DNA of 64,000 nt, taken from assembly GCF_009905545.1 (NCBI RefSeq), contig NZ_JAAALB010000010.1:124001-188000 (forward strand), given 5' to 3'. This DNA is from Cellulophaga sp. BC115SP. GTDB lineage: Bacteria; Bacteroidota; Bacteroidia; Cytophagales; Spirosomataceae. A program made the translations under genes and the position numbers. Of the stretch, positions 1 through 64,000 are shown piece by piece. Numbering within the stretch: the first letter of the stretch is position 1; each line of letters begins with the position of its first letter. The notes beneath the pieces were generated by a model. That model was not told the DNA's origin and searched no databases. It saw only the letters and a program-made list of their open reading frames with translations.

Positions 1-591
1 CAAATCATTCTTTTTCATCAAATCCTGCGCAATTCCCCAAAGGTGATTCGTAAAATTACAAGCGTAAACGGCAGCTAAATGTATCCTCTTTCTTTCCTCT
101 GAATTTACAGCATAAGTAACGTCAGAAATGGACTGCGCGAGAGTTATTAACAAGTTTTCCACATCTAAATTACTGGATTCCAGACATATAGGAATTTCAG
201 AAAAATTCACGTGGAACATTTTTGTAAAAGTTTGTAAAGGATAGAACACTCCTGTACGTATAGTCTCATCCAAATATACGTCTACCAACTCTTGTAATTC
301 GTTGAGTGTTTTTGAGCCAGAAGTATGTACCAAAATAGCACCAGATGGAAGTGATAAATTACGAATAACTTCCTCCATTGCATCATCTGATACACAAAGG
401 AAGAATATATCAGAATTAGAATCCAAAAAATCTAAACCTCGATGTACTTGCGCATTGTACAGTTGTTGCGTAAGAGCACGAGCGTTAGAAGGATTTCGAC
501 TATAAACCGTCTCAATATCGTAATTAGCGGTTTCGAGTGCTTGAGAAAGATGCCAAGCCACATTGCCAGCTCCAATGAATGATATTTTCAC
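1..591 (-). CDS. DUF2520 / Rossmann-like domain protein, partial (C-terminus outside window)
   Basis: The reverse strand reads from a GTG start at 591 to the window edge with no stop, so about 197 N-terminal residues are present and the C-terminus is missing. The N-terminus (VKISFIGAGNVAWHLSQAL) is a dinucleotide-binding Rossmann motif, GxGNVA. It is followed by an NADP-reductase-like fold with a 'LVHTSGS' turn and a 'GVFYPLQTF' segment, typical of the Rossmann-like plus DUF2520 family related to pyrroline-5-carboxylate and ketopantoate reductases. An in-frame stop lies seven codons upstream of the GTG and there is no ATG between them, so GTG is the likely start. The substrate is unknown. A TANNTTTG-type -7 element (TATCTTTG on the minus strand, 627-634) sits just upstream. 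Confidence 0.8.
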   Translation of the reverse strand, partial: MKISFIGAGNVAWHLSQALETANYDIETVYSRNPSNARALTQQLYNAQVHRGLDFLDSNSDIFFLCVSDDAMEEVIRNLSLPSGAILVHTSGSKTLNELQELVDVYLDETIRTGVFYPLQTFTKMFHVNFSEIPICLESSNLDVENLLITLAQSISDVTYAVNSEERKRIHLAAVYACNFTNHLWGIAQDLMKKNDL

Positions 592-860
592 CTGTTTGTA
601 AAGAATAAATGATTAACTGTATCTAACAAAGATAAGGCTATTCAATAGAATTTTATGATAAATAAGTTATGGAACGGTACTTTATCGATTTAAATACTAT
701 TCAGTGGTCACTGCGAAAGGATCAATTGAAAAATTAAAGTAGTTGCTGCATCGGTATTTGGCCTCAGTATAAATTACATTTTCAGAAAATACTTTAGCAA
801 AGTGCTGGAAAGGAATATTTTGGCTAAACTCAAAGCTGATAGAAAAGCTTATAAAAGAGA
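592..860. other. Intergenic, no gene seen
   Basis: This spacer lies between the DUF2520 gene and the tRNA terminator. Apart from a probable -7 promoter element (TATCTTTG, minus strand, 627-634) I see no coding or RNA signal. The only short frames are unsupported. Confidence 0.5.
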
Positions 861-892
861 AAAGAGAGTAATCATTGCTGATTACTCTCTTT
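861..892 (-). terminator. Rho-independent terminator of the tRNA operon
   Basis: There is a perfect 14-bp stem (861-874 with 879-892) and a 4-base loop. On the minus strand it is followed by a T-rich tail, directly downstream of tRNA-Leu. Confidence 0.85.
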
Positions 893-897
893 AGAAG

Positions 898-986
898 TGG
901 TACCGGGGACGGGAATCGAACCCGTACGAGCGTTGCGGCTCACAGGATTTTAAGTCCTGCGTGTCTACCAGTTCCACCACCCTGGC
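898..986 (-). tRNA. tRNA-Leu (anticodon UAA)
   Basis: The reverse strand folds as a class II tRNA with a long variable arm. The anticodon stem CAGGA/TCCTG encloses the loop CTTAAAA, giving anticodon TAA. The T arm is ACGGG-TTCGATT-CCCGT and the 3' CCA is encoded (898-900). The acceptor stem GCCAGGG/CCCCGGT has a G1-U72 wobble and an A4-C69 mismatch. It is the second gene of a two-tRNA transcript. Confidence 0.95.
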
Positions 987-1019
987 TTCAGTCAATTTAC
1001 ACTGACCTACTAAACTTAA

Positions 1020-1040
1020 AAAGCACCAGATTGGTGCTTT
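1020..1040. other. Inter-tRNA hairpin
   Basis: A perfect 9-bp stem (AAAGCACCA/TGGTGCTTT) with a 3-base loop lies between the two tRNA genes. It has no strong T tail, so it is more likely a processing or spacer structure than a terminator. Confidence 0.6.
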
Positions 1041-1044
1041 AAAG

Positions 1045-1120
1045 TGGAGCGAAAGACGGGGTTCGAACCCGCGACCTCAACCTTGGCAAGGTTGCGCTCT
1101 ACCAGCTGAGCTACTTTCGC
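1045..1120 (-). tRNA. tRNA-Gly (anticodon GCC)
   Basis: This is a 76-base cloverleaf on the reverse strand. The acceptor stem GCGAAAG/CTTTCGC is perfect, the anticodon loop TTGCCAA sits in the stem CAACC/GGTTG, the T-loop TTCGAAC is standard, and CCA is encoded. It is transcribed first, followed after 58 bases by tRNA-Leu. Confidence 0.97.
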
Positions 1121-1165
1121 ATTTTCTTTTTGTTATCAGCGTTACTTTGTCGCTGAATTGTGATG

Positions 1166-1197
1166 CAAAATTAGGGGGTATAATTTTACTATGCAAG
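1166..1197 (-). promoter_or_regulatory. Bacteroidota-type promoter for the tRNA-Gly/tRNA-Leu operon
   Basis: On the minus strand there is a TTG (-33, 1194-1196), a 20-base spacer and TAATTTTG (-7, 1166-1173). This fits the Bacteroidota sigma-ABfr consensus TTTG-N19/21-TANNTTTG. It lies about 46 bases before the tRNA-Gly 5' end. Confidence 0.65.
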
Positions 1198-1291
1198 TGT
1201 TTGATGAAAAAAAATTTAACTTTTTTTTAAATTATTTGGTAATGTTTCCGTAATTTACTGATTATCATTTTCTTGTAAAATCACTAATTTG

Positions 1292-2164
1292 TTAACTTTT
1301 TTTCAAAAAAATCAAGATAAAAAAGGCATTTAAGCAAATTCCACCCAAAAAATTCAAAATCATGGTATTTTTGAAGTTTGCAAATGCTTCATTTTTCAAA
1401 ACTTTCATGAACCATAAGTTGAAAAAAAGTAAAACTGGAGACAAAATCAGTAAATAAATAAGAAAAATAGGAAGTCCAAAAATCATTTTTCCCACAAAAA
1501 AGAAATAAAAGCCAATCGTAACTAAGGAAAAAATCCCTGCTGTAAATAAAAATGTTCCTCTAATTCCTAAAAGTCTACTTATCGTCAAATCTCCGCGTTT
1601 TGCGTCTTCTTCATGCTGATACACTTGTGTCATCGGATAAAACCCTAAAAGATTACAAGTACTCAATACTGCTGGCAAAAGGTTATTTGAAGAAAATAAT
1701 TCTGACCAAGTCAATTGCCCGACGGATTGCAATACTAATAAATAGGTAAATCCTCCTTGAAAGACACCGACTGTCAACCAACTAATTATTGGATATTTTT
1801 TCAAACGAACTTTATCATAAGAATAAGCTTTGGAGACTGTGCTGTACAACAATAAGCCCAGTGCTAAAATCCAAGAATCGAAAACCCAAGCTAAAATAAA
1901 GGCTGCAATATCAAGGCTCCAAGCGGTATAATACAAGCCCTTGGTTACTGGCGGGGGATTTTCTAATCCACCAATAGAGGACTCGTCTTTATCATAAAAA
2001 CTATTGTAAGCGTTGGAGGCAGGGTATATCAATAAATGTAAGAGAATAAAGACTAAAACAGCTTTATCAGTATGTAGAGTAGATGATTGGCTAAGGGCAA
2101 ACCAATACACTGGCATCAAAAAAAACGAAAAAGGAATCCTCAAATGTAGTAAAGTGCTTTTCAT
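1292..2164 (-). CDS. UbiA-family prenyltransferase-like membrane protein
   Basis: This is a 290-residue, very hydrophobic protein with about eight or nine predicted membrane segments. The first Asp-rich motif of the UbiA superfamily is recognisable as N54-SFY-D58-K-D60 (NSFYDKDES), and the second loop motif is YSYDKVRLKKYP near residues 114-125. Known members transfer a polyprenyl group onto an aromatic or other acceptor in the membrane. The acceptor here cannot be deduced because no quinone or heme genes are adjacent. The gene follows the large helicase gene on the same strand after 86 bases. Its family is fairly secure, its substrate unknown. Confidence 0.75.
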   Translation of the reverse strand: MKSTLLHLRIPFSFFLMPVYWFALSQSSTLHTDKAVLVFILLHLLIYPASNAYNSFYDKDESSIGGLENPPPVTKGLYYTAWSLDIAAFILAWVFDSWILALGLLLYSTVSKAYSYDKVRLKKYPIISWLTVGVFQGGFTYLLVLQSVGQLTWSELFSSNNLLPAVLSTCNLLGFYPMTQVYQHEEDAKRGDLTISRLLGIRGTFLFTAGIFSLVTIGFYFFFVGKMIFGLPIFLIYLLILSPVLLFFNLWFMKVLKNEAFANFKNTMILNFLGGICLNAFFILIFLKKS

Positions 2165-2190
2165 GAGTTTGAAGGTTAAATAATTGTATA

Positions 2191-2219
2191 TTGAACCTGT
2201 CTCGTTGAGACAGATTCAA
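2191..2219 (-). terminator. Hairpin between helicase and UbiA-like genes
   Basis: A 13-bp stem with one mismatch (2191-2203 with 2207-2219) and a GTT loop lies downstream of the helicase stop on the minus strand. The tail is A/T-rich but not a T run, so terminator function is only probable. Confidence 0.45.
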
Positions 2220-2250
2220 TCTTAGAGATTCAAAACCTTCATACTCAAAA

Positions 2251-5200
2251 TCAAGGAATGACCTTTTTCCAAAGCTGACGGCTATAGTAACGAGTAAAAC
2301 TCCACCCTTTACGCTGTAATTCCATAGGCAAATACGCAAAGGATTCCTTCACAGAACGAGAATCATAAAACAAATCATCGTCGGTCAGGACAACACCTTG
2401 GTATTGCTGCGAAGATTTAATTGTCAAATCCGCAAAAGGAAGTTCTTTTACGAACGAAACAACTTTCTTGCTTAATTGTTCTTTTAACAGCCATTCAGCC
2501 CAATAGTTTTTTGAAATATGAGGCTGAGGTGAATATATTCCTTCCGAAACTCGACGAGCATATTCTAAATACTGTTTTAATAATTTTGGACCTTCGTGTG
2601 TGGCATCCTCTACTTTGAGTTGCTCAGGGGCAATACTCGTGATTACATATACACGCTCTCTGGCGCGTGTTACAGCAACGTTTAAGCGATTTTCCCCTCC
2701 AGCCATATTCAATGCACCAAAGTTCATCGTAAAACGCCCTGAAGCATCGGGAGCATAGCCTACCGAGAAAATAATAATATCTCTTTCGTCTCCTTGAACA
2801 TTTTCTATATTCTTGACAAAAATAGGCTCTTGCCCATTTTTAGTTGATTTCTCCTGAGCATGTAAATGCTGTTCCAACAAATCTTGAATATAAACCTGCT
2901 GACGATAGTTGAAAGTTACGATTCCGATGGATTTATCAGGTGTATTTGCCCGTAATTCTTTTACCAAGGTCAAAATAACATCAGCCTCAACGGCGTTGCA
3001 ATGATTATTCCAAATACCATCTGAAACTTGAATATACTCAATAGAGGCATCTCCATCGTTCATATCTTCAAATCGCGGTAAAAGCTGAAGAGAATTGTTA
3101 TAAAAATGTTGATTAGAGAAATCGATCAAATCTAGCGAACGGCTTCGATAATGCCCACGTAACTGCATTTGTGGTAAAAATTGACATCCTAAATCTAGGA
3201 ACGAATCTACTTCTAAAGCAGGAATATCTTCGAGGTCGTCTTCAAAACGAATGCGATACAAATCGGAGGGTTGTAATTGCTTAGAATCTCCAGCAATTAC
3301 AGTTTGTTTTCCTCTAAAAATTGAAGGGATTCCTTGCTCAGCGTAACATTGGGAAGCTTCATCAAAAATGACTAAATCAAAGATAACAGGGTGAAATCCT
3401 GTAGAATTTTTCTCCGAAATAGCCAAATTATGAGTCGTCAAAGGAAATATTGCCGAAACAGTCTCAGGTGAAGCCAGCCAACAAGGAATCAGATTGAATA
3501 CTTCATCTGAAAGTTCTGCAATAAGTTTTCGGATAGACCAAATCTTACGTTTTTTCGAAACCTGATGCTTTAAATCACGATACGTAGTAACATTTTGAAG
3601 CCTATTGACTTCTAGAGATTGATAGGTTTTCTCACGAAGTTTGAGTTGCAAAATCTCTTTACTAAGCTGTTGCTTTTGTTCGATTGCTTTTTGTAAATCT
3701 TCTTCTAGCTGCTGTAACTTAAGCGTACTAGCACCACGTAGAATAGGATAACGCTGCTCTATGGCTTCAATCCAAGCTAGTTTTAAATTATTAGTGAATA
3801 GTTCGATAGGCGAATCTTCAAGATTAGCCTCTCTTTCTAGCAAGCTAATTAAATCCATTTCTCTGGTAGAAAAGGAGCGATGGATTTCATCTGCTTCGAG
3901 CATCAAATCAAAGTGTTCATCAAGATAAGCGATAATATCACTTGCCTCCGAAGCTTTGATATTTGCCAACATTTCTAACTGAGAATCCGCAAGATAAGGT
4001 TGTGAATAGACATACGCCTCTGAGTAATCCTCAAGTGCTGCGTGTATGTCTTCTAAAAGGTTTTTTACTGAATCATAATCGAATGACGAAATATCTAATA
4101 ACAAACTTAAGTGCGTTTCTTGCCAAATCATATCTGTCTGAATCGCCTTGTGCATCATCTCAAAATGGCGTTCAAACCACCTAAAGCCTTTTCCTAACCA
4201 GATAGGACGTTCTGTAGAAGTATTTCCTTGAGATTTTACCCAAAATAAATGACCAAACTCTGTCCACCATTGCTCAAGTTGAATACGGTTTTGAATGCGC
4301 ATTTGTAAGCGTCTCAAATCATCGGCAGACATCGTCAGCCCATTGGCTATGACCACGTCTTGTATATCCTTTTTTTGTTTAGAAAATAGCGACCAAACCA
4401 TTCCTCCGATAGCATTTGATTTGGCATCGAGTGCCTCAATTAGCTTATGTAAAAATGGTTTTAATGCTGAGGAATCCAAGGTAATTTCAATACCTTCTGC
4501 ACCAAATATTGCTTTGATTTGCTCAAAAAGTTGTGAAAACTCTAAGGCTCTAAGTGAGTGTTTTTGTTGTTTTCGATACTTTAGTGCATCAAAATAGCTA
4601 CCTGAGGTCAAAATAGCGCTAATACTTTTCAGTTCATCCTTTTCTTGAATAAGATTGAGCAAATCATCATATTGAATTTTTGACTCTAATAGGCTTTCTA
4701 ATTCTTGAAAGGCGCTTTGTGTAGCTTTATAGGTCTTGGAAAAAAGTTCTTGCCAGTGTTTTACATCCGAGAATGTCAGACTATTGAATCGCTTTCTTTT
4801 ATTCCAAAAATTCTTCCCAATCGAATCGTGGCGAAATAGACGGGTATATTGACAATATTTTTGAAAACGTGTCAAAAAATCGTCCAACTGGTCAAAACGG
4901 TAGTCTTGGTAGAAATTGTTCAAATCGATATAAGAAACATCAGTCGAACTAGTGAGATATAATTCTTTGACTGAAACTCCACATAACGAGGTATCAAACA
5001 ATGCCATTTTGAAAGAATCCAATTCTTCGACAATTTTGTCAATCCGACGAGATTCTTGATCAAAACTGCGCTCCAAAAAGATACTATCTAAACTATAATT
5101 ATGCTTTTTATAGGCGTCTATTTGCTCTACTTGATGCAAAATTTGACTGTACAGTGCTTTTCTATCATTCTTAAAATCGTGAACACTTCCTACAAATTGT

Positions 5201-6348
5201 TCCATCCCAATTTGGCGCAAACGTTCATAAACTACATCGAGGGCTGCTCGTTTCTGCGACACAACCAAAACCGATTTACCACGTGCAGTAAAGTCAGCGA
5301 CCAAGTTGCATATCAACTGTGACTTGCCTGTACCTGGAGGGCCTTGCACCACAAGCGATTTCCCAATCTTTACTTCCCGAATAATTTCTTCCTGTGAAGC
5401 ATCTATCGCCAGCGGAGTTAATAGCTTCTCTTCTCGGATTTTAGTGGGCTGAATCATGCTTAAGCTAGGGTGTAGCCACTGTGCCTCACCTTCACGGAAT
5501 AATCCAGTAATATTATTTTGGGATTCTTCTATCAAGAAATCATAATCAGGTACTAAAAATGAGCCTGCTTGAGGGAATATTCCAAGTACTGCCTGAGGAT
5601 ATAATTTTAGTTCTCCATTCTTTTCAATTTGCTCTAAATCAGCCTTTGTACTTTTTTCAAAATACTGTAATTGGTTAGTAAAAAGCTCTTGATTAAAATT
5701 CACATTTAAAGGCGAAACTTTCAGTAATTCATAGAGTTGTGTTCTAAACTCAAGCGATGTTTTTGAAAAATCTTCAAAGGTATATTCTAAAAAATTATCA
5801 AAAATTTTAATCTCATTAAAGTGCGAATATGCCAACAAAAAACTACGGTTAAAGGTCACTGGCTCTTCTCGGCGCTGCAAGTGCCACTTAATCCCAGAAC
5901 CAGTATCGGTACTCGAATTGAGCGACAAACGCTGTGCTTTTTGCGTAAGCGTAACTGGGAAAAATAATAATGGACAGCGTACTACAGTGCCGTCCATCAG
6001 CTTCCCTTTTACCATCGGATACCCAACATATAAATCTTTGGCTCCACGCTCTTCCTCAATAAATTTTTCGGTACGAGAAATCTTCTTCAGTCTTTTGCTT
6101 ACCTCGTTAACTTTTACATTTCGAGGGTCTAGCGTATCACACAGAGAAATAGCATTTTTTTGAGCAATAAGCTGCTCAATTAACATAAACGAGGGTTGAT
6201 TATGTAAAAAATCAAGTTCGTGTAAGTCTATAAACTGCTCAGTGGGGAGATTTAATAATAGCAAAGACTTATTCTTGGCGCTTAGGTTGGTCAAGCGTTT
6301 TGCATAAGCTTTGAGTATGGTTTGTAAGGAATAATCTATCACGTACAA
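2251..6348 (-). CDS. Large superfamily 1 (UPF1/DNA2-like) helicase with DUF4011-like N-terminus
   Basis: This is a 1365-residue protein. The N-terminus (AKRLTNLSAKNKSLLLLNL) resembles the DUF4011 'LTNLSxRNxLLNL' motif. Walker A is GPPGTGKS at residues 336-343, followed by motif Ia (VLVVSQKRAALDVV). A helical, coiled-coil-rich insertion of about 600 residues comes next. Motif II is FDEASQ near residue 995, motif III AGDSKQLQP, motif V QGDERDIIIFSVGY near 1184 and motif VI LNVAVTRARERVYV near 1225. The C-terminal ~100 residues resemble the degenerate endonuclease-like tail seen on many of these helicases, but I cannot see a full catalytic site. ATP-driven nucleic-acid remodelling is secure. The biological role (repair, RNA metabolism or phage defence) is not. 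Confidence 0.85.
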   Translation of the reverse strand: MYVIDYSLQTILKAYAKRLTNLSAKNKSLLLLNLPTEQFIDLHELDFLHNQPSFMLIEQLIAQKNAISLCDTLDPRNVKVNEVSKRLKKISRTEKFIEEERGAKDLYVGYPMVKGKLMDGTVVRCPLLFFPVTLTQKAQRLSLNSSTDTGSGIKWHLQRREEPVTFNRSFLLAYSHFNEIKIFDNFLEYTFEDFSKTSLEFRTQLYELLKVSPLNVNFNQELFTNQLQYFEKSTKADLEQIEKNGELKLYPQAVLGIFPQAGSFLVPDYDFLIEESQNNITGLFREGEAQWLHPSLSMIQPTKIREEKLLTPLAIDASQEEIIREVKIGKSLVVQGPPGTGKSQLICNLVADFTARGKSVLVVSQKRAALDVVYERLRQIGMEQFVGSVHDFKNDRKALYSQILHQVEQIDAYKKHNYSLDSIFLERSFDQESRRIDKIVEELDSFKMALFDTSLCGVSVKELYLTSSTDVSYIDLNNFYQDYRFDQLDDFLTRFQKYCQYTRLFRHDSIGKNFWNKRKRFNSLTFSDVKHWQELFSKTYKATQSAFQELESLLESKIQYDDLLNLIQEKDELKSISAILTSGSYFDALKYRKQQKHSLRALEFSQLFEQIKAIFGAEGIEITLDSSALKPFLHKLIEALDAKSNAIGGMVWSLFSKQKKDIQDVVIANGLTMSADDLRRLQMRIQNRIQLEQWWTEFGHLFWVKSQGNTSTERPIWLGKGFRWFERHFEMMHKAIQTDMIWQETHLSLLLDISSFDYDSVKNLLEDIHAALEDYSEAYVYSQPYLADSQLEMLANIKASEASDIIAYLDEHFDLMLEADEIHRSFSTREMDLISLLEREANLEDSPIELFTNNLKLAWIEAIEQRYPILRGASTLKLQQLEEDLQKAIEQKQQLSKEILQLKLREKTYQSLEVNRLQNVTTYRDLKHQVSKKRKIWSIRKLIAELSDEVFNLIPCWLASPETVSAIFPLTTHNLAISEKNSTGFHPVIFDLVIFDEASQCYAEQGIPSIFRGKQTVIAGDSKQLQPSDLYRIRFEDDLEDIPALEVDSFLDLGCQFLPQMQLRGHYRSRSLDLIDFSNQHFYNNSLQLLPRFEDMNDGDASIEYIQVSDGIWNNHCNAVEADVILTLVKELRANTPDKSIGIVTFNYRQQVYIQDLLEQHLHAQEKSTKNGQEPIFVKNIENVQGDERDIIIFSVGYAPDASGRFTMNFGALNMAGGENRLNVAVTRARERVYVITSIAPEQLKVEDATHEGPKLLKQYLEYARRVSEGIYSPQPHISKNYWAEWLLKEQLSKKVVSFVKELPFADLTIKSSQQYQGVVLTDDDLFYDSRSVKESFAYLPMELQRKGWSFTRYYSRQLWKKVIP

Positions 6349-6764
6349 AATATTTTTAAAGAGTCGTACGACTCCGAAAATTCAAATGAATAATTAACAG
6401 GAAAAGATAGGCAATGGTAAACTTTGCAAAGTACTATTTTTGTCAATAATCTAAGCTACAAGTTGTTACAAATATTTACTCGTTATACTGATAGCTTTTA
6501 ATGATTCGTAAAAGGGCAAAAAAACACAAAGATAAAGGAATTGACAACAAGCGAGAGATAAATATAAGTTTGGCCTTGATTTTGTTTAAAATTTAGTAAA
6601 ATCTTAAATTGCCAAACTTTTAGTCATACCAATATATACCACTTGTAATCTTCGAGCATATTAATAGCTCCATTTCTTTTCACTGTATTGATTTTCAGGT
6701 ATTTTTGCGACTATTTTTACTTTAAATTTGACTCAATTATTGATTCATAGAAAATTGATTAAAA
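6349..6764. other. Divergent intergenic region, promoters only
   Basis: This is a 416-base spacer between the divergently transcribed helicase and glycosyltransferase genes. TAAATTTG at 6723-6730 (+) is a good -7 element for the glycosyltransferase, but I find no convincing -33 at the right spacing. No gene or RNA is recognised. Confidence 0.45.
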
Positions 6765-7502
6765 ATGTATAACAACAAAAAAGTTATCGTTGTAATGCCA
6801 GCCTATAAGGCTTCGTTGACACTTGAACGAACATATCGTGAAATACCCTTCGACCTTGTCGATGAGGTAATTTTAGTAGATGACCACAGCCCTGACAATA
6901 CCGTAGATGTAGCTAAATCACTGGGAATCAAACATGTAATTCGCCATGACAAAAACAAAGGTTACGGTGGTAATCAAAAAACTTGTTACAACAAAGCATT
7001 GGAGTTGGGCGGTGACATTGTTATTATGTTACACCCAGACTATCAATATACGCCGATGTTGCTTACTGCGATGATTTCTATCATCGGTAATGAGTTATAT
7101 CCAGTCGTATTTGGTTCACGTATCTTGGGCATGGGTGCACTCAAAGGAGGCATGCCTATGTACAAATACATTGCTAACAGATTTCTAACGTTTTTCCAAA
7201 ACGTTTTGTTAGGTCAAAAGCTTTCTGAATACCATACAGGCTACCGTGCGTTCTCAAGAGAGGTTCTTCAAAAAGTACCATTTGAACGTTGCGACGACGA
7301 CTTTGTATTTGATAACGAAATGATTGCTCAAATCTTTTGGCATGGATTTGAGATTGCAGAAGTAACCTGTCCAACCAAATATTTTGAAGAGGCTTCTTCC
7401 ATCAATTTTATGAGAAGCTCTAAATATGGACTTGGCGTACTTCGCGTTTCTATATTGTACCGCTTAGCCAAGTGGGGCATCAAATGGAATATTCTAGGAT
7501 AA
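6765..7502 (+). CDS. Glycosyltransferase family 2 (dolichyl-phosphate mannose synthase-like)
   Basis: This is a 245-residue GT-A fold protein. It starts with the nucleotide-sugar binding strand VVMPAYKASLTLERT, has the DD motif VILVDDHSPDNT near residue 37, GYGGNQKTCYNKAL, and the metal-binding region MLHPDYQYTP near residue 90. The acceptor-side motif is YHTGYRAFSRE near 155. It lacks a long C-terminal membrane domain, so it resembles soluble DPM1/polyprenyl-phosphate glycosyltransferases. These load a sugar on a lipid carrier for cell-surface glycans. Its stop overlaps the next start (TAATG), implying translational coupling to the NAD(P)-binding protein. Confidence 0.85.
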   Translation: MYNNKKVIVVMPAYKASLTLERTYREIPFDLVDEVILVDDHSPDNTVDVAKSLGIKHVIRHDKNKGYGGNQKTCYNKALELGGDIVIMLHPDYQYTPMLLTAMISIIGNELYPVVFGSRILGMGALKGGMPMYKYIANRFLTFFQNVLLGQKLSEYHTGYRAFSREVLQKVPFERCDDDFVFDNEMIAQIFWHGFEIAEVTCPTKYFEEASSINFMRSSKYGLGVLRVSILYRLAKWGIKWNILG

Positions 7503-8149
7503 TGAAACATGCTATTATCATTGGTGCTACTGGCTTAGTCGGTAGCACACTTACTCAACAGCTTCTTCAAGATGATTACTTCTCAAAAGTAACCCTATTA
7601 GTTCGCAAGCCTCTCTCTATTACAAATCCTAAACTAGAACAAGTCATTTTTGATTTTGAGCATCCAGATACTAGCAAAGTAAAAGGAGATGTGTTATTCT
7701 GTGCGATGGGGACAACTCTCAAGAAAGCGGGAAGCAAAGAAGCTCAGTATTTGATTGATTGCGAGTATCCTTACAGAGTCGGTCAAATAGCCAAATCGAA
7801 TGGAATCGAAAGTTATATACTTGTATCGTCGATAGGAGCGGATGCCAATTCTTCTGGTTTTTATTTGAGAACCAAAGGTGAGTTAGAACAAAAACTTAGT
7901 GCATTAGGATTTGCCAAGCTCGTTTGTGTTCGACCGTCATTGATTTTAGGAAATCGTGAAGAATTTCGTTTGGGTGAGAAATTGGGAGTAGTTTTAGATA
8001 CGATTTTAAGTCCTCTCATGATTGGTCCATTAAAGAAATACCGAGGAGTTCATGTAGACAAAATAGTAAGAATGTTGATAAAGGCTTCTAAAGAAAGCTT
8101 TCAAAAGAAAACAACATTTATCGAATCTGATGCAATATATGGCTTATAA
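7502..8149 (+). CDS. NAD(P)H-binding oxidoreductase-like protein (atypical SDR, HTATIP2/NmrA type)
   Basis: This is a 215-residue protein starting at the ATG that overlaps the previous stop by one base (TAATG). A longer reading from 7472 would begin inside the upstream gene and is rejected. The start MKHAIIIGATGLVGSTLTQQL contains the GATGLVG dinucleotide-binding motif. Further hallmarks are 'DVLFCAMGTTLKKAGS', 'YILVSSIGADANSSGFYLRTKGELEQ' (active-site-like S, Y and K) and 'VRPSLILGNREE'. The family resembles HTATIP2/YwnB-like NAD(P)-binding proteins. The substrate is unknown. Confidence 0.8.
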   Translation: MKHAIIIGATGLVGSTLTQQLLQDDYFSKVTLLVRKPLSITNPKLEQVIFDFEHPDTSKVKGDVLFCAMGTTLKKAGSKEAQYLIDCEYPYRVGQIAKSNGIESYILVSSIGADANSSGFYLRTKGELEQKLSALGFAKLVCVRPSLILGNREEFRLGEKLGVVLDTILSPLMIGPLKKYRGVHVDKIVRMLIKASKESFQKKTTFIESDAIYGL

Positions 8150-8152
8150 AGC

Positions 8153-8185
8153 AAAAAGGATGCTTGTTAAACAAGCATCCTTTTT
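8153..8185. terminator. Bidirectional terminator
   Basis: A perfect 15-bp stem (8153-8167 with 8171-8185) with a TAA loop has A runs on the left and T runs on the right. It separates the convergent oxidoreductase and rpmA genes. Confidence 0.9.
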
Positions 8186-8202
8186 TATGGGTAAAATCGT
8201 TA

Positions 8203-8463
8203 CTAAGCTTCAGCAGGAATAACTTCTACGAAAGAACGACCTTTAAAACCTTTTTTGAATTGTACAGTACCACTAACCAAAGCAAACAAAGTATGGTCTT
8301 TACCGATACCTACGTTTTTGCCAGGATTGTGAGCAGTACCTCTCTGACGGATGATGATATTACCAGCAATAGCAGGTTGACCACCGTAGATTTTAACGCC
8401 TAAGCGTTTGCTATGTGACTCACGGCCGTTCTTCGAACTACCCGCACCTTTCTTGTGTGCCAT
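8203..8463 (-). CDS. rpmA: 50S ribosomal protein L27
   Basis: This is an 86-residue protein with the canonical N-terminus [20 protein letters not shown] and the L27 signature [22 protein letters not shown]. It is a component of the large subunit near the peptidyl-transferase centre. It has no N-terminal extension of the kind cleaved by Prp in Firmicutes. It follows rplU on the minus strand after an 80-base spacer, the usual L21-L27 operon. Confidence 0.98.
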
Positions 8464-8543
8464 TTTTTTGTAATGTTTTTACGTTAAGTTATGAATAATA
8501 CGACCTAAACCAGAAGTCTTTCAACTAATAACTTAAGACTAAA

Positions 8544-8855
8544 TTAGAATGTAATACCTTCGATTAAAACTTTAGTCAAGTCTTGACGGTGACCGTTTTG
8601 TTTTTGATAGCCTTTACGACGTTTCTTTTTGAAAACGATAACTTTTTCGCCACGAACGTGAGCCAAAATTTTACCTGATACAGTTGCACCTTCAACGATT
8701 GGAGCACCTACTTTAATATCTCCATCATTGTCAACAAGAAGAACCTTGTCGAAAACTAGTGCAGCGCCTTCCTCACCCGCCAAACGATGCGTGTAAAGGT
8801 AACGGTCTTTCTCAACTTTAAATTGCTGACCAGCGATTTCTACGATTGCGTACAT
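8544..8855 (-). CDS. rplU: 50S ribosomal protein L21
   Basis: This is a 103-residue protein with the start MYAIVEIAGQQFKVEKDRYL and the C-terminal RNA-binding motif KKKRRKGYQKQNGHRQ, both hallmarks of L21. It binds 23S rRNA in the large subunit. It is the first gene of the rplU-rpmA operon. Confidence 0.98.
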   Translation of the reverse strand: MYAIVEIAGQQFKVEKDRYLYTHRLAGEEGAALVFDKVLLVDNDGDIKVGAPIVEGATVSGKILAHVRGEKVIVFKKKRRKGYQKQNGHRQDLTKVLIEGITF

Positions 8856-8987
8856 TGTATTGTATTTTTAAACTAACTAGCTATAATTCAAGCAAATGGA
8901 TTTAATGAAGCTAATTAGAGGGTTTGACAAATGCCATTTGCCCCTAAAAGGGATGCAAATTTAACAAGAGATTTTGAATTTTCGAAA
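8856..8987 (-). promoter_or_regulatory. rplU promoter and leader
   Basis: On the minus strand there is TTTC (8984-8987), a 20-base spacer and TAAATTTG (8956-8963), giving a predicted start near 8949 and a leader of about 90 bases. The leader can form a hairpin around CAAATG/CATTTG bracketed by AGGG/CCCT (about 8921-8945). Autogenous control by L21 is known in other phyla but is only a possibility here. Confidence 0.45.
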
Positions 8988-9376
8988 TCTTGTAACGACT
9001 TTTTTAGAAATATAATCAACTAACAATCAAAACTTTAGACTCTCAGGCATAAGTACTTGGCTTTTGTAGGTTATTTTACTTACGCATTCATTCAAAAATA
9101 GACCGTTTAGTAAATATTTTTTCAAGAATAGTACCTTTTTAAAAAGTCTTACGTTTAATAATAAAATCCTCAATCAAAAATGAACTAAGTCTTTTATTAT
9201 TACGTATTTGCATTGTAATTAAAGCACAATTTACCTACTCTTTTTCACACATGTAGCACTTCTCATATCCATTCACAACCAGTCAGTTTTTTCAATTCTG
9301 GTAATTATCTTGTAGTAATTATTTATTTGTCTGGCATTTTGTACTATTTTGTGCGCTCTTTAATACACTATCTAAA
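8988..9376. other. Intergenic, no gene seen
   Basis: This is the AT-rich spacer between the rplU promoter and the thioredoxin-like gene. No ORF, RNA or clear repeat is recognised. Confidence 0.4.
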
Positions 9377-10024
9377 ATGAAATCAGTCATTCATCATATC
9401 ATCAAAAAAGCCTTTTTCGCCAACTCTTTATTCATTATCATTACTCTGTTGGCTACTATAGGCACTATTAATGCCCAATCTGGTTATAACATTGGGCAAA
9501 CTGTTAGCGATTTTCAACTAAAAAATATTGATGGTCGCATGTTATCCTTGAGCGACAATCGCAATGTAAAAGGATATATCGTGGTATTTACTTGTAATCA
9601 CTGTCCATTTTCGAAGGCATACGATTCAAGAATTGTGGATTTGCATAGCAAGTTCGCTTCAAAAGGATATCCAGTCATTGCTATTAATCCAAACGACCCA
9701 AATGCTTACGAAGAAGATTCATTTGCTAATATGCGTCTGACAGCACCGAGCAAAGGTTTTACGTTTCCGTATTTACAAGATGAAACCCAAGAAGTAGCCA
9801 AGGCTTTTGGTGCAACCAGAACACCTTCGTGCTTCGTACTCAAAAAAGAAGGAGATCGATTTACGGTACAATATATTGGGGCGATAGACGACAATACGCA
9901 AGACGCAAGTGCTGTAAACAAAAAGTTTGTAGAAGATGCCGTCAACAATCTATTGAGTGGGCGCCCAGTAATGGTAAATAATACTAAAGCTGTTGGTTGT
10001 GCTATTAAATGGAAAGGGTTCTAA
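9377..10024 (+). CDS. Secreted thioredoxin-family (AhpC/TSA-like) protein
   Basis: This is a 215-residue protein with an N-terminal signal peptide (hydrophobic residues ~17-30, cleavage after INA-QS). The redoxin fold follows: GQTVSDFQLKNIDGRMLSL, then the strand YIVVFTCNHCPFSK with the redox pair C73-N-H-C76. Downstream are 'AINPNDPNAYEEDSF', 'FPYLQDETQEVAKAFGA' and the cis-Pro loop TRTPSCFVL. Family members are periplasmic thiol-disulfide oxidoreductases or peroxiredoxin-like proteins. The partner is unknown. It is a single-gene unit ending in a strong terminator. Confidence 0.85.
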   Translation: MKSVIHHIIKKAFFANSLFIIITLLATIGTINAQSGYNIGQTVSDFQLKNIDGRMLSLSDNRNVKGYIVVFTCNHCPFSKAYDSRIVDLHSKFASKGYPVIAINPNDPNAYEEDSFANMRLTAPSKGFTFPYLQDETQEVAKAFGATRTPSCFVLKKEGDRFTVQYIGAIDDNTQDASAVNKKFVEDAVNNLLSGRPVMVNNTKAVGCAIKWKGF

Positions 10025-10035
10025 TACAGCAATTT

Positions 10036-10084
10036 AGATACAAAAAATAGGGCATGGCTTAGCGATGCCCTATTTTTTGTATCT
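10036..10084. terminator. Bidirectional terminator
   Basis: There is a perfect 20-bp stem (10036-10055 with 10065-10084) around a 9-base loop, with A and T runs on either side. It lies just after the thioredoxin-like gene. Confidence 0.9.
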
Positions 10085-10151
10085 AACCAACGAGAAAATG
10101 TATATTTTTTTGAGTTTTATTCCCACAAAACCCAAAAAGTCCTATTATACA

Positions 10152-10185
10152 TTGGGGATTTTATAAATAACTTTCACTAACTTTG
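10152..10185 (+). promoter_or_regulatory. Probable mazG promoter
   Basis: TAACTTTG at 10178-10185 matches the -7 consensus. A TTG at 10152-10154 is a possible -33, but the spacer (23 bases) is longer than usual. Confidence 0.4.
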
Positions 10186-10218
10186 TAAGCACAACAAACG
10201 TATTGGGAACAGGAAAGG

Positions 10219-11025
10219 ATGGAATTTGAAGCTTTACCCGAAAGAAGAAAGGAACAGTTGATGGCGTTTAACCGCCTCTTAACAATTATGGATGAGTTAA
10301 GAGAGCAATGTCCTTGGGACAAAAAACAAACCATCGATTCATTGCGTCACTTGACGATTGAAGAAACCTACGAACTTTCGGATGCCATTATAGAAGGAGA
10401 TTTGCCTGAAATCAAAAAAGAAATCGGCGATATTATGCTTCACATGGTGTTTTATTCAAAAATTGCTTCCGAAACCAACACTTTTGATATTGCTGACGTA
10501 TTGAATGGTCTTTGTGAAAAACTGATTTTCCGTCATCCACATATTTATGGTGATGTAAAAGCTGAAACCGAGGAGCAAGTCAAGCAAAATTGGGAAGCAC
10601 TCAAGATGAAAGAAGGTAACAAGTCTGTATTGGCTGGTGTACCAAAATCGCTTCCAGCCTTAGTAAAGGCTATGCGTATTCAAGAAAAGGCTCGTGGAGC
10701 TGGCTTCGATTGGGAGGAAAAAGAGCAGGTTTGGGAGAAAGTCGAAGAAGAAATGCAGGAATTCAAAGCTGAGTTTAATGTAGTTGAAAAATCAGCCATC
10801 GATACCGAAAAGGCCGAAGCTGAATTTGGAGATTTATTGTTTTCTCTAGTCAATTACGCAAGATTTGTCAATATCAATGTTGAATCAGCTTTAGAAAGAA
10901 CTAATAAAAAGTTCATCAAACGATTCCAGCATATTGAATCAAGAGCAAAAGAACAAGGTAAAACCTTACAAGATATGACCCTAGCCGAGATGGATGTGTA
11001 TTGGGAAGAGGCGAAAAGGCTGTAA
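10219..11025 (+). CDS. mazG: Nucleoside triphosphate pyrophosphohydrolase MazG
   Basis: This is a 268-residue protein with two MazG domains. The first carries LREQCPWDKKQT, LTIEETYELSDAI and the metal-binding EIGDIMLHMVFYSKIA. The second carries EEMQEFKAE and EAEFGDLLFSLVNYARF. MazG hydrolyses NTPs/dNTPs to NMP and PPi, acting in nucleotide-pool cleaning and stress response. Length and both ExxE-xxD motifs match full-length MazG of other Bacteroidota. It stands alone, with its own terminator. Confidence 0.96.
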   Translation: MEFEALPERRKEQLMAFNRLLTIMDELREQCPWDKKQTIDSLRHLTIEETYELSDAIIEGDLPEIKKEIGDIMLHMVFYSKIASETNTFDIADVLNGLCEKLIFRHPHIYGDVKAETEEQVKQNWEALKMKEGNKSVLAGVPKSLPALVKAMRIQEKARGAGFDWEEKEQVWEKVEEEMQEFKAEFNVVEKSAIDTEKAEAEFGDLLFSLVNYARFVNINVESALERTNKKFIKRFQHIESRAKEQGKTLQDMTLAEMDVYWEEAKRL

Positions 11026-11082
11026 TTGAACGAACAACGTTCAAGTCAAAGATTCAAAATTTAATTTTGAGAGTGAAACCAG

Positions 11083-11117
11083 AAACCCGTTAGCTTGTAG
11101 CCTTCGGGTTTTTATTT
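11083..11117 (+). terminator. mazG terminator
   Basis: A 7-bp stem AAACCCG/CGGGTTT (11083-11089 with 11105-11111) is followed by a T-rich tail just before the convergent fucosidase stop. Confidence 0.7.
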
Positions 11118-11118
11118 T

Positions 11119-12522
11119 TTACAACGCACCAGAAATCTTAAAGACCCAAGCATATTCACTTGGATTGACATCAGGCGTAAGCGTAGGAGGCGTTATTGTC
11201 AAAGCATTTCCTTTTTTCTGAACTTTGATAGCTCCGTTGTATCCTAACATACTTACTGTCCCACCCGAAATGCCTTCAATAGTAACAGGCGTATTTTTCC
11301 ATTGAGTCAATAGTACATATAAATCTTTATTTTTCTTAGTAAAGAAAACCTTAGTTTCTGGAGTAACCTTCGGTGATTTTTCCCATTTACGAGTACCATA
11401 AATAGCATCTCCGTTAATTTTCAACCATTTTCCCATATCTGCCAAACGTTGTTGCATAATTACTGGAATTCGTCCATCGGCTGTTGGACCAACATTTAGT
11501 AACAAGTTTCCTCCACGAGCTACTTTGTCAATAAGAATATCTATTAACTGCTTTGACGAGGAATAATCTTCTAAATTTTCATTTCTATTATAGCCAAAAG
11601 AAGAGCCAATACCTCTACACTCTTCCCAAGGATGGGCTATTTCCATACTGCTTGAATTAGCATCGTGTACCAAGTCATATTCGGTAGTATAAATTCCTCC
11701 GTGTTTGCTACGAGTTTCTTTTCCCCAACGGTCATTTACTACCACCTCTGCTTTTGAAGGAGAGTCGTTATAAAGCCATGCCAAAAACTCCGTACTTTTC
11801 CACTTTTCGGAAGGATGATCCCATTCGCCATCAGTCCACAGAATATCTGGCGTATATCGCATCACCAAATCTTTCATTTGCGGAATCATGTGCGAAGTCA
11901 CATAAGTATCTACGTCTTTTTTATACAAAGGATTAAACCATTCATACAAAGAATAATAAAAACCCATGCGCAAGCCTTTGCCTTTCACAGCCTTTGTCAG
12001 ATCACCAGCAATATCACGATGAGGGTTTAAATCAACAGCATTCCAATTCCAAGCCTGTGCACTAGGCCAAAGCGTATATCCTTCATGATGCTTTGAAGTC
12101 AGCACGACATATTTGGCTCCAGCATTCTCAAAAATATTTGCCCAGTCGCTAGGGTCGTACATTTCACAAGTAAACCCTTTGGCAAAATCTTGATACTTAA
12201 AATCTTTTCCAAATGCTTTTTCATGAAAGGCTAGGGTAGAAGGATACCCCGGTCTTTTGGCATTAGTCAAGGTTTGCCAATACCATTCTGAATATCGGTC
12301 ATAGATACCTACATTATTTTTGGCAGTTGGTCCCCAAGCAGGTACAGAGAAGAGTCCCCAATGGATAAAGATTCCGAATTTGGCATCTTCAAACCAGTTG
12401 GGAATAGGACGAGTGTCTATGGACGCCCAATTGGCTTGGTATTGTTGGGCATTGGTTGTGAATAAACCTAGTAGTCCACCACAAAGTGCTGTCAAACAAG
12501 TTTTTAAAAATTTTCTTTTCAT
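11119..12522 (-). CDS. Secreted alpha-L-fucosidase, GH29
   Basis: This is a 467-residue protein with a signal peptide (KTCLTALCGGLLGLFTTNAQ). GH29 hallmarks are WFEDAKFGIFIHWGLFSVP, YVVLTSKHHEGYTLWPS (His144/His145) and the catalytic nucleophile in ILWTDGEWDH (Asp231). A C-terminal beta-sandwich follows (from about residue 370). The enzyme releases fucose from glycans or glycoconjugates in the periplasm or outside the cell. No SusC/SusD or sulfatase neighbours are present, so it is not in a classic polysaccharide-utilisation locus. A second GH29 gene lies at 32592-33923; the two share motifs but not close overall identity. Confidence 0.93.
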   Translation of the reverse strand: MKRKFLKTCLTALCGGLLGLFTTNAQQYQANWASIDTRPIPNWFEDAKFGIFIHWGLFSVPAWGPTAKNNVGIYDRYSEWYWQTLTNAKRPGYPSTLAFHEKAFGKDFKYQDFAKGFTCEMYDPSDWANIFENAGAKYVVLTSKHHEGYTLWPSAQAWNWNAVDLNPHRDIAGDLTKAVKGKGLRMGFYYSLYEWFNPLYKKDVDTYVTSHMIPQMKDLVMRYTPDILWTDGEWDHPSEKWKSTEFLAWLYNDSPSKAEVVVNDRWGKETRSKHGGIYTTEYDLVHDANSSSMEIAHPWEECRGIGSSFGYNRNENLEDYSSSKQLIDILIDKVARGGNLLLNVGPTADGRIPVIMQQRLADMGKWLKINGDAIYGTRKWEKSPKVTPETKVFFTKKNKDLYVLLTQWKNTPVTIEGISGGTVSMLGYNGAIKVQKKGNALTITPPTLTPDVNPSEYAWVFKISGAL

Positions 12523-12891
12523 AGAATGAGGAAATTGGTTTTATTCAGAAAAGTACAAAACACCTATTAATACTCTGTTAGGGTTTGAGAGATAGGGGTA
12601 TTAAATATTTGGGTTTACAAGTCTGAAACCAAAGTGTTTTCTTTGTCGTTATTACTAGATGGGATTTTACCTATTTAGAGTATGCCCTAGATTTTATAAG
12701 AAAGGATTATTTAAGTAATAGGAAAATTTATCCGTGGCACACTTGTATCATATTCCTCTGATTATGAGCACACCCCAGTAACTGATATTCTATTAACTAA
12801 TAACTTCTTTTTAATCATCAATATAAACTTATCTATTCGATTGGCTCATTATTAGATTACACTTAATTTTATAAACAAAAAATCAAGCGGA
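12523..12891. other. Divergent intergenic region
   Basis: This is a 369-base AT-rich spacer between the fucosidase (-) and uvrB (+). I see no coding, RNA or clear palindromic operator signal in it. Confidence 0.4.
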
Positions 12892-14919
12892 ATGGAATTT
12901 CAACTTTGTTCAGAATATCAGCCTACTGGCGACCAGCCAAAAGCCATCGCACAGTTGGTAGAAGGAATCCAAAATGGAGAGCAAGCACAAACGCTATTAG
13001 GGGTGACGGGGTCTGGTAAAACGTTTACCGTAGCCAATACTATTGCTCAAATCAATAGACCTACGCTGATATTGAGTCATAACAAAACTTTAGCGGCTCA
13101 ACTTTATGGTGAGTTTAAACAGTTTTTCCCAAATAACGCAGTTGAATATTTCATTTCTTACTACGACTACTATCAGCCCGAAGCCTATATCGCTACCACC
13201 AATACCTATATAGAAAAAGACCTTGCCATCAACGAAGAAATTGATAAGTTACGACTTTCTACAACTTCGTCCTTAATGTCGGGGCGACGAGACATTATCG
13301 TAATTGCCTCGGTATCTTGTATATATGGTATGGGAAATCCAGAAGAATACCAAAAAAGTATTTTACGAATTGGGGTAGGAGAAATTATTTCTCGAAATCA
13401 ATTTTTATTTAGACTTGTAGAAATCCTTTATTCCAGAACTGAAGCAGAATTTCAAAGAGGTAATTTTCGAGTAAAAGGAGACACTGTGGATATCTATGTC
13501 CCTTATGCTGATTTTGGCTATCGTATTATTTTCTTCGGCGACGAAATTGAAGCTATTCAACGCATAGACCCAATTTCTGGGAAAAAATTATCTGAAGAAA
13601 AAATGGTGGCAATCTTCCCTGCCAATTTGTTTGTCACAGGCAGAGATGTATTGATGAGAGCCATCAATGAAATACAGGATGACCTTGTTGGACAGATTAA
13701 GTATTTTGAAGCAGAAGGTAGAACATCAGAAGCCGAGCGCATCAAACAGCGAACGGAGTTTGATATGGAAATGATGCGAGAATTGGGCTACTGTTCGGGT
13801 ATCGAAAATTACTCAAGATATTTTGATAGAAGACAAGCGGGACAAAGACCATTCTGTTTATTAGACTTTTTCCCAGACGATTTTTTATTGGTAGTAGATG
13901 AAAGCCACGTAACTATTCCTCAAATCAGAGCGATGTGGGGTGGCGACCGCTCAAGAAAAGAATCTTTGGTAGACTATGGCTTCCGTTTGCCAAGTGCGAT
14001 GGACAACCGTCCTTTGACCTTTCAAGAGTTTGAAGACATTAGTGGACAAAGTATTTTCGTAAGTGCTACACCAGCCGACTATGAGCTACGTCGTTCGGAG
14101 GGAGTTGTCGTAGAACAAATCATTAGACCTACGGGCTTGCTCGACCCTGAAATAGAAGTGCGACCAAGTCTGAACCAAATTGATGATTTATTGGAAGAAG
14201 TACATATAAGAATAAAACGAGAAGAAAGGGTACTGATTACGACACTTACCAAGCGTATGGCCGAAGAGCTGTCGAAATATATGGAACGTGTGGGAGTCAA
14301 ATGTCGCTATATTCACTCGGAGGTAAAAACCTTAGAGCGTGTAGAAATTTTAAGAGAACTACGACTTGGCGTATTTGATGTTTTGGTTGGGGTAAACCTT
14401 TTACGTGAAGGTTTGGATTTGCCAGAGGTTTCGTTGGTTGCCATCATGGACGCCGACAAAGAAGGTTTCTTGCGGGATATTCGCTCATTAATCCAAACCA
14501 TTGGACGTGCGGCTAGAAATGACCAAGGGAAAGTACTCATGTATGCCGACCGCATTACAGGTTCTATGCAAAAGGCTATCGAAGAGACCAATCGACGTAG
14601 AGCTATCCAAATGGAGTACAACATTGAGCATGGTATAACGCCGAAAACAATCCTTCGCTCGAAACAAGCTATTATTGAACAAACATCCATTGCCGATGTA
14701 ATGGGTAAGACAACAAAGACCAATTACTACGTTGAACCGCAGGATGTACAGATGGCTGCCGATCCAGTACTGGCTTATATGTCTAAACCAGAAATTGAAG
14801 CACAAATCAAGAAAGTGCAAAATGAAATGGATAAGGCTGCCAAAGAACTTGACTTTGTCGCAGCAGCGCGCCTAAGAGACGAAATGTTTGGATTAAAGAA
14901 ATTATTGGAAGGAAAATAA
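12892..14919 (+). CDS. uvrB: Excinuclease ABC subunit B
   Basis: This is a 675-residue protein of the standard length. It has Walker A GVTGSGKTFTVANT, the DNA-strand-separating beta-hairpin region YYDYYQPEAYIATTNTYIEKD, and Walker B VVDESHVTIPQ. Motif VI is DIRSLIQTIGRAARND, and a C-terminal UVR motif (EMDKAAKELDFVAAARLRDE) binds UvrC. UvrB verifies bulky lesions handed over by UvrA in nucleotide excision repair. It is transcribed alone. mfd, the transcription-coupling factor, lies at 42110-45475 in this window. Confidence 0.99.
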   Translation: MEFQLCSEYQPTGDQPKAIAQLVEGIQNGEQAQTLLGVTGSGKTFTVANTIAQINRPTLILSHNKTLAAQLYGEFKQFFPNNAVEYFISYYDYYQPEAYIATTNTYIEKDLAINEEIDKLRLSTTSSLMSGRRDIIVIASVSCIYGMGNPEEYQKSILRIGVGEIISRNQFLFRLVEILYSRTEAEFQRGNFRVKGDTVDIYVPYADFGYRIIFFGDEIEAIQRIDPISGKKLSEEKMVAIFPANLFVTGRDVLMRAINEIQDDLVGQIKYFEAEGRTSEAERIKQRTEFDMEMMRELGYCSGIENYSRYFDRRQAGQRPFCLLDFFPDDFLLVVDESHVTIPQIRAMWGGDRSRKESLVDYGFRLPSAMDNRPLTFQEFEDISGQSIFVSATPADYELRRSEGVVVEQIIRPTGLLDPEIEVRPSLNQIDDLLEEVHIRIKREERVLITTLTKRMAEELSKYMERVGVKCRYIHSEVKTLERVEILRELRLGVFDVLVGVNLLREGLDLPEVSLVAIMDADKEGFLRDIRSLIQTIGRAARNDQGKVLMYADRITGSMQKAIEETNRRRAIQMEYNIEHGITPKTILRSKQAIIEQTSIADVMGKTTKTNYYVEPQDVQMAADPVLAYMSKPEIEAQIKKVQNEMDKAAKELDFVAAARLRDEMFGLKKLLEGK

Positions 14920-15020
14920 ATCGAGTGCGGAGTGGAGAGTTTTCTTTTGTCCTTGCCTAAAAAACTCTATTGACGGACTATATCATCTGGAAGTAAATTT
15001 TCATATAAAAAAAACACCCC

Positions 15021-15365
15021 ATGTACAAAGTTTACGGAATACCGAATTGTGATACGGTAAAAAAAGCCCTTACTTGGCTCAAGGAACACGATATTCCTTT
15101 TGAATTTCATAACTTCAAAAAAGAAGGAATCTCGCAAGAAAAATTGGAAGCTTGGTTAGAAAAATATCCTTGGGAAGCCCTTGTGAATAAAGCAGGTACA
15201 ACTTGGAAAAAACTAGACGAAAGTCAAAAGGCAACTGATACGGCATCGGCTATTCAATTGATGATGGAACAAACTTCGGTAATCAAGCGTCCTGTTTTGG
15301 AAAAAGAGGAGATTATTTCGGTAGGTTTTAAGCCTGAATTATATGAAGGTATCTTTCAATCATAA
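15021..15365 (+). CDS. ArsC/Spx/YffB-family protein
   Basis: This is a 114-residue thioredoxin-fold protein. The start MYKVYGIPNCDTVKKALTWL carries a single Cys (C10) in the NCDTVKKA motif, as in YffB and ArsC-like proteins rather than the CXXC of Spx. The C-terminal 'SVIKRPVLEKEEIISVGF' is the family RPV motif. Members are reductases of glutathione-type or unknown partners. Arsenate reduction is not indicated because no ars genes are nearby. Confidence 0.88.
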   Translation: MYKVYGIPNCDTVKKALTWLKEHDIPFEFHNFKKEGISQEKLEAWLEKYPWEALVNKAGTTWKKLDESQKATDTASAIQLMMEQTSVIKRPVLEKEEIISVGFKPELYEGIFQS

Positions 15366-15390
15366 AGTGGTTTATTGAGAAGAAAATAAA

Positions 15391-15434
15391 AAAAGCCCCA
15401 ATAGCTTTACTCACGTAAAACTATTGGGGCTTTT
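15391..15434. terminator. Bidirectional terminator
   Basis: A 14-bp perfect outer stem (15391-15404 with 15421-15434) and an inner TTTAC/GTAAA stem, flanked by A and T runs, sit between the ArsC-like gene and pdhA. Confidence 0.9.
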
Positions 15435-15448
15435 ATCATGTAAGATGA

Positions 15449-16456
15449 TTATTCCACTGGGAATGGATATTCGTCTACATATACATCTTTGTATGCTTCA
15501 GAAGCATCTGGCCAAGGAGACTCTTCTGCAAATTTAACAGACTCTTCAACTCTTGCCTTGATTTTAGCATCGATAGCTGCTAAATCTTCTTCTGTAGCAA
15601 ATTCATTTTCCAAGATTGCTTGTCTAACTTGCTCGATTGGGTCACGCATTTTGTATGCCTCTACTTCCTCTTTAGTACGGTACTTCTGAGGGTCAGACAT
15701 AGAGTGACCTCTATAACGGTAAGTTTTGAATTCTAAGAATGTTGGACCTTCGCCTGCACGAGCACGCTCAGCTGCACGAGAAACTGCCTCATGAACTGCC
15801 TCTACGCTCATCGCGTCAACTGGCTCAGATGGCATGTCATACGCCTCACCAATTGTGTAAAGATCTGTAACGTTTGATGTACGAGTAACCGAAGTACCCA
15901 TAGCGTATCCGTTGTTTTCAACAACAAAGATTGCAGGCAACTTCCAAGTCATAGCCATGTTGAAGGCCTCGTGCAATGCACCCTGACGAACCGCACCGTC
16001 ACCGAAGTAACAGATACAAACGTTTCCAGTTTTGTTATATTTTTCAGCAAATGCCAAACCCGCTCCAAGAGGAATTTGAGCACCTACGATACCATGACCA
16101 CCTACAAAACCCACTGATTTATCGAAAATGTGCATTGATCCACCTTTACCTTTCGAAATACCAGTAGCTTTTCCGAACATTTCCGCCATGATAGTGTTAG
16201 GGTCTGAACCTAAAGCCAATGGAATACCATGGTCACGGTAAGCTGTAATATATTTGTCGCCTTTACGAAGTGCCGACGCTGCTCCTGAAGAACAAGCCTC
16301 TTGTCCGATGTAAAGGTGGCAAAAACCACGAATCTTTTGTTGACCATACAATTGACCAGTACGTTCTTCAAATTTACGTTGAAGCATCATTGACTCGTAC
16401 CATTCCATGTAGGTCTCTTTCGAGTATTTTACTTTGTTTTCAGCTTTCTTTGCCAT
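15449..16456 (-). CDS. pdhA: Pyruvate dehydrogenase E1 component, alpha subunit
   Basis: This is a 335-residue protein with the thiamine-diphosphate/Mg motif GDGAVRQGALHEAFNMA...VVENN. It also has the N-terminal 'MLQRKFEERTGQLYGQQKIRGF' helix region and the phosphorylation-loop-like YRYRGHSMSDPQKYRT. It decarboxylates pyruvate in the PDH complex together with a beta subunit. No pdhB or pdhC lies next to it, as is common in Bacteroidota. Branched-chain 2-oxoacid E1 alpha is the alternative. Length and motifs favour PDH. A long structured leader precedes it. Confidence 0.92.
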   Translation of the reverse strand: MAKKAENKVKYSKETYMEWYESMMLQRKFEERTGQLYGQQKIRGFCHLYIGQEACSSGAASALRKGDKYITAYRDHGIPLALGSDPNTIMAEMFGKATGISKGKGGSMHIFDKSVGFVGGHGIVGAQIPLGAGLAFAEKYNKTGNVCICYFGDGAVRQGALHEAFNMAMTWKLPAIFVVENNGYAMGTSVTRTSNVTDLYTIGEAYDMPSEPVDAMSVEAVHEAVSRAAERARAGEGPTFLEFKTYRYRGHSMSDPQKYRTKEEVEAYKMRDPIEQVRQAILENEFATEEDLAAIDAKIKARVEESVKFAEESPWPDASEAYKDVYVDEYPFPVE

Positions 16457-16617
16457 TTTTCAAAATGAGTGAATGAGTGATTAACTTGCGTTGAATCTTA
16501 CGATTAAGTAAATGAGGGAATAAAATAAACGTCTTATTCGCTCTTGCTCACCTGGAACTGCTATCCCATTGTGGGCCACATAGGATTTTGTAATCCCCCG
16601 AAACAGGCGTTAATTTG
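16457..16617 (-). promoter_or_regulatory. Structured 5' leader of pdhA with competing hairpins
   Basis: From the predicted start near 16616 the pdhA transcript has about 160 untranslated bases. Hairpin B (16563-16586) pairs ATCCTAT-GTG with CAC-A-ATGGGAT, 10 bp with one bulged A and one G-U pair. Hairpin A, GGATT-ACAA-AATCC (about 16583-16596), uses the same AATCC bases, so the two are mutually exclusive. I do not recognise a known riboswitch class. Confidence 0.45.
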
Positions 16618-16622
16618 CAATG

Positions 16623-16654
16623 CGAAATTAGTACAAAACCAAGAACCGACCAAA
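16623..16654 (-). promoter_or_regulatory. Predicted pdhA promoter
   Basis: On the minus strand there is TTTG (16651-16654), a 20-base spacer and TAATTTCG (16623-16630), one mismatch from the -7 consensus. Confidence 0.5.
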
Positions 16655-16865
16655 AAAATATCACAATAGACTCTTGATTATTAGTTATAAACAAGTTTCT
16701 TAACTATTTATCTGACAGGCATCAGAACTAAATAGCTTATCTTAATCGCTTTGGGATATAGATTATCGGCTATCTGTTAGATATTATTTCGCCTCAAGCA
16801 CTATGCCTTTGGCATTTTGCTCATTTAATAAAGTCAATTACCTAAGCTTTCTTACTCATCCAAAT

Positions 16866-17960
16866 ATGTATTTACAACGCATCAGTTTAACAAACTTTAA
16901 AAGCTATGACTTTGGCGATTTTAAGTTTACTAATCGTGTAAACTGTATTGTGGGTGAAAATGGCAGTGGCAAAACCAACCTGCTAGATGCCATTTACTTT
17001 TTGGCTTTAACCAAAAGCTCCATTAGCTCGCAAGATGCCCTGTGTGTTACACATGAGGCTGACTTTATGATGATTGATGGTACTTTTGTAGAGGGACCCA
17101 AAGGGGATGCTCAAATTACCTGTTCTTTTCAAAAAGGACAAAAAAAGGCTGTACTACATGATAAAAAGCCTTATGAGAAAATTTCAGAACATATCGGGCT
17201 TTATCCTGTGGTATTGATTTCACCCAATGATACCGATATAGTAAGAGATGGGAGCGAAGAGCGTAGAAAGTTTTTTGATGGTGTGATTTCACAAATTGAC
17301 CGTGATTATCTCGAAACCTTAATTCAATACAATAAGGTATTACTTCAACGAAATGCTCTTTTAAAGCAATTTGCTGAAAAAAATTATTTTGACGCTGATT
17401 TATTAGATATTTATTCTGACCCAATTATTGAATACGGGATAATTTTACAGAAAAAAAGAACGGAGTTTTTGTCAAAATTTACCCCAATCTTCCAAAAACA
17501 CTATGCAAATCTGTCAGAAAGTAGAGAAGAAGTAAAACTGGTCTATGAAACCGATGTCAATGCAGATACTTTTAGACATGATTTTACCAAAAATCGACCT
17601 AGGGATTTAGCTGCACAGCGTACAACTTTTGGGATTCATAAAGATGATTTTACCTTTGAGATAAGTGCTTTTCCTCTCAAAAAATATGGTTCGCAAGGAC
17701 AGCAAAAATCCTATGTAATTGCGCTAAAATTAGCTCAGTTTGAGATTTTAGCACTTGAAAAGGGTTTTCAGCCGATATTATTACTCGATGATATTTTTGA
17801 TAAACTTGATGACAGGCGTATTCAGCAGTTAATAAACATGATGGTAGATGGTACTTTTCAACAGGTTTTTTTGACAGATGCGCGCCCCGAAAGAACACAA
17901 CAGTTATTGAGTCATTTGACTGTAGAAGTGTGTTATTTTGATGTGACTCAAGGAAAATAA
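16866..17960 (+). CDS. recF: DNA replication/repair protein RecF
   Basis: This is a 364-residue SMC-like ATPase. The start chosen is the ATG at 16866 (MYLQRISLTNFKSYDFGDF), which matches the conserved RecF N-terminus; the upstream in-frame ATG at 16803 adds an unconserved tail. Walker A is GENGSGKTNLLDAIYFLA, the signature is FGIHKDDF...KKYGSQGQQKS and Walker B is ILLLDDIFDKLDDRR. RecF helps RecOR load RecA on gapped DNA. It is not next to dnaA or dnaN. recO and recJ are also in this window. Confidence 0.97.
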   Translation: MYLQRISLTNFKSYDFGDFKFTNRVNCIVGENGSGKTNLLDAIYFLALTKSSISSQDALCVTHEADFMMIDGTFVEGPKGDAQITCSFQKGQKKAVLHDKKPYEKISEHIGLYPVVLISPNDTDIVRDGSEERRKFFDGVISQIDRDYLETLIQYNKVLLQRNALLKQFAEKNYFDADLLDIYSDPIIEYGIILQKKRTEFLSKFTPIFQKHYANLSESREEVKLVYETDVNADTFRHDFTKNRPRDLAAQRTTFGIHKDDFTFEISAFPLKKYGSQGQQKSYVIALKLAQFEILALEKGFQPILLLDDIFDKLDDRRIQQLINMMVDGTFQQVFLTDARPERTQQLLSHLTVEVCYFDVTQGK

Positions 17961-18029
17961 AAAAGCTGTATGCTTCGAGTAAGATATACCTCCGAGCTTA
18001 TATCTTGTCTCCTGTCGCATACAGCTTTT
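17961..18029. terminator. Two-tier terminator between recF and the adhesin-like gene
   Basis: An outer 13-bp stem AAAAGCTGTATGC/GCATACAGCTTTT (17961-17973 with 18017-18029) encloses an inner AAGATATA/TATATCTT stem (17981-17988 with 17999-18006). It serves two convergent genes. Confidence 0.85.
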
Positions 18030-18058
18030 ATATTAGTAAAATATATTTTGAGCGTTTA

Positions 18059-19291
18059 CTATTTCTCCAAAAACTTTACGCCACCATAATTTGAGTGAAT
18101 GACGATTTTGGTTCCTGTACCTTTACCGATTTTACCTTTATAATTCTTTTGAGGGATGAATCCCATTCGTTTTTGGGCATTTTCTTCGTCAGGATTCACA
18201 GTAAGTGTACACTTATCTGATGGATATTTGAAGTTGGCATAATTCACCGTAACATCAAAGTCTGCATTACAGTCTGAAGTCACAGGTAATTTTACAGTCG
18301 TATAATTACATTTCAAATCTAGGGACTTCAACGAATTTGGTAATTCACGAAGCTCTAATCCATCAGAGTAACTAATGAAAATTTTTCCGTTTTCTTTTAT
18401 GGTACCTATTTTTCCATTTGAATACTGAAGATTTCCATCGAATGTATTGACTTGATCAAGTGTTACAGAGCCAAACATATTGGCGAGTTTGATAATATTA
18501 GCTTTATCAATATTCAATTTTGAATAAGATATTTTCAATTCTGCTTCGTCTAATTGTTTAATATTAGCTTTACCATACTGAACATTGATACTTTTTTCAT
18601 TGCCAGAAAGGCGGTCACTTACAAAGTTTCCATAAGAAGTAACAATTGACAAAGGAGCTGAAAACTCAGGAACGTTTGTATTGCCGTATCTATTCGACAC
18701 CATAAGAGGATTATTCTTGGGCATATATACCTGATAGTTGACTTCTACGCCTTGTTTCTCGTTGTCAGAGTCTTTGCTACTACTTCTGAATGATAACTTA
18801 TCCCACCAGTCACCACCATTTTCAGAGCTGATATTTGTACGCAAGGTAATTTTGTTTCTTACTCGAGCCTCTGCAATATCTACTCCATCTACGTACGCTT
18901 GTGCTTTTTCTTCAGTACTGCCGTGCCCTACGATATTGATTTCTATTTTTATTTCATTACGATTCCATAGCTCAACATTTACATAACCATGCTGATTATT
19001 AATTTGTAACAAATCCTTCGGTTCAACGGAATATACCTTGGTAATCAACTTCTTTTTTTCGACCAAAGCTACAGATTCTCCTTTTTCGACAGAGGCTGCC
19101 TCCTGGCAACTAACTGTTGTATTGTTATTAGAATTAACAGTTACGGTAATAGTTCTACTATTTTTATTGCTGGCATATACATTGCCATTAGCAGAGGCCG
19201 TAACTCGCATTTGCTGTGCCATACTCGGGGATATAATCAACACCCCGTACATGACAACCACTACCTTAAATAGTTTGCATACTTTTTCCAT
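18059..19291 (-). CDS. Secreted DUF4097-like putative adhesin of the sigma/anti-sigma operon
   Basis: This is a 410-residue protein with a signal peptide ending near SPSMAQQ. The mature part is a series of short beta-strand repeats with recurrent Y-G/Y-S turns (HGYVNVELWNR, RYGNTNVPEF, SYGNFVSDRL, QYGKANIKQL, SYSKLNIDKA). This suggests a right-handed beta-solenoid as in DUF4097/DUF2807 putative adhesins. It overlaps the anti-sigma gene by 26 bases and is the third gene after the ECF sigma factor, so it is probably part of the same cell-envelope response. Function is unknown. Confidence 0.7.
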   Translation of the reverse strand: MEKVCKLFKVVVVMYGVLIISPSMAQQMRVTASANGNVYASNKNSRTITVTVNSNNNTTVSCQEAASVEKGESVALVEKKKLITKVYSVEPKDLLQINNQHGYVNVELWNRNEIKIEINIVGHGSTEEKAQAYVDGVDIAEARVRNKITLRTNISSENGGDWWDKLSFRSSSKDSDNEKQGVEVNYQVYMPKNNPLMVSNRYGNTNVPEFSAPLSIVTSYGNFVSDRLSGNEKSINVQYGKANIKQLDEAELKISYSKLNIDKANIIKLANMFGSVTLDQVNTFDGNLQYSNGKIGTIKENGKIFISYSDGLELRELPNSLKSLDLKCNYTTVKLPVTSDCNADFDVTVNYANFKYPSDKCTLTVNPDEENAQKRMGFIPQKNYKGKIGKGTGTKIVIHSNYGGVKFLEK

Positions 19292-19865
19292 GGCCTTGTT
19301 TTGCTTCTTTTACACGTTGAATGATTGATAATTGTTGATTCAAAATATCTAATTGTAATTGTAAATTTTGAATCATAGCTTTTACTAACTCTTCTTGATT
19401 GGGCGTTTGGGGCAGTTCCGCCTTCAAGCTTTGATAGTCTTTGTTGAGACGTTCGATTTCTGATGAAAATTCTTGGTACAAAGCAGGTTCATTATCGGCA
19501 ATTTGTCGGATTTCATCCCTCTTTGTTTCTATTAAGCTAGCGTAATGTACCATTTGTTGTTTGTACTGATCGCCAACTTGGCTCACGATTATGTCCGAAT
19601 TGCTCGAAGGTTGATTGGCATACCATAACCCTAATGCTCCGATAATTACAGCCACACTAGCAGCAACGCGCCAATAACGCTGAATCTTAGGAAAAAATGG
19701 AATAATGGTATTTTTCTCTACTGGTTGAACCAATGTGGTATCGTTAGGTAATTTAGCTTCTAATTTTTCCCACAAATCCAATGATGGCTCAAGATTTTCA
19801 AATTCATCTCGATGGTCTCTAACAAACCTTTCTAAACGATTTGATGCTTTTTTTGACTGATTCAT
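19266..19865 (-). CDS. Membrane anti-sigma factor-like protein
   Basis: This is a 199-residue protein. The N-terminal ~65 residues are soluble and charged (KKASNRLERFVRDHRDEFEN...LDLWEKLEAKL), a pattern typical of Bacteroidota anti-sigma domains. One membrane segment follows near residues 68-86 (VAASVAVIIGALGLWYAN). The C-terminal half is a periplasmic coiled coil rich in Q, E and L. It sits 44 bases after the ECF sigma gene, which it probably sequesters. There is no HxxxCxxC zinc motif, so it is not a ZAS-type anti-sigma factor. Confidence 0.78.
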   Translation of the reverse strand: MNQSKKASNRLERFVRDHRDEFENLEPSLDLWEKLEAKLPNDTTLVQPVEKNTIIPFFPKIQRYWRVAASVAVIIGALGLWYANQPSSNSDIIVSQVGDQYKQQMVHYASLIETKRDEIRQIADNEPALYQEFSSEIERLNKDYQSLKAELPQTPNQEELVKAMIQNLQLQLDILNQQLSIIQRVKEAKQGHGKSMQTI

Positions 19866-19909
19866 AAGACTATGACATATCTTTTGTTGAAAATAAAATC
19901 GACAATCAA

Positions 19910-20419
19910 TTATGCCTTTTTAAGTATTTCTAATAAACGTTTTTTGGCTCTTATATACTGAGTTCTTGAAGTGGATTCTGCTACTTGCAAAATTTCCGCA
20001 ATTTCTTCATGGTCGTATCCTTCAAAAAGATACAAGCTTAGAACTGTTCTAAAGCCATCGGGAAGTTGATGCATCGCGCGCTGCACCTTAGTTACTTCCC
20101 ATTCTATTTCCTCGTCATCAAATTGCTCGTCCTCAAAATCATCAGGCACACCATCGATGTCCTGAAAAGCAACTTTACGCTGCCTGAGCTGATTGAGAGC
20201 CCGATTGATTACAATTTGTTTGAGCCAAGCGCCAAAGGTACTTGTTTGACGAAACTCATGAATTTTGATAAATGCGTCCAAAAATGCCTCTTGCAGTACA
20301 TCTTCGGCCTCGCCGACATGATTCAGTATTCGGACAGCCACATTGAACATAGACTTTGAGTAGAGACGATAAATCTCATACTGAGCCTTGCGTTCGCCCC
20401 TGCGACAAGCCTCAACCAA
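19910..20419 (-). CDS. ECF RNA polymerase sigma factor
   Basis: This is a 169-residue sigma-70 family protein with region 2 (QYEIYRLYSKSMFNVAVRIL, EAEDVLQEAFLDAFIKI, FGAWLKQIVINRALNQLRQ). Region 4 (QLPDGFRTVLSLYLFEGYDHEEIAEIL...RTQYIRAKKRLLEIL) forms the -35-binding helix-turn-helix. The start at 20419 is a TTG. The frame stays open upstream for about 20 codons without any ATG (…YIDRNVH-LVEACRRG), so the true start may be another non-ATG codon. It is the first gene of an operon with the anti-sigma factor and an adhesin-like protein. Confidence 0.92.
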   Translation of the reverse strand: MVEACRRGERKAQYEIYRLYSKSMFNVAVRILNHVGEAEDVLQEAFLDAFIKIHEFRQTSTFGAWLKQIVINRALNQLRQRKVAFQDIDGVPDDFEDEQFDDEEIEWEVTKVQRAMHQLPDGFRTVLSLYLFEGYDHEEIAEILQVAESTSRTQYIRAKKRLLEILKKA

Positions 20420-20796
20420 ATGAACATTTCTGTCTATGTATAGCGTTTGTTCCAGTGTATTAAATTGTTATTCGTGAATAAACTTAGTTGGTTGGTTAAT
20501 CGTCAATCTTCGATAGTCTTTAGAGGCTTATTTGCGAATAACAATTAACTGAATTTCATGCTAATGAAACATTTGGCTATTCTAATGTTGCATGAGAATT
20601 AAAAAAATATGATTTTTTTTGTAGCAAGGAATTTTCATTTTCCAGAAATGTTAGCCTAGAAGCTATTTTGGAGAGTTAGTAATTTATCATTTCTGATAAA
20701 AGTATTTTTAGGAATCAACCATTTGATTGCTAACCGAATACAAATAAAAGCTTTCTTATTAAATTATGCCTTCTTTTATTCAAAATATCATTGTCA
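20420..20796. other. Divergent intergenic region
   Basis: This is a 377-base AT-rich region between the sigma operon (-) and the cupin gene (+). I found no clear promoter match or RNA gene. Confidence 0.4.
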
Positions 20797-21309
20797 ATGA
20801 ATCAAATTATAAAAAATGCCCAGTATTGGGTCGAAAAGTTTGAGATGCTAGAACATCCTGAAGGCGGATATTTTGCCGAAACTTATCGTTCAACAGAAAG
20901 TATTCCTCAGGAAGCTTTACCAGAAAGATTTAAAGGAAAAAGAGTTTTCTCGACAGGTATTTATTTTTTACTAGAAAATCATCATTTTTCTGCTTTCCAT
21001 AGGATAGAAGCTGATGAGATGTGGCATTTTTATGCAGGTGGTGCTCTTGATGTATTTATGATTAGTCCAGATGGTCAACTCGACATGATTCATTTGGGTA
21101 ATAATCCCGACGAAGGACAAGTATTTCAGGCGGTAGTTCCAGCAGGATATTGGTTTGCATCAAAGCCACAGAAAGATTCGGCTTATTCATTGGTTGGTTG
21201 TACGGTAGCGCCAGGTTTTGATTTTGAAGGATTCGAACTAGCCGAGCGTGCTAGTTTGCAAGCAATTTTTCCTCAGCATCATCATTTGATTGAAGGCTTG
21301 ACGAGGTAA
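20797..21309 (+). CDS. Cupin-domain protein, DUF985 family
   Basis: This is a 170-residue protein, starting at the ATG at 20797 (a TTG six bases upstream is less likely). The N-terminus WVEKFEMLEHPEGGYFAETYRS and the cupin core YFLLENHHFSAFHRIEADEMWHFYAG are diagnostic of DUF985. Metal-ligand candidates are the His/Glu of HRIEADEMWH. 'VVPAGYWFAS' and 'LVGCTVAPGFDFEGFEL' complete the double-stranded beta-helix. The family is structurally like sugar epimerases and isomerases. Its reaction is not known. Confidence 0.88.
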   Translation: MNQIIKNAQYWVEKFEMLEHPEGGYFAETYRSTESIPQEALPERFKGKRVFSTGIYFLLENHHFSAFHRIEADEMWHFYAGGALDVFMISPDGQLDMIHLGNNPDEGQVFQAVVPAGYWFASKPQKDSAYSLVGCTVAPGFDFEGFELAERASLQAIFPQHHHLIEGLTR

Positions 21310-21329
21310 AGAGATATTTCGGTTTAGCC

Positions 21330-21349
21330 AAACATGAGTCGTCCCGAAT
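21330..21349 (+). repeat. Left arm of intergenic inverted repeat
   Basis: AAACATGAGTC-GT-CCCGAAT is an 18/20 inverted match to 21532-21551. The two arms bracket a palindrome and a terminator. Confidence 0.6.
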
Positions 21350-21405
21350 TTAGTGATTTAGCGATTGAATGAATGAGTGATTAATTTAAAATTTATATTC
21401 CATCA

Positions 21406-21430
21406 GTAGAGACGCAATGACTGCGTCTTA
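21406..21430. repeat. REP-like palindrome, copy 1
   Basis: GTAGAGACGCA-ATGAC-TGCGTCTTA has a 7-bp core stem AGACGCA/TGCGTCT. It is the same element as the copies at 32318 and 32432. Confidence 0.7.
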
Positions 21431-21459
21431 AGCCAAGTCATATTTAGCATTGTAGCATC

Positions 21460-21497
21460 AAAAAAGGGGTCGAAAAATATTTTTCGACCCCTTTTTT
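21460..21497. terminator. Strong bidirectional terminator
   Basis: An 18-bp perfect stem (21460-21477 with 21480-21497) has a 2-base TA centre and is flanked by A and T runs. It lies between the convergent cupin and DUF4136 genes. Confidence 0.9.
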
Positions 21498-21531
21498 GAT
21501 AAAAACTTGGAGAATAATCCCAATCCTAAAG

Positions 21532-21551
21532 ATTCGGAATGACTCATGTTT
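21532..21551 (-). repeat. Right arm of intergenic inverted repeat
   Basis: ATTCGGAATGACTCATGTTT is the reverse complement (18/20) of 21330-21349. A shorter copy (AGGAATGACTCATG) occurs at 32501-32514. Confidence 0.6.
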
Positions 21552-21569
21552 TACTTTATAGTTTAAAAA

Positions 21570-22112
21570 CTAACGAGTAGCTGTCATTTCTTGCTTAGGC
21601 ATATATCCATACGCTACCAATTTGTATTCATCAAAAATACTACGAGTAATAGCCTTTAATTGGCGCTCTTCGATTGACTTATTAGGTTTGATAAAACCAG
21701 ATGCCATACCCAGCCAAACGGATTTATTCAAGTTTTCGTCAATCATTTGAATCATTAAAGTTCCGCCGTTGAGTGTTATTCTACGAGTAGTATACTCCGA
21801 TTTATCTTCCTCTAACTTACGACTATCTTTAATTTTTAATTTGGTTTCGAAAACTGAGCATACAACTACGATATCAGGAGATTTGCTTGTACGGACAAAA
21901 CCTCGAGCCTCCATTTGATTTTCGACTTCATCTTGAATAGCACGTTCGGTTTCTTCTGACAATTTTGCTTCACTTTGCCCAATAACAATCTGATAAGTCT
22001 GATTGAGATTATTTACCATCAAATGATCATTATTAGCACGAACAGCAAATTTCTGATTGCTACATGACATGATTACTGTCGCAAGTAGTAATAAATAGAA
22101 TAATTGTTTCAT
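21570..22112 (-). CDS. DUF4136 lipoprotein, paralog 1
   Basis: This is a 180-residue protein with a lipoprotein signal (LLLATVIMSC, Cys at ~17). DUF4136-type features include a putative first helix EETERAIQDEVENQMEARGF, 'SPDIVVVCSVFETKLK', the strand 'GGTLMIQMIDENLNKSVWLGMASGFI' and the terminal 'RSIFDEYK'. The family is of unknown function and envelope-located. The gene lies after a paralogous gene (22445-23041) on the same strand but behind that gene's own terminator. Confidence 0.8.
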   Translation of the reverse strand: MKQLFYLLLLATVIMSCSNQKFAVRANNDHLMVNNLNQTYQIVIGQSEAKLSEETERAIQDEVENQMEARGFVRTSKSPDIVVVCSVFETKLKIKDSRKLEEDKSEYTTRRITLNGGTLMIQMIDENLNKSVWLGMASGFIKPNKSIEERQLKAITRSIFDEYKLVAYGYMPKQEMTATR

Positions 22113-22444
22113 TTTGCTATTGGGTTAATGGTCCAACATTTCATTACTGTCATATACCAAAGGAGGTATCGGCTTCAGTGCTTAAAACACCTTTTTACCA
22201 CCATGACTTAATGATAATATTACAAAAATTTAACAATTATTTAATATTAAATTTTTAGAAGTATGAATTCCTAAAAGCTATTACACTATAATCTATCTAT
22301 TATCGTATTGTGGACAATATAAAAAGGCGTCATAGTCTGTGCAAAAACGATTTTTTGCCAAAACCAAGACGCCAATATTCTTATACTTAAAACGATATAT
22401 AAATCACCAGTGAAGACTAAAATCCATTTGCTGAAGCTTGACCA
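22113..22444. other. Spacer between the two DUF4136 genes
   Basis: This 332-base spacer contains the terminator of the upstream paralog (22326-22373) and presumably the promoter of paralog 1. No gene is seen. Confidence 0.5.
22326..22373 (-). terminator. Terminator of DUF4136 paralog 2
   Basis: On the minus strand a GGCGTC/GACGCC outer stem (22368-22373 with 22326-22331) and an inner GCAAAAA/TTTTTGC stem are followed by a run of T. Confidence 0.7.
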
Positions 22445-23041
22445 TTATTTGCTAGGTGCCAGTACCATTGCAGTAACAGGCTGATTGGTCAAATAGTTTT
22501 TTGCGAAAATCTTATAGTTATCAAAAATTTGTCTTGTGGCCGAACGAAGTGATTTTTCATCTATATCATTGGTTTTCTCTTCTGCAATACCCGCAGCATA
22601 GCCCATCCAAATTGGGCGATTGGAATCATTTTCGACAAATTGCAACAATAAGGTTCCTTTTCTAAGTTTAATTCGCTTGAGTTCTTCGCTCATATTTTCC
22701 TTTCCCAAACCCCTAAACGAGCGCTGAAGAACTGACAAATTGACTTCTGTTGGAAAAAGTGCGTAAAATACAATCAAGTTGGGACGCTCTTTAGTATCTT
22801 GATACCCTCTGAGTCGCATTTGAGTATCAATCTCATCAATTACAGCATCAAACCGATAGGTGGTATCGACAATGGTGAGCTGTTTTTCGATACAGGTAAA
22901 AGATTCATAGTTTGGTTTGAAAACCTCATCCTCAATTTCTCGATGACAAGCCGTACCAATTTGAAAGTCGTGGCGATTGCACGCACTCAACATAAACATA
23001 GCAGTGATAGCGATGAAATAAACTTTCCTCATAATTCTCAA
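22445..23041 (-). CDS. DUF4136 lipoprotein, paralog 2
   Basis: This is a 198-residue protein. The start may be the second Met (23032, MRKVYFIAITAMFMLSAC), giving a standard lipoprotein signal with the lipobox LSAC. It shares with its neighbour the pattern 'IDEIDTQMRLRGYQ', 'RPNLIVFYALF', 'KGTLLLQFVENDSNRPIWMGYAAGI' and 'RQIFDNYK'. The two genes look like an old tandem duplication. Function is unknown. Confidence 0.78.
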   Translation of the reverse strand: MRIMRKVYFIAITAMFMLSACNRHDFQIGTACHREIEDEVFKPNYESFTCIEKQLTIVDTTYRFDAVIDEIDTQMRLRGYQDTKERPNLIVFYALFPTEVNLSVLQRSFRGLGKENMSEELKRIKLRKGTLLLQFVENDSNRPIWMGYAAGIAEEKTNDIDEKSLRSATRQIFDNYKIFAKNYLTNQPVTAMVLAPSK

Positions 23042-23215
23042 AATTTAGAGTGATTACGGAGTGCATAATCACATTTGAAATATAACAAACAGACTAAACA
23101 ATTTTTATAACTATTTGACTATTAGATTGTTTCAAAAAAGAATTATTAGCAAAAAACAGGAATAGGAATTTAATGAGAGCGATAGGTGTTTTGATAATAA
23201 ATAAAATTCAAGAAA

Positions 23216-23917
23216 ATGAATCAAGAAAAATCGAAAATCCGTATAGATGTAGTATCAGATGTAGCTTGCCCATGGTGTTACATCGGAAAACGTAGAATTG
23301 AACAGGCTATTGAAAATACACAAATTTCTGATAATGTGCAAATTATCTATCACCCTTTTCAGTTAGATCCTTCTATTCCGAACGAAGGGGTTGACTTCAA
23401 TACATACGCAGAAAATCGTTTTGGGGATGGCTATTTACAAAAATTTACACAAGTCGAAAATGCAGGTAAATCCGTAGGACTAGATTTTGAGTTTGAAGCT
23501 TTGCCAAAAGCGATCAATACATTCCATTTGCATCGCTTCCTGACAATTGCTGCTATGGAAGGCAAGCAAGCCGAGCTAAAAGAACTTTTTCTGAAAGCTT
23601 ATTTTATCGACCGTGTCGACTTGAGTAAAAAGGAAGAGTTAATCAAGATACTAGGGCAAATAGGTTGGTCAGAAGATAAAACGTTAGCGCTTTTTAACTC
23701 TGATGAAGCTACCGATAGTGTAAAAGAAGAAATGCACTATTTCAGACAACATGGTGTAGGAGGCGTTCCTTTTTACATTTTTAATAAAAAGTATGCGCTA
23801 TCAGGAGCTCAGCCAAGTGACGTGTTTGAACAAGTATTCCAACAAATCATGCAAGAAGAAGGAATTACAGTTCAAGCGGAGAGTAATAGCTGCGATATAG
23901 AAACAGGTGAATGCTAA
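23216..23917 (+). CDS. DsbA-family oxidoreductase, FrnE-like
   Basis: This is a 233-residue protein without a signal peptide, so it is cytoplasmic. It has the thioredoxin-fold active site DVACPWCYIGKRR (C18-P-W-C21), 'YHPFQLDP', 'INTFHLHRFLTIAAMEGK', and the cis-Pro region VGGVPFYIFNKKYALSGAQ. This matches the FrnE/2-hydroxychromene-2-carboxylate isomerase-like branch of DsbA proteins. It also has two C-terminal Cys residues (NSCDIETGEC). In FrnE of Deinococcus this branch acts as a cytoplasmic disulfide isomerase. The role here is inferred only. Confidence 0.9.
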   Translation: MNQEKSKIRIDVVSDVACPWCYIGKRRIEQAIENTQISDNVQIIYHPFQLDPSIPNEGVDFNTYAENRFGDGYLQKFTQVENAGKSVGLDFEFEALPKAINTFHLHRFLTIAAMEGKQAELKELFLKAYFIDRVDLSKKEELIKILGQIGWSEDKTLALFNSDEATDSVKEEMHYFRQHGVGGVPFYIFNKKYALSGAQPSDVFEQVFQQIMQEEGITVQAESNSCDIETGEC

Positions 23918-23969
23918 TTAATCCCACCTTAATAATATCCAATTTGACATAAGCGTTTAATAATCTTTA

Positions 23970-24050
23970 TAAAAGGAATATTTTTGATTTGCTATACAAA
24001 GTTTGACATCATCAGGTCAGATTATTAGCAAATCCGAAGTATTCCTTTTT
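23970..24050 (+). terminator. Long-loop terminator after the DsbA-family gene
   Basis: An outer AAAAAGGAATA/TATTCCTTTTT stem (23970-23980 with 24040-24050) and an inner GATTTGCT/AGCAAATC stem are followed by a T run. Confidence 0.75.
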
Positions 24051-24138
24051 TATTTGTAAAACAAACCTATCTTAATTGCTTTCCTAAATACTCTAATCAC
24101 CCGATTTAACAATTCTTTCTTATTACTTACAATATTGG

Positions 24139-24954
24139 ATGAGACCATTTACCTTTTATTGTTTATTAGCAGTATCATCAATGAGTTATGCACAATCAAA
24201 AGTTGATAGTGCATTATCAACAACCTATCGGACTTTTACTGGAAAAATAGGTTCAACGTCATTTAGAGATGACTTTATTAGCCCACTAAGGTATGATTTG
24301 TATGCTATTGGGCTAGAATTTCAACAACAACATCAAAAAAACCAAAAGTTATCCACATTGTTATCCACAATGTCTTTAGGAGTTCCTTCTCGCCCAAATA
24401 CCCTAAAAGTCGCTACAGGAGAACTCAATATTTACTTTGCCAAGCAGTATGATATGCTTCATTCACCTAATACTCATTTGTATTTAGGAGGGTTTACTGG
24501 GCTCAATATTGCTGCAAGATTTTCGGATATTTATAACCTTGGATACGGAAATAATGAGGTATCGGTAGATGCGGGCTTAAGAGCTGGAGTAGCCTTAAGT
24601 TATTGGAAATCAATGCGTATCTTTCATAGAAAAGTACAATTTCGAAACTTTTTTATGATGCCTTTAATCAGTGTACTAGGGCGTTCGGGATACGCACACG
24701 ACGCGTACTTCAAGGAAGAGTTATGGAAGTACTTGGGCGACTACATATACGTTGGGGGTATCCACAAATATTTCTTTTATACTAATCGAGCTACCTTGTA
24801 TTTTGGAGAAAAGGAATGTGCTAACGCCAAGCATCCTAAACGAAAATCTTCTTGGCGTGTTGGCATTGAATGGAGTTTTAGGCATTATACAGCTCCTTCG
24901 GAATTATCACTTGGAAATACGTCTTTGACAGTTGGTAAAGTAATTACATTTTAA
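24139..24954 (+). CDS. Putative outer-membrane beta-barrel protein, unknown family
   Basis: This is a 271-residue protein with a signal peptide (FYCLLAVSSMSYAQS). The rest shows alternating hydrophobic/polar strands with aromatic girdles and ends in a strand with terminal Phe (SLTVGKVITF), all consistent with an outer-membrane barrel. I do not recognise the family. Its stop is 6 bases before the S41 protease start, so the two are very likely one operon. Two perfect DnaA-box 9-mers (24349, 24361) fall inside the coding sequence. Confidence 0.6.
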   Translation: MRPFTFYCLLAVSSMSYAQSKVDSALSTTYRTFTGKIGSTSFRDDFISPLRYDLYAIGLEFQQQHQKNQKLSTLLSTMSLGVPSRPNTLKVATGELNIYFAKQYDMLHSPNTHLYLGGFTGLNIAARFSDIYNLGYGNNEVSVDAGLRAGVALSYWKSMRIFHRKVQFRNFFMMPLISVLGRSGYAHDAYFKEELWKYLGDYIYVGGIHKYFFYTNRATLYFGEKECANAKHPKRKSSWRVGIEWSFRHYTAPSELSLGNTSLTVGKVITF

Positions 24955-24960
24955 TTTTCT

Positions 24961-25968
24961 ATGAAAAAATTCATTCTATTAATACTATTGGGATTCACAT
25001 TTTTGAGTTGTGAAAAGCTCTTTATTTCTCCTAACCCACCCAATACCCCTACCGAAAACTTTGATTTGCTGTGGAAAACAGTCAGAGATAAGTACTGTTA
25101 CTTTGAACTGAAAGGAATTAATTGGCAAAGTATTTATGACAAATACAGACCAAAAGTAAATGATCAACTAACTCAGGATGCCTTTTTTACCATTGTGAGT
25201 CAAATGATGAATGAGCTTCATGATGGTCATGTCAATTTGCAAATCCCCAATACTCGATATAGTTACACATATTATTCGTCTTTAGGCTTGCTGAGAGGCT
25301 ATGCCCATAATTTTAATGATAGTATTTTAACCAACCAATACCTCAAATTTGGTTATGGGCAAAAAGTAAGAAGTACTATTTTGAATGAAAATATAGGCTA
25401 TATCTATTATGGCAGTTTTTCGACTACTTTAGATGAAGATGAGTGGAACAGTATTATTAATAAAATGGTAATTACCAAAGGTTTAATTATTGACATTAGA
25501 GACAACAACGGTGGTTCGGTAGAAAATATCAAGCGCCTTATGCAACACTTTATTTTGGAAAAAAAGCTAATAGGTTATACCCGAAGCAAAAATAGCGCAA
25601 CTCTCAACGATTTTAAAGACTATACTCCTGTGTATGTGGAACCCAGTGGTTCGTTTTATGGGAAAAAAATCATTGTACTAACCAACCGACGAGTGTTTAG
25701 TGCAGCCAATATGTTTGCTTCGGCTATGGCAGAGCAAAGTCAAGTGACTTTAGTTGGCGATATTACAGGAGGAGGAGGAGCTGGACCTATTGGCGGAGAA
25801 TTACCCAACGGTTGGCTATATCGATTTTCGGCTGTAGCGTTTTCCAACACTAAAAAAGAAGACATTGAGAATGGGATCAAACCCGATTATCGAGTAAACA
25901 TTACCACAAAGGATGAGACAGCTAAAATTGATACAATCTTAGAAAAAGCAATGGCGCTCTTGAATTGA
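24961..25968 (+). CDS. S41-family peptidase lipoprotein
   Basis: This is a 335-residue protein with a lipoprotein signal (LLILLGFTFLSC, Cys17). The N-terminal helical domain ends in MMNELHDGHVNL (a His typical of the tricorn/IRBP-type S41 subgroup). The catalytic core has 'GLIIDIRDNNGGS' and the nucleophile region RRVFSAANMFASAMA (Ser247), followed by 'LVGDITGGGG'. There is no obvious PDZ domain, unlike CtpA. It probably cleaves envelope or extracellular peptides. It is co-transcribed with the barrel protein just upstream. Confidence 0.87.
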   Translation: MKKFILLILLGFTFLSCEKLFISPNPPNTPTENFDLLWKTVRDKYCYFELKGINWQSIYDKYRPKVNDQLTQDAFFTIVSQMMNELHDGHVNLQIPNTRYSYTYYSSLGLLRGYAHNFNDSILTNQYLKFGYGQKVRSTILNENIGYIYYGSFSTTLDEDEWNSIINKMVITKGLIIDIRDNNGGSVENIKRLMQHFILEKKLIGYTRSKNSATLNDFKDYTPVYVEPSGSFYGKKIIVLTNRRVFSAANMFASAMAEQSQVTLVGDITGGGGAGPIGGELPNGWLYRFSAVAFSNTKKEDIENGIKPDYRVNITTKDETAKIDTILEKAMALLN

Positions 25969-26048
25969 GTGATTGTTATTTATCACACTTGCCTGGACAC
26001 AAAAGATTGCGTTTGGACAGGTGATATTTATTTTAAAAACAATCACTC
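25964..26048. repeat. Long imperfect inverted repeat after the S41 gene
   Basis: A perfect 11-bp outer stem GAGTGATTGTT/AACAATCACTC is followed by an imperfect inner TATCACTTG.../...CAGGTGATA stem. It overlaps the S41 stop codon. It lacks a T tail, so it may be a rho-dependent 3' end or a repeat-derived hairpin. Confidence 0.5.
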
Positions 26049-26118
26049 ATTCGCTCAAGTACTGAATATATTTCATCAATATTATCAACAATATATCCTG
26101 ACACTGTTAACAAATACC

Positions 26119-26823
26119 TTACATATTTACCAAAGCATTACCTCTTAGTACAGGTAAAACGTCATATAAGTCATGTTGTAAACAGTAAGCAATATCTTTT
26201 TGGATACCTAATCTTTGTAAACGACGAACGTGTGATGAAGATGCCACATAAGATAACAAATCATCTTTTGCATTCTGGTATTGACGTAGTGCCATCAAAG
26301 CAGAATCTTCCTCAATCATAAATTCCTCTTTCAAACGCTCCACTAATGCTCCTGCAAAAAGAGTATCTTCCAAATTAGGTTTGCCTTTCCAACCAGCACA
26401 CAAAATCAATACATCATATTGTTGGTCTTTCAAGTAAGTTGCCAATGCGCCTAGGTTTAGGAATGCCCCAACCATTACTTTTACCGCAGATTTTGATTTT
26501 GTAATAGCCAAAGTACCATTGGTAGTAGTCACACAAATTGTTGCATCTTTCACTTTATCGACCATATAACTAAATGGCGAATTATCGAAATCGAAACCTT
26601 CTGGCGTTTTTCCGTCGCGCTCAGCAGCAGCTAAATAGCCCTGTTGTTGATAGGCAACACATTCGTCAATGGTAGCAACTGGGATAATAGACCCCACTCC
26701 ATTGGCAAATGCCGTTGTCATACAAGAGGTAGCTCTGAAAATATCCACAACCACTACGATTGAGTTTTCGATATTATGAAGATGTAATAATTCTGGCGTT
26801 AAACAAACATCAATGGTTTTCAT
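26119..26823 (-). CDS. comB: 2-phosphosulfolactate phosphatase-like protein (ComB family)
   Basis: This is a 234-residue protein. The start is taken at MKTIDVCLTPELLHLH (26823); a longer reading adds eight unconserved residues. Hallmarks are VVVDIFRATSCMTTAFANG, the phosphate/Mg loop region 'AERDGKTPEGFDFDNSP', 'ATICVTTTNGTLAI' and 'LCAGWKGKPNLEDTLFAGAL'. ComB dephosphorylates phosphosulfolactate in coenzyme M synthesis. No comA, comC or comDE is present here, and Bacteroidota do not make coenzyme M, so the physiological substrate is uncertain. This ComB family has no relation to the competence ComB proteins. Confidence 0.88.
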   Translation of the reverse strand: MKTIDVCLTPELLHLHNIENSIVVVVDIFRATSCMTTAFANGVGSIIPVATIDECVAYQQQGYLAAAERDGKTPEGFDFDNSPFSYMVDKVKDATICVTTTNGTLAITKSKSAVKVMVGAFLNLGALATYLKDQQYDVLILCAGWKGKPNLEDTLFAGALVERLKEEFMIEEDSALMALRQYQNAKDDLLSYVASSSHVRRLQRLGIQKDIAYCLQHDLYDVLPVLRGNALVNM

Positions 26824-26947
26824 GATTGGACAAAATGTTTCGAGCAAAAAGCCCTAAGACTTCTTGCTCGAAAAGGTTAAATTTTTGACTTGGTATTATT
26901 ATGCTTTAGTCTTTAAGCTTGTAGCTAATGGCCTAGTGCGGAAAGAC

Positions 26948-28045
26948 TTATTTAAGAAATGGTAATTTTACCACTTGAGCTTTCAAATATTTGTTACGGA
27001 TATTGATATAAACTTCTGTACCTAATTTACTGAATTCCTTAGCTACATAGCCTAATCCGATACCTTTATTCAACGAAGGCGACTGTGTCCCAGAAGTAAC
27101 TTCACCGATGATATTACCAGTTGCATCCATAATTTCGTAATGCTGACGAGGAATACCACGATCTACCATTTCAAATGCTACCAATTTCTTAGTTGGACCA
27201 TTTTCTTTGATTTGTTTGTGGAAAGCTGAGTTCACAAATTCTTTATTGAATTTTGTAATCCAGCCCAAACCAGCCTCGATAGGAGAGGTTGTATCATCAA
27301 TATCGTTGCCATACAAGCAATATCCCATTTCTGTACGCAAAGTATCACGAGCACCTAAGCCTACTGGCACAATACCAAATTCAGCTCCTGCTGCAAAAAT
27401 AGCGTCCCACATGGCTTTTGCATCTTCATTTTTTACATATACTTCCATACCACCAGCACCAGTATAACCAGTTGTGGCAATAAGTACGTTTTCGATACCT
27501 GCAACTGTACCTTCTTTGAAAGTATAGTACTCCATAGAACCAAGGTCAAGGTCAGTCAATTTTTGCATGGTAGCTACCCCTTTAGGTCCTTGCACAGCAA
27601 ATAGACTGATTCCATCACTAATATTTTGCATCTCAACATCAAAAGTATTGTGGCTCTGCATCCAGTTCCAGTCCTTTTCGATGTTAGAAGCATTTACTAC
27701 CACAAAGTATTCGTTTTCCGAACGGCGGTAAATCAATAAATCGTCTACGATACCACCTTTGTCGTTTGGCAAGCAAGAGTATTGCACTTTGCCATCGTAC
27801 AAAGCAGCTACGTCATTTGAGGTAACATACTGTAAAAATTCAGTCGCACGCTCGCCCTTTACCACAAATTCACCCATGTGAGATACATCAAATACCCCAA
27901 CTGAATTACGAACAGCAAGGTGTTCCTGAATCAAGTTGGTATATAAAACTGGCATTGAATATCCTGCAAAAGGTACCATTTTAGCTCCTAATGCGACATG
28001 TACATCGTTGAGAAATACGAGTTTTAATTGTTCTGTTTGTTCCAT
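26948..28045 (-). CDS. gcvT: Glycine cleavage system T protein (aminomethyltransferase)
   Basis: This is a 365-residue protein. The start is placed at [14 protein letters not shown] (28045), since the longer frame has an unconserved hydrophobic tail. It has '[16 protein letters not shown]', '[16 protein letters not shown]', '[11 protein letters not shown]', '[20 protein letters not shown]' and '[19 protein letters not shown]', all typical of GcvT. It transfers the methylene group of H-protein-bound glycine to tetrahydrofolate. gcvP and gcvH are not adjacent. TACCTTTG (minus strand, 28071-28078) is a good -7 promoter element. Confidence 0.97.
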
Positions 28046-28140
28046 TTGGTAGTTGGTTGAAAAAGATGCACAAAGGTACGGAAAGTATCTATATCCATCG
28101 AGTGTCAAAAGCAAGGCTTTTGCATTTATCCACAAAAAAA

Positions 28141-28172
28141 TCCCAAAAAACACGAATCTGCATTTTTTGGGA
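28141..28172 (-). terminator. Terminator of the M28 peptidase gene
   Basis: On the minus strand TCCCAAAAAA/TTTTTTGGGA (10 bp) is followed by a run of T. A perfect DnaA box (28126-28134) abuts its far side. Confidence 0.8.
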
Positions 28173-28195
28173 TCATCAAAATGCTTCGAAAAGCA

Positions 28196-29233
28196 CTATT
28201 CTTGATACAAAGCTGTCAAAACTGTTTGACCAACAGCTTTTAAAGTATTTTTATCAATTACATTCATATTGTCATTATGAGTATGATGATACGAGCCAAA
28301 AGTTTTAGGATCGTTTGGTCGAAGCTCCACAATATCAATCATTTGAATTTTACCAATATCGTTCACAAAAGCATGGTCATCGGTTAATGCACCACCATCG
28401 GCATCAATAAATAAATTGCCATAACCAAGTCTTGAGGCAATATCCCAAATACTTCTTGTTAAGATAGGAGCATATTGCATTGATAATCCTTCATGTGGAA
28501 AAACAGCACCCTTTGCGCCAACCATATCCAACAAGATACCATAATATGCTTGATAATTCGGCACGTGTTTGTTAGCAGCCCAATACTGTGAACCTAAGCA
28601 CCACCATACCTGATTGCCCGAATCGCCACGGTACTCATTTGGCTCACCATTGTCCTCGGCATCAAATAAGATAAAGTCAATCCCAACATTAGGTTTGCTT
28701 TGGGCATCTTTAATAGCTCTTGCAATTTCTAACAAAACGCCTACACCACTTGCACCATCATTGGCTCCATCGATGGGCTTATCTTTATCTTTAGTGTCTT
28801 TATCTGCAATAGGTCTTGTATCCCAGTGTGCTGCCAACAATATTCTTTTGGCTGCTCCAGGGTTATAAGTTCCAATGATATTTACAGCATTAAGCTTTTT
28901 ACCATCGTAAGTAGTGGCTACAAAGTCTTGATTGATAACCTGACATCCGTAAGCTTTTAATTGGTCGGCTAACCATGCAGCACAAGCTTTGTGTGACTTG
29001 GTATTAGGAACTCTGGGACCAAATTCAACTTGCTTTGCTACAAACTTATAAGCAGAATCTGCATTGAAGGTAGCAGCTGGCAATAGCCCTTGATCGGCTG
29101 CTGGGGTTTGGGTACTTGCTTGTTCGGTTGTTGAACTAGATTTTTCTTGACAAGATTTGAGATAAACTCCTACGCCAGAAAAAACAAATATGCCTAGCAA
29201 AACAAGAGCGATTTTAGACGTTTTCATATACAT
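28196..29233 (-). CDS. M28-family metallopeptidase / glutaminyl cyclase-like lipoprotein
   Basis: This is a 345-residue protein (the second Met at 29227 is an equally good start). It has an N-terminal hydrophobic segment ending in YLKSC, probably a lipobox. The zinc site is recognisable: LLAAHWDTRPIADKD (His, Asp), GANDGASGVGVLLEIA (bridging Asp) and FILFDAEDNGE (Glu pair), followed by 'VDIVELRPNDPKTFGSYHHTHND' with the late His. This arrangement is close to bacterial glutaminyl-peptide cyclotransferases as well as aminopeptidases. Which activity applies cannot be told here. It follows mutL after 39 bases. Confidence 0.87.
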   Translation of the reverse strand: MYMKTSKIALVLLGIFVFSGVGVYLKSCQEKSSSTTEQASTQTPAADQGLLPAATFNADSAYKFVAKQVEFGPRVPNTKSHKACAAWLADQLKAYGCQVINQDFVATTYDGKKLNAVNIIGTYNPGAAKRILLAAHWDTRPIADKDTKDKDKPIDGANDGASGVGVLLEIARAIKDAQSKPNVGIDFILFDAEDNGEPNEYRGDSGNQVWWCLGSQYWAANKHVPNYQAYYGILLDMVGAKGAVFPHEGLSMQYAPILTRSIWDIASRLGYGNLFIDADGGALTDDHAFVNDIGKIQMIDIVELRPNDPKTFGSYHHTHNDNMNVIDKNTLKAVGQTVLTALYQE

Positions 29234-29239
29234 ATAAAT

Positions 29240-29262
29240 AAGGCACCTTTTGAAGATGCCTT
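29240..29262 (-). terminator. Hairpin between mutL and the M28 gene
   Basis: An 8-bp stem AAGGCATC/GGTGCCTT (one G-U pair) on the minus strand is followed by an A/T-rich tail. It may be a weak terminator or processing hairpin. Confidence 0.45.
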
Positions 29263-29272
29263 GGAGGAAATT

Positions 29273-31192
29273 TTATTTTTGAAATATATTGGCAATTTCT
29301 GCTAATCCCAAAATTTTCATGGTAAGCTCACCGCTTGGCGAATAGCTTGGATTAGATGAGGCAAAAAGTTGCTCGACTAAAGTATTCATTTCTTGGTTTG
29401 ACAAACGTGACATGCCAAATCTTCCTGCCGAACGTTTTGCCATAGACCTAGCTAAATTTTCAACTCTGTCGAGATGTAACTCCGATTCGTTGCGTTTGAA
29501 TTGCTCTAATAAACCTTCAATCAAAGCTTGTTCATTTTCATCGGGCGAATCTGCGGGAATGCCATTAACAATAAATGAATCATGTCCAATGACACTTAAA
29601 TCAAAACCTAGATTACGAACTTCATCTTGGATTTCGACTAATAAATGGAAATCCGCAGGAGTTAACTTAATTGTTGATGGAAAAAGCAATTGCTGGGATG
29701 TTCCATTATTTTTTTGAAGATATTGTACAAATTTCTCATACAAAATACGCTCATAAGCCGCACGCTGGTCAATCAACAACATACCTGATTTTACCTGAGA
29801 AATAATATATCGGTTGTGAATCTGGAAAGTTGTTGCGTCTGAATCCTGAGAACTGCGTAGTGGTCGAGACTCCAACAAATCATTGGCTTTGCTTTTGAGC
29901 GTGAAAGGTTGAGTCTCTGGATAATCTTCTTCGTTTCTAAAATTGAAAGACGATTGTTCCACTCTTTTTTGCTCAAAACTTTCAACGGTATTATCTAATC
30001 CTTCGTACAATTTGTTCCAATTTGAAAGATTGCTTTTTTCACGAGGCGACATTTCTGGCTTCGCAAAAGGTCTTTCACTGTCAAAATCAGCTTGGTTCAT
30101 TTTGCTCGGAACAGCCGTAGACGTTGGAGTAGGAGCATTATTAAAGCTAAAAAACTGATTGGAGTAATTGATATTGGTATCAAAGTCGAGTGATGGCGCC
30201 AAATTATGCTGGCTCATCGATTTACGCACAGCAGCTTGCACAATGGCATAAACGGTACGTTCGTCATCAAATTTGATTTCTGTTTTAGTAGGGTGTACGT
30301 TTATATCAATATGAACGGGGTCTATCTCAATAAATAGAACATAGAAAGGATGTGAGCCTTCAGGCATCAATCCTTCAAACGCCGACATCACCGCATGATT
30401 GAGATAACTATTTTTGATAAAACGATTATTGGCAAAGAAAAACTGCTCGCCACGAGTTTTCTTGGCAAACTGAGGTTTTCCCACAAATCCACGAACTGTG
30501 ACAAATGATGTTTCCTCCTCGCAAGGTGCTAATTGCTCACGATAGCTTTTGCCAAACAAATCCACAATACGGCGACTTAATTTGCCAGAAGGCAGATTAT
30601 AAATTTCGGCATCGTTGTGGTACAATGAAAAAGCAATATCAGGATTAGCCAAAGCCACACGTTGAAACTCGTCGATAATATGACGCATTTCTACAGGGTT
30701 TGACTTTAAGAAATTACGACGAGCAGGAACATTGTAAAAAAGGTTCTTGACCAAAAGATTGGTGCCCTCAGGTGTCGAAATAGCCTCTTGCGCTTTTAGT
30801 TCAGAAGCTTCAATTCTTACCATTGTACCTAGTTCTTCGGTATTGCGTCGGGTTTTTAGCTCTACCTGAGATACCGCTGCAATTGAGGCCATAGCTTCGC
30901 CTCTAAATCCCATGGTACGGATTTTAAACAAATCGTCGGAAGTACGGATTTTGGAAGTAGCGTGGCGCTCAAAGCACATTCGTGCATCGGTTTCGGACAT
31001 ACCTTTACCGTTGTCGATAACCTGAATGAGGGTTTTGCCTGCCTCTCTCACAATCAATTGAACCTGAGTGGCTTCGGCATCTATAGAATTCTCTAACAAC
31101 TCCTTCACCACAGAAGAAGGTCTTTGAACTACCTCCCCAGCAGCAATCTGGTTCGCAATCGAATCAGGAAGCAGTTGAATTATATCTAACAT
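29273..31192 (-). CDS. mutL: DNA mismatch repair protein MutL
   Basis: This is a 639-residue protein. The N-terminal GHKL ATPase is intact: NQIAAGEVVQRPSSVVKELLENSIDA, VIDNGKGMSETDA, TSKIRTSDDLFKIRTMGFRGEA and a conserved GTNLLVKNLFYNVPAR. The C-terminal dimerisation domain begins near residue 455. Its endonuclease motif reads DQRAAYERILYE instead of DQHAxxERxxYE. The ACxxAIK and CPHGRP motifs are replaced by ARSMAKR and SPSGEL. MutL couples mismatch recognition by MutS to strand removal. mutS is not in this window. Confidence 0.98.
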   Translation of the reverse strand: MLDIIQLLPDSIANQIAAGEVVQRPSSVVKELLENSIDAEATQVQLIVREAGKTLIQVIDNGKGMSETDARMCFERHATSKIRTSDDLFKIRTMGFRGEAMASIAAVSQVELKTRRNTEELGTMVRIEASELKAQEAISTPEGTNLLVKNLFYNVPARRNFLKSNPVEMRHIIDEFQRVALANPDIAFSLYHNDAEIYNLPSGKLSRRIVDLFGKSYREQLAPCEEETSFVTVRGFVGKPQFAKKTRGEQFFFANNRFIKNSYLNHAVMSAFEGLMPEGSHPFYVLFIEIDPVHIDINVHPTKTEIKFDDERTVYAIVQAAVRKSMSQHNLAPSLDFDTNINYSNQFFSFNNAPTPTSTAVPSKMNQADFDSERPFAKPEMSPREKSNLSNWNKLYEGLDNTVESFEQKRVEQSSFNFRNEEDYPETQPFTLKSKANDLLESRPLRSSQDSDATTFQIHNRYIISQVKSGMLLIDQRAAYERILYEKFVQYLQKNNGTSQQLLFPSTIKLTPADFHLLVEIQDEVRNLGFDLSVIGHDSFIVNGIPADSPDENEQALIEGLLEQFKRNESELHLDRVENLARSMAKRSAGRFGMSRLSNQEMNTLVEQLFASSNPSYSPSGELTMKILGLAEIANIFQK

Positions 31193-31679
31193 TTGTATCA
31201 GCTAAATTTTTAGGGTTTGAAAACTCATGTCTTTAAAACATTCATTTTCTACAATCACTCTACTAAGTTCGGCATTAATGAAGGGATTCCCAACAAAAAA
31301 ACGACATTTGAACTCAGAGTGCTTGTAAATCAGGTATCTTTTTTCAGGAAAAAAACTTTACAAAAATACGATAAAATATCATCTTTTGATAGAAAAGATT
31401 CTCATTAACAATACATTAACTTGTCTGAACACTCTGTATAAAAGCACTTAGAAAACCTTTGGCAGGTATAAATTTTAGTTGACCATTCAATAAATGATCC
31501 GCTCAGTAATCGTTCTACCCGTAATTAGTCTATAGTCTCATTATCAGATTATTCCATAGGATTTGTACCAAAAATCAAATTTTTGAAAGAAAGCATTCGC
31601 AATTATCAAACTTTCCAAACTAATTTTGGACATCCTTTGTTATAACAACCATAATAGCTAATCAAACTAAACAGGCATC
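31193..31679. other. Divergent intergenic region
   Basis: This is a 487-base spacer between mutL (-) and the nfu gene (+). It contains a possible -7 element for mutL (TATTTTTG, minus strand, 31361-31368) but no supported gene. A 63-codon frame at 31217 has no coding character. Confidence 0.4.
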
Positions 31680-32273
31680 ATGTTAAAATCTCAGATATTT
31701 ATTTATACAGAATCAACTCCCAATCCTAATTCAATGAAGTTTGTGTTGAACTTTGAATTGGCGCCAGAAGGTGCTTCTTTCGACTACGCAACACCTTCAG
31801 AAGCAATTTCGGAAGAAAAAAACTCTCCTTTAGCAGTTGAGTTATTTGGTTTTGATTTTGTAAAAAGAGTATTCATTTCTTCCAACTTTGTGACTGTAAC
31901 GAAAGATGAAGAAACTAAATGGGAAGATGAATTATTCAACTTGAAGCAGTTTTTGAAAAAATTCTTCGAGGATAAAAAAGAAGTTTTTGCTCAATCAACC
32001 ATAAAAGCTCACGAAACTAATCCTTCGGGCGAGCCAGATTCAGATACTGTTATCAAAATCAAAGCTGTTCTTGACCAATACGTGCGTCCTGCCGTTGAGT
32101 CAGACGGTGGCGCTATTAGTTTCCACTCATTCAACGAAGGCACAGTAAAGGTATTACTCCAAGGCTCATGCTCAGGATGCCCTTCTTCAACGATGACTTT
32201 GAAGGCTGGTATCGAAAACCTTTTGACAAGAATGGTTCCTGACGTAAAAGAAGTAGTAGCTGAAGGAGTCTAG
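31680..32273 (+). CDS. NifU-family Fe-S cluster scaffold/carrier (Nfu)
   Basis: This is a 197-residue protein with the two-domain Nfu layout. The N-terminal Nfu_N domain begins IFIYTESTPNPNSMKFVLN and has 'FGFDFVKRVFISSNFVTVTK'. The C-terminal NifU domain has 'YVRPAVESDGGAISF' and the cluster-binding CSGCPSS motif (CxxC). It delivers [4Fe-4S] clusters to target proteins. It forms a single-gene unit followed by palindromic repeats and a terminator. No suf genes are adjacent. Confidence 0.95.
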   Translation: MLKSQIFIYTESTPNPNSMKFVLNFELAPEGASFDYATPSEAISEEKNSPLAVELFGFDFVKRVFISSNFVTVTKDEETKWEDELFNLKQFLKKFFEDKKEVFAQSTIKAHETNPSGEPDSDTVIKIKAVLDQYVRPAVESDGGAISFHSFNEGTVKVLLQGSCSGCPSSTMTLKAGIENLLTRMVPDVKEVVAEGV

Positions 32274-32317
32274 TAAGTGTAGAGTTTTGAGTGCAGAGTT
32301 TTGAATAATTGAGCCAT

Positions 32318-32342
32318 GTAGAGACGCAATGCTTTGCGTCTA
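32318..32342. repeat. REP-like palindrome, copy 2
   Basis: GTAGAGACGCAATGCTTTGCGTCTA has an 8-bp stem AGACGCAA/TTGCGTCT. It is the same family as 21406 and 32432. Confidence 0.7.
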
Positions 32343-32370
32343 AAGAGGTGTCATTTTGAAATATAGTATC

Positions 32371-32402
32371 AAGGCGTTCGAAATAAGTTTTTCGAACGCC
32401 TT
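32371..32402. terminator. nfu terminator
   Basis: A 13-bp perfect stem (32371-32383 with 32390-32402) is followed by a T run. Confidence 0.9.
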
Positions 32403-32431
32403 TTTTATACCTCCATGCTAGATCTCACTTG

Positions 32432-32460
32432 GATTGAGACGCAATCATTGCGTCTCTACT
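32432..32460. repeat. REP-like palindrome, copy 3
   Basis: GAGACGCAAT-C-ATTGCGTCTC is a perfect 10-bp arm palindrome (32436-32445 with 32447-32456), in inverted orientation relative to copy 2 across the terminator. Confidence 0.75.
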
Positions 32461-32591
32461 GCTAGGAAACAAATTTTAATATACATTAAATCAATCCATT
32501 AGGAATGACTCATGCCTATTTTGATAATCGTCTCAAAGTGAAATTTAACACATTTTCAAATCTTCAAATTGACACATCTTCAAATTAGCCC

Positions 32592-33923
32592 CTATTTCTC
32601 TCCATCACTTTTATAAATACTAATTGGTTTTTCGAGTTCTAGCGCTAATACAGTCATATAAGTATCATTTACTTTTGCAGGAACATCAATGAATACAATG
32701 CCTGGCACATTACCCCAAGTCATTTTGCTTTGTACTTGATGAGTTAGTTCGTGATTTGTTCCTACGACCCTTATTTTATTGATTTTATTGTTCAATCCTT
32801 TCAACATAACTTGCCCCGAGGATTGTGGTTGTAGAAACAAATACAGAGTTGTTGAATCTTTAGACAACGTAGTTGGTCCATAAAAATGCCCTGCTTCGAT
32901 ACCTGCAATGGTTCCAAAAACAGCCTCCTCGTGTTTCTTATTCCATTTCCCTAGTTCTTTCAAAATATGAACTTGTTCGGCAGGAATTGTACCGTCCTCT
33001 TTAGGACCAATATCAAATAGGTAAACTCCGCCATTACTAATCACATCCGCAAAGATTGAGATAACCTGAAATGGGGTTTTGTAATTGGTATCGTCAGGGT
33101 GATATCCCCAATTGAGATTAGACGTCATACAAGCTTCCCAGTAAGGAAACTTCTTTGGTCGGGTAGGAGGGATTGTTTGCTCATAAGTTTCATAATGTCC
33201 AAAATCCAAAAGGCGGTCGTTGGCAATAGCCCAAGGTTGAGCTTTCAAGATTTTATCTTTGATTTTTTCAGATTCCCATTCCTTCGAACTATGTTCCCAC
33301 TCGCCGTCAAACCACCAAAGGTCAGGGTTATAACTAGCCAACAATTCATCTATTTGATTATGAGCAAAAGTTTTGAAACGCCCCCAGCGAGCCAAATCAT
33401 CTTGCATTTTATAACGATTACTATCTCTCAAAATAGCTGGATAATCAGGATGACTCCAATCAATTAAAGAAAAATAGGCACCTTTTTTAATCCCTTGTTT
33501 TTCAAGAGCATTAAAAAAGGGCTTTATCAAGTCTCTTTTGGCAGGAGTGTTTTTTACAGTACTAAAATGTTTTTCTTTAGTTGGCCAAAGTGCTACACCA
33601 TCATGATGCTTGGTGGTAATAACAGCATATCTTGCGCCACTCTCTTTAATTAAGGCAGCCCATTCTTCGGGATTATACTTACTTGCCGTAAATCCATTGA
33701 GCTGCGCCATATAGTCTTTGTAGGATATTTTGTGGTTGTGAAAGCTCCAACTTTCATCGACTCCCTTTACAGAATAAATACCCCAGTGGATAAAGACACC
33801 TAACTTCCCGTCCTGAAACCACTGCATCCGTTCTTGCAAGGAGCTGGGTGATGTTTTGTTCTGAGCTTGTAGGTTAAAACTCAAATAACAGAGTGTTGAT
33901 AAAAATGTTAATAATCTTTTCAT
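32592..33923 (-). CDS. Secreted alpha-L-fucosidase, GH29 (second gene)
   Basis: This is a 443-residue protein with a signal peptide (LLTFLSTLCYLSFNLQAQ). It has GH29 motifs WFQDGKLGVFIHWGIYSV, YAVITTKHHDGVALWPT (His106/His107) and the nucleophile region LWWFDGEWEHSS (Asp206). Its C-terminal beta domain differs from that of the fucosidase at 11119-12522. The two enzymes probably differ in linkage preference (GH29-A versus -B cannot be decided by eye). It has no transporter or sulfatase neighbours. Confidence 0.92.
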   Translation of the reverse strand: MKRLLTFLSTLCYLSFNLQAQNKTSPSSLQERMQWFQDGKLGVFIHWGIYSVKGVDESWSFHNHKISYKDYMAQLNGFTASKYNPEEWAALIKESGARYAVITTKHHDGVALWPTKEKHFSTVKNTPAKRDLIKPFFNALEKQGIKKGAYFSLIDWSHPDYPAILRDSNRYKMQDDLARWGRFKTFAHNQIDELLASYNPDLWWFDGEWEHSSKEWESEKIKDKILKAQPWAIANDRLLDFGHYETYEQTIPPTRPKKFPYWEACMTSNLNWGYHPDDTNYKTPFQVISIFADVISNGGVYLFDIGPKEDGTIPAEQVHILKELGKWNKKHEEAVFGTIAGIEAGHFYGPTTLSKDSTTLYLFLQPQSSGQVMLKGLNNKINKIRVVGTNHELTHQVQSKMTWGNVPGIVFIDVPAKVNDTYMTVLALELEKPISIYKSDGEK

Positions 33924-34016
33924 AGAAAATAAACTTGTTAATGTTTGAAAATTGAGTGTTCAAATACAAAGAATGAAGGGTGAATTTCTTAAAAAATCTT
34001 ATAGTCACAGTCCTTC

Positions 34017-34049
34017 TTTGCAAGTCTCCTATATTTAAGTATAACTTTG
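34017..34049 (+). promoter_or_regulatory. recJ promoter
   Basis: TTTG (34017-34020), a 21-base spacer and TAACTTTG (34042-34049) match the Bacteroidota consensus exactly. The upstream TTG start option at 34047 would lie inside this promoter, which supports the ATG at 34092. A perfect DnaA box (34072-34080) lies in the predicted leader. Confidence 0.65.
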
Positions 34050-34091
34050 CTATTTAATAATCAACATCTTATTATCCACAGTCAACAATCC

Positions 34092-35801
34092 ATGGTCGAA
34101 AAACGTTGGAATTATAAAAAATTACCCTCTTCAGAAATAGTAGATACCCTATCAAAAGAATTAGGTGTTAGTTATGAAATCGCTACTTTATTAGGTCAGC
34201 GAGGCGTTGGTACATTTGATGAAGCCAAGCATTTTTTTCGTCCTAGCTTATCAGATTTATACGACCCATTTTTGATGGCCGATATGACCGTTGCGGTTGA
34301 ACGATTGAGTAAAGCTGTTGAGCAAAATGAGAAAATACTAATATATGGTGATTATGATGTAGACGGTACTACTTCGGTTGCTATGTTTTATGGATTTTTA
34401 CAAAAGTATATTCATCAGAACATTGAATTTTATATTCCCGATCGTTATGCCGAAGGATATGGTGTTTCGCAAAAAGGAATTGAATATGCCGCCGAAAATG
34501 GTTTTGCCCTCATCGTAAGCCTCGACTGCGGAATCAAATCTGTTGATAAGGTAGCTTGGGCAAAAGAACATGCCGTAGACTTTATTATATGCGACCACCA
34601 CCGCCCAGGTGACGAGTTACCAGATGCAGTAGCGGTATTAGACCCCAAACGTGAGGACTGTCAGTATCCATTTAAGGAATTGACTGGTTGTGGCGTGGGA
34701 TTCAAGTTATTACAAGCTTATTGTCAAGTTAAAGATATTGATGTCAATTTGTTGTTGCCCTATTTGGATTTGGTTGTGACGAGTATTAGTTGTGATATTG
34801 TTCCGATTGTAGGCGAAAACCGAGTTTTGGCATTTTATGGTTTACAACAGCTCAATACCAATCCAAGAACTGGACTAAAAGCGTTGATTAAATCCGCTTC
34901 GCTCGAAGGCAAAATGGATATTACCAAAGTGGTATTTGGATTAGGTCCACGAATCAATGCAGCAGGAAGAATTCGCCATGCTTATGATGCTGTTGACTTA
35001 ATGTTATCTGAAGACGAACAAAAAGCTGAAGAATTTGCCCGCGTGATTGGTCAACATAATACCGACCGCAAAGGACTTGATTCATCGATTACAGCCGAAG
35101 CACTTGAAATGATTGCTCAAAATAGCGATTTGGTTGCCGCCAAAAGTACGGTATTATTCAATGAAGCTTGGCATAAAGGAGTTATTGGTATTGTAGCAAG
35201 TAGATGTATCGAAAAGTACCATCGTCCTACCATTATCTTGACAGAATCTCATGGCAATGCCGCTGGCTCGGCTCGCTCAGTACCAGGATTTGATGTGTAT
35301 GATGCCATTGAAGAATGCTCAGAGCATTTGATTCAATTTGGTGGACACACTTTCGCTGCTGGTCTTACGTTAGAGCTTAACCAAATTGACAACTTTAAAA
35401 GAAAGTTTGAAGAAGTTGTTTCTCGTAAAATTTTACAAGAACAACTGTCTCCACTAATAGAAATAGACTTGGCATTGCCACTATCAGCTATTACCGACAA
35501 GTTTCATCGTATTATGAGTCAAATGTCGCCATTTGGTCCTCAAAATATGACGCCTGTATTTGTCAGTCATAAAGTACAACTGTATGGTGCGCCAATCAAA
35601 ATGAAGGAGAAACATCTAAAGTTTCAGGCATTCCAAGAGGGCTCAGCCGCATTTACCTGCGTAGGTTTTGGTATGGTTGAAGACTTTTTCGATAAATTAT
35701 TGGAAGTTCAAACTTGTTCTATTTGTTATACCATCGAAATCAATGAGTGGCAAGGGAAAAAAAGTTTTCAACTAATGTTGAAAGATATTAAGTTTGAATA
35801 A
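34092..35801 (+). CDS. recJ: Single-stranded-DNA-specific exonuclease RecJ
   Basis: This is a 569-residue protein with start MVEKRWNYKKLPSSEIVDTL. DHH-family motifs are DYDVDGTTSVAMFY (motif I), IVSLDCGIKS, ICDHHRPGDELPDAVAVLDP (DHH) and 'LTGCGVGFKLLQAY'. The DHHA1 domain carries GGHTFAAGLTL, and a C-terminal OB-like domain follows. RecJ is a 5'-3' exonuclease on ssDNA used in the RecFOR pathway and mismatch repair, both represented in this window by recF, recO and mutL. Confidence 0.98.
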   Translation: MVEKRWNYKKLPSSEIVDTLSKELGVSYEIATLLGQRGVGTFDEAKHFFRPSLSDLYDPFLMADMTVAVERLSKAVEQNEKILIYGDYDVDGTTSVAMFYGFLQKYIHQNIEFYIPDRYAEGYGVSQKGIEYAAENGFALIVSLDCGIKSVDKVAWAKEHAVDFIICDHHRPGDELPDAVAVLDPKREDCQYPFKELTGCGVGFKLLQAYCQVKDIDVNLLLPYLDLVVTSISCDIVPIVGENRVLAFYGLQQLNTNPRTGLKALIKSASLEGKMDITKVVFGLGPRINAAGRIRHAYDAVDLMLSEDEQKAEEFARVIGQHNTDRKGLDSSITAEALEMIAQNSDLVAAKSTVLFNEAWHKGVIGIVASRCIEKYHRPTIILTESHGNAAGSARSVPGFDVYDAIEECSEHLIQFGGHTFAAGLTLELNQIDNFKRKFEEVVSRKILQEQLSPLIEIDLALPLSAITDKFHRIMSQMSPFGPQNMTPVFVSHKVQLYGAPIKMKEKHLKFQAFQEGSAAFTCVGFGMVEDFFDKLLEVQTCSICYTIEINEWQGKKSFQLMLKDIKFE

Positions 35802-35906
35802 AAGCACAGGTATTTTCAATTTGTGTTTGCTCTTGAAAATCGTATTCTATTTTAATTCATAGATAAAAAAGGCAAGTTTATTATAAAGAATTTTGCCACA
35901 GCAATT

Positions 35907-36638
35907 ATGCTACTAAGAACAGAAAATCTTGTAAAGAAATATGGTCAGCGCATGGTCAACAACAATGTAAGCTACCAAGTAGAACAAGGCGAAATTGTAG
36001 GTTTGCTCGGTCCCAATGGTGCTGGCAAAACAACTTCGTTTTACATGGCAACAGGTTTGGTAAAGCCTAATTCTGGAAAAGTATATCTCGATGATTTGGA
36101 TGTGACTAACTTGCCTATGTACAAACGAGCACGTTTAGGGATTGGCTATTTAGCACAGGAAGCTTCTGTTTTCAGAACGCTATCTGTTGAAGAAAATATC
36201 TTAGCGGTGTTGGAATTAACAAGTCTTTCTAAAAAAGAACAAAAAGAAAAAACTGAGCAATTACTGGAAGAGTTTTCATTGACTCATGTTCGTAAAAACC
36301 TTGGTCAAGTATTATCTGGAGGTGAGCGTCGTCGTACCGAAATTGCCCGTGCCTTGGCGGTTGATCCTAAATTTATTTTGTTAGATGAGCCTTTCGCAGG
36401 GGTTGACCCTATTGCTGTAGAGGAAATCCAAGGGATTGTTGCAAAGCTCAAATACCGCAATATTGGTATCCTTATTACCGACCACAACGTAGACGAAACA
36501 TTATCGATTACTGACCGTGCATATTTGTTATTTGAAGGAAAAATTTTAAAATCAGGTACACCAGAAGACCTTGCTTCGGACGAACAAGTACGTCGTTTGT
36601 ATTTGGGTAAACACTTTGAATTGAAGCGTAAAATCTAG
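35907..36638 (+). CDS. lptB: LPS export ABC transporter ATP-binding protein LptB
   Basis: This is a 243-residue ABC ATPase with Walker [21 protein letters not shown], the Q-loop/LptB-specific '[20 protein letters not shown]', the signature [16 protein letters not shown], Walker [14 protein letters not shown] and the switch His in ITDHNVDET. It powers extraction of LPS from the inner membrane with LptFG. lptA and lptC are not adjacent. Its TAG stop shares the CTAG palindrome with the recO stop on the opposite strand, so the two genes converge with a 4-base overlap and no terminator between them. Confidence 0.97.
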
Positions 36639-37318
36639 TGCAGAATCTCTTTGAGAACAGCCAAAGATTTTATTTCTCCAAAGGTCTCCAAATGTATTTT
36701 GTACCAGTGTAATAGGATCTCTACCATTTCATTTCTTGAATGACGATCGATTCTTGGTGCGTCTCCATATTCCAATCCCCAAAGGAGTTGAAGCCCAGCT
36801 TTTGCTCCTTTGGTCAGAGGATACCCGTACAAGCTCAATTCCTCCTCCATTTCTTCGACCGTTTCAGGCAAAAAGCCTAAATAAGCTGTCATTGCTAATA
36901 AAAACTGAATATGAAAGCATTCAAAATGCTTATTAGCGCCATCTAGCCACAATATAGACTCCTCGACAAAGTCGAACAGTTGTTCATTCGGGGTTTCTTC
37001 TCGTAAAGTTTTTGTTAAAATCTCTGTGACAAAAATCGCTACCGACGATTTGGCAATCTCATAAGGAATTGTCTCGAAAGGATGATTACATTTGATTTCT
37101 GCAATACGATGGATATCCTTTCCTTTTTTATGATATATCACAAGGTCGAGTAAAGTGAGCGGTTGGAAAAGCGCTATTTTATTTTTAGCCCTTGCACTTC
37201 TCACGCCATTTTCAATGTACGACTGTATGCCAAACTCCTTGGTGTAGATCTTGGCAATAATCGAGCTTTCTTTATACTTTACGTAGTTGATGACGATTCC
37301 TTGAGTTTTACTTAGCAT
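36635..37318 (-). CDS. recO: DNA repair protein RecO
   Basis: This is a 227-residue protein. The N-terminal OB fold starts [30 protein letters not shown], with '[11 protein letters not shown]' and the helical C-terminal part '[31 protein letters not shown]'. It lacks the Cys4 zinc site found in some RecO proteins. RecO anneals ssDNA and helps load RecA. It starts 4 bases after the plsC-like stop on the same strand, so the two are co-transcribed. Confidence 0.95.
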
Positions 37319-37322
37319 GACA

Positions 37323-38126
37323 TTATTCTTCTCTTCTCCACTTCAATTTTTCGACAGGTATTTTTTGTTCTATTTGCTCACGCAAAATATCCATCATGTC
37401 ATCGACTGAAATATCTGGATCAAATTGAATTGGCTCTTTGAATGTAACCGAAAGCGTTGTGTTTCGTTTTTTAAACAAAAGCCCTTTCTTATCAAAAGCT
37501 CTTCTAAAACCGTTGATTACGACAGGCACTACAATGGGATTATGTGCTTTTATCAAGTGCGCTGTTCCTTTACGAAGAGGAGCATAAGGCGTGGTTGTTC
37601 CTTGCGGAAAACTTACTACCCAACCGTATTTTAAACCTAATCCAACCTTATCGTTTGCGGCAGTATCCAATTCTCTTTTTACGTCATGCCCTTTAGCTCT
37701 CCAAGAGCGATTTACCAAAATAGCGCCCGCTTGAGAAAAAATCTTTGGGAGTAATCCACCTTCCTTCATTGTCTCAGATGCTGCTACATAAAACAGTCGT
37801 GACCTCGGAGCCAATAGATAAATGGGAAAGTTTATCGAATTTTTGAATCCCCATTTGATACTAAAGAAAACATGATACAAGCAAATCACATCCATGAAAT
37901 AGGTCTGGTGATTTGAGAGAAAAAGAACCCCTGTCTGTGGCAAATTTTCGAGATGCTCTGTTCCTCTGATTTTAGTTTTATTATAAACTCTCAATCTTCC
38001 ATAAGTTATCCATCCTAAGGTAAACATGATGATTCTTTTCAGAAACATCGAATTACCAAAAGGGTCTCTCTCCACAATTCCAAAGACATCAAACATGGAT
38101 AAAAAATTTCGGATATGTAATTTCAT
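37323..38126 (-). CDS. 1-acyl-sn-glycerol-3-phosphate acyltransferase-like (PlsC family)
   Basis: This is a 267-residue protein with the acyltransferase motif I SNHQTYFMDVICLYH (Hx4D), motif III-like VSFPQGTTTPYAPLRKGTAHLI (the Glu of the usual EGT is Gln here) and 'NPIVVPVVINGFRRAFDKKG'. An N-terminal hydrophobic segment anchors it to the inner membrane. It acylates lysophosphatidate or a related lipid. It is the first gene of a short plsC-recO unit. A TetR-type palindrome (38337-38350) lies about 210 bases upstream. Confidence 0.88.
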   Translation of the reverse strand: MKLHIRNFLSMFDVFGIVERDPFGNSMFLKRIIMFTLGWITYGRLRVYNKTKIRGTEHLENLPQTGVLFLSNHQTYFMDVICLYHVFFSIKWGFKNSINFPIYLLAPRSRLFYVAASETMKEGGLLPKIFSQAGAILVNRSWRAKGHDVKRELDTAANDKVGLGLKYGWVVSFPQGTTTPYAPLRKGTAHLIKAHNPIVVPVVINGFRRAFDKKGLLFKKRNTTLSVTFKEPIQFDPDISVDDMMDILREQIEQKIPVEKLKWRREE

Positions 38127-38336
38127 TGCTTGCAGTTTTAGTGTCTTAGACCATATTTATGACTAAGAAATAGTTTGGTTTTTGAGTCGTTTTAGACATT
38201 ACTTAATTGGTCGAAGATATACATTTTTTTACAAATAATCTCAATCCCTATTTTGGCTCTCGCCATGCCTAACTTATGTTTATAAATAGCTTAGCATATT
38301 TCATTTTATGAGGGAATTACTAGAAGTATTACTATT

Positions 38337-38350
38337 CGAACGTTCAATCA
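38337..38350. promoter_or_regulatory. TetR-type operator-like site 1
   Basis: CGAACGTTCAATCA has the palindromic core GAACGTTC. It shares 13 of 14 bases with the corresponding part of site 2. It lies 211 bases before the plsC-like start. Confidence 0.45.
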
Positions 38351-38525
38351 ATACTTTTAATACTTTGTTTTTCTTTCAAATAACAGCTATGACATGCGAC
38401 TATTTATAGTCTACATTGACAGATTTTTTATTCCTTCTTATTCACTAGATATTGAATTTGTTTTAAAAGATAATAAAATAACCAAATGGATAATATAAGT
38501 TTTATTTAACCTTCATGTTTAATAA

Positions 38526-38540
38526 CCGAACGTTCAGTCA
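38526..38540. promoter_or_regulatory. TetR-type operator-like site 2
   Basis: CCGAACGTTCAGTCA has the palindromic core GAACGTTC and lies 149 bases before the TIGR01777 start. Sites 1 and 2 are 189 bases apart. No TetR regulator gene is in the window. Confidence 0.5.
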
Positions 38541-38688
38541 AAACATAAAAACTTAATAATCAATACATTTCACTTTAGTTAACTTCACCATAACCATTCT
38601 ATTCTTTTTCTTGTTTATTTTATTGAGGTCTCTTAAATCTTCATTTTATTCATAGAACTGTCTATTTTTATTGTAAAAACCTAAACTA

Positions 38689-39597
38689 ATGAACATACTA
38701 ATCACTGGGGGAACTGGGCTTGTAGGCACACGACTTACTGAACTACTTACAGAACAAGGTCATTCGGTTTGGCATTTGAGCCGCAAGGCTCAACAGAGAG
38801 GAAACGTGAAAACTTTTGTTTGGGATATAGACAAAGGATTCATTGATGAGGAGGCTCTACTTGGGGCAGACTACATCATTCATCTTGCAGGTGCAGGGAT
38901 TGCGGATGAGCGTTGGACGCCAGAACGTAAAAAAGAAATCATTGATTCTCGTACAAAATCCCTCGGTTTGATCTCCCAAAAACTCAAAACTCTTCCACAC
39001 AAAATTCAAGGGTTTGTTTCGGCATCGGGTATTGGTTTTTATGGTACAGATACTGGAAGTACGATCATTACAGAAGAGTCTCCAGCGGGCAATGACTTCG
39101 TGGCTGAGTGTTGTATTTTATGGGAAAAAGCTTCCGAGCCCATATCTGAACTTGGGATTAGATCCACTAAACTTCGTATTGGAATAGTACTTACCGACAA
39201 AGGCGGTGCTCTTCCTAAAATGGCTACACCAACCAAGTTTGGCTTTGGCGCTCCACTCGGTACGGGCGAACAATTTCTTTCGTGGATACATATTGATGAT
39301 CTTTGTAGACTCTTTATTCATGCACTATTTACCCCTTCTATTCAAGGTGTTTTTAATGCAGTTGCAGATAATCCTATCAACAACCGAACGTTCAATCAAG
39401 TTTTAGCAAGAGTGTTAAATCGACCTTTATGGCTACCCAATGTACCTTCTTTTGTCCTCAAAGCTGTTTTTGGTGAAATGGCTTCTATTGTACTTGGTGG
39501 CAATTATGTGTCGAACAAGAAACTCAAAAATGAAACATCATTCCAATTTCAATTCAATGATTTGGAAACAGCCCTACGTGATATTTTCAAAAAATAG
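38689..39597 (+). CDS. TIGR01777-family epimerase/oxidoreductase (SDR39U1/YfcH-like)
   Basis: This is a 302-residue extended SDR. The nucleotide-binding motif is ITGGTGLVGTRLTELL. Family signatures are 'HLAGAGIADERWTPERKKEIIDSR', 'GIGFYGTD', 'LRIGIVLTDKGGALPKM', 'FLSWIHIDDLCRLFIHAL' and the C-terminal DUF1731 part 'NRPLWLPNVPSFVLKAVFGEMA'. The reaction is unknown. A third copy of the CCGAACGTTCAATCA sequence occurs inside the gene at 39384-39398. Confidence 0.93.
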   Translation: MNILITGGTGLVGTRLTELLTEQGHSVWHLSRKAQQRGNVKTFVWDIDKGFIDEEALLGADYIIHLAGAGIADERWTPERKKEIIDSRTKSLGLISQKLKTLPHKIQGFVSASGIGFYGTDTGSTIITEESPAGNDFVAECCILWEKASEPISELGIRSTKLRIGIVLTDKGGALPKMATPTKFGFGAPLGTGEQFLSWIHIDDLCRLFIHALFTPSIQGVFNAVADNPINNRTFNQVLARVLNRPLWLPNVPSFVLKAVFGEMASIVLGGNYVSNKKLKNETSFQFQFNDLETALRDIFKK

Positions 39598-39672
39598 CTG
39601 TAAAGAGAGTTTAAAAACTGTTATTTTGTGAGACTTTATTCAACAATAAACATTTTTTTGAACACTCTGAAC

Positions 39673-40254
39673 ATGAAAAATATCTTGGTGTATTGCGGAG
39701 CTTCTGTCGGCTTCGATGAGATTTATAAAAATACAGCTATCGCTGCAGGCAAGCTTTTGGTAGAAAAAAACAAAACACTTGTCTATGGTGCAGGGAGTGT
39801 TGGTATCATGGGTATAATAGCCGATGCAGTACTCGAAAATGGGGGAGAGGTGATTGGTGTAATTCCCTCTTTTATGGAAAAGTTTGAGGTACAACACAAA
39901 GGACTTACTCAAATTCACGTAGTGGAAACTATGCACCAACGTAAGCAACTAATGGCTGAAATTTCAGATGCAGTTGTTGCTTTGCCTGGCGGCTGGGGAA
40001 CCCTCGACGAGCTTTTCGAAATTCTTACTTGGAAACAATTAGGATTACACCAAATGCCTGTAGGCTTACTCAATGTCAATGGCTTTTATGACCCATTGAT
40101 CGAAATGATTCATAAAATGGTCAAAGAGGGTTTCCTAAAACAAACCAATTTGGATATGTTGATGATTGACGACAATCTTGAAAGCCTCCTCAATCGTATG
40201 GAACAAGCTGAGTATCCAGACTTTCCTGTTGGGAAATGGGTGAATAAAGCCTAA
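39673..40254 (+). CDS. LOG-family protein (cytokinin riboside 5'-monophosphate phosphoribohydrolase-like)
   Basis: This is a 193-residue protein, starting at MKNILVYCGASVGFDEIY (39673); the upstream in-frame option has no conserved residues. It has the Rossmann-like GAGSVGIMGIIADAVLENGG and the LOG signature PGGWGTLDELFEILTWKQLG (PGGxGTxxE), which binds AMP and carries the catalytic residues. These enzymes hydrolyse nucleoside 5'-monophosphates to base plus ribose phosphate. It lies 75 bases after the TIGR01777 gene and may be co-transcribed with it. Confidence 0.93.
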   Translation: MKNILVYCGASVGFDEIYKNTAIAAGKLLVEKNKTLVYGAGSVGIMGIIADAVLENGGEVIGVIPSFMEKFEVQHKGLTQIHVVETMHQRKQLMAEISDAVVALPGGWGTLDELFEILTWKQLGLHQMPVGLLNVNGFYDPLIEMIHKMVKEGFLKQTNLDMLMIDDNLESLLNRMEQAEYPDFPVGKWVNKA

Positions 40255-40315
40255 CAATACAATTACAGCTTTGTTCGTTTGCCTATGATATAAACCCTTA
40301 ATATTGGCTATTTTC

Positions 40316-41959
40316 ATGAAAATCTATACTCCGTTTGCTATCGTTTTGTTGTGCATGCCATCTGCATTCTTGATGGCACAAAACAAACCTGAAAACCTTG
40401 GAACTGCTATTAATACTGAGTACTCTGAACTTGGTCCAGTTATGTCTCCAGATGGTAAAACGCTCTATTTTGGACGAAAAAATCACCCTCAAAACAAATA
40501 CGGAGTCAATGGTTCTGAACAGATAGCAGGCTCTCAAGATATTTGGTTTTCAGAAAATACAATGGGAGCTTGGACACCCGCCAGACGTATGTCCGAAAAC
40601 CTCAATAGAGATCAATACAACAGTATTTTGAGCATATCTCCCGATGGACAAACTATTCTCATGAAAGGTGCTTATCTCAATGGGCAATACGAAACTCGGG
40701 GGTTTTCTATCGCTAAAAAGCTAGAGGGAGGCTGGGGACTTCCACGCAAATTAGATATTCCTAAATACGAAAAACTAAGTCGAGGTAAAAACGAACATGG
40801 CTTTTTGTCTGCCGATGGAAAGGTTTTATTAATGGCCTTTTCAGAAAAGAAAAACTCTGATGAAGACGATATCTACGCTTCTTTTTTGGAAGATGATGGT
40901 ACTTGGTCAGAACCTATGAACTTAGGCGATGATATCAATACCAACTTCACAGAAACGACACCTTTTTTGGCAGCCGACGGTAAAACTTTGTATTTCTCCA
41001 GTAACAGAGAAGGAGGGAAAGGTAGCAACGACATTTATGTTTGTAAACGTAAAGACGATACTTGGATCAATTGGACGGAGCCTCAAAATATCGGCGAACC
41101 TATCAATACCGATGAATATGATGCCTATTACACGATTCCAGCCTCTGGTGATTATGCTTATTTTATTTCTGGTAAAAGCTCTCTTGGCAAAAAAGATATT
41201 TTCCGCTTGAAGCTTGATGCTGGTACAACGTCTCCTATTCAGGCAGGTAACGAACCAGTGGTGGCAACAAACAAGCCCGGTACTAAAAATACCAAAAATC
41301 AGCCCACACCCGATGCTACGAAATCAGAACCCGTTGTATTAGTTGCTGGTAAAGTAATTGATAATAAAACAGGCAAGGTACCTAAAAATGCCAAAGTCAT
41401 TTACGAAGATTTGACTACTGGAAAAGAATTAGGTCAAGCTAGTCCAGACCCAATAACAGGTATCTACAAAATTGTATTGCCTTATGGTAAAAATTACGGT
41501 ATTACGACCAAAATAGATGGTTTTGTAGGAACTTCTCAGAATATTGACTTGAGTAAAATTTCAGGAAAATACCTTGAAATAGATGGAAAAGATATTACCA
41601 TTGCCCCAATCGAGGCTGGCACAAAGATAACGATGAACAATATTTTCTTTGAATTTGGTAAAGCAGCCTTACAACCTGAATCCACTCCTGAGTTGAAGCG
41701 TATTGCTGAGTTTATCAAAAAGAATAAAATCAATGTCGAAATCAGTGGGCACACCGACAACGTGGGTAGCGACGAAGTCAATAACCGACTTTCACAAGAA
41801 CGTGCAGATGTAGTTCGTAATCAACTCATCACTTTTGGCGTAACACCCGAGCGAATCATCGCTAAAGGATACGGTAAAAATCGCCCTAAGGTAGCCAACG
41901 ATACGCCCGAAAATCAGGCAACCAATAGACGTGTAGAGTTTGAGATTTTGAAGAATTAA
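40316..41959 (+). CDS. OmpA-family protein with PD40 beta-propeller repeats
   Basis: This is a 547-residue protein with a signal peptide (IVLLCMPSAFLMAQ); the start is set at the ATG 40316. The N-terminal half holds WD40-like PD40 repeats ('GPVMSPDGKTLYFGRK', 'LSISPDGQTILMKG', 'GFLSADGKVLLMAF', 'PFLAADGKTLYFSSNREGG'). A carboxypeptidase-regulatory-like domain near residues 335-420 and a C-terminal OmpA domain (NNIFFEFGKAAL, VEISGHTDNVGSDEVNN, RVEFEILK) follow. The last binds peptidoglycan. It is likely an outer-membrane-associated structural protein. Confidence 0.93.
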   Translation: MKIYTPFAIVLLCMPSAFLMAQNKPENLGTAINTEYSELGPVMSPDGKTLYFGRKNHPQNKYGVNGSEQIAGSQDIWFSENTMGAWTPARRMSENLNRDQYNSILSISPDGQTILMKGAYLNGQYETRGFSIAKKLEGGWGLPRKLDIPKYEKLSRGKNEHGFLSADGKVLLMAFSEKKNSDEDDIYASFLEDDGTWSEPMNLGDDINTNFTETTPFLAADGKTLYFSSNREGGKGSNDIYVCKRKDDTWINWTEPQNIGEPINTDEYDAYYTIPASGDYAYFISGKSSLGKKDIFRLKLDAGTTSPIQAGNEPVVATNKPGTKNTKNQPTPDATKSEPVVLVAGKVIDNKTGKVPKNAKVIYEDLTTGKELGQASPDPITGIYKIVLPYGKNYGITTKIDGFVGTSQNIDLSKISGKYLEIDGKDITIAPIEAGTKITMNNIFFEFGKAALQPESTPELKRIAEFIKKNKINVEISGHTDNVGSDEVNNRLSQERADVVRNQLITFGVTPERIIAKGYGKNRPKVANDTPENQATNRRVEFEILKN

Positions 41960-42000
41960 AACTATTTACTCTTTTTTACAGTTATTTTTGTGAAATGATT

Positions 42001-42041
42001 GCCACAAAGGCTCAAATATTCGGTATTTGAGCCTTTGTGGC
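42001..42041. terminator. Hairpin terminator after the OmpA/PD40 gene
   Basis: There is an 18-bp perfect stem (42001-42018 with 42024-42041) with a TTCGG loop. The T tail is weak. Confidence 0.75.
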
Positions 42042-42109
42042 TAATTGTGTTTTTCAGAACTGAAAAAACATTACCTTACAGCAAATACATACCCTAGCTT
42101 TTTTCAACC

Positions 42110-45100
42110 ATGCTTGTTAAAGATTTCCTGAAGCTCTACCGTGAAGATGGCGTTGTGCAGACTATTTCGGAGCAAACTAAAAACCGAGAAAAGTACCCTC
42201 ATATTCAATTAAAAGGGCTTTCTGGTAGTCTTGATGCCGTTATTGCTTCGGCAATACACCAACTGAACCCTAAACAAGACCATTTATTTATTCTTGAAGA
42301 CCGTGAAGAAGCGGCGTATTTTCTCAACGACCTCCAAAGTCTCTTGGGCGAAGAAGTTCCTATGCTTTTTCCAATGTCCTACAAAAAGGCCTATCAATAC
42401 CAAGATATTGACAATGCCAACGTGTTGATGAGAGCAGAAGTATTGAGTAAAATCAACAATAATACCAATACAGGGCAAATCATTGTTTCGTATCCTGAAG
42501 CACTTTTCGAGAAAGTTATCAACAAGCGTTCCTTGATGAAAAATACGCTTACAGTGTCTTTGAACGAGCAGTTGGATACAAACTTTTTGGCAGAAATTTT
42601 ACTAAGCTATGACTTCGAAAAAACTGATTTTGTGTACGAAGCAGGGCAGTTTTCTATTCGAGGAGGTATTGTAGATGTTTTTAGTTTTTCGAACGAACTC
42701 CCTTATCGTATTGACTTATTTGGCAACGAAGTTGAAAGCATCCGTACCTTCGACCCAGATTCACAACTTTCGATTGAATCCGTTTCTAAAATCAATATTA
42801 TTCCTGATGTTCAAACCAAACTCATTCAGGAAACTCGCGAACCATTTTTTCAATTTTTATCGCCCGATACACGCCTTTGGTTTAAGGATGTTGAACATGC
42901 CTTAGAAATTGTGGAAAAATGCTTTGAAAAAGTGGAGCAAAGTCTTCAAGAAATCTTAGCAAAAAGTGGAGGAATTCAAGTTGTATCTGACCCTAATCAA
43001 CTGTTTGAAAGTCGCCGTAGTTTTTTACAGTTAGTCAAAGGATTTGGCTCTATTGAATTTGGAAGAAGGTTTTATTTTAAAGAAAAAACCGAAAAACTGA
43101 CCTATCAAGCCAAATCTCAACCTTCGTTCAACAAAGACTTCAAGCGCTTGGCAGACAATCTTCGAGAATATCAGAGTTTTTATTTTACCAATATCATCAC
43201 ATCCGAATCGCAACGTCAATTAGAGCGCCTGACCACGATTTTTGAAGAAATCGACTCCAATGTGCGTTTTCAACCTATAACCATTGGACTTCGAGAAGGA
43301 TTTATTGATGAACAAAACAAAATTGTTTGTTACACCGACCATCAGATATTTGATAGGTTTCATCGTTTCAAAGAAAAAAGCAAGTATTCAAAATCTAAAG
43401 CCCTTACGCTCAAAGAGCTTCGTACCTTACAAGTGGGTGATTATGTAACCCATGTCGATTACGGGATAGGACGTTTTGCTGGTCTTGACAAAGTAACAGT
43501 GGGTGAGTCTGAACAAGAAGCCATTCGTTTGATTTTTAGAGACAACGATGTATTGATGGTATCTATCCACTCTTTGCACAAAATTTCAAAATTTTCGGGT
43601 AAAGAAGGTGGACCTCCAACGATGTCTAAATTAGGTTCGCCTGAATGGGAAAATAAGAAATCCCGTATCAAAAAACAGGTTCAGGATATTGCCAAGGAGC
43701 TTATTGCCCTTTACGCCCAACGTCGTTTGGCTCAAGGATATGCTTTTTCGAGAGATAGCTTCCTTCAAGCCGAATTGGAATCTTCGTTTATCTATGAAGA
43801 TACCCCAGATCAAGCAAAAGCTACGGCCGATGTAAAAGCTGATATGGAAAAACCAAACCCTATGGATAGGCTAGTTTGTGGTGATGTGGGTTTTGGAAAA
43901 ACTGAAGTGGCTATTCGTGCGGCATTCAAAGCTGTTGCAGACTCCAAACAAGTGGCTATTTTGGTACCAACTACTGTTTTGGCCATGCAACATTTCCGTA
44001 CCTTCCGTGACCGTTTAGAGAATTTCCCTTGTCGTGTTGAATATATCAACCGTTTTAAGTCAACACAACAAATCAAAGAAACCCTAAAACGTGTAGCCAA
44101 TGGCGAAACTGATATTTTGATTGGTACTCACCGAATTGTGAATAAAGATGTTTCTTTCAAAAATTTAGGCTTAATGATTATTGATGAGGAGCAAAAATTT
44201 GGGGTAAAAGTCAAAGACCGCCTCAAAGAAATGCGTGTCAATATCGACGTCCTAACACTTACTGCAACGCCTATTCCACGTACGCTACACTTCTCGTTGA
44301 TGGGCGCAAGGGATTTATCGGTAATTGCAACTCCTCCACCAAATCGACAACCCGTAACTACCGAATTACACGTACTAAGTGATCAGTTGATTCGTGATGC
44401 TGTGAGTTATGAGTTAAAACGTGGTGGACAAGTATATTTTGTTCATAATCGTGTTGCGGAACTTGAAAGTATTGGAAACTCAATTCTCAGAATGGTTCCT
44501 GATGCCAAAATTGGTATCGCACACGGACAAATGGATGGTGACAAACTCGAAAAAGTAATGATGAACTTTATCGAAGGTCATTATGATGTGTTAGTTTCTA
44601 CGAATATTATCGAGTCAGGTATTGATATTCCAAATGCCAACACGATTATCATCAATCACGCCAACCATTTTGGACTTTCTGATTTGCACCAAATGCGAGG
44701 TAGGGTAGGGCGTTCGAACAAAAAAGCTTTTTGTTATTTGCTAACACCAGCACTTTCTCTCTTAACTACAGATGCTCGTAAGCGCTTAAGTTCTTTGGAA
44801 GAATTCTCTGATTTGGGAGATGGATTCAAAGTGGCTATGCGAGATTTGGATATTCGTGGCGCAGGTAATTTACTCGGTGCTGAACAAAGTGGCTTTATCA
44901 ATGATTTGGGATACGAAATGTATCATAAAATTCTCGATGAAGCAGTTCAAGAACTGAAAGAAAATGAATTTAGAGCCTTATTTGAAAATGATTTGGCTGA
45001 ATCTGCCAACAAATTAAAAGTAGATTGTCAAATAGAGACAGATATGCACGTACTCATTCCAGAAAATTACGTAACCTCTATTTCCGAAAGATTATCGCTT

Positions 45101-45475
45101 TATACCCAACTAGATGATATGAAATCGGAAGAAGATTTAGTGAATTTTCAAAGGGCTATCAATGATCGTTTTGGACCAATTCCTCCAGAAGTGAAAGATA
45201 TGATAGAAATCGTAAGAGTTAGATGGAAAGCAGAAGTTTTAGGAATTGAAAAAATTATGCTAAAAAATAATAACCTGCGTTGTTTCTTCGTTTCCTCACA
45301 GAACGAAAGGTATTATAAATCAAGTGTTTTTGGCAAGATTCTTGATTATGTGAAAGTCAACCCGAAAAAATGTTCGCTCAAAGAAGCGAAAGGGCGATTA
45401 ATCCTTAGCTTTGATAAAGTCACTTCTATTGACGAACTTCAAACAATTCTGACCGACATATACTCTCGAGGATAG
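42110..45475 (+). CDS. mfd: Transcription-repair coupling factor Mfd
   Basis: This is a 1121-residue protein of full length. The UvrB-like N-terminal module has FSIRGGIVDVFSF and 'YRIDLFGNEVESIRTFDP'. The RNA-polymerase-interacting domain starts near VGDYVTHVDYGIGRFAGLD (~446). The RecG-like translocase has Walker A CGDVGFGKTEVAIRAAFKA, motif II LMIIDEEQKFGVK, TLTATPIPRTLHFSLMG, and QMRGRVGRSNKKAFCYLL. A C-terminal TRCF domain closes it. Mfd removes stalled RNA polymerase and recruits UvrA; uvrB is also in this window. Confidence 0.99.
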   Translation: MLVKDFLKLYREDGVVQTISEQTKNREKYPHIQLKGLSGSLDAVIASAIHQLNPKQDHLFILEDREEAAYFLNDLQSLLGEEVPMLFPMSYKKAYQYQDIDNANVLMRAEVLSKINNNTNTGQIIVSYPEALFEKVINKRSLMKNTLTVSLNEQLDTNFLAEILLSYDFEKTDFVYEAGQFSIRGGIVDVFSFSNELPYRIDLFGNEVESIRTFDPDSQLSIESVSKINIIPDVQTKLIQETREPFFQFLSPDTRLWFKDVEHALEIVEKCFEKVEQSLQEILAKSGGIQVVSDPNQLFESRRSFLQLVKGFGSIEFGRRFYFKEKTEKLTYQAKSQPSFNKDFKRLADNLREYQSFYFTNIITSESQRQLERLTTIFEEIDSNVRFQPITIGLREGFIDEQNKIVCYTDHQIFDRFHRFKEKSKYSKSKALTLKELRTLQVGDYVTHVDYGIGRFAGLDKVTVGESEQEAIRLIFRDNDVLMVSIHSLHKISKFSGKEGGPPTMSKLGSPEWENKKSRIKKQVQDIAKELIALYAQRRLAQGYAFSRDSFLQAELESSFIYEDTPDQAKATADVKADMEKPNPMDRLVCGDVGFGKTEVAIRAAFKAVADSKQVAILVPTTVLAMQHFRTFRDRLENFPCRVEYINRFKSTQQIKETLKRVANGETDILIGTHRIVNKDVSFKNLGLMIIDEEQKFGVKVKDRLKEMRVNIDVLTLTATPIPRTLHFSLMGARDLSVIATPPPNRQPVTTELHVLSDQLIRDAVSYELKRGGQVYFVHNRVAELESIGNSILRMVPDAKIGIAHGQMDGDKLEKVMMNFIEGHYDVLVSTNIIESGIDIPNANTIIINHANHFGLSDLHQMRGRVGRSNKKAFCYLLTPALSLLTTDARKRLSSLEEFSDLGDGFKVAMRDLDIRGAGNLLGAEQSGFINDLGYEMYHKILDEAVQELKENEFRALFENDLAESANKLKVDCQIETDMHVLIPENYVTSISERLSLYTQLDDMKSEEDLVNFQRAINDRFGPIPPEVKDMIEIVRVRWKAEVLGIEKIMLKNNNLRCFFVSSQNERYYKSSVFGKILDYVKVNPKKCSLKEAKGRLILSFDKVTSIDELQTILTDIYSRG

Positions 45476-45506
45476 CTTTTAGGAGGTATTTTCCTAAACA
45501 TCGTTC

Positions 45507-45545
45507 AAAAGCGCAAACAAATTGGGTCGCTTCAGCGCTTTTTAT
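45507..45545 (+). terminator. mfd terminator
   Basis: An 8-bp stem AAAAGCGC/GCGCTTTT (45507-45514 with 45535-45542) is followed by T's, with a 20-base loop. Confidence 0.65.
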
Positions 45546-45629
45546 ACCAAAAACACTAATTTTGTGTTTAATCAATAACTCGATTTTAGTATTAAATATT
45601 TATACAACGACAATCCAAGTATTTAAGAA

Positions 45630-46874
45630 ATGAAGTTGTCTATCAAATCAGTAGCTGTTTTATTCATGGGTTTAGCCCTTGTGAGCAGTTGCAAAAGCAA
45701 AAAGCCGAATAGTGTTAAGTTAGGTAAAAACAGTACTGCTACTGGTATTACCTACAACAAAAAAGGAGGATTCCAAGTTGATAAAAAATTCAAAGGTCAG
45801 CCTACTGGTCCTAACCTCGTGTTTATCGAAGGTGGACGCTTTACGATGGGAGCTCTTGAAGAAGATGTTATCAACACACGTGACAACTTGGAAAGAACCG
45901 TTTCTGTTCAATCATTCTACATGGATGAAACAGAAATTGCCAACGTTCACTACCTCGAATATCTCAACGCCATTCAAAAAGACTCTTCACAAGAGTTTTA
46001 TGAGTCTGCTCTTCCAGATACATTGGTTTGGAAAGACGAGTTAGCGTTCAACGACTCTTATGTTGAGCAATATCTTCGTTATCCAGGTTTCCGTATGTAT
46101 CCTTTGGTGGGTGTTTCTTGGACTCAAGCAACAGACTACTGTACTTGGCGTACTGCGGCGGTTAATAATGACTTAGCCATGAAAAACCAAAAAGGTAAGA
46201 AGTCAACCACAAAGAGAAAAGGAAAAGCTGCTGGAGCTGAAGTGAAAGCTGCACCTGCATTCTCTGCTGGTCAACGCCTTCCAATCGAATCAGGAATTGT
46301 ATTGCCTGCTTACCGTCTTCCAACAGAAGCGGAGTGGGAATACGCTGCTAAAGCCATGATTGGAACTCAATATGAAGATGAAAACCAAGTAAATCAACGT
46401 ATTTACCCTTGGGATGGTCCTTCAATGCGTTTATCAAGAGGTAAACACAAAGGAGATATGTTGGCCAACTTCAAACGTGGTCGTGGTGACTATGCTGGTA
46501 TTGCTGGTAAGAGTAACGATAAAGCGATTATTACAACTGAAGTTTATGAATATCCTGCAAATGACTTTGGTTTGTACCAAATGGCAGGTAACGTAAACGA
46601 ATGGGTATATGACTTATATCGTCCACTTTCTTACGAAGATATGAACGACTTGAACCCTATTCGTAGAAATGATTTCATGGATAATGCGAAAAACTACGAT
46701 AGAAAAAATAACAATTCGTTAATTGATAACCGTTCTCGTGTTTACAAAGGTGGTTCTTGGGCTGACGTAGCTTACTGGTTAGCACCAGGTACTCGTAGAT
46801 ATCTAGATCAAGACTCTTCGACATCGACTATCGGATTTAGATGTGCCATGATTCGCGCTGGTACCAACAAATAA
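45630..46874 (+). CDS. gldJ: Gliding motility lipoprotein GldJ
   Basis: This is a 414-residue protein with a lipoprotein signal (LFMGLALVSSC). Its start region, YNKKGGFQVDKKFKGQPTGPNLVFIEGGRF, and 'QSFYMDETEIANVHYLEYL' are characteristic of GldJ within the SUMF1/FGE-like fold. It also has 'YRLPTEAEWEYAA', 'FGLYQMAGNVNEWVYDLYRP', 'YKGGSWAD' and 'TIGFRCAMI'. GldJ is an outer-membrane lipoprotein needed for gliding and stability of GldK in the type IX secretion system. gldKLMN are not adjacent. GldK is the nearest alternative, but its N-terminal region is different. A TAATTTTG -7 element lies at 45557-45564. Confidence 0.9.
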   Translation: MKLSIKSVAVLFMGLALVSSCKSKKPNSVKLGKNSTATGITYNKKGGFQVDKKFKGQPTGPNLVFIEGGRFTMGALEEDVINTRDNLERTVSVQSFYMDETEIANVHYLEYLNAIQKDSSQEFYESALPDTLVWKDELAFNDSYVEQYLRYPGFRMYPLVGVSWTQATDYCTWRTAAVNNDLAMKNQKGKKSTTKRKGKAAGAEVKAAPAFSAGQRLPIESGIVLPAYRLPTEAEWEYAAKAMIGTQYEDENQVNQRIYPWDGPSMRLSRGKHKGDMLANFKRGRGDYAGIAGKSNDKAIITTEVYEYPANDFGLYQMAGNVNEWVYDLYRPLSYEDMNDLNPIRRNDFMDNAKNYDRKNNNSLIDNRSRVYKGGSWADVAYWLAPGTRRYLDQDSSTSTIGFRCAMIRAGTNK

Positions 46875-46888
46875 GATTTTCTATTTTT

Positions 46889-46924
46889 AAAAAGGGCTTA
46901 AAATTTCGATTTTAAGCCCTTTTT
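46889..46924. terminator. Bidirectional terminator
   Basis: A 16-bp stem (46889-46904 with 46909-46924) with a TTCG loop and A/T flanks separates gldJ and comF and abuts the comF stop. Confidence 0.93.
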
Positions 46925-47620
46925 TTATTGTTCAGCACATGCAAGTACCATAATTGAGATTTCTTTCGGATTTACAGCCTTTATGACCTCAAAACAAGAT
47001 TCTATTGTTGCTCCAGTAGTCAGCGTATCGTCAACAATCACAATTCTTTTATTTTCAAGCATTTCTGGTGCTATTACTTCAAATAACTTCTCAACATTTT
47101 CAAATCGCTCCATACGTTTTTTTCTTACTTGTGATTCTGTGGCTCGTACGCGTTGAACAGCATTTTCCAAAACAATACCACCCAAACTTTCTGCCAAACC
47201 ATCCGCAATGCAAGTCGCTTGATTGTAACCACGCTCCAATTGTCGTTTTTGATGTAGTGGAATTGGAATATATACATCAAAAGTGTTTTCTAAACCTGTT
47301 TCTTTGAGTTCAGCCCCAAACCATCTTCCAAGCATTTGCCCTAACTCTTGATTTCCTCCATATTTTATGGCATGCATGATATGTTGAACGTTACTTGCTT
47401 TTTTGAATTTGAGGTACGCAAATTGATATTGAGGCATGATTCTACCTGCAAAACGATTTTCCAAAACATGATAAAGTCCTTTATGTGAGTCTGTTTTGGG
47501 TAAATCAAACAAGCAGTCGGTACAAAGATGTTTTTCTTGGGATACTAGTGGCTCGTTACAAGCAACACATACGTCTGGGAAGAGCAATTGTAGAAATGCT
47601 TTGAACATGTTAGGTGTCAT
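46925..47620 (-). CDS. comF: ComF-family phosphoribosyltransferase-like protein
   Basis: This is a 231-residue protein (MFKAFLQLLFPDVC at 47608 is an alternative start). The N-terminal Cys4 zinc motif is CVACNEPL...HLCTDCL. The middle has 'VYIPIPLHQKRQLERGYNQA' and the C-terminal PRPP-binding loop is IVIVDDTLTTGATIESC. The family is linked to DNA uptake and to repair of transforming ssDNA. No other competence genes are nearby. Confidence 0.93.
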   Translation of the reverse strand: MTPNMFKAFLQLLFPDVCVACNEPLVSQEKHLCTDCLFDLPKTDSHKGLYHVLENRFAGRIMPQYQFAYLKFKKASNVQHIMHAIKYGGNQELGQMLGRWFGAELKETGLENTFDVYIPIPLHQKRQLERGYNQATCIADGLAESLGGIVLENAVQRVRATESQVRKKRMERFENVEKLFEVIAPEMLENKRIVIVDDTLTTGATIESCFEVIKAVNPKEISIMVLACAEQ

Positions 47621-47722
47621 CAGTGTTGAGTATTAGGTGTAATAGACTTTGCGCTTTTTATTAGTAAATTAGCGTTCTTTTAAATGAATTAACGATTTTT
47701 TTCAGAAACAAACAATAGCATT

Positions 47723-48067
47723 ATGAGCTTAGTCACAGAATTTAACGACTACAGAGCTAAAATGAACGAAAAAATTTTAGCTGGTGATAATAAAGTAATC
47801 AAACGTATTTTCAATCTAGATACCAATACTTACGCTGAGGGCGCTTTATCAGAAAAAACCAAAGAGATGATGGGCTTGGCTTGCTCTATGGTTTTGCGTT
47901 GCGATGATTGTGTCAAATATCATTTGGGCAAATGCTTCGAATTGGGTGTAACTGATGCCGAAGTACAAGAAATTTTCTCAGTGGCTACCCTAATTGGCGG
48001 TACAATCGTTGTACCTCACTTACGCCGTGCTGTTGAGTATTGGGAAGCTTTACAACAAGAACAATAA
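47723..48067 (+). CDS. Carboxymuconolactone decarboxylase (CMD)/AhpD-like protein
   Basis: This is a 114-residue helical protein with the CMD/AhpD core GLACSMVLRCDDCVKYHLGKC. The CDDC pair with a downstream His (CxxCxxxH) is the AhpD-type redox centre. 'EVQEIFSVATLIGGTIVVPHLRRAVEYW' completes the fold. Members are alkylhydroperoxidase-like or thiol-disulfide proteins. True carboxymuconolactone decarboxylase activity is unlikely. It precedes the small hypothetical gene by 47 bases and is probably co-transcribed. Confidence 0.92.
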   Translation: MSLVTEFNDYRAKMNEKILAGDNKVIKRIFNLDTNTYAEGALSEKTKEMMGLACSMVLRCDDCVKYHLGKCFELGVTDAEVQEIFSVATLIGGTIVVPHLRRAVEYWEALQQEQ

Positions 48068-48114
48068 TCAGAAATACGGTTTTGACCTCAATAAAGCCGT
48101 ATTTTCTCAAAACC

Positions 48115-48471
48115 ATGGATATAGAATTAGAAAACCTATCTCAGGAATGGGATATTCTTTTAGATAAACTCGAAAGAATGATGGAAAAACGTCCTTCTGA
48201 TCTTAATTCAGTACTTTTTTTAATCGGGGTACAAGAGCTAGGAAAAGGACATCGTTTTTTTACCAAAGAAGAAAAACAAGACTTGATGCATATTGCTATT
48301 TGCAAGGTGCTTAGTTTTTCTGGGATATACGAACTAGAAGGTACCGACCAAGATGGCTGGCCACATTGGAAACTGGTTCAACCTTTGCCTTTTGTGAATC
48401 TATTGGAACAAGAAAAGCTCTTAAAGGCTCATGTAATTGAGTATTTCGAAAAAGAAGTTTTTAATAGTTAA
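48115..48471 (+). CDS. Conserved small hypothetical protein
   Basis: This is a 118-residue protein starting at MDIELENLSQEWDILLDKLE (48115). A longer frame from 48040 would begin inside the upstream gene and is rejected. It is mainly helical and acidic, with the recognisable blocks 'PSDLNSVLFLIGVQELGKG', 'FTKEEKQDLMHIAICKVLS' and 'DQDGWPHWKLVQPLPF'. It has no signal peptide, membrane segment or known catalytic motif. I do not recognise its family. The downstream terminator shows it ends the CMD operon. Confidence 0.8.
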   Translation: MDIELENLSQEWDILLDKLERMMEKRPSDLNSVLFLIGVQELGKGHRFFTKEEKQDLMHIAICKVLSFSGIYELEGTDQDGWPHWKLVQPLPFVNLLEQEKLLKAHVIEYFEKEVFNS

Positions 48472-48484
48472 ATCAGCGTAAACT

Positions 48485-48530
48485 TAAAATGGCACAAAAC
48501 GATAAGATTTTACCGTTTTGTGCCATTTTA
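48485..48530. terminator. Bidirectional terminator
   Basis: A 17-bp perfect stem (48485-48501 with 48514-48530) with A and T flanks lies between the small hypothetical gene and the convergent SGNH-like gene. Confidence 0.9.
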
Positions 48531-48545
48531 GTTTTTATTGAATAC

Positions 48546-50003
48546 TTATTCTTTGCCGACAAACTTACTATATGCTTGCAGATTAATCTGAGGAATAGAG
48601 GCATTGTAGGTTTGATTTATCGCTTTTATTACCTCATTGGCGATGACTGCCTGACCAATAGCTGTAGGATAAATACCATCTGCTGAAAAGAAGTTTCCTC
48701 GTGTTCCACCGTCGATTTTAAAACCATCTGCTGAAACATATTGGTTGATGTGGATTTGATGATAAATTTTCTCCAAATCTACTAATGCCAATCCTTTTTC
48801 TTTTGCCAATGTCTTAATTCTATCATTATATAGTTTTATAAACTGGGTATTGTTGTTCAATATTTGTGTATTCAAGAAGGTAGAAGTAGGCAAAATAGTA
48901 AACACATCATCTCCCTTTTTAAGACTTCTAAACAAATTATCTACCGTTTGACTTGGGATAAACAACATATCGGTTGAATTACCATTGATAGAAATATTTT
49001 TTGCTTTAGTTTTTAAATCCTCCAAGGTGTACCAATTAAAATATGCTAAATCGGTGATAATTGGCCATGTAAATACAACACCTTTCTCTGCTTTTGCCTT
49101 TTCATACAACAGTTCAATTGTTTTTTCTAATATTTTGGGACCATTCGTGTACCTTTCATACCCATAAGAACTGAGAGCATTTCCATTATTTTTAATGAGT
49201 GATAGCAACATATCACTATCATCTTCCAATAGATAAAAGTTAATGGGTTGCTTTAATATTTGTTCTCTTAATGATACTGATTTATCGTCAATCCCATCGG
49301 GTAAGATGCGACTAGCAAAAACACCACCAATACTCCATCTGTTTCCTAGTAAATCAAGTGTTTCGGTATTGACCACTCTGCCTGCGATGGTAAGTCCACC
49401 ATTTTCAGGTAAACCGTAGTTTTGAGCCAAATTTCCTTGATATTTTGTTAATGCTGGAGGCGTACCAGCTTTTACCGTTGCTATATTATTTTTTACTTCC
49501 TTCCAAGTAGGATAGGAGGAACCATCATTGATAAGCTCTAAATACCCTGTTCCATTTACTTCCGTACCAGAAAATAAAGGGCTTTGAAAATTACTCATTC
49601 CCATTTGCCATGCTACAAGATTTGGAAACGCTGTCATTTGTCCAACTCTATACAATCCACCATTGCGGACGCCAGCCGTCAATCCGCCACCCATCGCAAT
49701 CATGTTTAGCTTTTCTCCATTATTGATAATAGAGCCCAGGTTAGGAGTATTATTTCCTTGAAAAAAGGCAGAAATATCTAAACTAGCAGTAGCAGAACTT
49801 TCGCCTTTGATAAAGTAAGATTTATCAGAAAAAGGATACAATGGAGGTAATAAAGTCTCATTACCTGTCATACTAGGAGGATTGACTACAGGAGGTGTCG
49901 TTGGCTGAACCTCGACTTGCGGAGGTAATACTTCGGATGAACAACTTACTAATAGAACTGTAGTACATAATTGTAGTAACTTAACTATCTGTTTCATAAT
50001 CAT
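48546..50003 (-). CDS. SGNH/GDSL-hydrolase-like lipoprotein, probably inactive
   Basis: This is a 485-residue protein with a lipoprotein signal (CTTVLLVSC) followed by a Pro/Thr-rich linker. It follows the layout of Bacteroidota SGNH lipoproteins: block I aligned at IAMGGGLTAGVRNGGLYR, 'FPNLVAWQMG', and block V at FSADGIYPTAIGQAVIANE. In active relatives block I is GDSLTAG and block V is DGxHP. Here the nucleophile Ser is Gly and the His is Tyr, so both catalytic residues are missing. It could be a carbohydrate-binding or structural pseudoenzyme. The start at 49997 (MKQIVKLL) is equally possible. Confidence 0.78.
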   Translation of the reverse strand: MIMKQIVKLLQLCTTVLLVSCSSEVLPPQVEVQPTTPPVVNPPSMTGNETLLPPLYPFSDKSYFIKGESSATASLDISAFFQGNNTPNLGSIINNGEKLNMIAMGGGLTAGVRNGGLYRVGQMTAFPNLVAWQMGMSNFQSPLFSGTEVNGTGYLELINDGSSYPTWKEVKNNIATVKAGTPPALTKYQGNLAQNYGLPENGGLTIAGRVVNTETLDLLGNRWSIGGVFASRILPDGIDDKSVSLREQILKQPINFYLLEDDSDMLLSLIKNNGNALSSYGYERYTNGPKILEKTIELLYEKAKAEKGVVFTWPIITDLAYFNWYTLEDLKTKAKNISINGNSTDMLFIPSQTVDNLFRSLKKGDDVFTILPTSTFLNTQILNNNTQFIKLYNDRIKTLAKEKGLALVDLEKIYHQIHINQYVSADGFKIDGGTRGNFFSADGIYPTAIGQAVIANEVIKAINQTYNASIPQINLQAYSKFVGKE

Positions 50004-50369
50004 TAGTTTAAGATGTAAATACTTATTTTGTGACTACCTCAATAGTCACTCTTTATGGCATTCAATTTGAAAGACAGGAAAGATTGGTCATGTAATTGGG
50101 AAGAAAAGCATTTTCTACATTGGGTAATTATCTAGGATGTAGCCAAGAGTCGTTAGAAAAGCATCTCAGATACAAATGTATACAAAATAGCAATCCTCAG
50201 TTTATTTATTGCATCCTTCTAATGTAATTAAATTTCAGTCTTCTTTTTCCTCCCAAAAACTATCATCTTTCCTGTATAGAATATTGAGGCTTTGCCATGA
50301 TTTAAGGTTATCTTTGAGATAAAATGTTTGTTAAAACAGCATATTCAACAACAATATCCTTTTTGTTTT
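50004..50369. other. Divergent intergenic region
   Basis: This is a 366-base spacer between the SGNH-like gene (-) and xth (+). I see no gene, RNA or clear palindrome. Confidence 0.4.
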
Positions 50370-51131
50370 ATGAAAATCATTACCTACAATGTCAACGGTA
50401 TTCGTTCGGCTATTTCCAAAGGCTTTATTGAGTGGCTTCAGGCTGCCAATCCAGATATGATTTGCTTGCAAGAATTAAAAGCAGAAGAGCATCAAATAGA
50501 AAAGCAACTTTTAACAGATTTGGGGTATCATTTGTATTGGTATTCTGCACAAAAAAAAGGCTATTCGGGTGTAGCAATCTTCACTAAAGTCTTACCAAAG
50601 CATGTAGAATATGGCTGTGGAATAGAAGCCTACGACAACGAGGGACGTGTACTTCGTACTGATTTTGAGGATTTTTCGTTAATGTCAGTATATATGCCAT
50701 CAGGTTCGAGTGGCGACGAGCGTCAAGGATTCAAGTTTCAATGGATGAATGATTTCCAAGAGTATATCAATGATTTGAAGGTACAAATTCCCAATCTTAT
50801 TGTTTCGGGAGATTATAATATTTGTCATCAACCTATAGATATCCACAATCCTAAATCCAATGCTAATAGTTCTGGTTTTTTGCCTGAAGAACGTGAGTGG
50901 ATGGGACAATTTTTGGAAAGTGGATTTATTGATACATTCCGTCATTTCAATCCTGAGCCTCATCATTACACTTGGTGGAGCTTTAGGGCAGGAGCGAGGG
51001 CCAAGAACTTGGGCTGGCGTATCGATTATAATTGCGCTACTTTACCCTTGAAAGACCGACTAACACGTGCCTATATATTACCCGAAGCCAAACATTCAGA
51101 CCACTGTCCGTCTGTTGTGGAATTAGATTAA
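50370..51131 (+). CDS. xth: Exodeoxyribonuclease III
   Basis: This is a 253-residue protein. The start is the ATG at 50370 (MKIITYNVNGIRSAISKGF), matching the family N-terminus. It is an AP-endonuclease/exonuclease III fold with PDMICLQELKAEEHQI (metal-binding Glu), 'YSGVAIFTK', VSGDYNICHQPIDI (catalytic Asp/Asn), 'GFIDTFRHFNPEPHHYTWWS', WRIDYNCAT and the terminal SDHCPSVVELD. It cleaves abasic sites and trims 3' ends in base excision repair. Confidence 0.97.
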   Translation: MKIITYNVNGIRSAISKGFIEWLQAANPDMICLQELKAEEHQIEKQLLTDLGYHLYWYSAQKKGYSGVAIFTKVLPKHVEYGCGIEAYDNEGRVLRTDFEDFSLMSVYMPSGSSGDERQGFKFQWMNDFQEYINDLKVQIPNLIVSGDYNICHQPIDIHNPKSNANSSGFLPEEREWMGQFLESGFIDTFRHFNPEPHHYTWWSFRAGARAKNLGWRIDYNCATLPLKDRLTRAYILPEAKHSDHCPSVVELD

Positions 51132-51137
51132 TAATTC

Positions 51138-51188
51138 TCCACAGGAAGTTATCCACATTGTATAAATTTGTGGATAACTTCCTGTGGA
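51138..51188. repeat. 20-bp-arm palindrome carrying two inverted DnaA boxes
   Basis: TCCACAGGAAGTTATCCACA (51138-51157) is perfectly inverted at 51169-51188 around an 11-base A/T loop. Each arm ends in a perfect DnaA box (TTATCCACA at 51149, TGTGGATAA at 51169). It could double as a 3' hairpin for xth, although it lacks a T tail. A TAAATTTG -7-like element (51163-51170) falls in its loop, ahead of the DUF4175 gene. Confidence 0.75.
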
Positions 51189-51264
51189 ATTCGCGACTAT
51201 TTCCATTTCAGCATGATTATTGGACTCGTAATGGTCATATAATCCGCAAAATGATTTTATTACT

Positions 51265-54200
51265 ATGACAAATTCTCCTATTGCCGCACTTTCGTTACGC
51301 ATTGAAGAATATAAACGAAAGTTTTATCTAAACCGATTAGTCAAAGGATCTATCTTCTCTTTGGCTGTTATTTTGTCTGCCTATCTGGTATTCAACACAT
51401 TAGAATATTTTGGACACTTTGGCTCATTTTTCCGTGGAATACTTTTCTTCGGATTTATTCTAGCTTTTGGGTTATCCACATTCTTTTGGGTTATCAAGCC
51501 TTTATTGTTTCTTTATGGAAACAGAAAACCTCTAAGTGACGAAATAGCCGCTGACCAAATTGGCAAATTCTTTCCAGAAGTTTCGGATAAATTGCTCAAT
51601 ACACTCCAACTTTCAAAAGCGTTGAGCCATGAGCAAAATGAATTGTTAATGGCATCCATTGCTCAGAAATCTCAGCAATTGGCTATTATTCGCTTTGCCG
51701 ATGCCATTAAGATTGACCACAACAAAAGATACCTCAAATATATGGCAGTACCTGCTGTGGTAATTTTTGGGTTATTATTGATTTATCCTGCCTTCTTTTC
51801 AAAAAGTACTGAACGTATTGTCAACTTCAAAAACGAATATCAAGAAGAAGCTCCTTTTAGCTTTGAATTAGGAAACAAAAATCTAAAAGCTTTTAAAAAC
51901 GAAGACTTTACCGTAAATCTTGCTCTTCGTGGCAATACGATTCCTGATGCGGTTTATGTATTAGTTAATGATAGAAAAATGAAAATGGAGGCTATAGATA
52001 GTCGTCACTACTCATTTACGTTTTCTAAGTTGCAAGACAATACAGATTTTACGTTCGAGGCAGCTGGCTTTAAATCAGGTAACTATGAGATAGAAGTTGT
52101 TAATAAACCAACCCTTGGCTTCTTCGATGTAACACTACATTATCCTGCTTATTTGAACAAACCTGATGAGCAACTACAAAATATGGGTAATATCACAGTA
52201 CCCGAAGGCACACTTATCGACTGGAACTTTACTGTGACTGATACAGACTCTATCGTATTTTCTTTTGACGGAGATAAAAAGCGATATTTTGCGGAGAAGA
52301 AAATGCTAGGTGGGGGATATGACTTCAGATTGAAAGCAACTCGTTCGAGCGCTTATCAGGTATCGCTCAAAAACCAATATTCTAGTTCAAACCAAGGAAT
52401 TGATTTTAACCTAAATGTTATTCCTGACAAATATCCACAAATCAGTCTTGAACAATACAAAGATTCCACGCTTTATAACTATATGGTTTTAGGTGGAAGT
52501 ATAGCTGATGATTACGGATTAAGCCGTTTAGCTGTATTTTATAAAATTTTGCGCGATGGAAAGCCTAATAATGGCAATTATCGCAATTTCAATATTCCTG
52601 TAAACAAAACGCAATCAATCCAAGGATTTTATCAACAATGGGCTATGGATAGCCTAAAATTGAATCCTTCGGACAAAGTTGAGTACTATGTTCAAGTTTG
52701 GGATAATGATGGCGTAAATGGGCCAAAATCAACGCGTTCGCAATTATTGAACTATACCATTCCAAGTAAAAATGACATTAATAAAGAAATTGATAACTCT
52801 ATCGATAAAACTGAGGCTCAATTAGATAAAACGCTCGAAAAAGCTCAAAAGCTTCGCAAAGAATTAGCAGCGCTAGAAAATCGCTTGAAAAATAAGAAAG
52901 ACCTAGATTTTCAAGATAAAAAACTCATTGAAGAGATTGCTAAGAAAAAAGAAGATTTGATGAATGAAATCAAAAAGCTTCAAGAGCAAAATCAAAATCT
53001 AACAGATAAACAACAAAGATTCAATGAGCAAAAACCTGAAATGCAACAGAAAATGGAAGCATTGCAGAAAATGATGAATCAATTGATGGATCCTGAGACG
53101 CAAAAGCTTTACGAAGAATTGAAAAAAATGTTAGAGAAAAATCCAGAAGATAATCATATCAATGATCAGATGGATAAACTTCGAAACAAAGAGCGTAATA
53201 CTGAAAAGGAGCTAGAGCGTATGCAAAACCTTTTTAAGAAACTTCAGGTAGAGCAGAAACTCGACAAAGCTATCAAAGAACTTGAAAAGCAAGCTGAGAA
53301 ACAGGAAAATCTAGCGGAGAAAAACGAGGAGCTTAGCAAAAAGCCTCAAAGTCAAGATAAGTCGCAGCAAACAGAAGATTTGAAAAAAGAGCAAGAAAAG
53401 CTTAGTAAAGAGTTTGACGATGTTAAAAAAGACTTGAAAGATGCTGATAAGCTTAACAATGAAGTCAAAAATTCAGATCCGCTTGAATTAGATAAACAAC
53501 AGCAAGAGGATATTTCGGATGACCAGAAAGATGCTCAGCAGAAAATGGATAAGGGCGATAATAAGTCTGCCGCTGGTAAACAAAAGAAAGCAGCGAAGAA
53601 CATGAAGAATATGGCTCAAAAGCTTGCACAGATGAAACAACAAGCTGAGATGAAAGAGAATGAGGAAAACATAGAAACATTACGTGAAATCTTAGAAAAC
53701 CTTGTAAAACTCTCTTTTGACCAAGAACAGCTCATGAAAGACTTTAGAGGCATTATGCCTTCTGACCCTCGATTTGTGAAATTATCGCAAGAACAGATCA
53801 AGCTTCAGGATGATGCTAAAGTTATCGAAGATAGCTTATACACCCTTTCGAAACGAGTATTACAAATTGAAACATTTGTAACAAGAGAAATGGGCAATAT
53901 GAAAACTTATATGGGCGATGCCGTTAAACTCATTAAGGATCGTAAAATGGCAATGACTGCCTCGAAACAACAGTTTGCCATGACATCGATGAACAATTTA
54001 GCTCTTTTGTTATCTGACGTTCAAAAACAAATGCAACAAAACCAGCAAATGATGATGGCTGGTTCTGGAAGTGGGAAAGGTAAAAACAAAGGAAATCAAA
54101 AAGGAATGGGGCAGAGTCAGAAAGATTTGAATCAGAAAATGCAACAAACCCTGCAAAAAGGTTCTCAAAGCAAAGGTGGTATGTCTGAGGATTTAGCTAA

Positions 54201-54609
54201 ACTAGCCCGCGAGCAAGCTCAAATCAGAAAGATGTTGCAGGATATGATGGATAATCAAAAAGGTACAGAGGTTGGGAAAAAGCTAGGAGATGAAGTAAAA
54301 GACCTTTTGAAGAAAATGGAAGAAACTGAAACTGATCTAGTCAATAAACGTCTAAATCCTGATTTAATAAAACGTCAACAAGAACTTCTAACTCGTTTGC
54401 TCGAATCTGAAAAAGCTTTGAAAGAACAAGAGGAAGACCAAAAACGTAAAGCAGAAACAGCTAAAAACTACGAAAGAAAGGTTCCTCCACAATTTCAACA
54501 ATATGTAAAGGATAAGCAAAAACAAACGGAATTGCTCAAAACAGTTCCTCCAAACCTGAATCCTTATTACAAGCAACAAGTAGATTACTACTTCAAAAAG
54601 ATTCAATAA
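51265..54609 (+). CDS. DUF4175 large membrane/coiled-coil protein
   Basis: This is an 1114-residue protein. Two or three membrane segments lie in the first 185 residues (SIFSLAVILSAYLVFNTL, FFRGILFFGFILAFGLSTFF, MAVPAVVIFGLLLIYPAF). A beta-rich extracytoplasmic part follows to about residue 500. From there on comes a very long E/K/Q-rich coiled coil with an M/G/Q-rich stretch near 930-980. This matches the Bacteroidota DUF4175 family, whose function is not established. A third DnaA box (51472-51480) lies in the coding sequence. Heptad-rich composition makes database matches to unrelated coiled coils likely. Confidence 0.85.
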   Translation: MTNSPIAALSLRIEEYKRKFYLNRLVKGSIFSLAVILSAYLVFNTLEYFGHFGSFFRGILFFGFILAFGLSTFFWVIKPLLFLYGNRKPLSDEIAADQIGKFFPEVSDKLLNTLQLSKALSHEQNELLMASIAQKSQQLAIIRFADAIKIDHNKRYLKYMAVPAVVIFGLLLIYPAFFSKSTERIVNFKNEYQEEAPFSFELGNKNLKAFKNEDFTVNLALRGNTIPDAVYVLVNDRKMKMEAIDSRHYSFTFSKLQDNTDFTFEAAGFKSGNYEIEVVNKPTLGFFDVTLHYPAYLNKPDEQLQNMGNITVPEGTLIDWNFTVTDTDSIVFSFDGDKKRYFAEKKMLGGGYDFRLKATRSSAYQVSLKNQYSSSNQGIDFNLNVIPDKYPQISLEQYKDSTLYNYMVLGGSIADDYGLSRLAVFYKILRDGKPNNGNYRNFNIPVNKTQSIQGFYQQWAMDSLKLNPSDKVEYYVQVWDNDGVNGPKSTRSQLLNYTIPSKNDINKEIDNSIDKTEAQLDKTLEKAQKLRKELAALENRLKNKKDLDFQDKKLIEEIAKKKEDLMNEIKKLQEQNQNLTDKQQRFNEQKPEMQQKMEALQKMMNQLMDPETQKLYEELKKMLEKNPEDNHINDQMDKLRNKERNTEKELERMQNLFKKLQVEQKLDKAIKELEKQAEKQENLAEKNEELSKKPQSQDKSQQTEDLKKEQEKLSKEFDDVKKDLKDADKLNNEVKNSDPLELDKQQQEDISDDQKDAQQKMDKGDNKSAAGKQKKAAKNMKNMAQKLAQMKQQAEMKENEENIETLREILENLVKLSFDQEQLMKDFRGIMPSDPRFVKLSQEQIKLQDDAKVIEDSLYTLSKRVLQIETFVTREMGNMKTYMGDAVKLIKDRKMAMTASKQQFAMTSMNNLALLLSDVQKQMQQNQQMMMAGSGSGKGKNKGNQKGMGQSQKDLNQKMQQTLQKGSQSKGGMSEDLAKLAREQAQIRKMLQDMMDNQKGTEVGKKLGDEVKDLLKKMEETETDLVNKRLNPDLIKRQQELLTRLLESEKALKEQEEDQKRKAETAKNYERKVPPQFQQYVKDKQKQTELLKTVPPNLNPYYKQQVDYYFKKIQ

Positions 54610-54612
54610 AGG

Positions 54613-54638
54613 AAAAGGCCAGCGTTTGCTGGCCTTTT
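54613..54638. terminator. Terminator
   Basis: An 11-bp stem AAAAGGCCAGC/GCTGGCCTTTT with a GTTT loop and a T run lies between the DUF4175 and convergent OmpA genes. Confidence 0.92.
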
Positions 54639-54639
54639 T

Positions 54640-55890
54640 TTATTCTACAAACTTTATTTCAACTCTTCGATTCACGGCTCGTTCACTTTCACTTCCTACC
54701 TTCACCAATGGCTTGGTACCTCCATATCCTTTTGTGTTGATTCTTGTAGAACTTACTCCGTATTTTACCAAGTAATCTCTACAAGTATTTACACGCTCAA
54801 TGGATAGTTTGAAATTATCATCCGCATCTCCAGATATGTCAGTGTGTCCTTCTAATAAGATTTTTAGCTGTTTATTTTTCAAAAGAATCATCACCAATTC
54901 ATCCAATTCTTGATATGAGGTAGTTTGTAACTCTGAGAGTCCCAACTTAAATAAGATTTTTTCTAGTCTTATACTTTCCTTTTTAGTGGCTGCTTCAAGG
55001 ATTTCTTTCTCCCTTTTTTCATTAATGATAATCCTAGGCTTTTTATTTTCCTTGGCGTCACAGCCTGCAATATCTGTTACAATCCCAAATCTGATTGTAT
55101 CTACCTTTACTACTTTGGGTCTATACTCACCATCCTTGAATACCGTAATTCCATCTCTCATGACAAACATTGAGGTATTTTGCTGCTTATCATTGGTAAA
55201 CTCATACCAGTCATTTACAGTAATTGCATTGAAAAAGCCTTCCATCGTTTTTGTTTCATACAAATACGGGCTTTCATTCGCCACTACCTTGTAGCTAATG
55301 TTTTTCTTATTTTCTTTGATAAGGATTTCAGATTTTTCATTCACATAAAAATTACATCCTTCTGCACAGGTTATCTTATTCCCTCCATCTATTTTCTCTT
55401 TTGAACTCCAAATCACTTCCACATCATTCAATCTTAAATCTATTCTGACCAAATATTTCATGGTAGTCGTGGCAAAATAGATGCGTCCAAGCCCGTCTGT
55501 TCCTCCCGAAATCCATCCTCCATCATTGTGTGAGGGTAATTTCCATTTTGTGTATTTACCTGTTTTAGAGGAAGGACTAAATTCATACACTGGTAAGGAC
55601 ACATTTTTGTCGGCTTCCACTGCCAGAATTTTATTGTTAAATGTTTTAGCGATAGCATTACAACGAAAGGGTAGGAGGGCTGTCATTTCTACTCGATCTT
55701 GATTTTGGTCTTGCGTACCCAAAGACAAAATCACGCCAGGAAGCGTAACTGCATAAATAATCTTATCACAGTTATTAGGTAATGGTGTGCCTATTACTTG
55801 CTCATCTCTCCTGAGATTATCTTTCTGTGCTTCAGAAACACATACCTGAGTAAATAGCAATAAAATGACTAGCGATAGATGGCGTTTCAT
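54640..55890 (-). CDS. OmpA-family protein with beta-propeller-like N-terminal domain
   Basis: This is a 416-residue protein. The start is set at MKRHLSLVILLLFTQVCVSEAQ (55890), which gives a clean signal peptide; the longer frame adds 13 residues. The middle part (residues ~30-250) has repeated strand blocks such as 'GGWISGGTDGLGRIYFATTTMKYLVRIDL', suggesting a propeller-like fold. The C-terminal OmpA domain has LLEGHTDISGDADDNFKLS, 'YGVSSTRINTKGYGGTKPL' and NRRVEIKFVE, for peptidoglycan binding. It differs from the PD40/OmpA protein at 40316. Confidence 0.88.
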   Translation of the reverse strand: MKRHLSLVILLLFTQVCVSEAQKDNLRRDEQVIGTPLPNNCDKIIYAVTLPGVILSLGTQDQNQDRVEMTALLPFRCNAIAKTFNNKILAVEADKNVSLPVYEFSPSSKTGKYTKWKLPSHNDGGWISGGTDGLGRIYFATTTMKYLVRIDLRLNDVEVIWSSKEKIDGGNKITCAEGCNFYVNEKSEILIKENKKNISYKVVANESPYLYETKTMEGFFNAITVNDWYEFTNDKQQNTSMFVMRDGITVFKDGEYRPKVVKVDTIRFGIVTDIAGCDAKENKKPRIIINEKREKEILEAATKKESIRLEKILFKLGLSELQTTSYQELDELVMILLKNKQLKILLEGHTDISGDADDNFKLSIERVNTCRDYLVKYGVSSTRINTKGYGGTKPLVKVGSESERAVNRRVEIKFVE

Positions 55891-55950
55891 AAATTTTAAA
55901 ACTACTTTTTCTAAAAAACTAAGATACAAAGTATCGTTCTAATTGTTTGA

Positions 55951-55983
55951 TTTTCACTACGTCGAATTTATGTAGTATCTTTG
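55951..55983 (+). promoter_or_regulatory. Probable ybeY promoter
   Basis: TATCTTTG at 55976-55983 matches the -7 consensus, with TTTTC 20 bases upstream as a weak -33. Confidence 0.4.
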
Positions 55984-56080
55984 TAGGCTTTTGCATCAAA
56001 GCTCATACCAAACCGCTTTTACAAACAGCAAATCTTTTGCCTCTCAATTATTAAGATATCCAAGGTAAATATTTATCGAT

Positions 56081-56512
56081 ATGATTACATTCTTTAATGA
56101 GGACATCTCATTCAATTTGAAACATAAAGTAAAGACCAAATCGTGGTTGAAAAAAGTAGCTGAATTAGAGGGATTTAGGATGGGTAATCTCAACTATATC
56201 TTTTGCTCAGACAACTATCTTCACCAAATAAATGTTGAGTACTTAGACCACGACACCTTAACTGACATTATCACCTTCGATAATTCAGAAGAAGAGGAAA
56301 CCATCGAAGGGGACATCTTTGTAAGTGTGGAACGTGTTGAAGACAACGCCAAAGATTTGAACGTGCAGTTCGACGATGAGATACTTAGAGTACTGGCGCA
56401 TGGGCTTCTTCACCTTTGTGGTTATGATGACCATACTGATGAAGAAGAGGCAGAGATGAGAGTAATTGAATCAAAGTATATTCAACTTTTCCGAACAGAC
56501 TTTGCCAAATAA
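56081..56512 (+). CDS. ybeY: Endoribonuclease YbeY (rRNA maturation factor)
   Basis: This is a 143-residue protein with 'INVEYLDHDTLTDIITFDNS', 'EGDIFVSVERVEDNA' and the zinc motif LAHGLLHLCGYDDHTDEEE. The H-x3-H pair and the following GYD are conserved. The third ligand is offset (GYDDH instead of GYDH). YbeY takes part in 16S rRNA 3'-end maturation and ribosome quality control. In many Bacteroidota ybeY directly precedes mnmG. Here an HNH gene is inserted between them. Confidence 0.95.
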   Translation: MITFFNEDISFNLKHKVKTKSWLKKVAELEGFRMGNLNYIFCSDNYLHQINVEYLDHDTLTDIITFDNSEEEETIEGDIFVSVERVEDNAKDLNVQFDDEILRVLAHGLLHLCGYDDHTDEEEAEMRVIESKYIQLFRTDFAK

Positions 56513-56527
56513 GTAGTTTTGAAAAAA

Positions 56528-56543
56528 GTCTCCACGTGGAACA
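56528..56543. promoter_or_regulatory. parS-like site
   Basis: GTCTCCACGTGGAACA contains the perfect 10-base palindrome TCCACGTGGA and the complete right half GTGGAACA of the ParB-binding consensus TGTTCCACGTGGAACA (13/16 overall). It lies in the ybeY-HNH intergenic space about 5.4 kb from the DnaA-box cluster. Confidence 0.5.
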
Positions 56544-56567
56544 TTTGCAAAAAATCACAACTTTCAC

Positions 56568-57065
56568 ATGCACCTAAAAGAAACTCAAAAGCATATCAAA
56601 AAGAGATTATCAATTGGTTTAAGGCGATTTGTAAAAGGAGAATCAATAGATCTTAGCAACTACCAAAACAATGAAATATTGCGGTATATTATCCTAAGCA
56701 GAACTGATTTTAGAGAATATTTACAAAATCAGTTTATTGAAGGGATGAGTTGGGATAACTATTGTATAGATTGGGAAATCGATCATATAGTACCTACTAG
56801 TATGTTTAATATGCTTGATAAAGCTGAATTAAGCATGTGTTGGCATTTTTTAAACTTAATGCCGATGCTTAGTAAGGATAATGAGATAAAAGCAAATTCT
56901 ACATACTTTGCAAAAATTGAATTAGAAAAAAGGAGAAAATATTTACCAACCAATCCTATAATACAGTCATTGTACGATAAAATAATATCAGAAGATGATA
57001 TACATAGTAAATACCAATATGATTTAGATTTTTTAAAATTTTATAGTAAAATAAATTATATATAA
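56568..57065 (+). CDS. HNH-endonuclease-like protein, AT-rich, inserted between ybeY and mnmG
   Basis: This is a 165-residue protein. The nuclease core is readable as [13 protein letters not shown], then [20 protein letters not shown], giving the D-H...N...N pattern of HNH/beta-beta-alpha-metal nucleases. The N-terminal half is basic and helical ([20 protein letters not shown]), suited to DNA binding. Two sampled lines have roughly 27-30% G+C, clearly below mnmG, and codon use is extremely A/T-biased. The gene ends 1 base before mnmG. It resembles a free-standing homing- or phage-type HNH gene acquired recently. The target is unknown. Confidence 0.75.
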
Positions 57066-57066
57066 G

Positions 57067-58929
57067 ATGCACAGTAACTATGACATAATAGTAGTTGGAG
57101 CTGGACACGCAGGGTGCGAAGCTGCACACGCTGCCGCAACTATGGGTTCTAAAGTGCTACTAATTACCATGAATATGAATACGATTGCTCAAATGTCATG
57201 TAACCCAGCCATGGGTGGCGTGGCAAAAGGACAAATCGTAAGAGAGGTAGATGCACTTGGTGGTATGTCAGGAATTATTTCTGATAAAACCATGATTCAA
57301 TTTAGAATGTTGAATCGCTCAAAAGGTCCTGCTATGTGGTCGCCACGTTGCCAGTCAGACCGTATGCGATTCGCAGAAGAATGGAGATTAGCTCTTGAAA
57401 GAAACCTAAATATAGATTTTTGGCAAGAGATGGTTTCAGGATTAATAGTGGAAAATAACCAAGTAGTTGGTGTAAAGACACAACTTGGGATAGAATTCCG
57501 AGCAAAATCTGTCGTACTAACTAATGGAACATTCTTGAATGGATTAATTCATATTGGTGAAAAAAACTTTGGAGGTGGCAGAACAGCTGAAGGAAAAGCA
57601 ACAGGAATTACCGAGCAATTGGTGGAACTTGGTTTTGAAGCTGGTAGAATGAAAACAGGAACTCCTCCAAGAGTAGATGCGCGCAGTTTGGATTTTTCTA
57701 AAATGGAAGAACAAAAAGGAGACGAAAATCCTGCTAAATTTTCCTATTTAGACACAGAACCATTAAAAGAGCAAAGAAGCTGTTGGATTACCTATACTAA
57801 TCAAGAAGTTCATGATGTCTTAAAAACAGGTTTTGAAAAATCTCCTATGTTTGCTGGACGTATCAAAGGACTTGGTCCAAGATATTGCCCATCAGTAGAA
57901 GATAAGATTAACCGCTTTGCAGAAAAAGAACGTCATCAAATTTTTGTGGAACCAGAAGGTTGGAATACTGTGGAGGTTTATGTGAATGGTTTCTCAACTT
58001 CATTACCAGAAGACGTACAATATGCAGCCTTGAAAAAAATTCCAGGTTTTGAGAATGTAAGAATGTTCCGTCCAGGCTATGCGATTGAGTATGATTATTT
58101 CCCACCAACACAGCTAAAACAAACTTTAGAGACAAAATTGATTAGTAATTTATTCTTTGCTGGTCAAATCAATGGAACTACTGGTTATGAAGAAGCAGCG
58201 TGTCAAGGCTTGATGGCAGGTATCAATGCTCACCAAAAAGCACATGATAAAGAGGATTTTGTATTATCACGCTCAGAAGCATACATTGGTGTACTTATCG
58301 ATGACCTTATCAACAAAGGTACCGAAGAGCCGTACCGCATGTTTACGTCAAGAGCTGAATACAGAACTTTACTTCGTCAAGATAATGCAGATATTCGATT
58401 AACAGAAAGAGGATATAATATTGGATTAGCTTCAGATGAACGTTTACAAAAAGTTAAAGCAAAAAAAGAAACAACTGCTCAACTCGTAAATGAATTAAAA
58501 CATAAGAAAGTAAAACCAGCCGAGGTTAACGAAAAACTAGAAGCCATCGGAACAGCTCCGCTCAAAGAGGGTACTTCTTTGCTGAATCTCCTGAGACGTC
58601 CAAATGTAACGCTTGCAGAAATTAAAAACTTAAGTGAGGAGATTTCTGAATATTTAGATCAATATACAGAAGAGACATTGGAACAAGCTGAAATCAATAT
58701 CAAATACGAAAGCTATATTGAGAAGGAACAGCAAATGGTTGATAAAATGCAAAAACTAGAAGATTTGGCAATCCCATCAGATTTTGATTATGGCAGACTT
58801 TCAGCTATTTCGATTGAAGGTAGACAAAAGCTTAGTAAAATCAGACCAGCGACTATCGGACAAGCATCCAGAATTAGTGGTGTTTCTGCTTCAGATATTT
58901 CTGTACTCATGGTATTCATGGGAAGATAA
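57067..58929 (+). CDS. mnmG: tRNA uridine-5-carboxymethylaminomethyl modification enzyme MnmG (GidA)
   Basis: This is a 620-residue FAD protein with the dinucleotide motif [44 protein letters not shown], '[19 protein letters not shown]', '[20 protein letters not shown]', '[11 protein letters not shown]' and '[22 protein letters not shown]'. With MnmE it installs the cmnm5 group at U34 of several tRNAs. gidA is a classic neighbour of oriC in many bacteria, in line with the DnaA-box cluster 3 kb downstream. Confidence 0.99.
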
Positions 58930-58987
58930 GTTGTAGATGCTAGCGAAACGCTTGTACTGATTGATATAATTTGAATAATACAATTAA

Positions 58988-59017
58988 CAAAAGCCACTGT
59001 TTCCACAGTGGCTTTTG
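58988..59017. terminator. mnmG terminator
   Basis: A 13-bp stem CAAAAGCCACTGT/ACAGTGGCTTTTG has a TTCC loop. A short T run is included in the stem's right arm. Confidence 0.85.
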
Positions 59018-59200
59018 TATTTAAAACAGATTTTGAACTAAGAATGTAAACGAAAATAAGAACCACTATCAGATTACATTCATTCATCTATAAAGGTGAA
59101 TGAATTATAGTTCTACACATTTTAGTGTCATCAATTATTCCACCCCAAAGTATAAATAGACTTTTAGTATATTTGTTGTATCAACATAATCCAGAATACG

Positions 59201-60091
59201 ATGCAAGAATTACTAGAGAAGTGTCCAGTTTGTCAGCATACCCAAACCCAAAAATATATTACCTGCGAGGACTTCACTGTAAGTCATGAAAAATTTGATA
59301 TTGTATCTTGTCAAAAATGCGGCTTCAAATTTACCAATCCAAGACCAACAGCCAACACTATCGGGAAATACTATCAGTCCGAAAACTACATTTCGCATAG
59401 CAACACCTCGAAAGGAATCATTTCAAAAATCTACCACCAAGTAAGAAAAATAACGCTTCAGCAAAAAGTAGATTTAATCAATAAACTCAACGGAGGAAAA
59501 CAAGGTAGCTTACTCGATATTGGTTGTGGAACAGGAATGTTTTTGAACGCTGCCAAAACAAATGGATGGAAAGTCTCAGGGGTAGAGCCAAGCGATGGCG
59601 CTCGAACAATGGCCGAAGAAATTAATCAGATTTCTATTCCTTCAGAAATTCTTGGTTCATATCAATACCAACAATTTGATATTATTACGATGTGGCACGT
59701 ACTTGAGCATGTTCACTTACTAAACGAAACGGTGGAGTTCCTAAAGGAAAAATCCACCCAAAAAGGAAAGGTAATTATTGCAGTTCCGAACCATGAATCT
59801 CAAGATGCTCAAATTTATCAAGAGCACTGGGCTGCCTACGATGTACCAAGACACTTGTATCATTTTTCGAGAAATAGCATTCAGCAACTTTTCGAAAATC
59901 ACGGATTCAGATTGAAAGAGCACTTACCCATGAAATTTGATTCTTTCTATGTAAGTATGCTCTCCACAAAATACCAACAAGGAAATACTAACTATGTGGA
60001 ATCGTTTTTAAGCGGACTCAAATCAAATAGGGTAGGAGCGAAGCAGAACAATAATTACTCAAGCATCATCTATATCTTCGAGAAAAAGTAG
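59201..60091 (+). CDS. Class I SAM-dependent methyltransferase with N-terminal zinc ribbon
   Basis: This is a 296-residue protein. The N-terminus has two Cys pairs (CPVC at ~9-12, CQKCGFKFTNPRP at ~36) forming a zinc ribbon as in Methyltransf_13/C-methyltransferase relatives. The SAM-binding motif I is LLDIGCGTGMFLNAAKTNGW, followed by 'VSGVEPSDGAR', 'FDIITMWHVLEHVHLLNETV' and 'ALYDVPRHLYHFSRNSIQQL'-like YDVPRHLYHFS. The substrate is unknown; relatives act on glycans or lipids. TATATTTG (59168-59175) is a -7 candidate. Confidence 0.9.
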   Translation: MQELLEKCPVCQHTQTQKYITCEDFTVSHEKFDIVSCQKCGFKFTNPRPTANTIGKYYQSENYISHSNTSKGIISKIYHQVRKITLQQKVDLINKLNGGKQGSLLDIGCGTGMFLNAAKTNGWKVSGVEPSDGARTMAEEINQISIPSEILGSYQYQQFDIITMWHVLEHVHLLNETVEFLKEKSTQKGKVIIAVPNHESQDAQIYQEHWAAYDVPRHLYHFSRNSIQQLFENHGFRLKEHLPMKFDSFYVSMLSTKYQQGNTNYVESFLSGLKSNRVGAKQNNNYSSIIYIFEKK

Positions 60092-60145
60092 TTTTCCACG
60101 ACATATTCTCTGATTTTCCCACAGATTTAATACTTATTAACATAT

Positions 60146-60279
60146 TTATCAACATCCCTCGGTGATTATATATTGCCGAGGGATTATTTTTGTTGATAAT
60201 TATAAGTACTAAATACCTTATAAATAAACAATTTCAATATAATAGCAAAAGTTATACACATACGATTCTATTATCAACA
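60146..60279. other. Group of near-match DnaA boxes upstream of the Ig-like gene
   Basis: TTATCAACA at 60146-60154, TGTTGATAA at 60191-60199, TTATACACA at 60252-60260 and TTATCAACA at 60271-60279 are each one mismatch from TTATCCACA, all within 134 bases. They form an outlying part of the DnaA-box-rich region. Confidence 0.45.
60154..60190 (+). terminator. Methyltransferase terminator
   Basis: A 9-bp stem ATCCCTCGG/CCGAGGGAT (60154-60162 with 60176-60184) is followed by a T-rich tail. Confidence 0.85.
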
Positions 60280-60298
60280 AAGTTTTCAACATATTCAC

Positions 60299-61948
60299 AT
60301 GAAAGTAATTAACATAGTCTTGATAACTTTTCTAGGATTTCTATTCATAGAGGCGTTATTTAGTTGTGCGCAGGTTGTAGCACCCACAGGAGGTAAAAAA
60401 GACACCCTCGCACCAAAATTAGTAATGAGTATCCCAGCTAATCAGTCCAAAAACTATAAAGGAAAAAGTATCGAGATTCAGTTTGATGAGTATATCAATG
60501 TGGATAACCTTCAACAACAGCTATTAATAACGCCAAGTACGGAGCCTTTTTTTACTACTAAAACAATGCCCAGAGGTGTTCGTATTACTTTTGAAGATGC
60601 CTTTCAGCCAAATACAACCTATAGTTTCAATTTTAGAGAGGCTATTAAGGACATAACTGAAAGAAACCCAGCCAAAAACGTAAGAATTGTATTTAGTACT
60701 GGCGGGGTGATTGACTCACTATCTATAGAAGGAAATGTCGAAGATATTATCGAGAATAAAGGGCTGTTAGACGCTACCGTCGGAGTGTACAGATATTCGG
60801 ATACACTAAAAATCAATAAGATGAAGCCTTACTATTTTACAAAAACAGATAGTACAGGAAATTTCAGAATTGAGAACGTAGCGGCAGGGAAGTACAGAAT
60901 TTATGCTATTACCGATGTTAACAGTAATCTTCTATATGATGAAACAAAGGAAAAAATTGGCTTTATAACTGATACACTGCAACTTAATAAAAGCGTCAGT
61001 GGACTAAAAATTAAGGTAGCCAAGGCAGATAACTCTCCCGTAAAGGTGAGTAAAACACGCACAACCACCAATTATTACTATGTGGAGTTGAACAAGGGTG
61101 TCAAAAAAGTCGATATCAAATTCGAAAATCCTCAAGATAGTATTCCTTATCAACTTGTGGAAAAGAATATGGTACGTGTGTATAACTTGAAGAAAGTAAG
61201 TCAAGATACTATCAAGATCGCTATGACCGTTGTGGATTCACTGGATAGGAAGTTTGATTTTAAGCAGAAAATTAAGTTCAAGGCAAAAGGTAAAAAAGAA
61301 GATTCATTTGTAGAGGAGTTCAGATATGAGGTAAGTCCACAGAATAATCAACAAGTTGATTTAAAAGAAGTTGGTTATACCATCAAATTCAGTAAACCAA
61401 TAGGAACCTTCGATTGGAAAAAAATTAAAATACTGAATGATACCCTCAAAAAGGTAGATATTCTTGAAAAGCATTTTTCATGGAATGTGGATAAAACAGA
61501 AGTATTGTTGAAAATCCCTGAAGCGCCAAAACCAAAGGAGTTTTTGTCCCTTGAGATTCCCGTAAATACATTTCAGTCGATAGAAGGTGATACCAACAAG
61601 ATTGTCAAGCAGCTTAATCCGCTCCGAGATCCAGAAAATTATGGTTTAATAGAAGGACAAATCAACAATCCACAAGGAAAACAGTGTATTGTACAAGTAT
61701 TAAACGATAAAAAAGAAGTTGTAAAAGAACTTATCCACACTAAAACGGGGAAATACACATTCGATTTCTTGACACCAGGGGTATATCGGGTACGATTAAT
61801 TGTGGATACAAACAAAAATGGACGCTGGGATGCCGCAATTGTGGATAAAAACACCCCCGCGGAAGAAATTTTGCACATCAAAGACAAGATTAAGCTCAAA
61901 CAGAACTTCGAACTATCAGGTTTTGACTTCAAAATTGAGGATAAATAG
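60299..61948 (+). CDS. Ig-like (Big_5) domain lipoprotein
   Basis: This is a 549-residue protein with a lipoprotein signal (LFIEALFSC, Cys ~23). It begins with the Big_5-type Ig-like domain (APTGGKKDTLAPKLVMSIPANQ, 'IEIQFDEYINVD', 'TTYSFNFREAIKDITERN'). A transthyretin-like/CarboxypepD-like segment follows ('GNFRIENVAAGKYRIYAITDVNSN'). A C-terminal repeat of the same kind ends it ('GVYRVRLIVDTNKNGRWD'). It is a conserved Bacteroidota envelope protein of unknown function. Three DnaA-box sequences, two perfect and one 8/9, lie within its last ~220 coding bases. Confidence 0.87.
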   Translation: MKVINIVLITFLGFLFIEALFSCAQVVAPTGGKKDTLAPKLVMSIPANQSKNYKGKSIEIQFDEYINVDNLQQQLLITPSTEPFFTTKTMPRGVRITFEDAFQPNTTYSFNFREAIKDITERNPAKNVRIVFSTGGVIDSLSIEGNVEDIIENKGLLDATVGVYRYSDTLKINKMKPYYFTKTDSTGNFRIENVAAGKYRIYAITDVNSNLLYDETKEKIGFITDTLQLNKSVSGLKIKVAKADNSPVKVSKTRTTTNYYYVELNKGVKKVDIKFENPQDSIPYQLVEKNMVRVYNLKKVSQDTIKIAMTVVDSLDRKFDFKQKIKFKAKGKKEDSFVEEFRYEVSPQNNQQVDLKEVGYTIKFSKPIGTFDWKKIKILNDTLKKVDILEKHFSWNVDKTEVLLKIPEAPKPKEFLSLEIPVNTFQSIEGDTNKIVKQLNPLRDPENYGLIEGQINNPQGKQCIVQVLNDKKEVVKELIHTKTGKYTFDFLTPGVYRVRLIVDTNKNGRWDAAIVDKNTPAEEILHIKDKIKLKQNFELSGFDFKIEDK

Positions 61949-62400
61949 GCTAATTGTGGATAAGTGCCATTTTTCGGTGTAAGACTGTATAAATCTTGTG
62001 GATAAACACCCCTATTTTGGGTACAAAAATTGTGGAAAGAATTGAAGCGTTTGTGGAAAGAAAATGAGCCCAAATATCGAAGTGTATAACTTGATAAGTT
62101 ATACCACAGAAAAACACCATTTATCCCCCAACAAACACACCGTTGAAAAAGTCCTATTTATCCACACAAGTAACCTGTGGATAAGTGCCATTTTTTGTTA
62201 ATTAGCTGATAAACAATATTTTAATTGTATATAAATTAAATATTAAGTGTGTATAAAATTAAAGTTATTCACATCACAACGTGAAAATATTTTTTCACAA
62301 AAGTATTCCACAAATCCACAGTATAATAAGCATAATAGATATTCTTTCTTTTTAAAAAATTAAAAAAATAAATACTATATATATTATGTTGTGTTGAAAA
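61731..62400. other. oriC: Candidate chromosomal replication origin (DnaA-box cluster plus AT-rich stretch)
   Basis: Perfect 9-mer DnaA boxes are at 61731 (+), 61840 (-), 61955 (-), 61997 (-), 62158 (+) and 62176 (-). One-mismatch boxes are at 61801 (-), 62250 (-) and 62267 (+), and weaker ones at 62031, 62052, 62121, 62298 and 62307. The boxes are followed by an extremely A/T-rich stretch (62200-62270 and 62330-62400) suited to duplex unwinding. Most of it lies in a 486-base intergenic region without ORFs (61949-62434). mnmG and a parS-like site are within 6 kb. Opposed boxes at 62158/62176 are 18 bases apart. Confidence 0.75.
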
Positions 62401-62434
62401 CTGAAATGAATGTCAAATCTTTAACGCCTAAAAT

Positions 62435-64000
62435 ATGAAAAGTGAAGTGTGTATGTTAAATCGTCCTTTTTTCAAATTTATGTGCTTTGCCTTTTTTCTA
62501 ATCACGGGAATATATCAGGCAAGTGGACAAGATGTGGAATTGGGGATTGAATATGTGAAAGCTGGAGAATATGAAAAAGCAAAAAGCATTTTTCAGAAAT
62601 TGGCTAAAAATAAAGACATCGCTGGGAGTATTCATAAACCCTATCTTCAGACATTGTACAAATTGAAAGAAGTGGATGAAGCTGAAAAGTTTTTGAAAAA
62701 GCAAATCAAGTGGTCTGATGGAAATCCGTTTTATATACTCGATTATGCACATTTGTTGGAGGAACAGAAGAAAAAAGAGGAAGCAGATAAACTTTATAAT
62801 CAAATACTCGAAAAATGTAAAGTTACAGATGAGTTAACACTCAAAATGGTAAATGAATTGAGTACTTATCAACAGTATGATTGGGCTATTAACTTGATTG
62901 AGAAAAACAGGCTTTATTTTAAGGATATCAGCAAGTTTCCTCTTCAGGTAGGTAGATTGTACAAACTGGCTGGAAAACCTCAAGAAATGCTTGAGGAATA
63001 CCTAAATTTTGGACGTGATATAGAAAACCGAGAAATCCTTCAAGGAATGCTCCAAGATGAGCTTAGAGACGAAAACGATCAAGCGCTTTTAGAAAAGGTT
63101 TTGTATGCCAAAGTTCAGAAATTTCCAGAAGATCCCTATTTCAGCGAAATGTTGATTTGGCATCTCACTCAAAAGAAGGAATTCTTCAAAGCATTCGTCC
63201 AAGCACGGGCCTTAGACAAGCGATATAAGCGTGAAGGTGCCCAAGTAGCCGACTTAGGGTTTGTAGCGTATCAGAACAAAGATTTCAGTAGTGCAGGTAA
63301 GGTTTTTGAATATTTGGTCAAAGAGTATCCAAAGCAGCAAAATTATCCACTTTGGAGAAGAGTGTTGATAAACTCAAAAGAAGAGGTCATCAAAAACACT
63401 TACCCCGTGAATCAAAGTGATATTAGAATCTTGATTCAGGAATATACCAAACTTTTAAACGAATTGGGAATAAACCAAAGAACTCTTGAGGCGTTGCGAA
63501 GTAAAGGTCTTTTATATGGTTTTTACCTAAACGAAAAAGATACTGCCATAGCTGTGTTGGAAAGTGCTATAAAGTTATCCACAGGCAATAGGGAGTTTGT
63601 GGATAAGTGTAAATTAGACCTTGGTGATATTTATGTACTAAAGTCCGAACCATGGGAAGCTACCCTACTTTATTCACAAGTAGAAAAATCTGAAAAAGAT
63701 AGCCCAATGGGATACGAAGCCAAACTTCGAAATGCTAAATTGTCCTATTACAAAGGCGATTTTGAACTGGCAAAGGATGTGTTGGATATTCTCAAACAGG
63801 CTACCACTCGTGAAATTGCCAACGATGCCATGAATTTAAGCCTTCTTATTCAAGATAATACGGGTATTGATACTACCGACCAAGCTTTAAAAGACTATGC
63901 CAATGTAGAATTAATGCTTTTTCAACATAGAAATGAAGAAGCTATGGCTGAAATGAAAAGTATGGTGACCAAGCACAAAGGACATCCACTCGAAGACGAA
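62435..64000 (+). CDS. Secreted tetratricopeptide-repeat protein, partial (C-terminus outside window)
   Basis: The frame is open from the ATG at 62435 to the window end: 522 codons, no stop. A second ATG at 62453 (MLNRPFFKFMCFAFFLITG) gives a cleaner signal peptide ending near YQASGQ. The mature part shows TPR-type helix pairs (GIEYVKAGEYEKAKSIFQKLAK, 'LYKLKEVDEAEKFLKKQIK', 'FVAYQNKDFSSAGKVFEYLVKEYP', 'RNAKLSYYKGDFELAKDVLDIL'). The function is probably protein-protein interaction in the periplasm or outer membrane. An opposed pair of perfect DnaA boxes (63575, 63598) lies within the gene. Confidence 0.85.
   Translation, partial: MKSEVCMLNRPFFKFMCFAFFLITGIYQASGQDVELGIEYVKAGEYEKAKSIFQKLAKNKDIAGSIHKPYLQTLYKLKEVDEAEKFLKKQIKWSDGNPFYILDYAHLLEEQKKKEEADKLYNQILEKCKVTDELTLKMVNELSTYQQYDWAINLIEKNRLYFKDISKFPLQVGRLYKLAGKPQEMLEEYLNFGRDIENREILQGMLQDELRDENDQALLEKVLYAKVQKFPEDPYFSEMLIWHLTQKKEFFKAFVQARALDKRYKREGAQVADLGFVAYQNKDFSSAGKVFEYLVKEYPKQQNYPLWRRVLINSKEEVIKNTYPVNQSDIRILIQEYTKLLNELGINQRTLEALRSKGLLYGFYLNEKDTAIAVLESAIKLSTGNREFVDKCKLDLGDIYVLKSEPWEATLLYSQVEKSEKDSPMGYEAKLRNAKLSYYKGDFELAKDVLDILKQATTREIANDAMNLSLLIQDNTGIDTTDQALKDYANVELMLFQHRNEEAMAEMKSMVTKHKGHPLEDE
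63575..63606. other. Opposed pair of perfect DnaA boxes inside the TPR gene
   Basis: TTATCCACA at 63575-63583 and TGTGGATAA at 63598-63606 are convergent, 14 bases apart, about 1.4 kb from the main cluster. Confidence 0.7.

Follow-up and report, generated by a model that had tools for sequence, protein, structure and literature searches.

Where chromosome replication begins is the question raised by a 64,000-base stretch (G000:C2:124001-188000, hereafter the window) of a 7.08 Mb genome assembled in 206 contigs. The host is taken as Flectobacillus, since the closest named records of a lipoprotein encoded in the window, those of Flectobacillus sp. BAB-3569 and F. longus, are 96% identical to it. 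The first-pass annotation had proposed a candidate oriC near the right end of the window, where a dense group of DnaA boxes and A/T-rich DNA lie downstream of mnmG and an Ig-like lipoprotein gene. From left to right, the order is mnmG, a methyltransferase gene, the Ig-like (Big_5) lipoprotein gene, a gap of 486 bases and a gene for a TPR protein:

57067..58929, + strand: mnmG (gidA), from the ORF list and family matches
59201..60091, + strand: methyltransferase gene, from the ORF list and a family match
60299..61948, + strand: Ig-like (Big_5) lipoprotein gene, from the ORF list and a family match
61949..62434 (486 bases), no strand: lipoprotein-TPR gap, the proposed oriC proper, from ORF positions, box enrichment and conservation
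62435..64000, + strand: TPR protein gene (continues past the window end, 611 aa in total), which accompanies the box cluster

Both mnmG and the lipoprotein gene lie to the left of the cluster, as had been described, but mnmG is 3 kb from the gap with two genes intervening, and of all landmarks the TPR gene is the closest. The linkage of mnmG to the gap is kept in most of the relatives examined. The gap, which had been called free of ORFs, holds no gene-like ORF, although some mechanical ORFs run into it, such as 61639-62073 on the - strand. A search of residues 1-521 of the 611 of the TPR protein against NCBIfam gave no match above the cut-off, and a search against Rfam gave two tRNAs and nothing else. 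The dnaA gene is not beside the cluster in this genome: it lies on a different contig (G000:C1:149667-150152), which carries three exact boxes only, and it is also far from the gap in the relatives G002, G024, G006 and G028. The position of dnaA and the transcription of the left-hand genes towards the cluster had been listed as evidence against an origin. Both observations hold in the relatives as well, and they are compatible with an origin.

The count of exact TTATCCACA boxes in the window is 17 (fifteen in the earlier count), against 0.70 expected and a maximum of 3 in 100 dinucleotide shuffles. When one mismatch was allowed, 61 boxes were found against 19.5 expected. Six of the exact boxes, on both strands, fall within the 454 bases of 61731-62184, and the interval from 61.7 to 63.6 kb holds eight, as first reported. 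Two of the six lie within the lipoprotein ORF and four in the gap. The boxes of this region are as follows:

61731..61739, + strand: exact DnaA box within the lipoprotein ORF (pattern match)
61840..61848, - strand: exact DnaA box within the lipoprotein ORF (pattern match)
61955..61963, - strand: exact DnaA box, invariant across five genus genomes (pattern match and alignment)
61997..62005, - strand: exact DnaA box, invariant across five genus genomes (pattern match and alignment)
62158..62166, + strand: exact DnaA box, left half of a convergent pair, invariant across five genus genomes (pattern match and alignment)
62176..62184, - strand: exact DnaA box, right half of the convergent pair, invariant across five genus genomes (pattern match and alignment)
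62248..62256, - strand, and 62265..62273, + strand: two one-mismatch boxes (pattern match)
63575..63583, + strand, and 63598..63606, - strand: two exact boxes within the TPR gene (pattern match)

Genome-wide, 143 exact boxes were found against 70 for a reversed-pattern control, and among all 143 the group at 61731-62184 is, by eye, the densest, with six boxes per 500 bases occurring nowhere else. The runner-up, at G000:C67:104190-104635 (locus L171), has four exact boxes within 446 bases; they lie inside or next to ORFs presumably for a glycosyltransferase and an epimerase. Smaller groups in the window are found at 51149-51480 (three exact boxes in 332 bases) and at 24349-24369 (two in 21 bases, within an ORF). 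For the three minor box clusters of this genome, the examination covered their ORFs only. The contig that holds the window, 196 kb long, carries 28 of the 143 boxes, an excess that extends far past the cluster and perhaps represents accessory DnaA sites. The pair within the TPR gene (63575-63606), which is retained in four of the five genus genomes, G001 having lost one box, is possibly accessory as well.

Comparison with related genomes, which had been recommended as a check, showed that the boxes are conserved. Within the genus (the own genome and G001-G004), the four gap boxes are identical in position, orientation and sequence: all 36 of their columns are invariant, against 204 of the remaining 450 columns of the gap. 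Further away, the order mnmG-(methyltransferase)-lipoprotein-gap-TPR is retained in most of 20 relatives, including G028 and G032 from other families; the exceptions are G017, where the contig ends, G007 and G026. Leaving out G017 and the latter two, in which mnmG or TPR had no match in the stretch, gave a set of 18 gaps with hand-set ends (the own gap and those of 17 of the 20 relatives). All 18 are rich in boxes: allowing up to one mismatch, they contain 168 in total where 4.0 would be expected, and the count of any gap was reached in none of 60 shuffles.

The three omitted relatives are part of a wider set of 30 loci, whose same-genus members are not independent; another eight genomes have a lipoprotein match and lie outside this set. 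In the 30 loci, 600 bases past the lipoprotein match (518 in one locus) were scored. A box cluster was found downstream of the lipoprotein gene in 24 of the 30 loci, the own one included (no shuffle of 100 reached the count), and the total was 210 boxes against 7.1 expected; the 600 bases before the gene hold 28, of which 22 are in the genus. The loci that lack the cluster at this place are G005, G007, G021, G025, G027 and G037. In four of them (G005, G007, G021 and G037) the TPR gene is located elsewhere and has 6 to 12 boxes in its upstream 600 bases, again matched in none of 100 shuffles; the methyltransferase gene still adjoins the relocated TPR gene in G005, G007 and G021. In G025 and G027 a cluster was found neither after the lipoprotein gene nor upstream of the TPR gene. 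Counting both places, 28 of the 30 loci have the cluster, which makes the TPR gene a better landmark than the lipoprotein gene. Nine more distant loci with lipoprotein relatives (L142-L150) have no cluster, none of their 500-base stretches holding more than three one-mismatch boxes. A core pattern with fixed spacers was also run over 118 genomes of the order and rejected: it matched two of the 118 and missed the own genome, so this figure is uninformative on conservation. Its match in G005 gave a useful lead, and it also led to G066 (locus L174), a genome of another family that lies outside the counts above and has a box-rich gap between its TPR and lipoprotein genes.

An A/T-rich region might be suspected of producing such boxes by chance or base composition. 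This explanation can practically be dismissed, as no shuffle attains the observed counts in the window, in the 18 gaps or in the 24 of 30 loci, and the boxes are conserved.

The A/T-richness noticed at first sight was confirmed: G+C falls to 18% in 62200-62299 and in 62300-62399, whereas the other 2-kb windows of the stretch range from 33% to 41%. Next to the strong boxes, the following elements can be distinguished:

62304..62320, + strand: weak tandem box pair with two mismatches each (by eye) and an 8-base period, kept in relatives
62322..62338, + strand: TAATA-containing element (TATTA/TTATT on the other strand)
62339..62400, no strand: A/T-rich DNA, proposed unwinding element (18% G+C in 62300-62399; melting predicted)

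In columns 62309-62368, 47 of 60 are invariant in the genus, as counted from the alignment. Overlapping boxes of the form CAC-A-(A/T)ATC(C/T)ACAG lie beside the A/T-rich tract in 13 of the 18 gaps and in G005. The convergent box pair was present in one of four relatives searched and missing from G006, G024 and G028. The DNA after the tandem pair was analysed in 12 cores out of the 16 with an anchor. The near copies G001 and G003 were set aside, as were G009 and G015, whose anchor matched at a different place; G018 and G023 have no core anchor. With shuffles that preserve base composition only, the 30 bases after the pair contain TAATA 17 times against 3.3 expected and TA(A/G) 51 times against 28.6, counts that none of 2000 shuffles reached.

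This arrangement invites comparison with the basal unwinding system of Bacillus subtilis, described as tandem DnaA boxes that directly adjoin the DNA to be melted, together with trios of the form 3'-NAN-5' (PMC8287927, in the parts available). Here, too, tandem boxes adjoin the proposed melting DNA. Unlike those of B. subtilis, they overlap by one base, and trios of the required polarity are not enriched: over the 12 cores the longest runs sum to 33, against 35.3 in shuffles, and runs of at least three, seen in 6 of the 12 cores, are equally frequent in shuffles. The longest run in the own core is two, whereas the system calls for at least three trios within 16 bases, leading away from the boxes. 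The motif TTATT is given as a single-strand contact of DnaA in Escherichia coli and as present in Thermotoga maritima in the available portion of PMC10316083. In 8 of the 12 cores (by eye) it occurs on the strand bearing the boxes 3', which may be regarded as a resemblance only; unlike in T. maritima, a triple repeat of TAG was seen in none of these cores.

The GC skew, whose minimum had been named as a check, was followed in relatives. In G002, a contig of 5.43 Mb, twenty samples of 20 kb gave negative raw skew in seven of eight between 2.0 and 3.9 Mb and positive skew in 11 of 12 elsewhere. The raw cumulative minimum over a continuous 420 kb lies at 3,756,166, the box cluster at 3,740,433-3,740,878, and the switch corrected by third codon positions and a gene-direction term at 3,729,759-3,734,471, a rough interval. 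For G024 the positions are 4,139,895 (raw minimum), 4,169,623 (corrected switch) and about 4,160,150 (gap), with samples of -0.124 before and +0.077 after the gap. In both relatives the corrected switch is no more than about 11 kb from the gap. The dnaA gene stands at the contig start in both, and the sign of the raw skew does not change across it (+0.100 and +0.014 on its two sides in G002; -0.127 and -0.036 in G024). The third-position skew of G002 is +0.089 and -0.009 on either side of dnaA, and its third-position samples switch sign back and forth from 3.9 to 4.7 Mb. The check did not give the same answer everywhere: no clear switch appeared in 20 sampled stretches of G028, and in 15 of G007 the outcome was ambiguous, with one sign change near the TPR gene and another, in the third-position skew, near the lipoprotein gene. 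On the own contig, one of 206 in a fragmented assembly and continuing for 10 kb on the right-hand side of the gap, the raw minimum lies 28 kb to the left of the gap and the orientation-corrected changepoint falls in an uninformatively wide interval of 7-177 kb. The gap of G024 has no exact box, and two exact boxes occur 6.5 kb beyond. The skew of this one-contig relative (G024:C1) also turns from negative to positive a second time, at 1.2-1.5 Mb, perhaps through an inversion.

These positions bear on the idea that the origin is nearby, some 10-30 kb away and outside the gap. The corrected switches lie on the TPR side, at 6-11 kb in G002 and about 9 kb in G024, and the raw minima 15-28 kb to the mnmG side. 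That the two methods of locating the switch land on opposite sides of the gap is, however, what noise would produce, and those stretches of the own contig and of G002 contain no equally dense cluster, which makes a displaced origin very improbable. Hardly more credible is that replication starts elsewhere and that the cluster serves as a datA-like site of DnaA titration or regulation, or as a promoter through which DnaA controls the TPR gene. The cluster does accompany the TPR gene and sits upstream of it, boxes occur within the neighbouring genes too and the excess spans the contig; yet the skew switches near the cluster in two relatives, the cluster is (by eye) the densest in the genome, and the conserved tandem pair adjoins A/T-rich DNA. 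A regulatory role may exist in addition to that of origin.

Among the properties that mark an oriC, a box cluster above chance, adjoining A/T-rich DNA and conservation in relatives were found here, and a nearby GC-skew switch in two of the four relatives sampled. It is highly probable that the chromosomal oriC is the gap 61949-62434, together with boxes extending into the lipoprotein gene, and the reading of the first-pass annotation can be retained. It is based directly on the clustering and conservation of the boxes, the A/T-richness and the nearby skew switch in two relatives, and the origins predicted beside mnmG in other Bacteroidota agree with it. From this we infer how DnaA would bind and assemble, where the DNA would melt and how helicase would be loaded. 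DnaA would first occupy the strong boxes of 61731-62184 and next spread to the weak tandem pair at 62304-62320, and the oligomer would melt the A/T-rich stretch around 62322-62400 and retain one single strand. Helicase and its loader would come next (a loader gene, dciA, is reported in Bacteroidetes in the accessible part of PMC5109545), and two forks would depart. The left-hand genes, which run towards the origin, would face the fork head-on, in the relatives alike. More tentative, and in our view rather doubtful, is the proposal that the origins of the host's family, along with those of some families close to it, have a distinct opening module in common. It would consist of two DnaA boxes that overlap at an 8-base period, followed by a TAATA/TTATT element and then by A/T-rich DNA up towards the TPR start, without Bacillus-type trios; the TPR gene would have stayed with the origin, and the lipoprotein gene would have departed in some lineages.

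As a type of site, this origin is ordinary. For two Flavobacteriaceae, Mariniflexile litorale (PMC11278836) and Algorimicrobium (PMC12843772), published predictions already put the origin near mnmG and at a distance from dnaA, according to the available text on the basis of Ori-Finder and GC skew; in the former report the text has oriC by mnmG and a figure legend marks mnmG as ter. The present locus is likewise from the Bacteroidota, near mnmG and away from dnaA, but two genes stand between mnmG and the gap, and the TPR gene follows. In Melioribacter roseus, as far as the accessible part of PMC3534657 describes it, the origin lies between dnaA and dnaN; the two sites share a box cluster in an intergenic gap, and differ in that dnaA is here on another contig and far from the gap in the four relatives named above. 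What seems new, and appears undescribed in the partial literature covered, is the location next to the TPR gene in the host's family and some others. No experimental oriC map for the host's family was found in that partial literature, and DoriC may already hold a prediction. For Cytophaga hutchinsonii, a member of the same order as the host, a replicating oriC is cited: replicative plasmids built on it are attributed to Xu et al. 2012 in the available text of PMC5891637. A gene-anchored address of oriC for Flectobacillus and many relatives, some of whose assemblies begin at dnaA instead (G002 and G024), would be usable for estimating growth from read depth, for replicating plasmids and for tests of how DnaA opens origins in Bacteroidota.

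At the far side of this neighbourhood, a small protein encoded just 5' of mnmG (56568-57065) matches the C-terminal domain of GmrSD with 22.8 bits, against a Pfam cut-off of 23.
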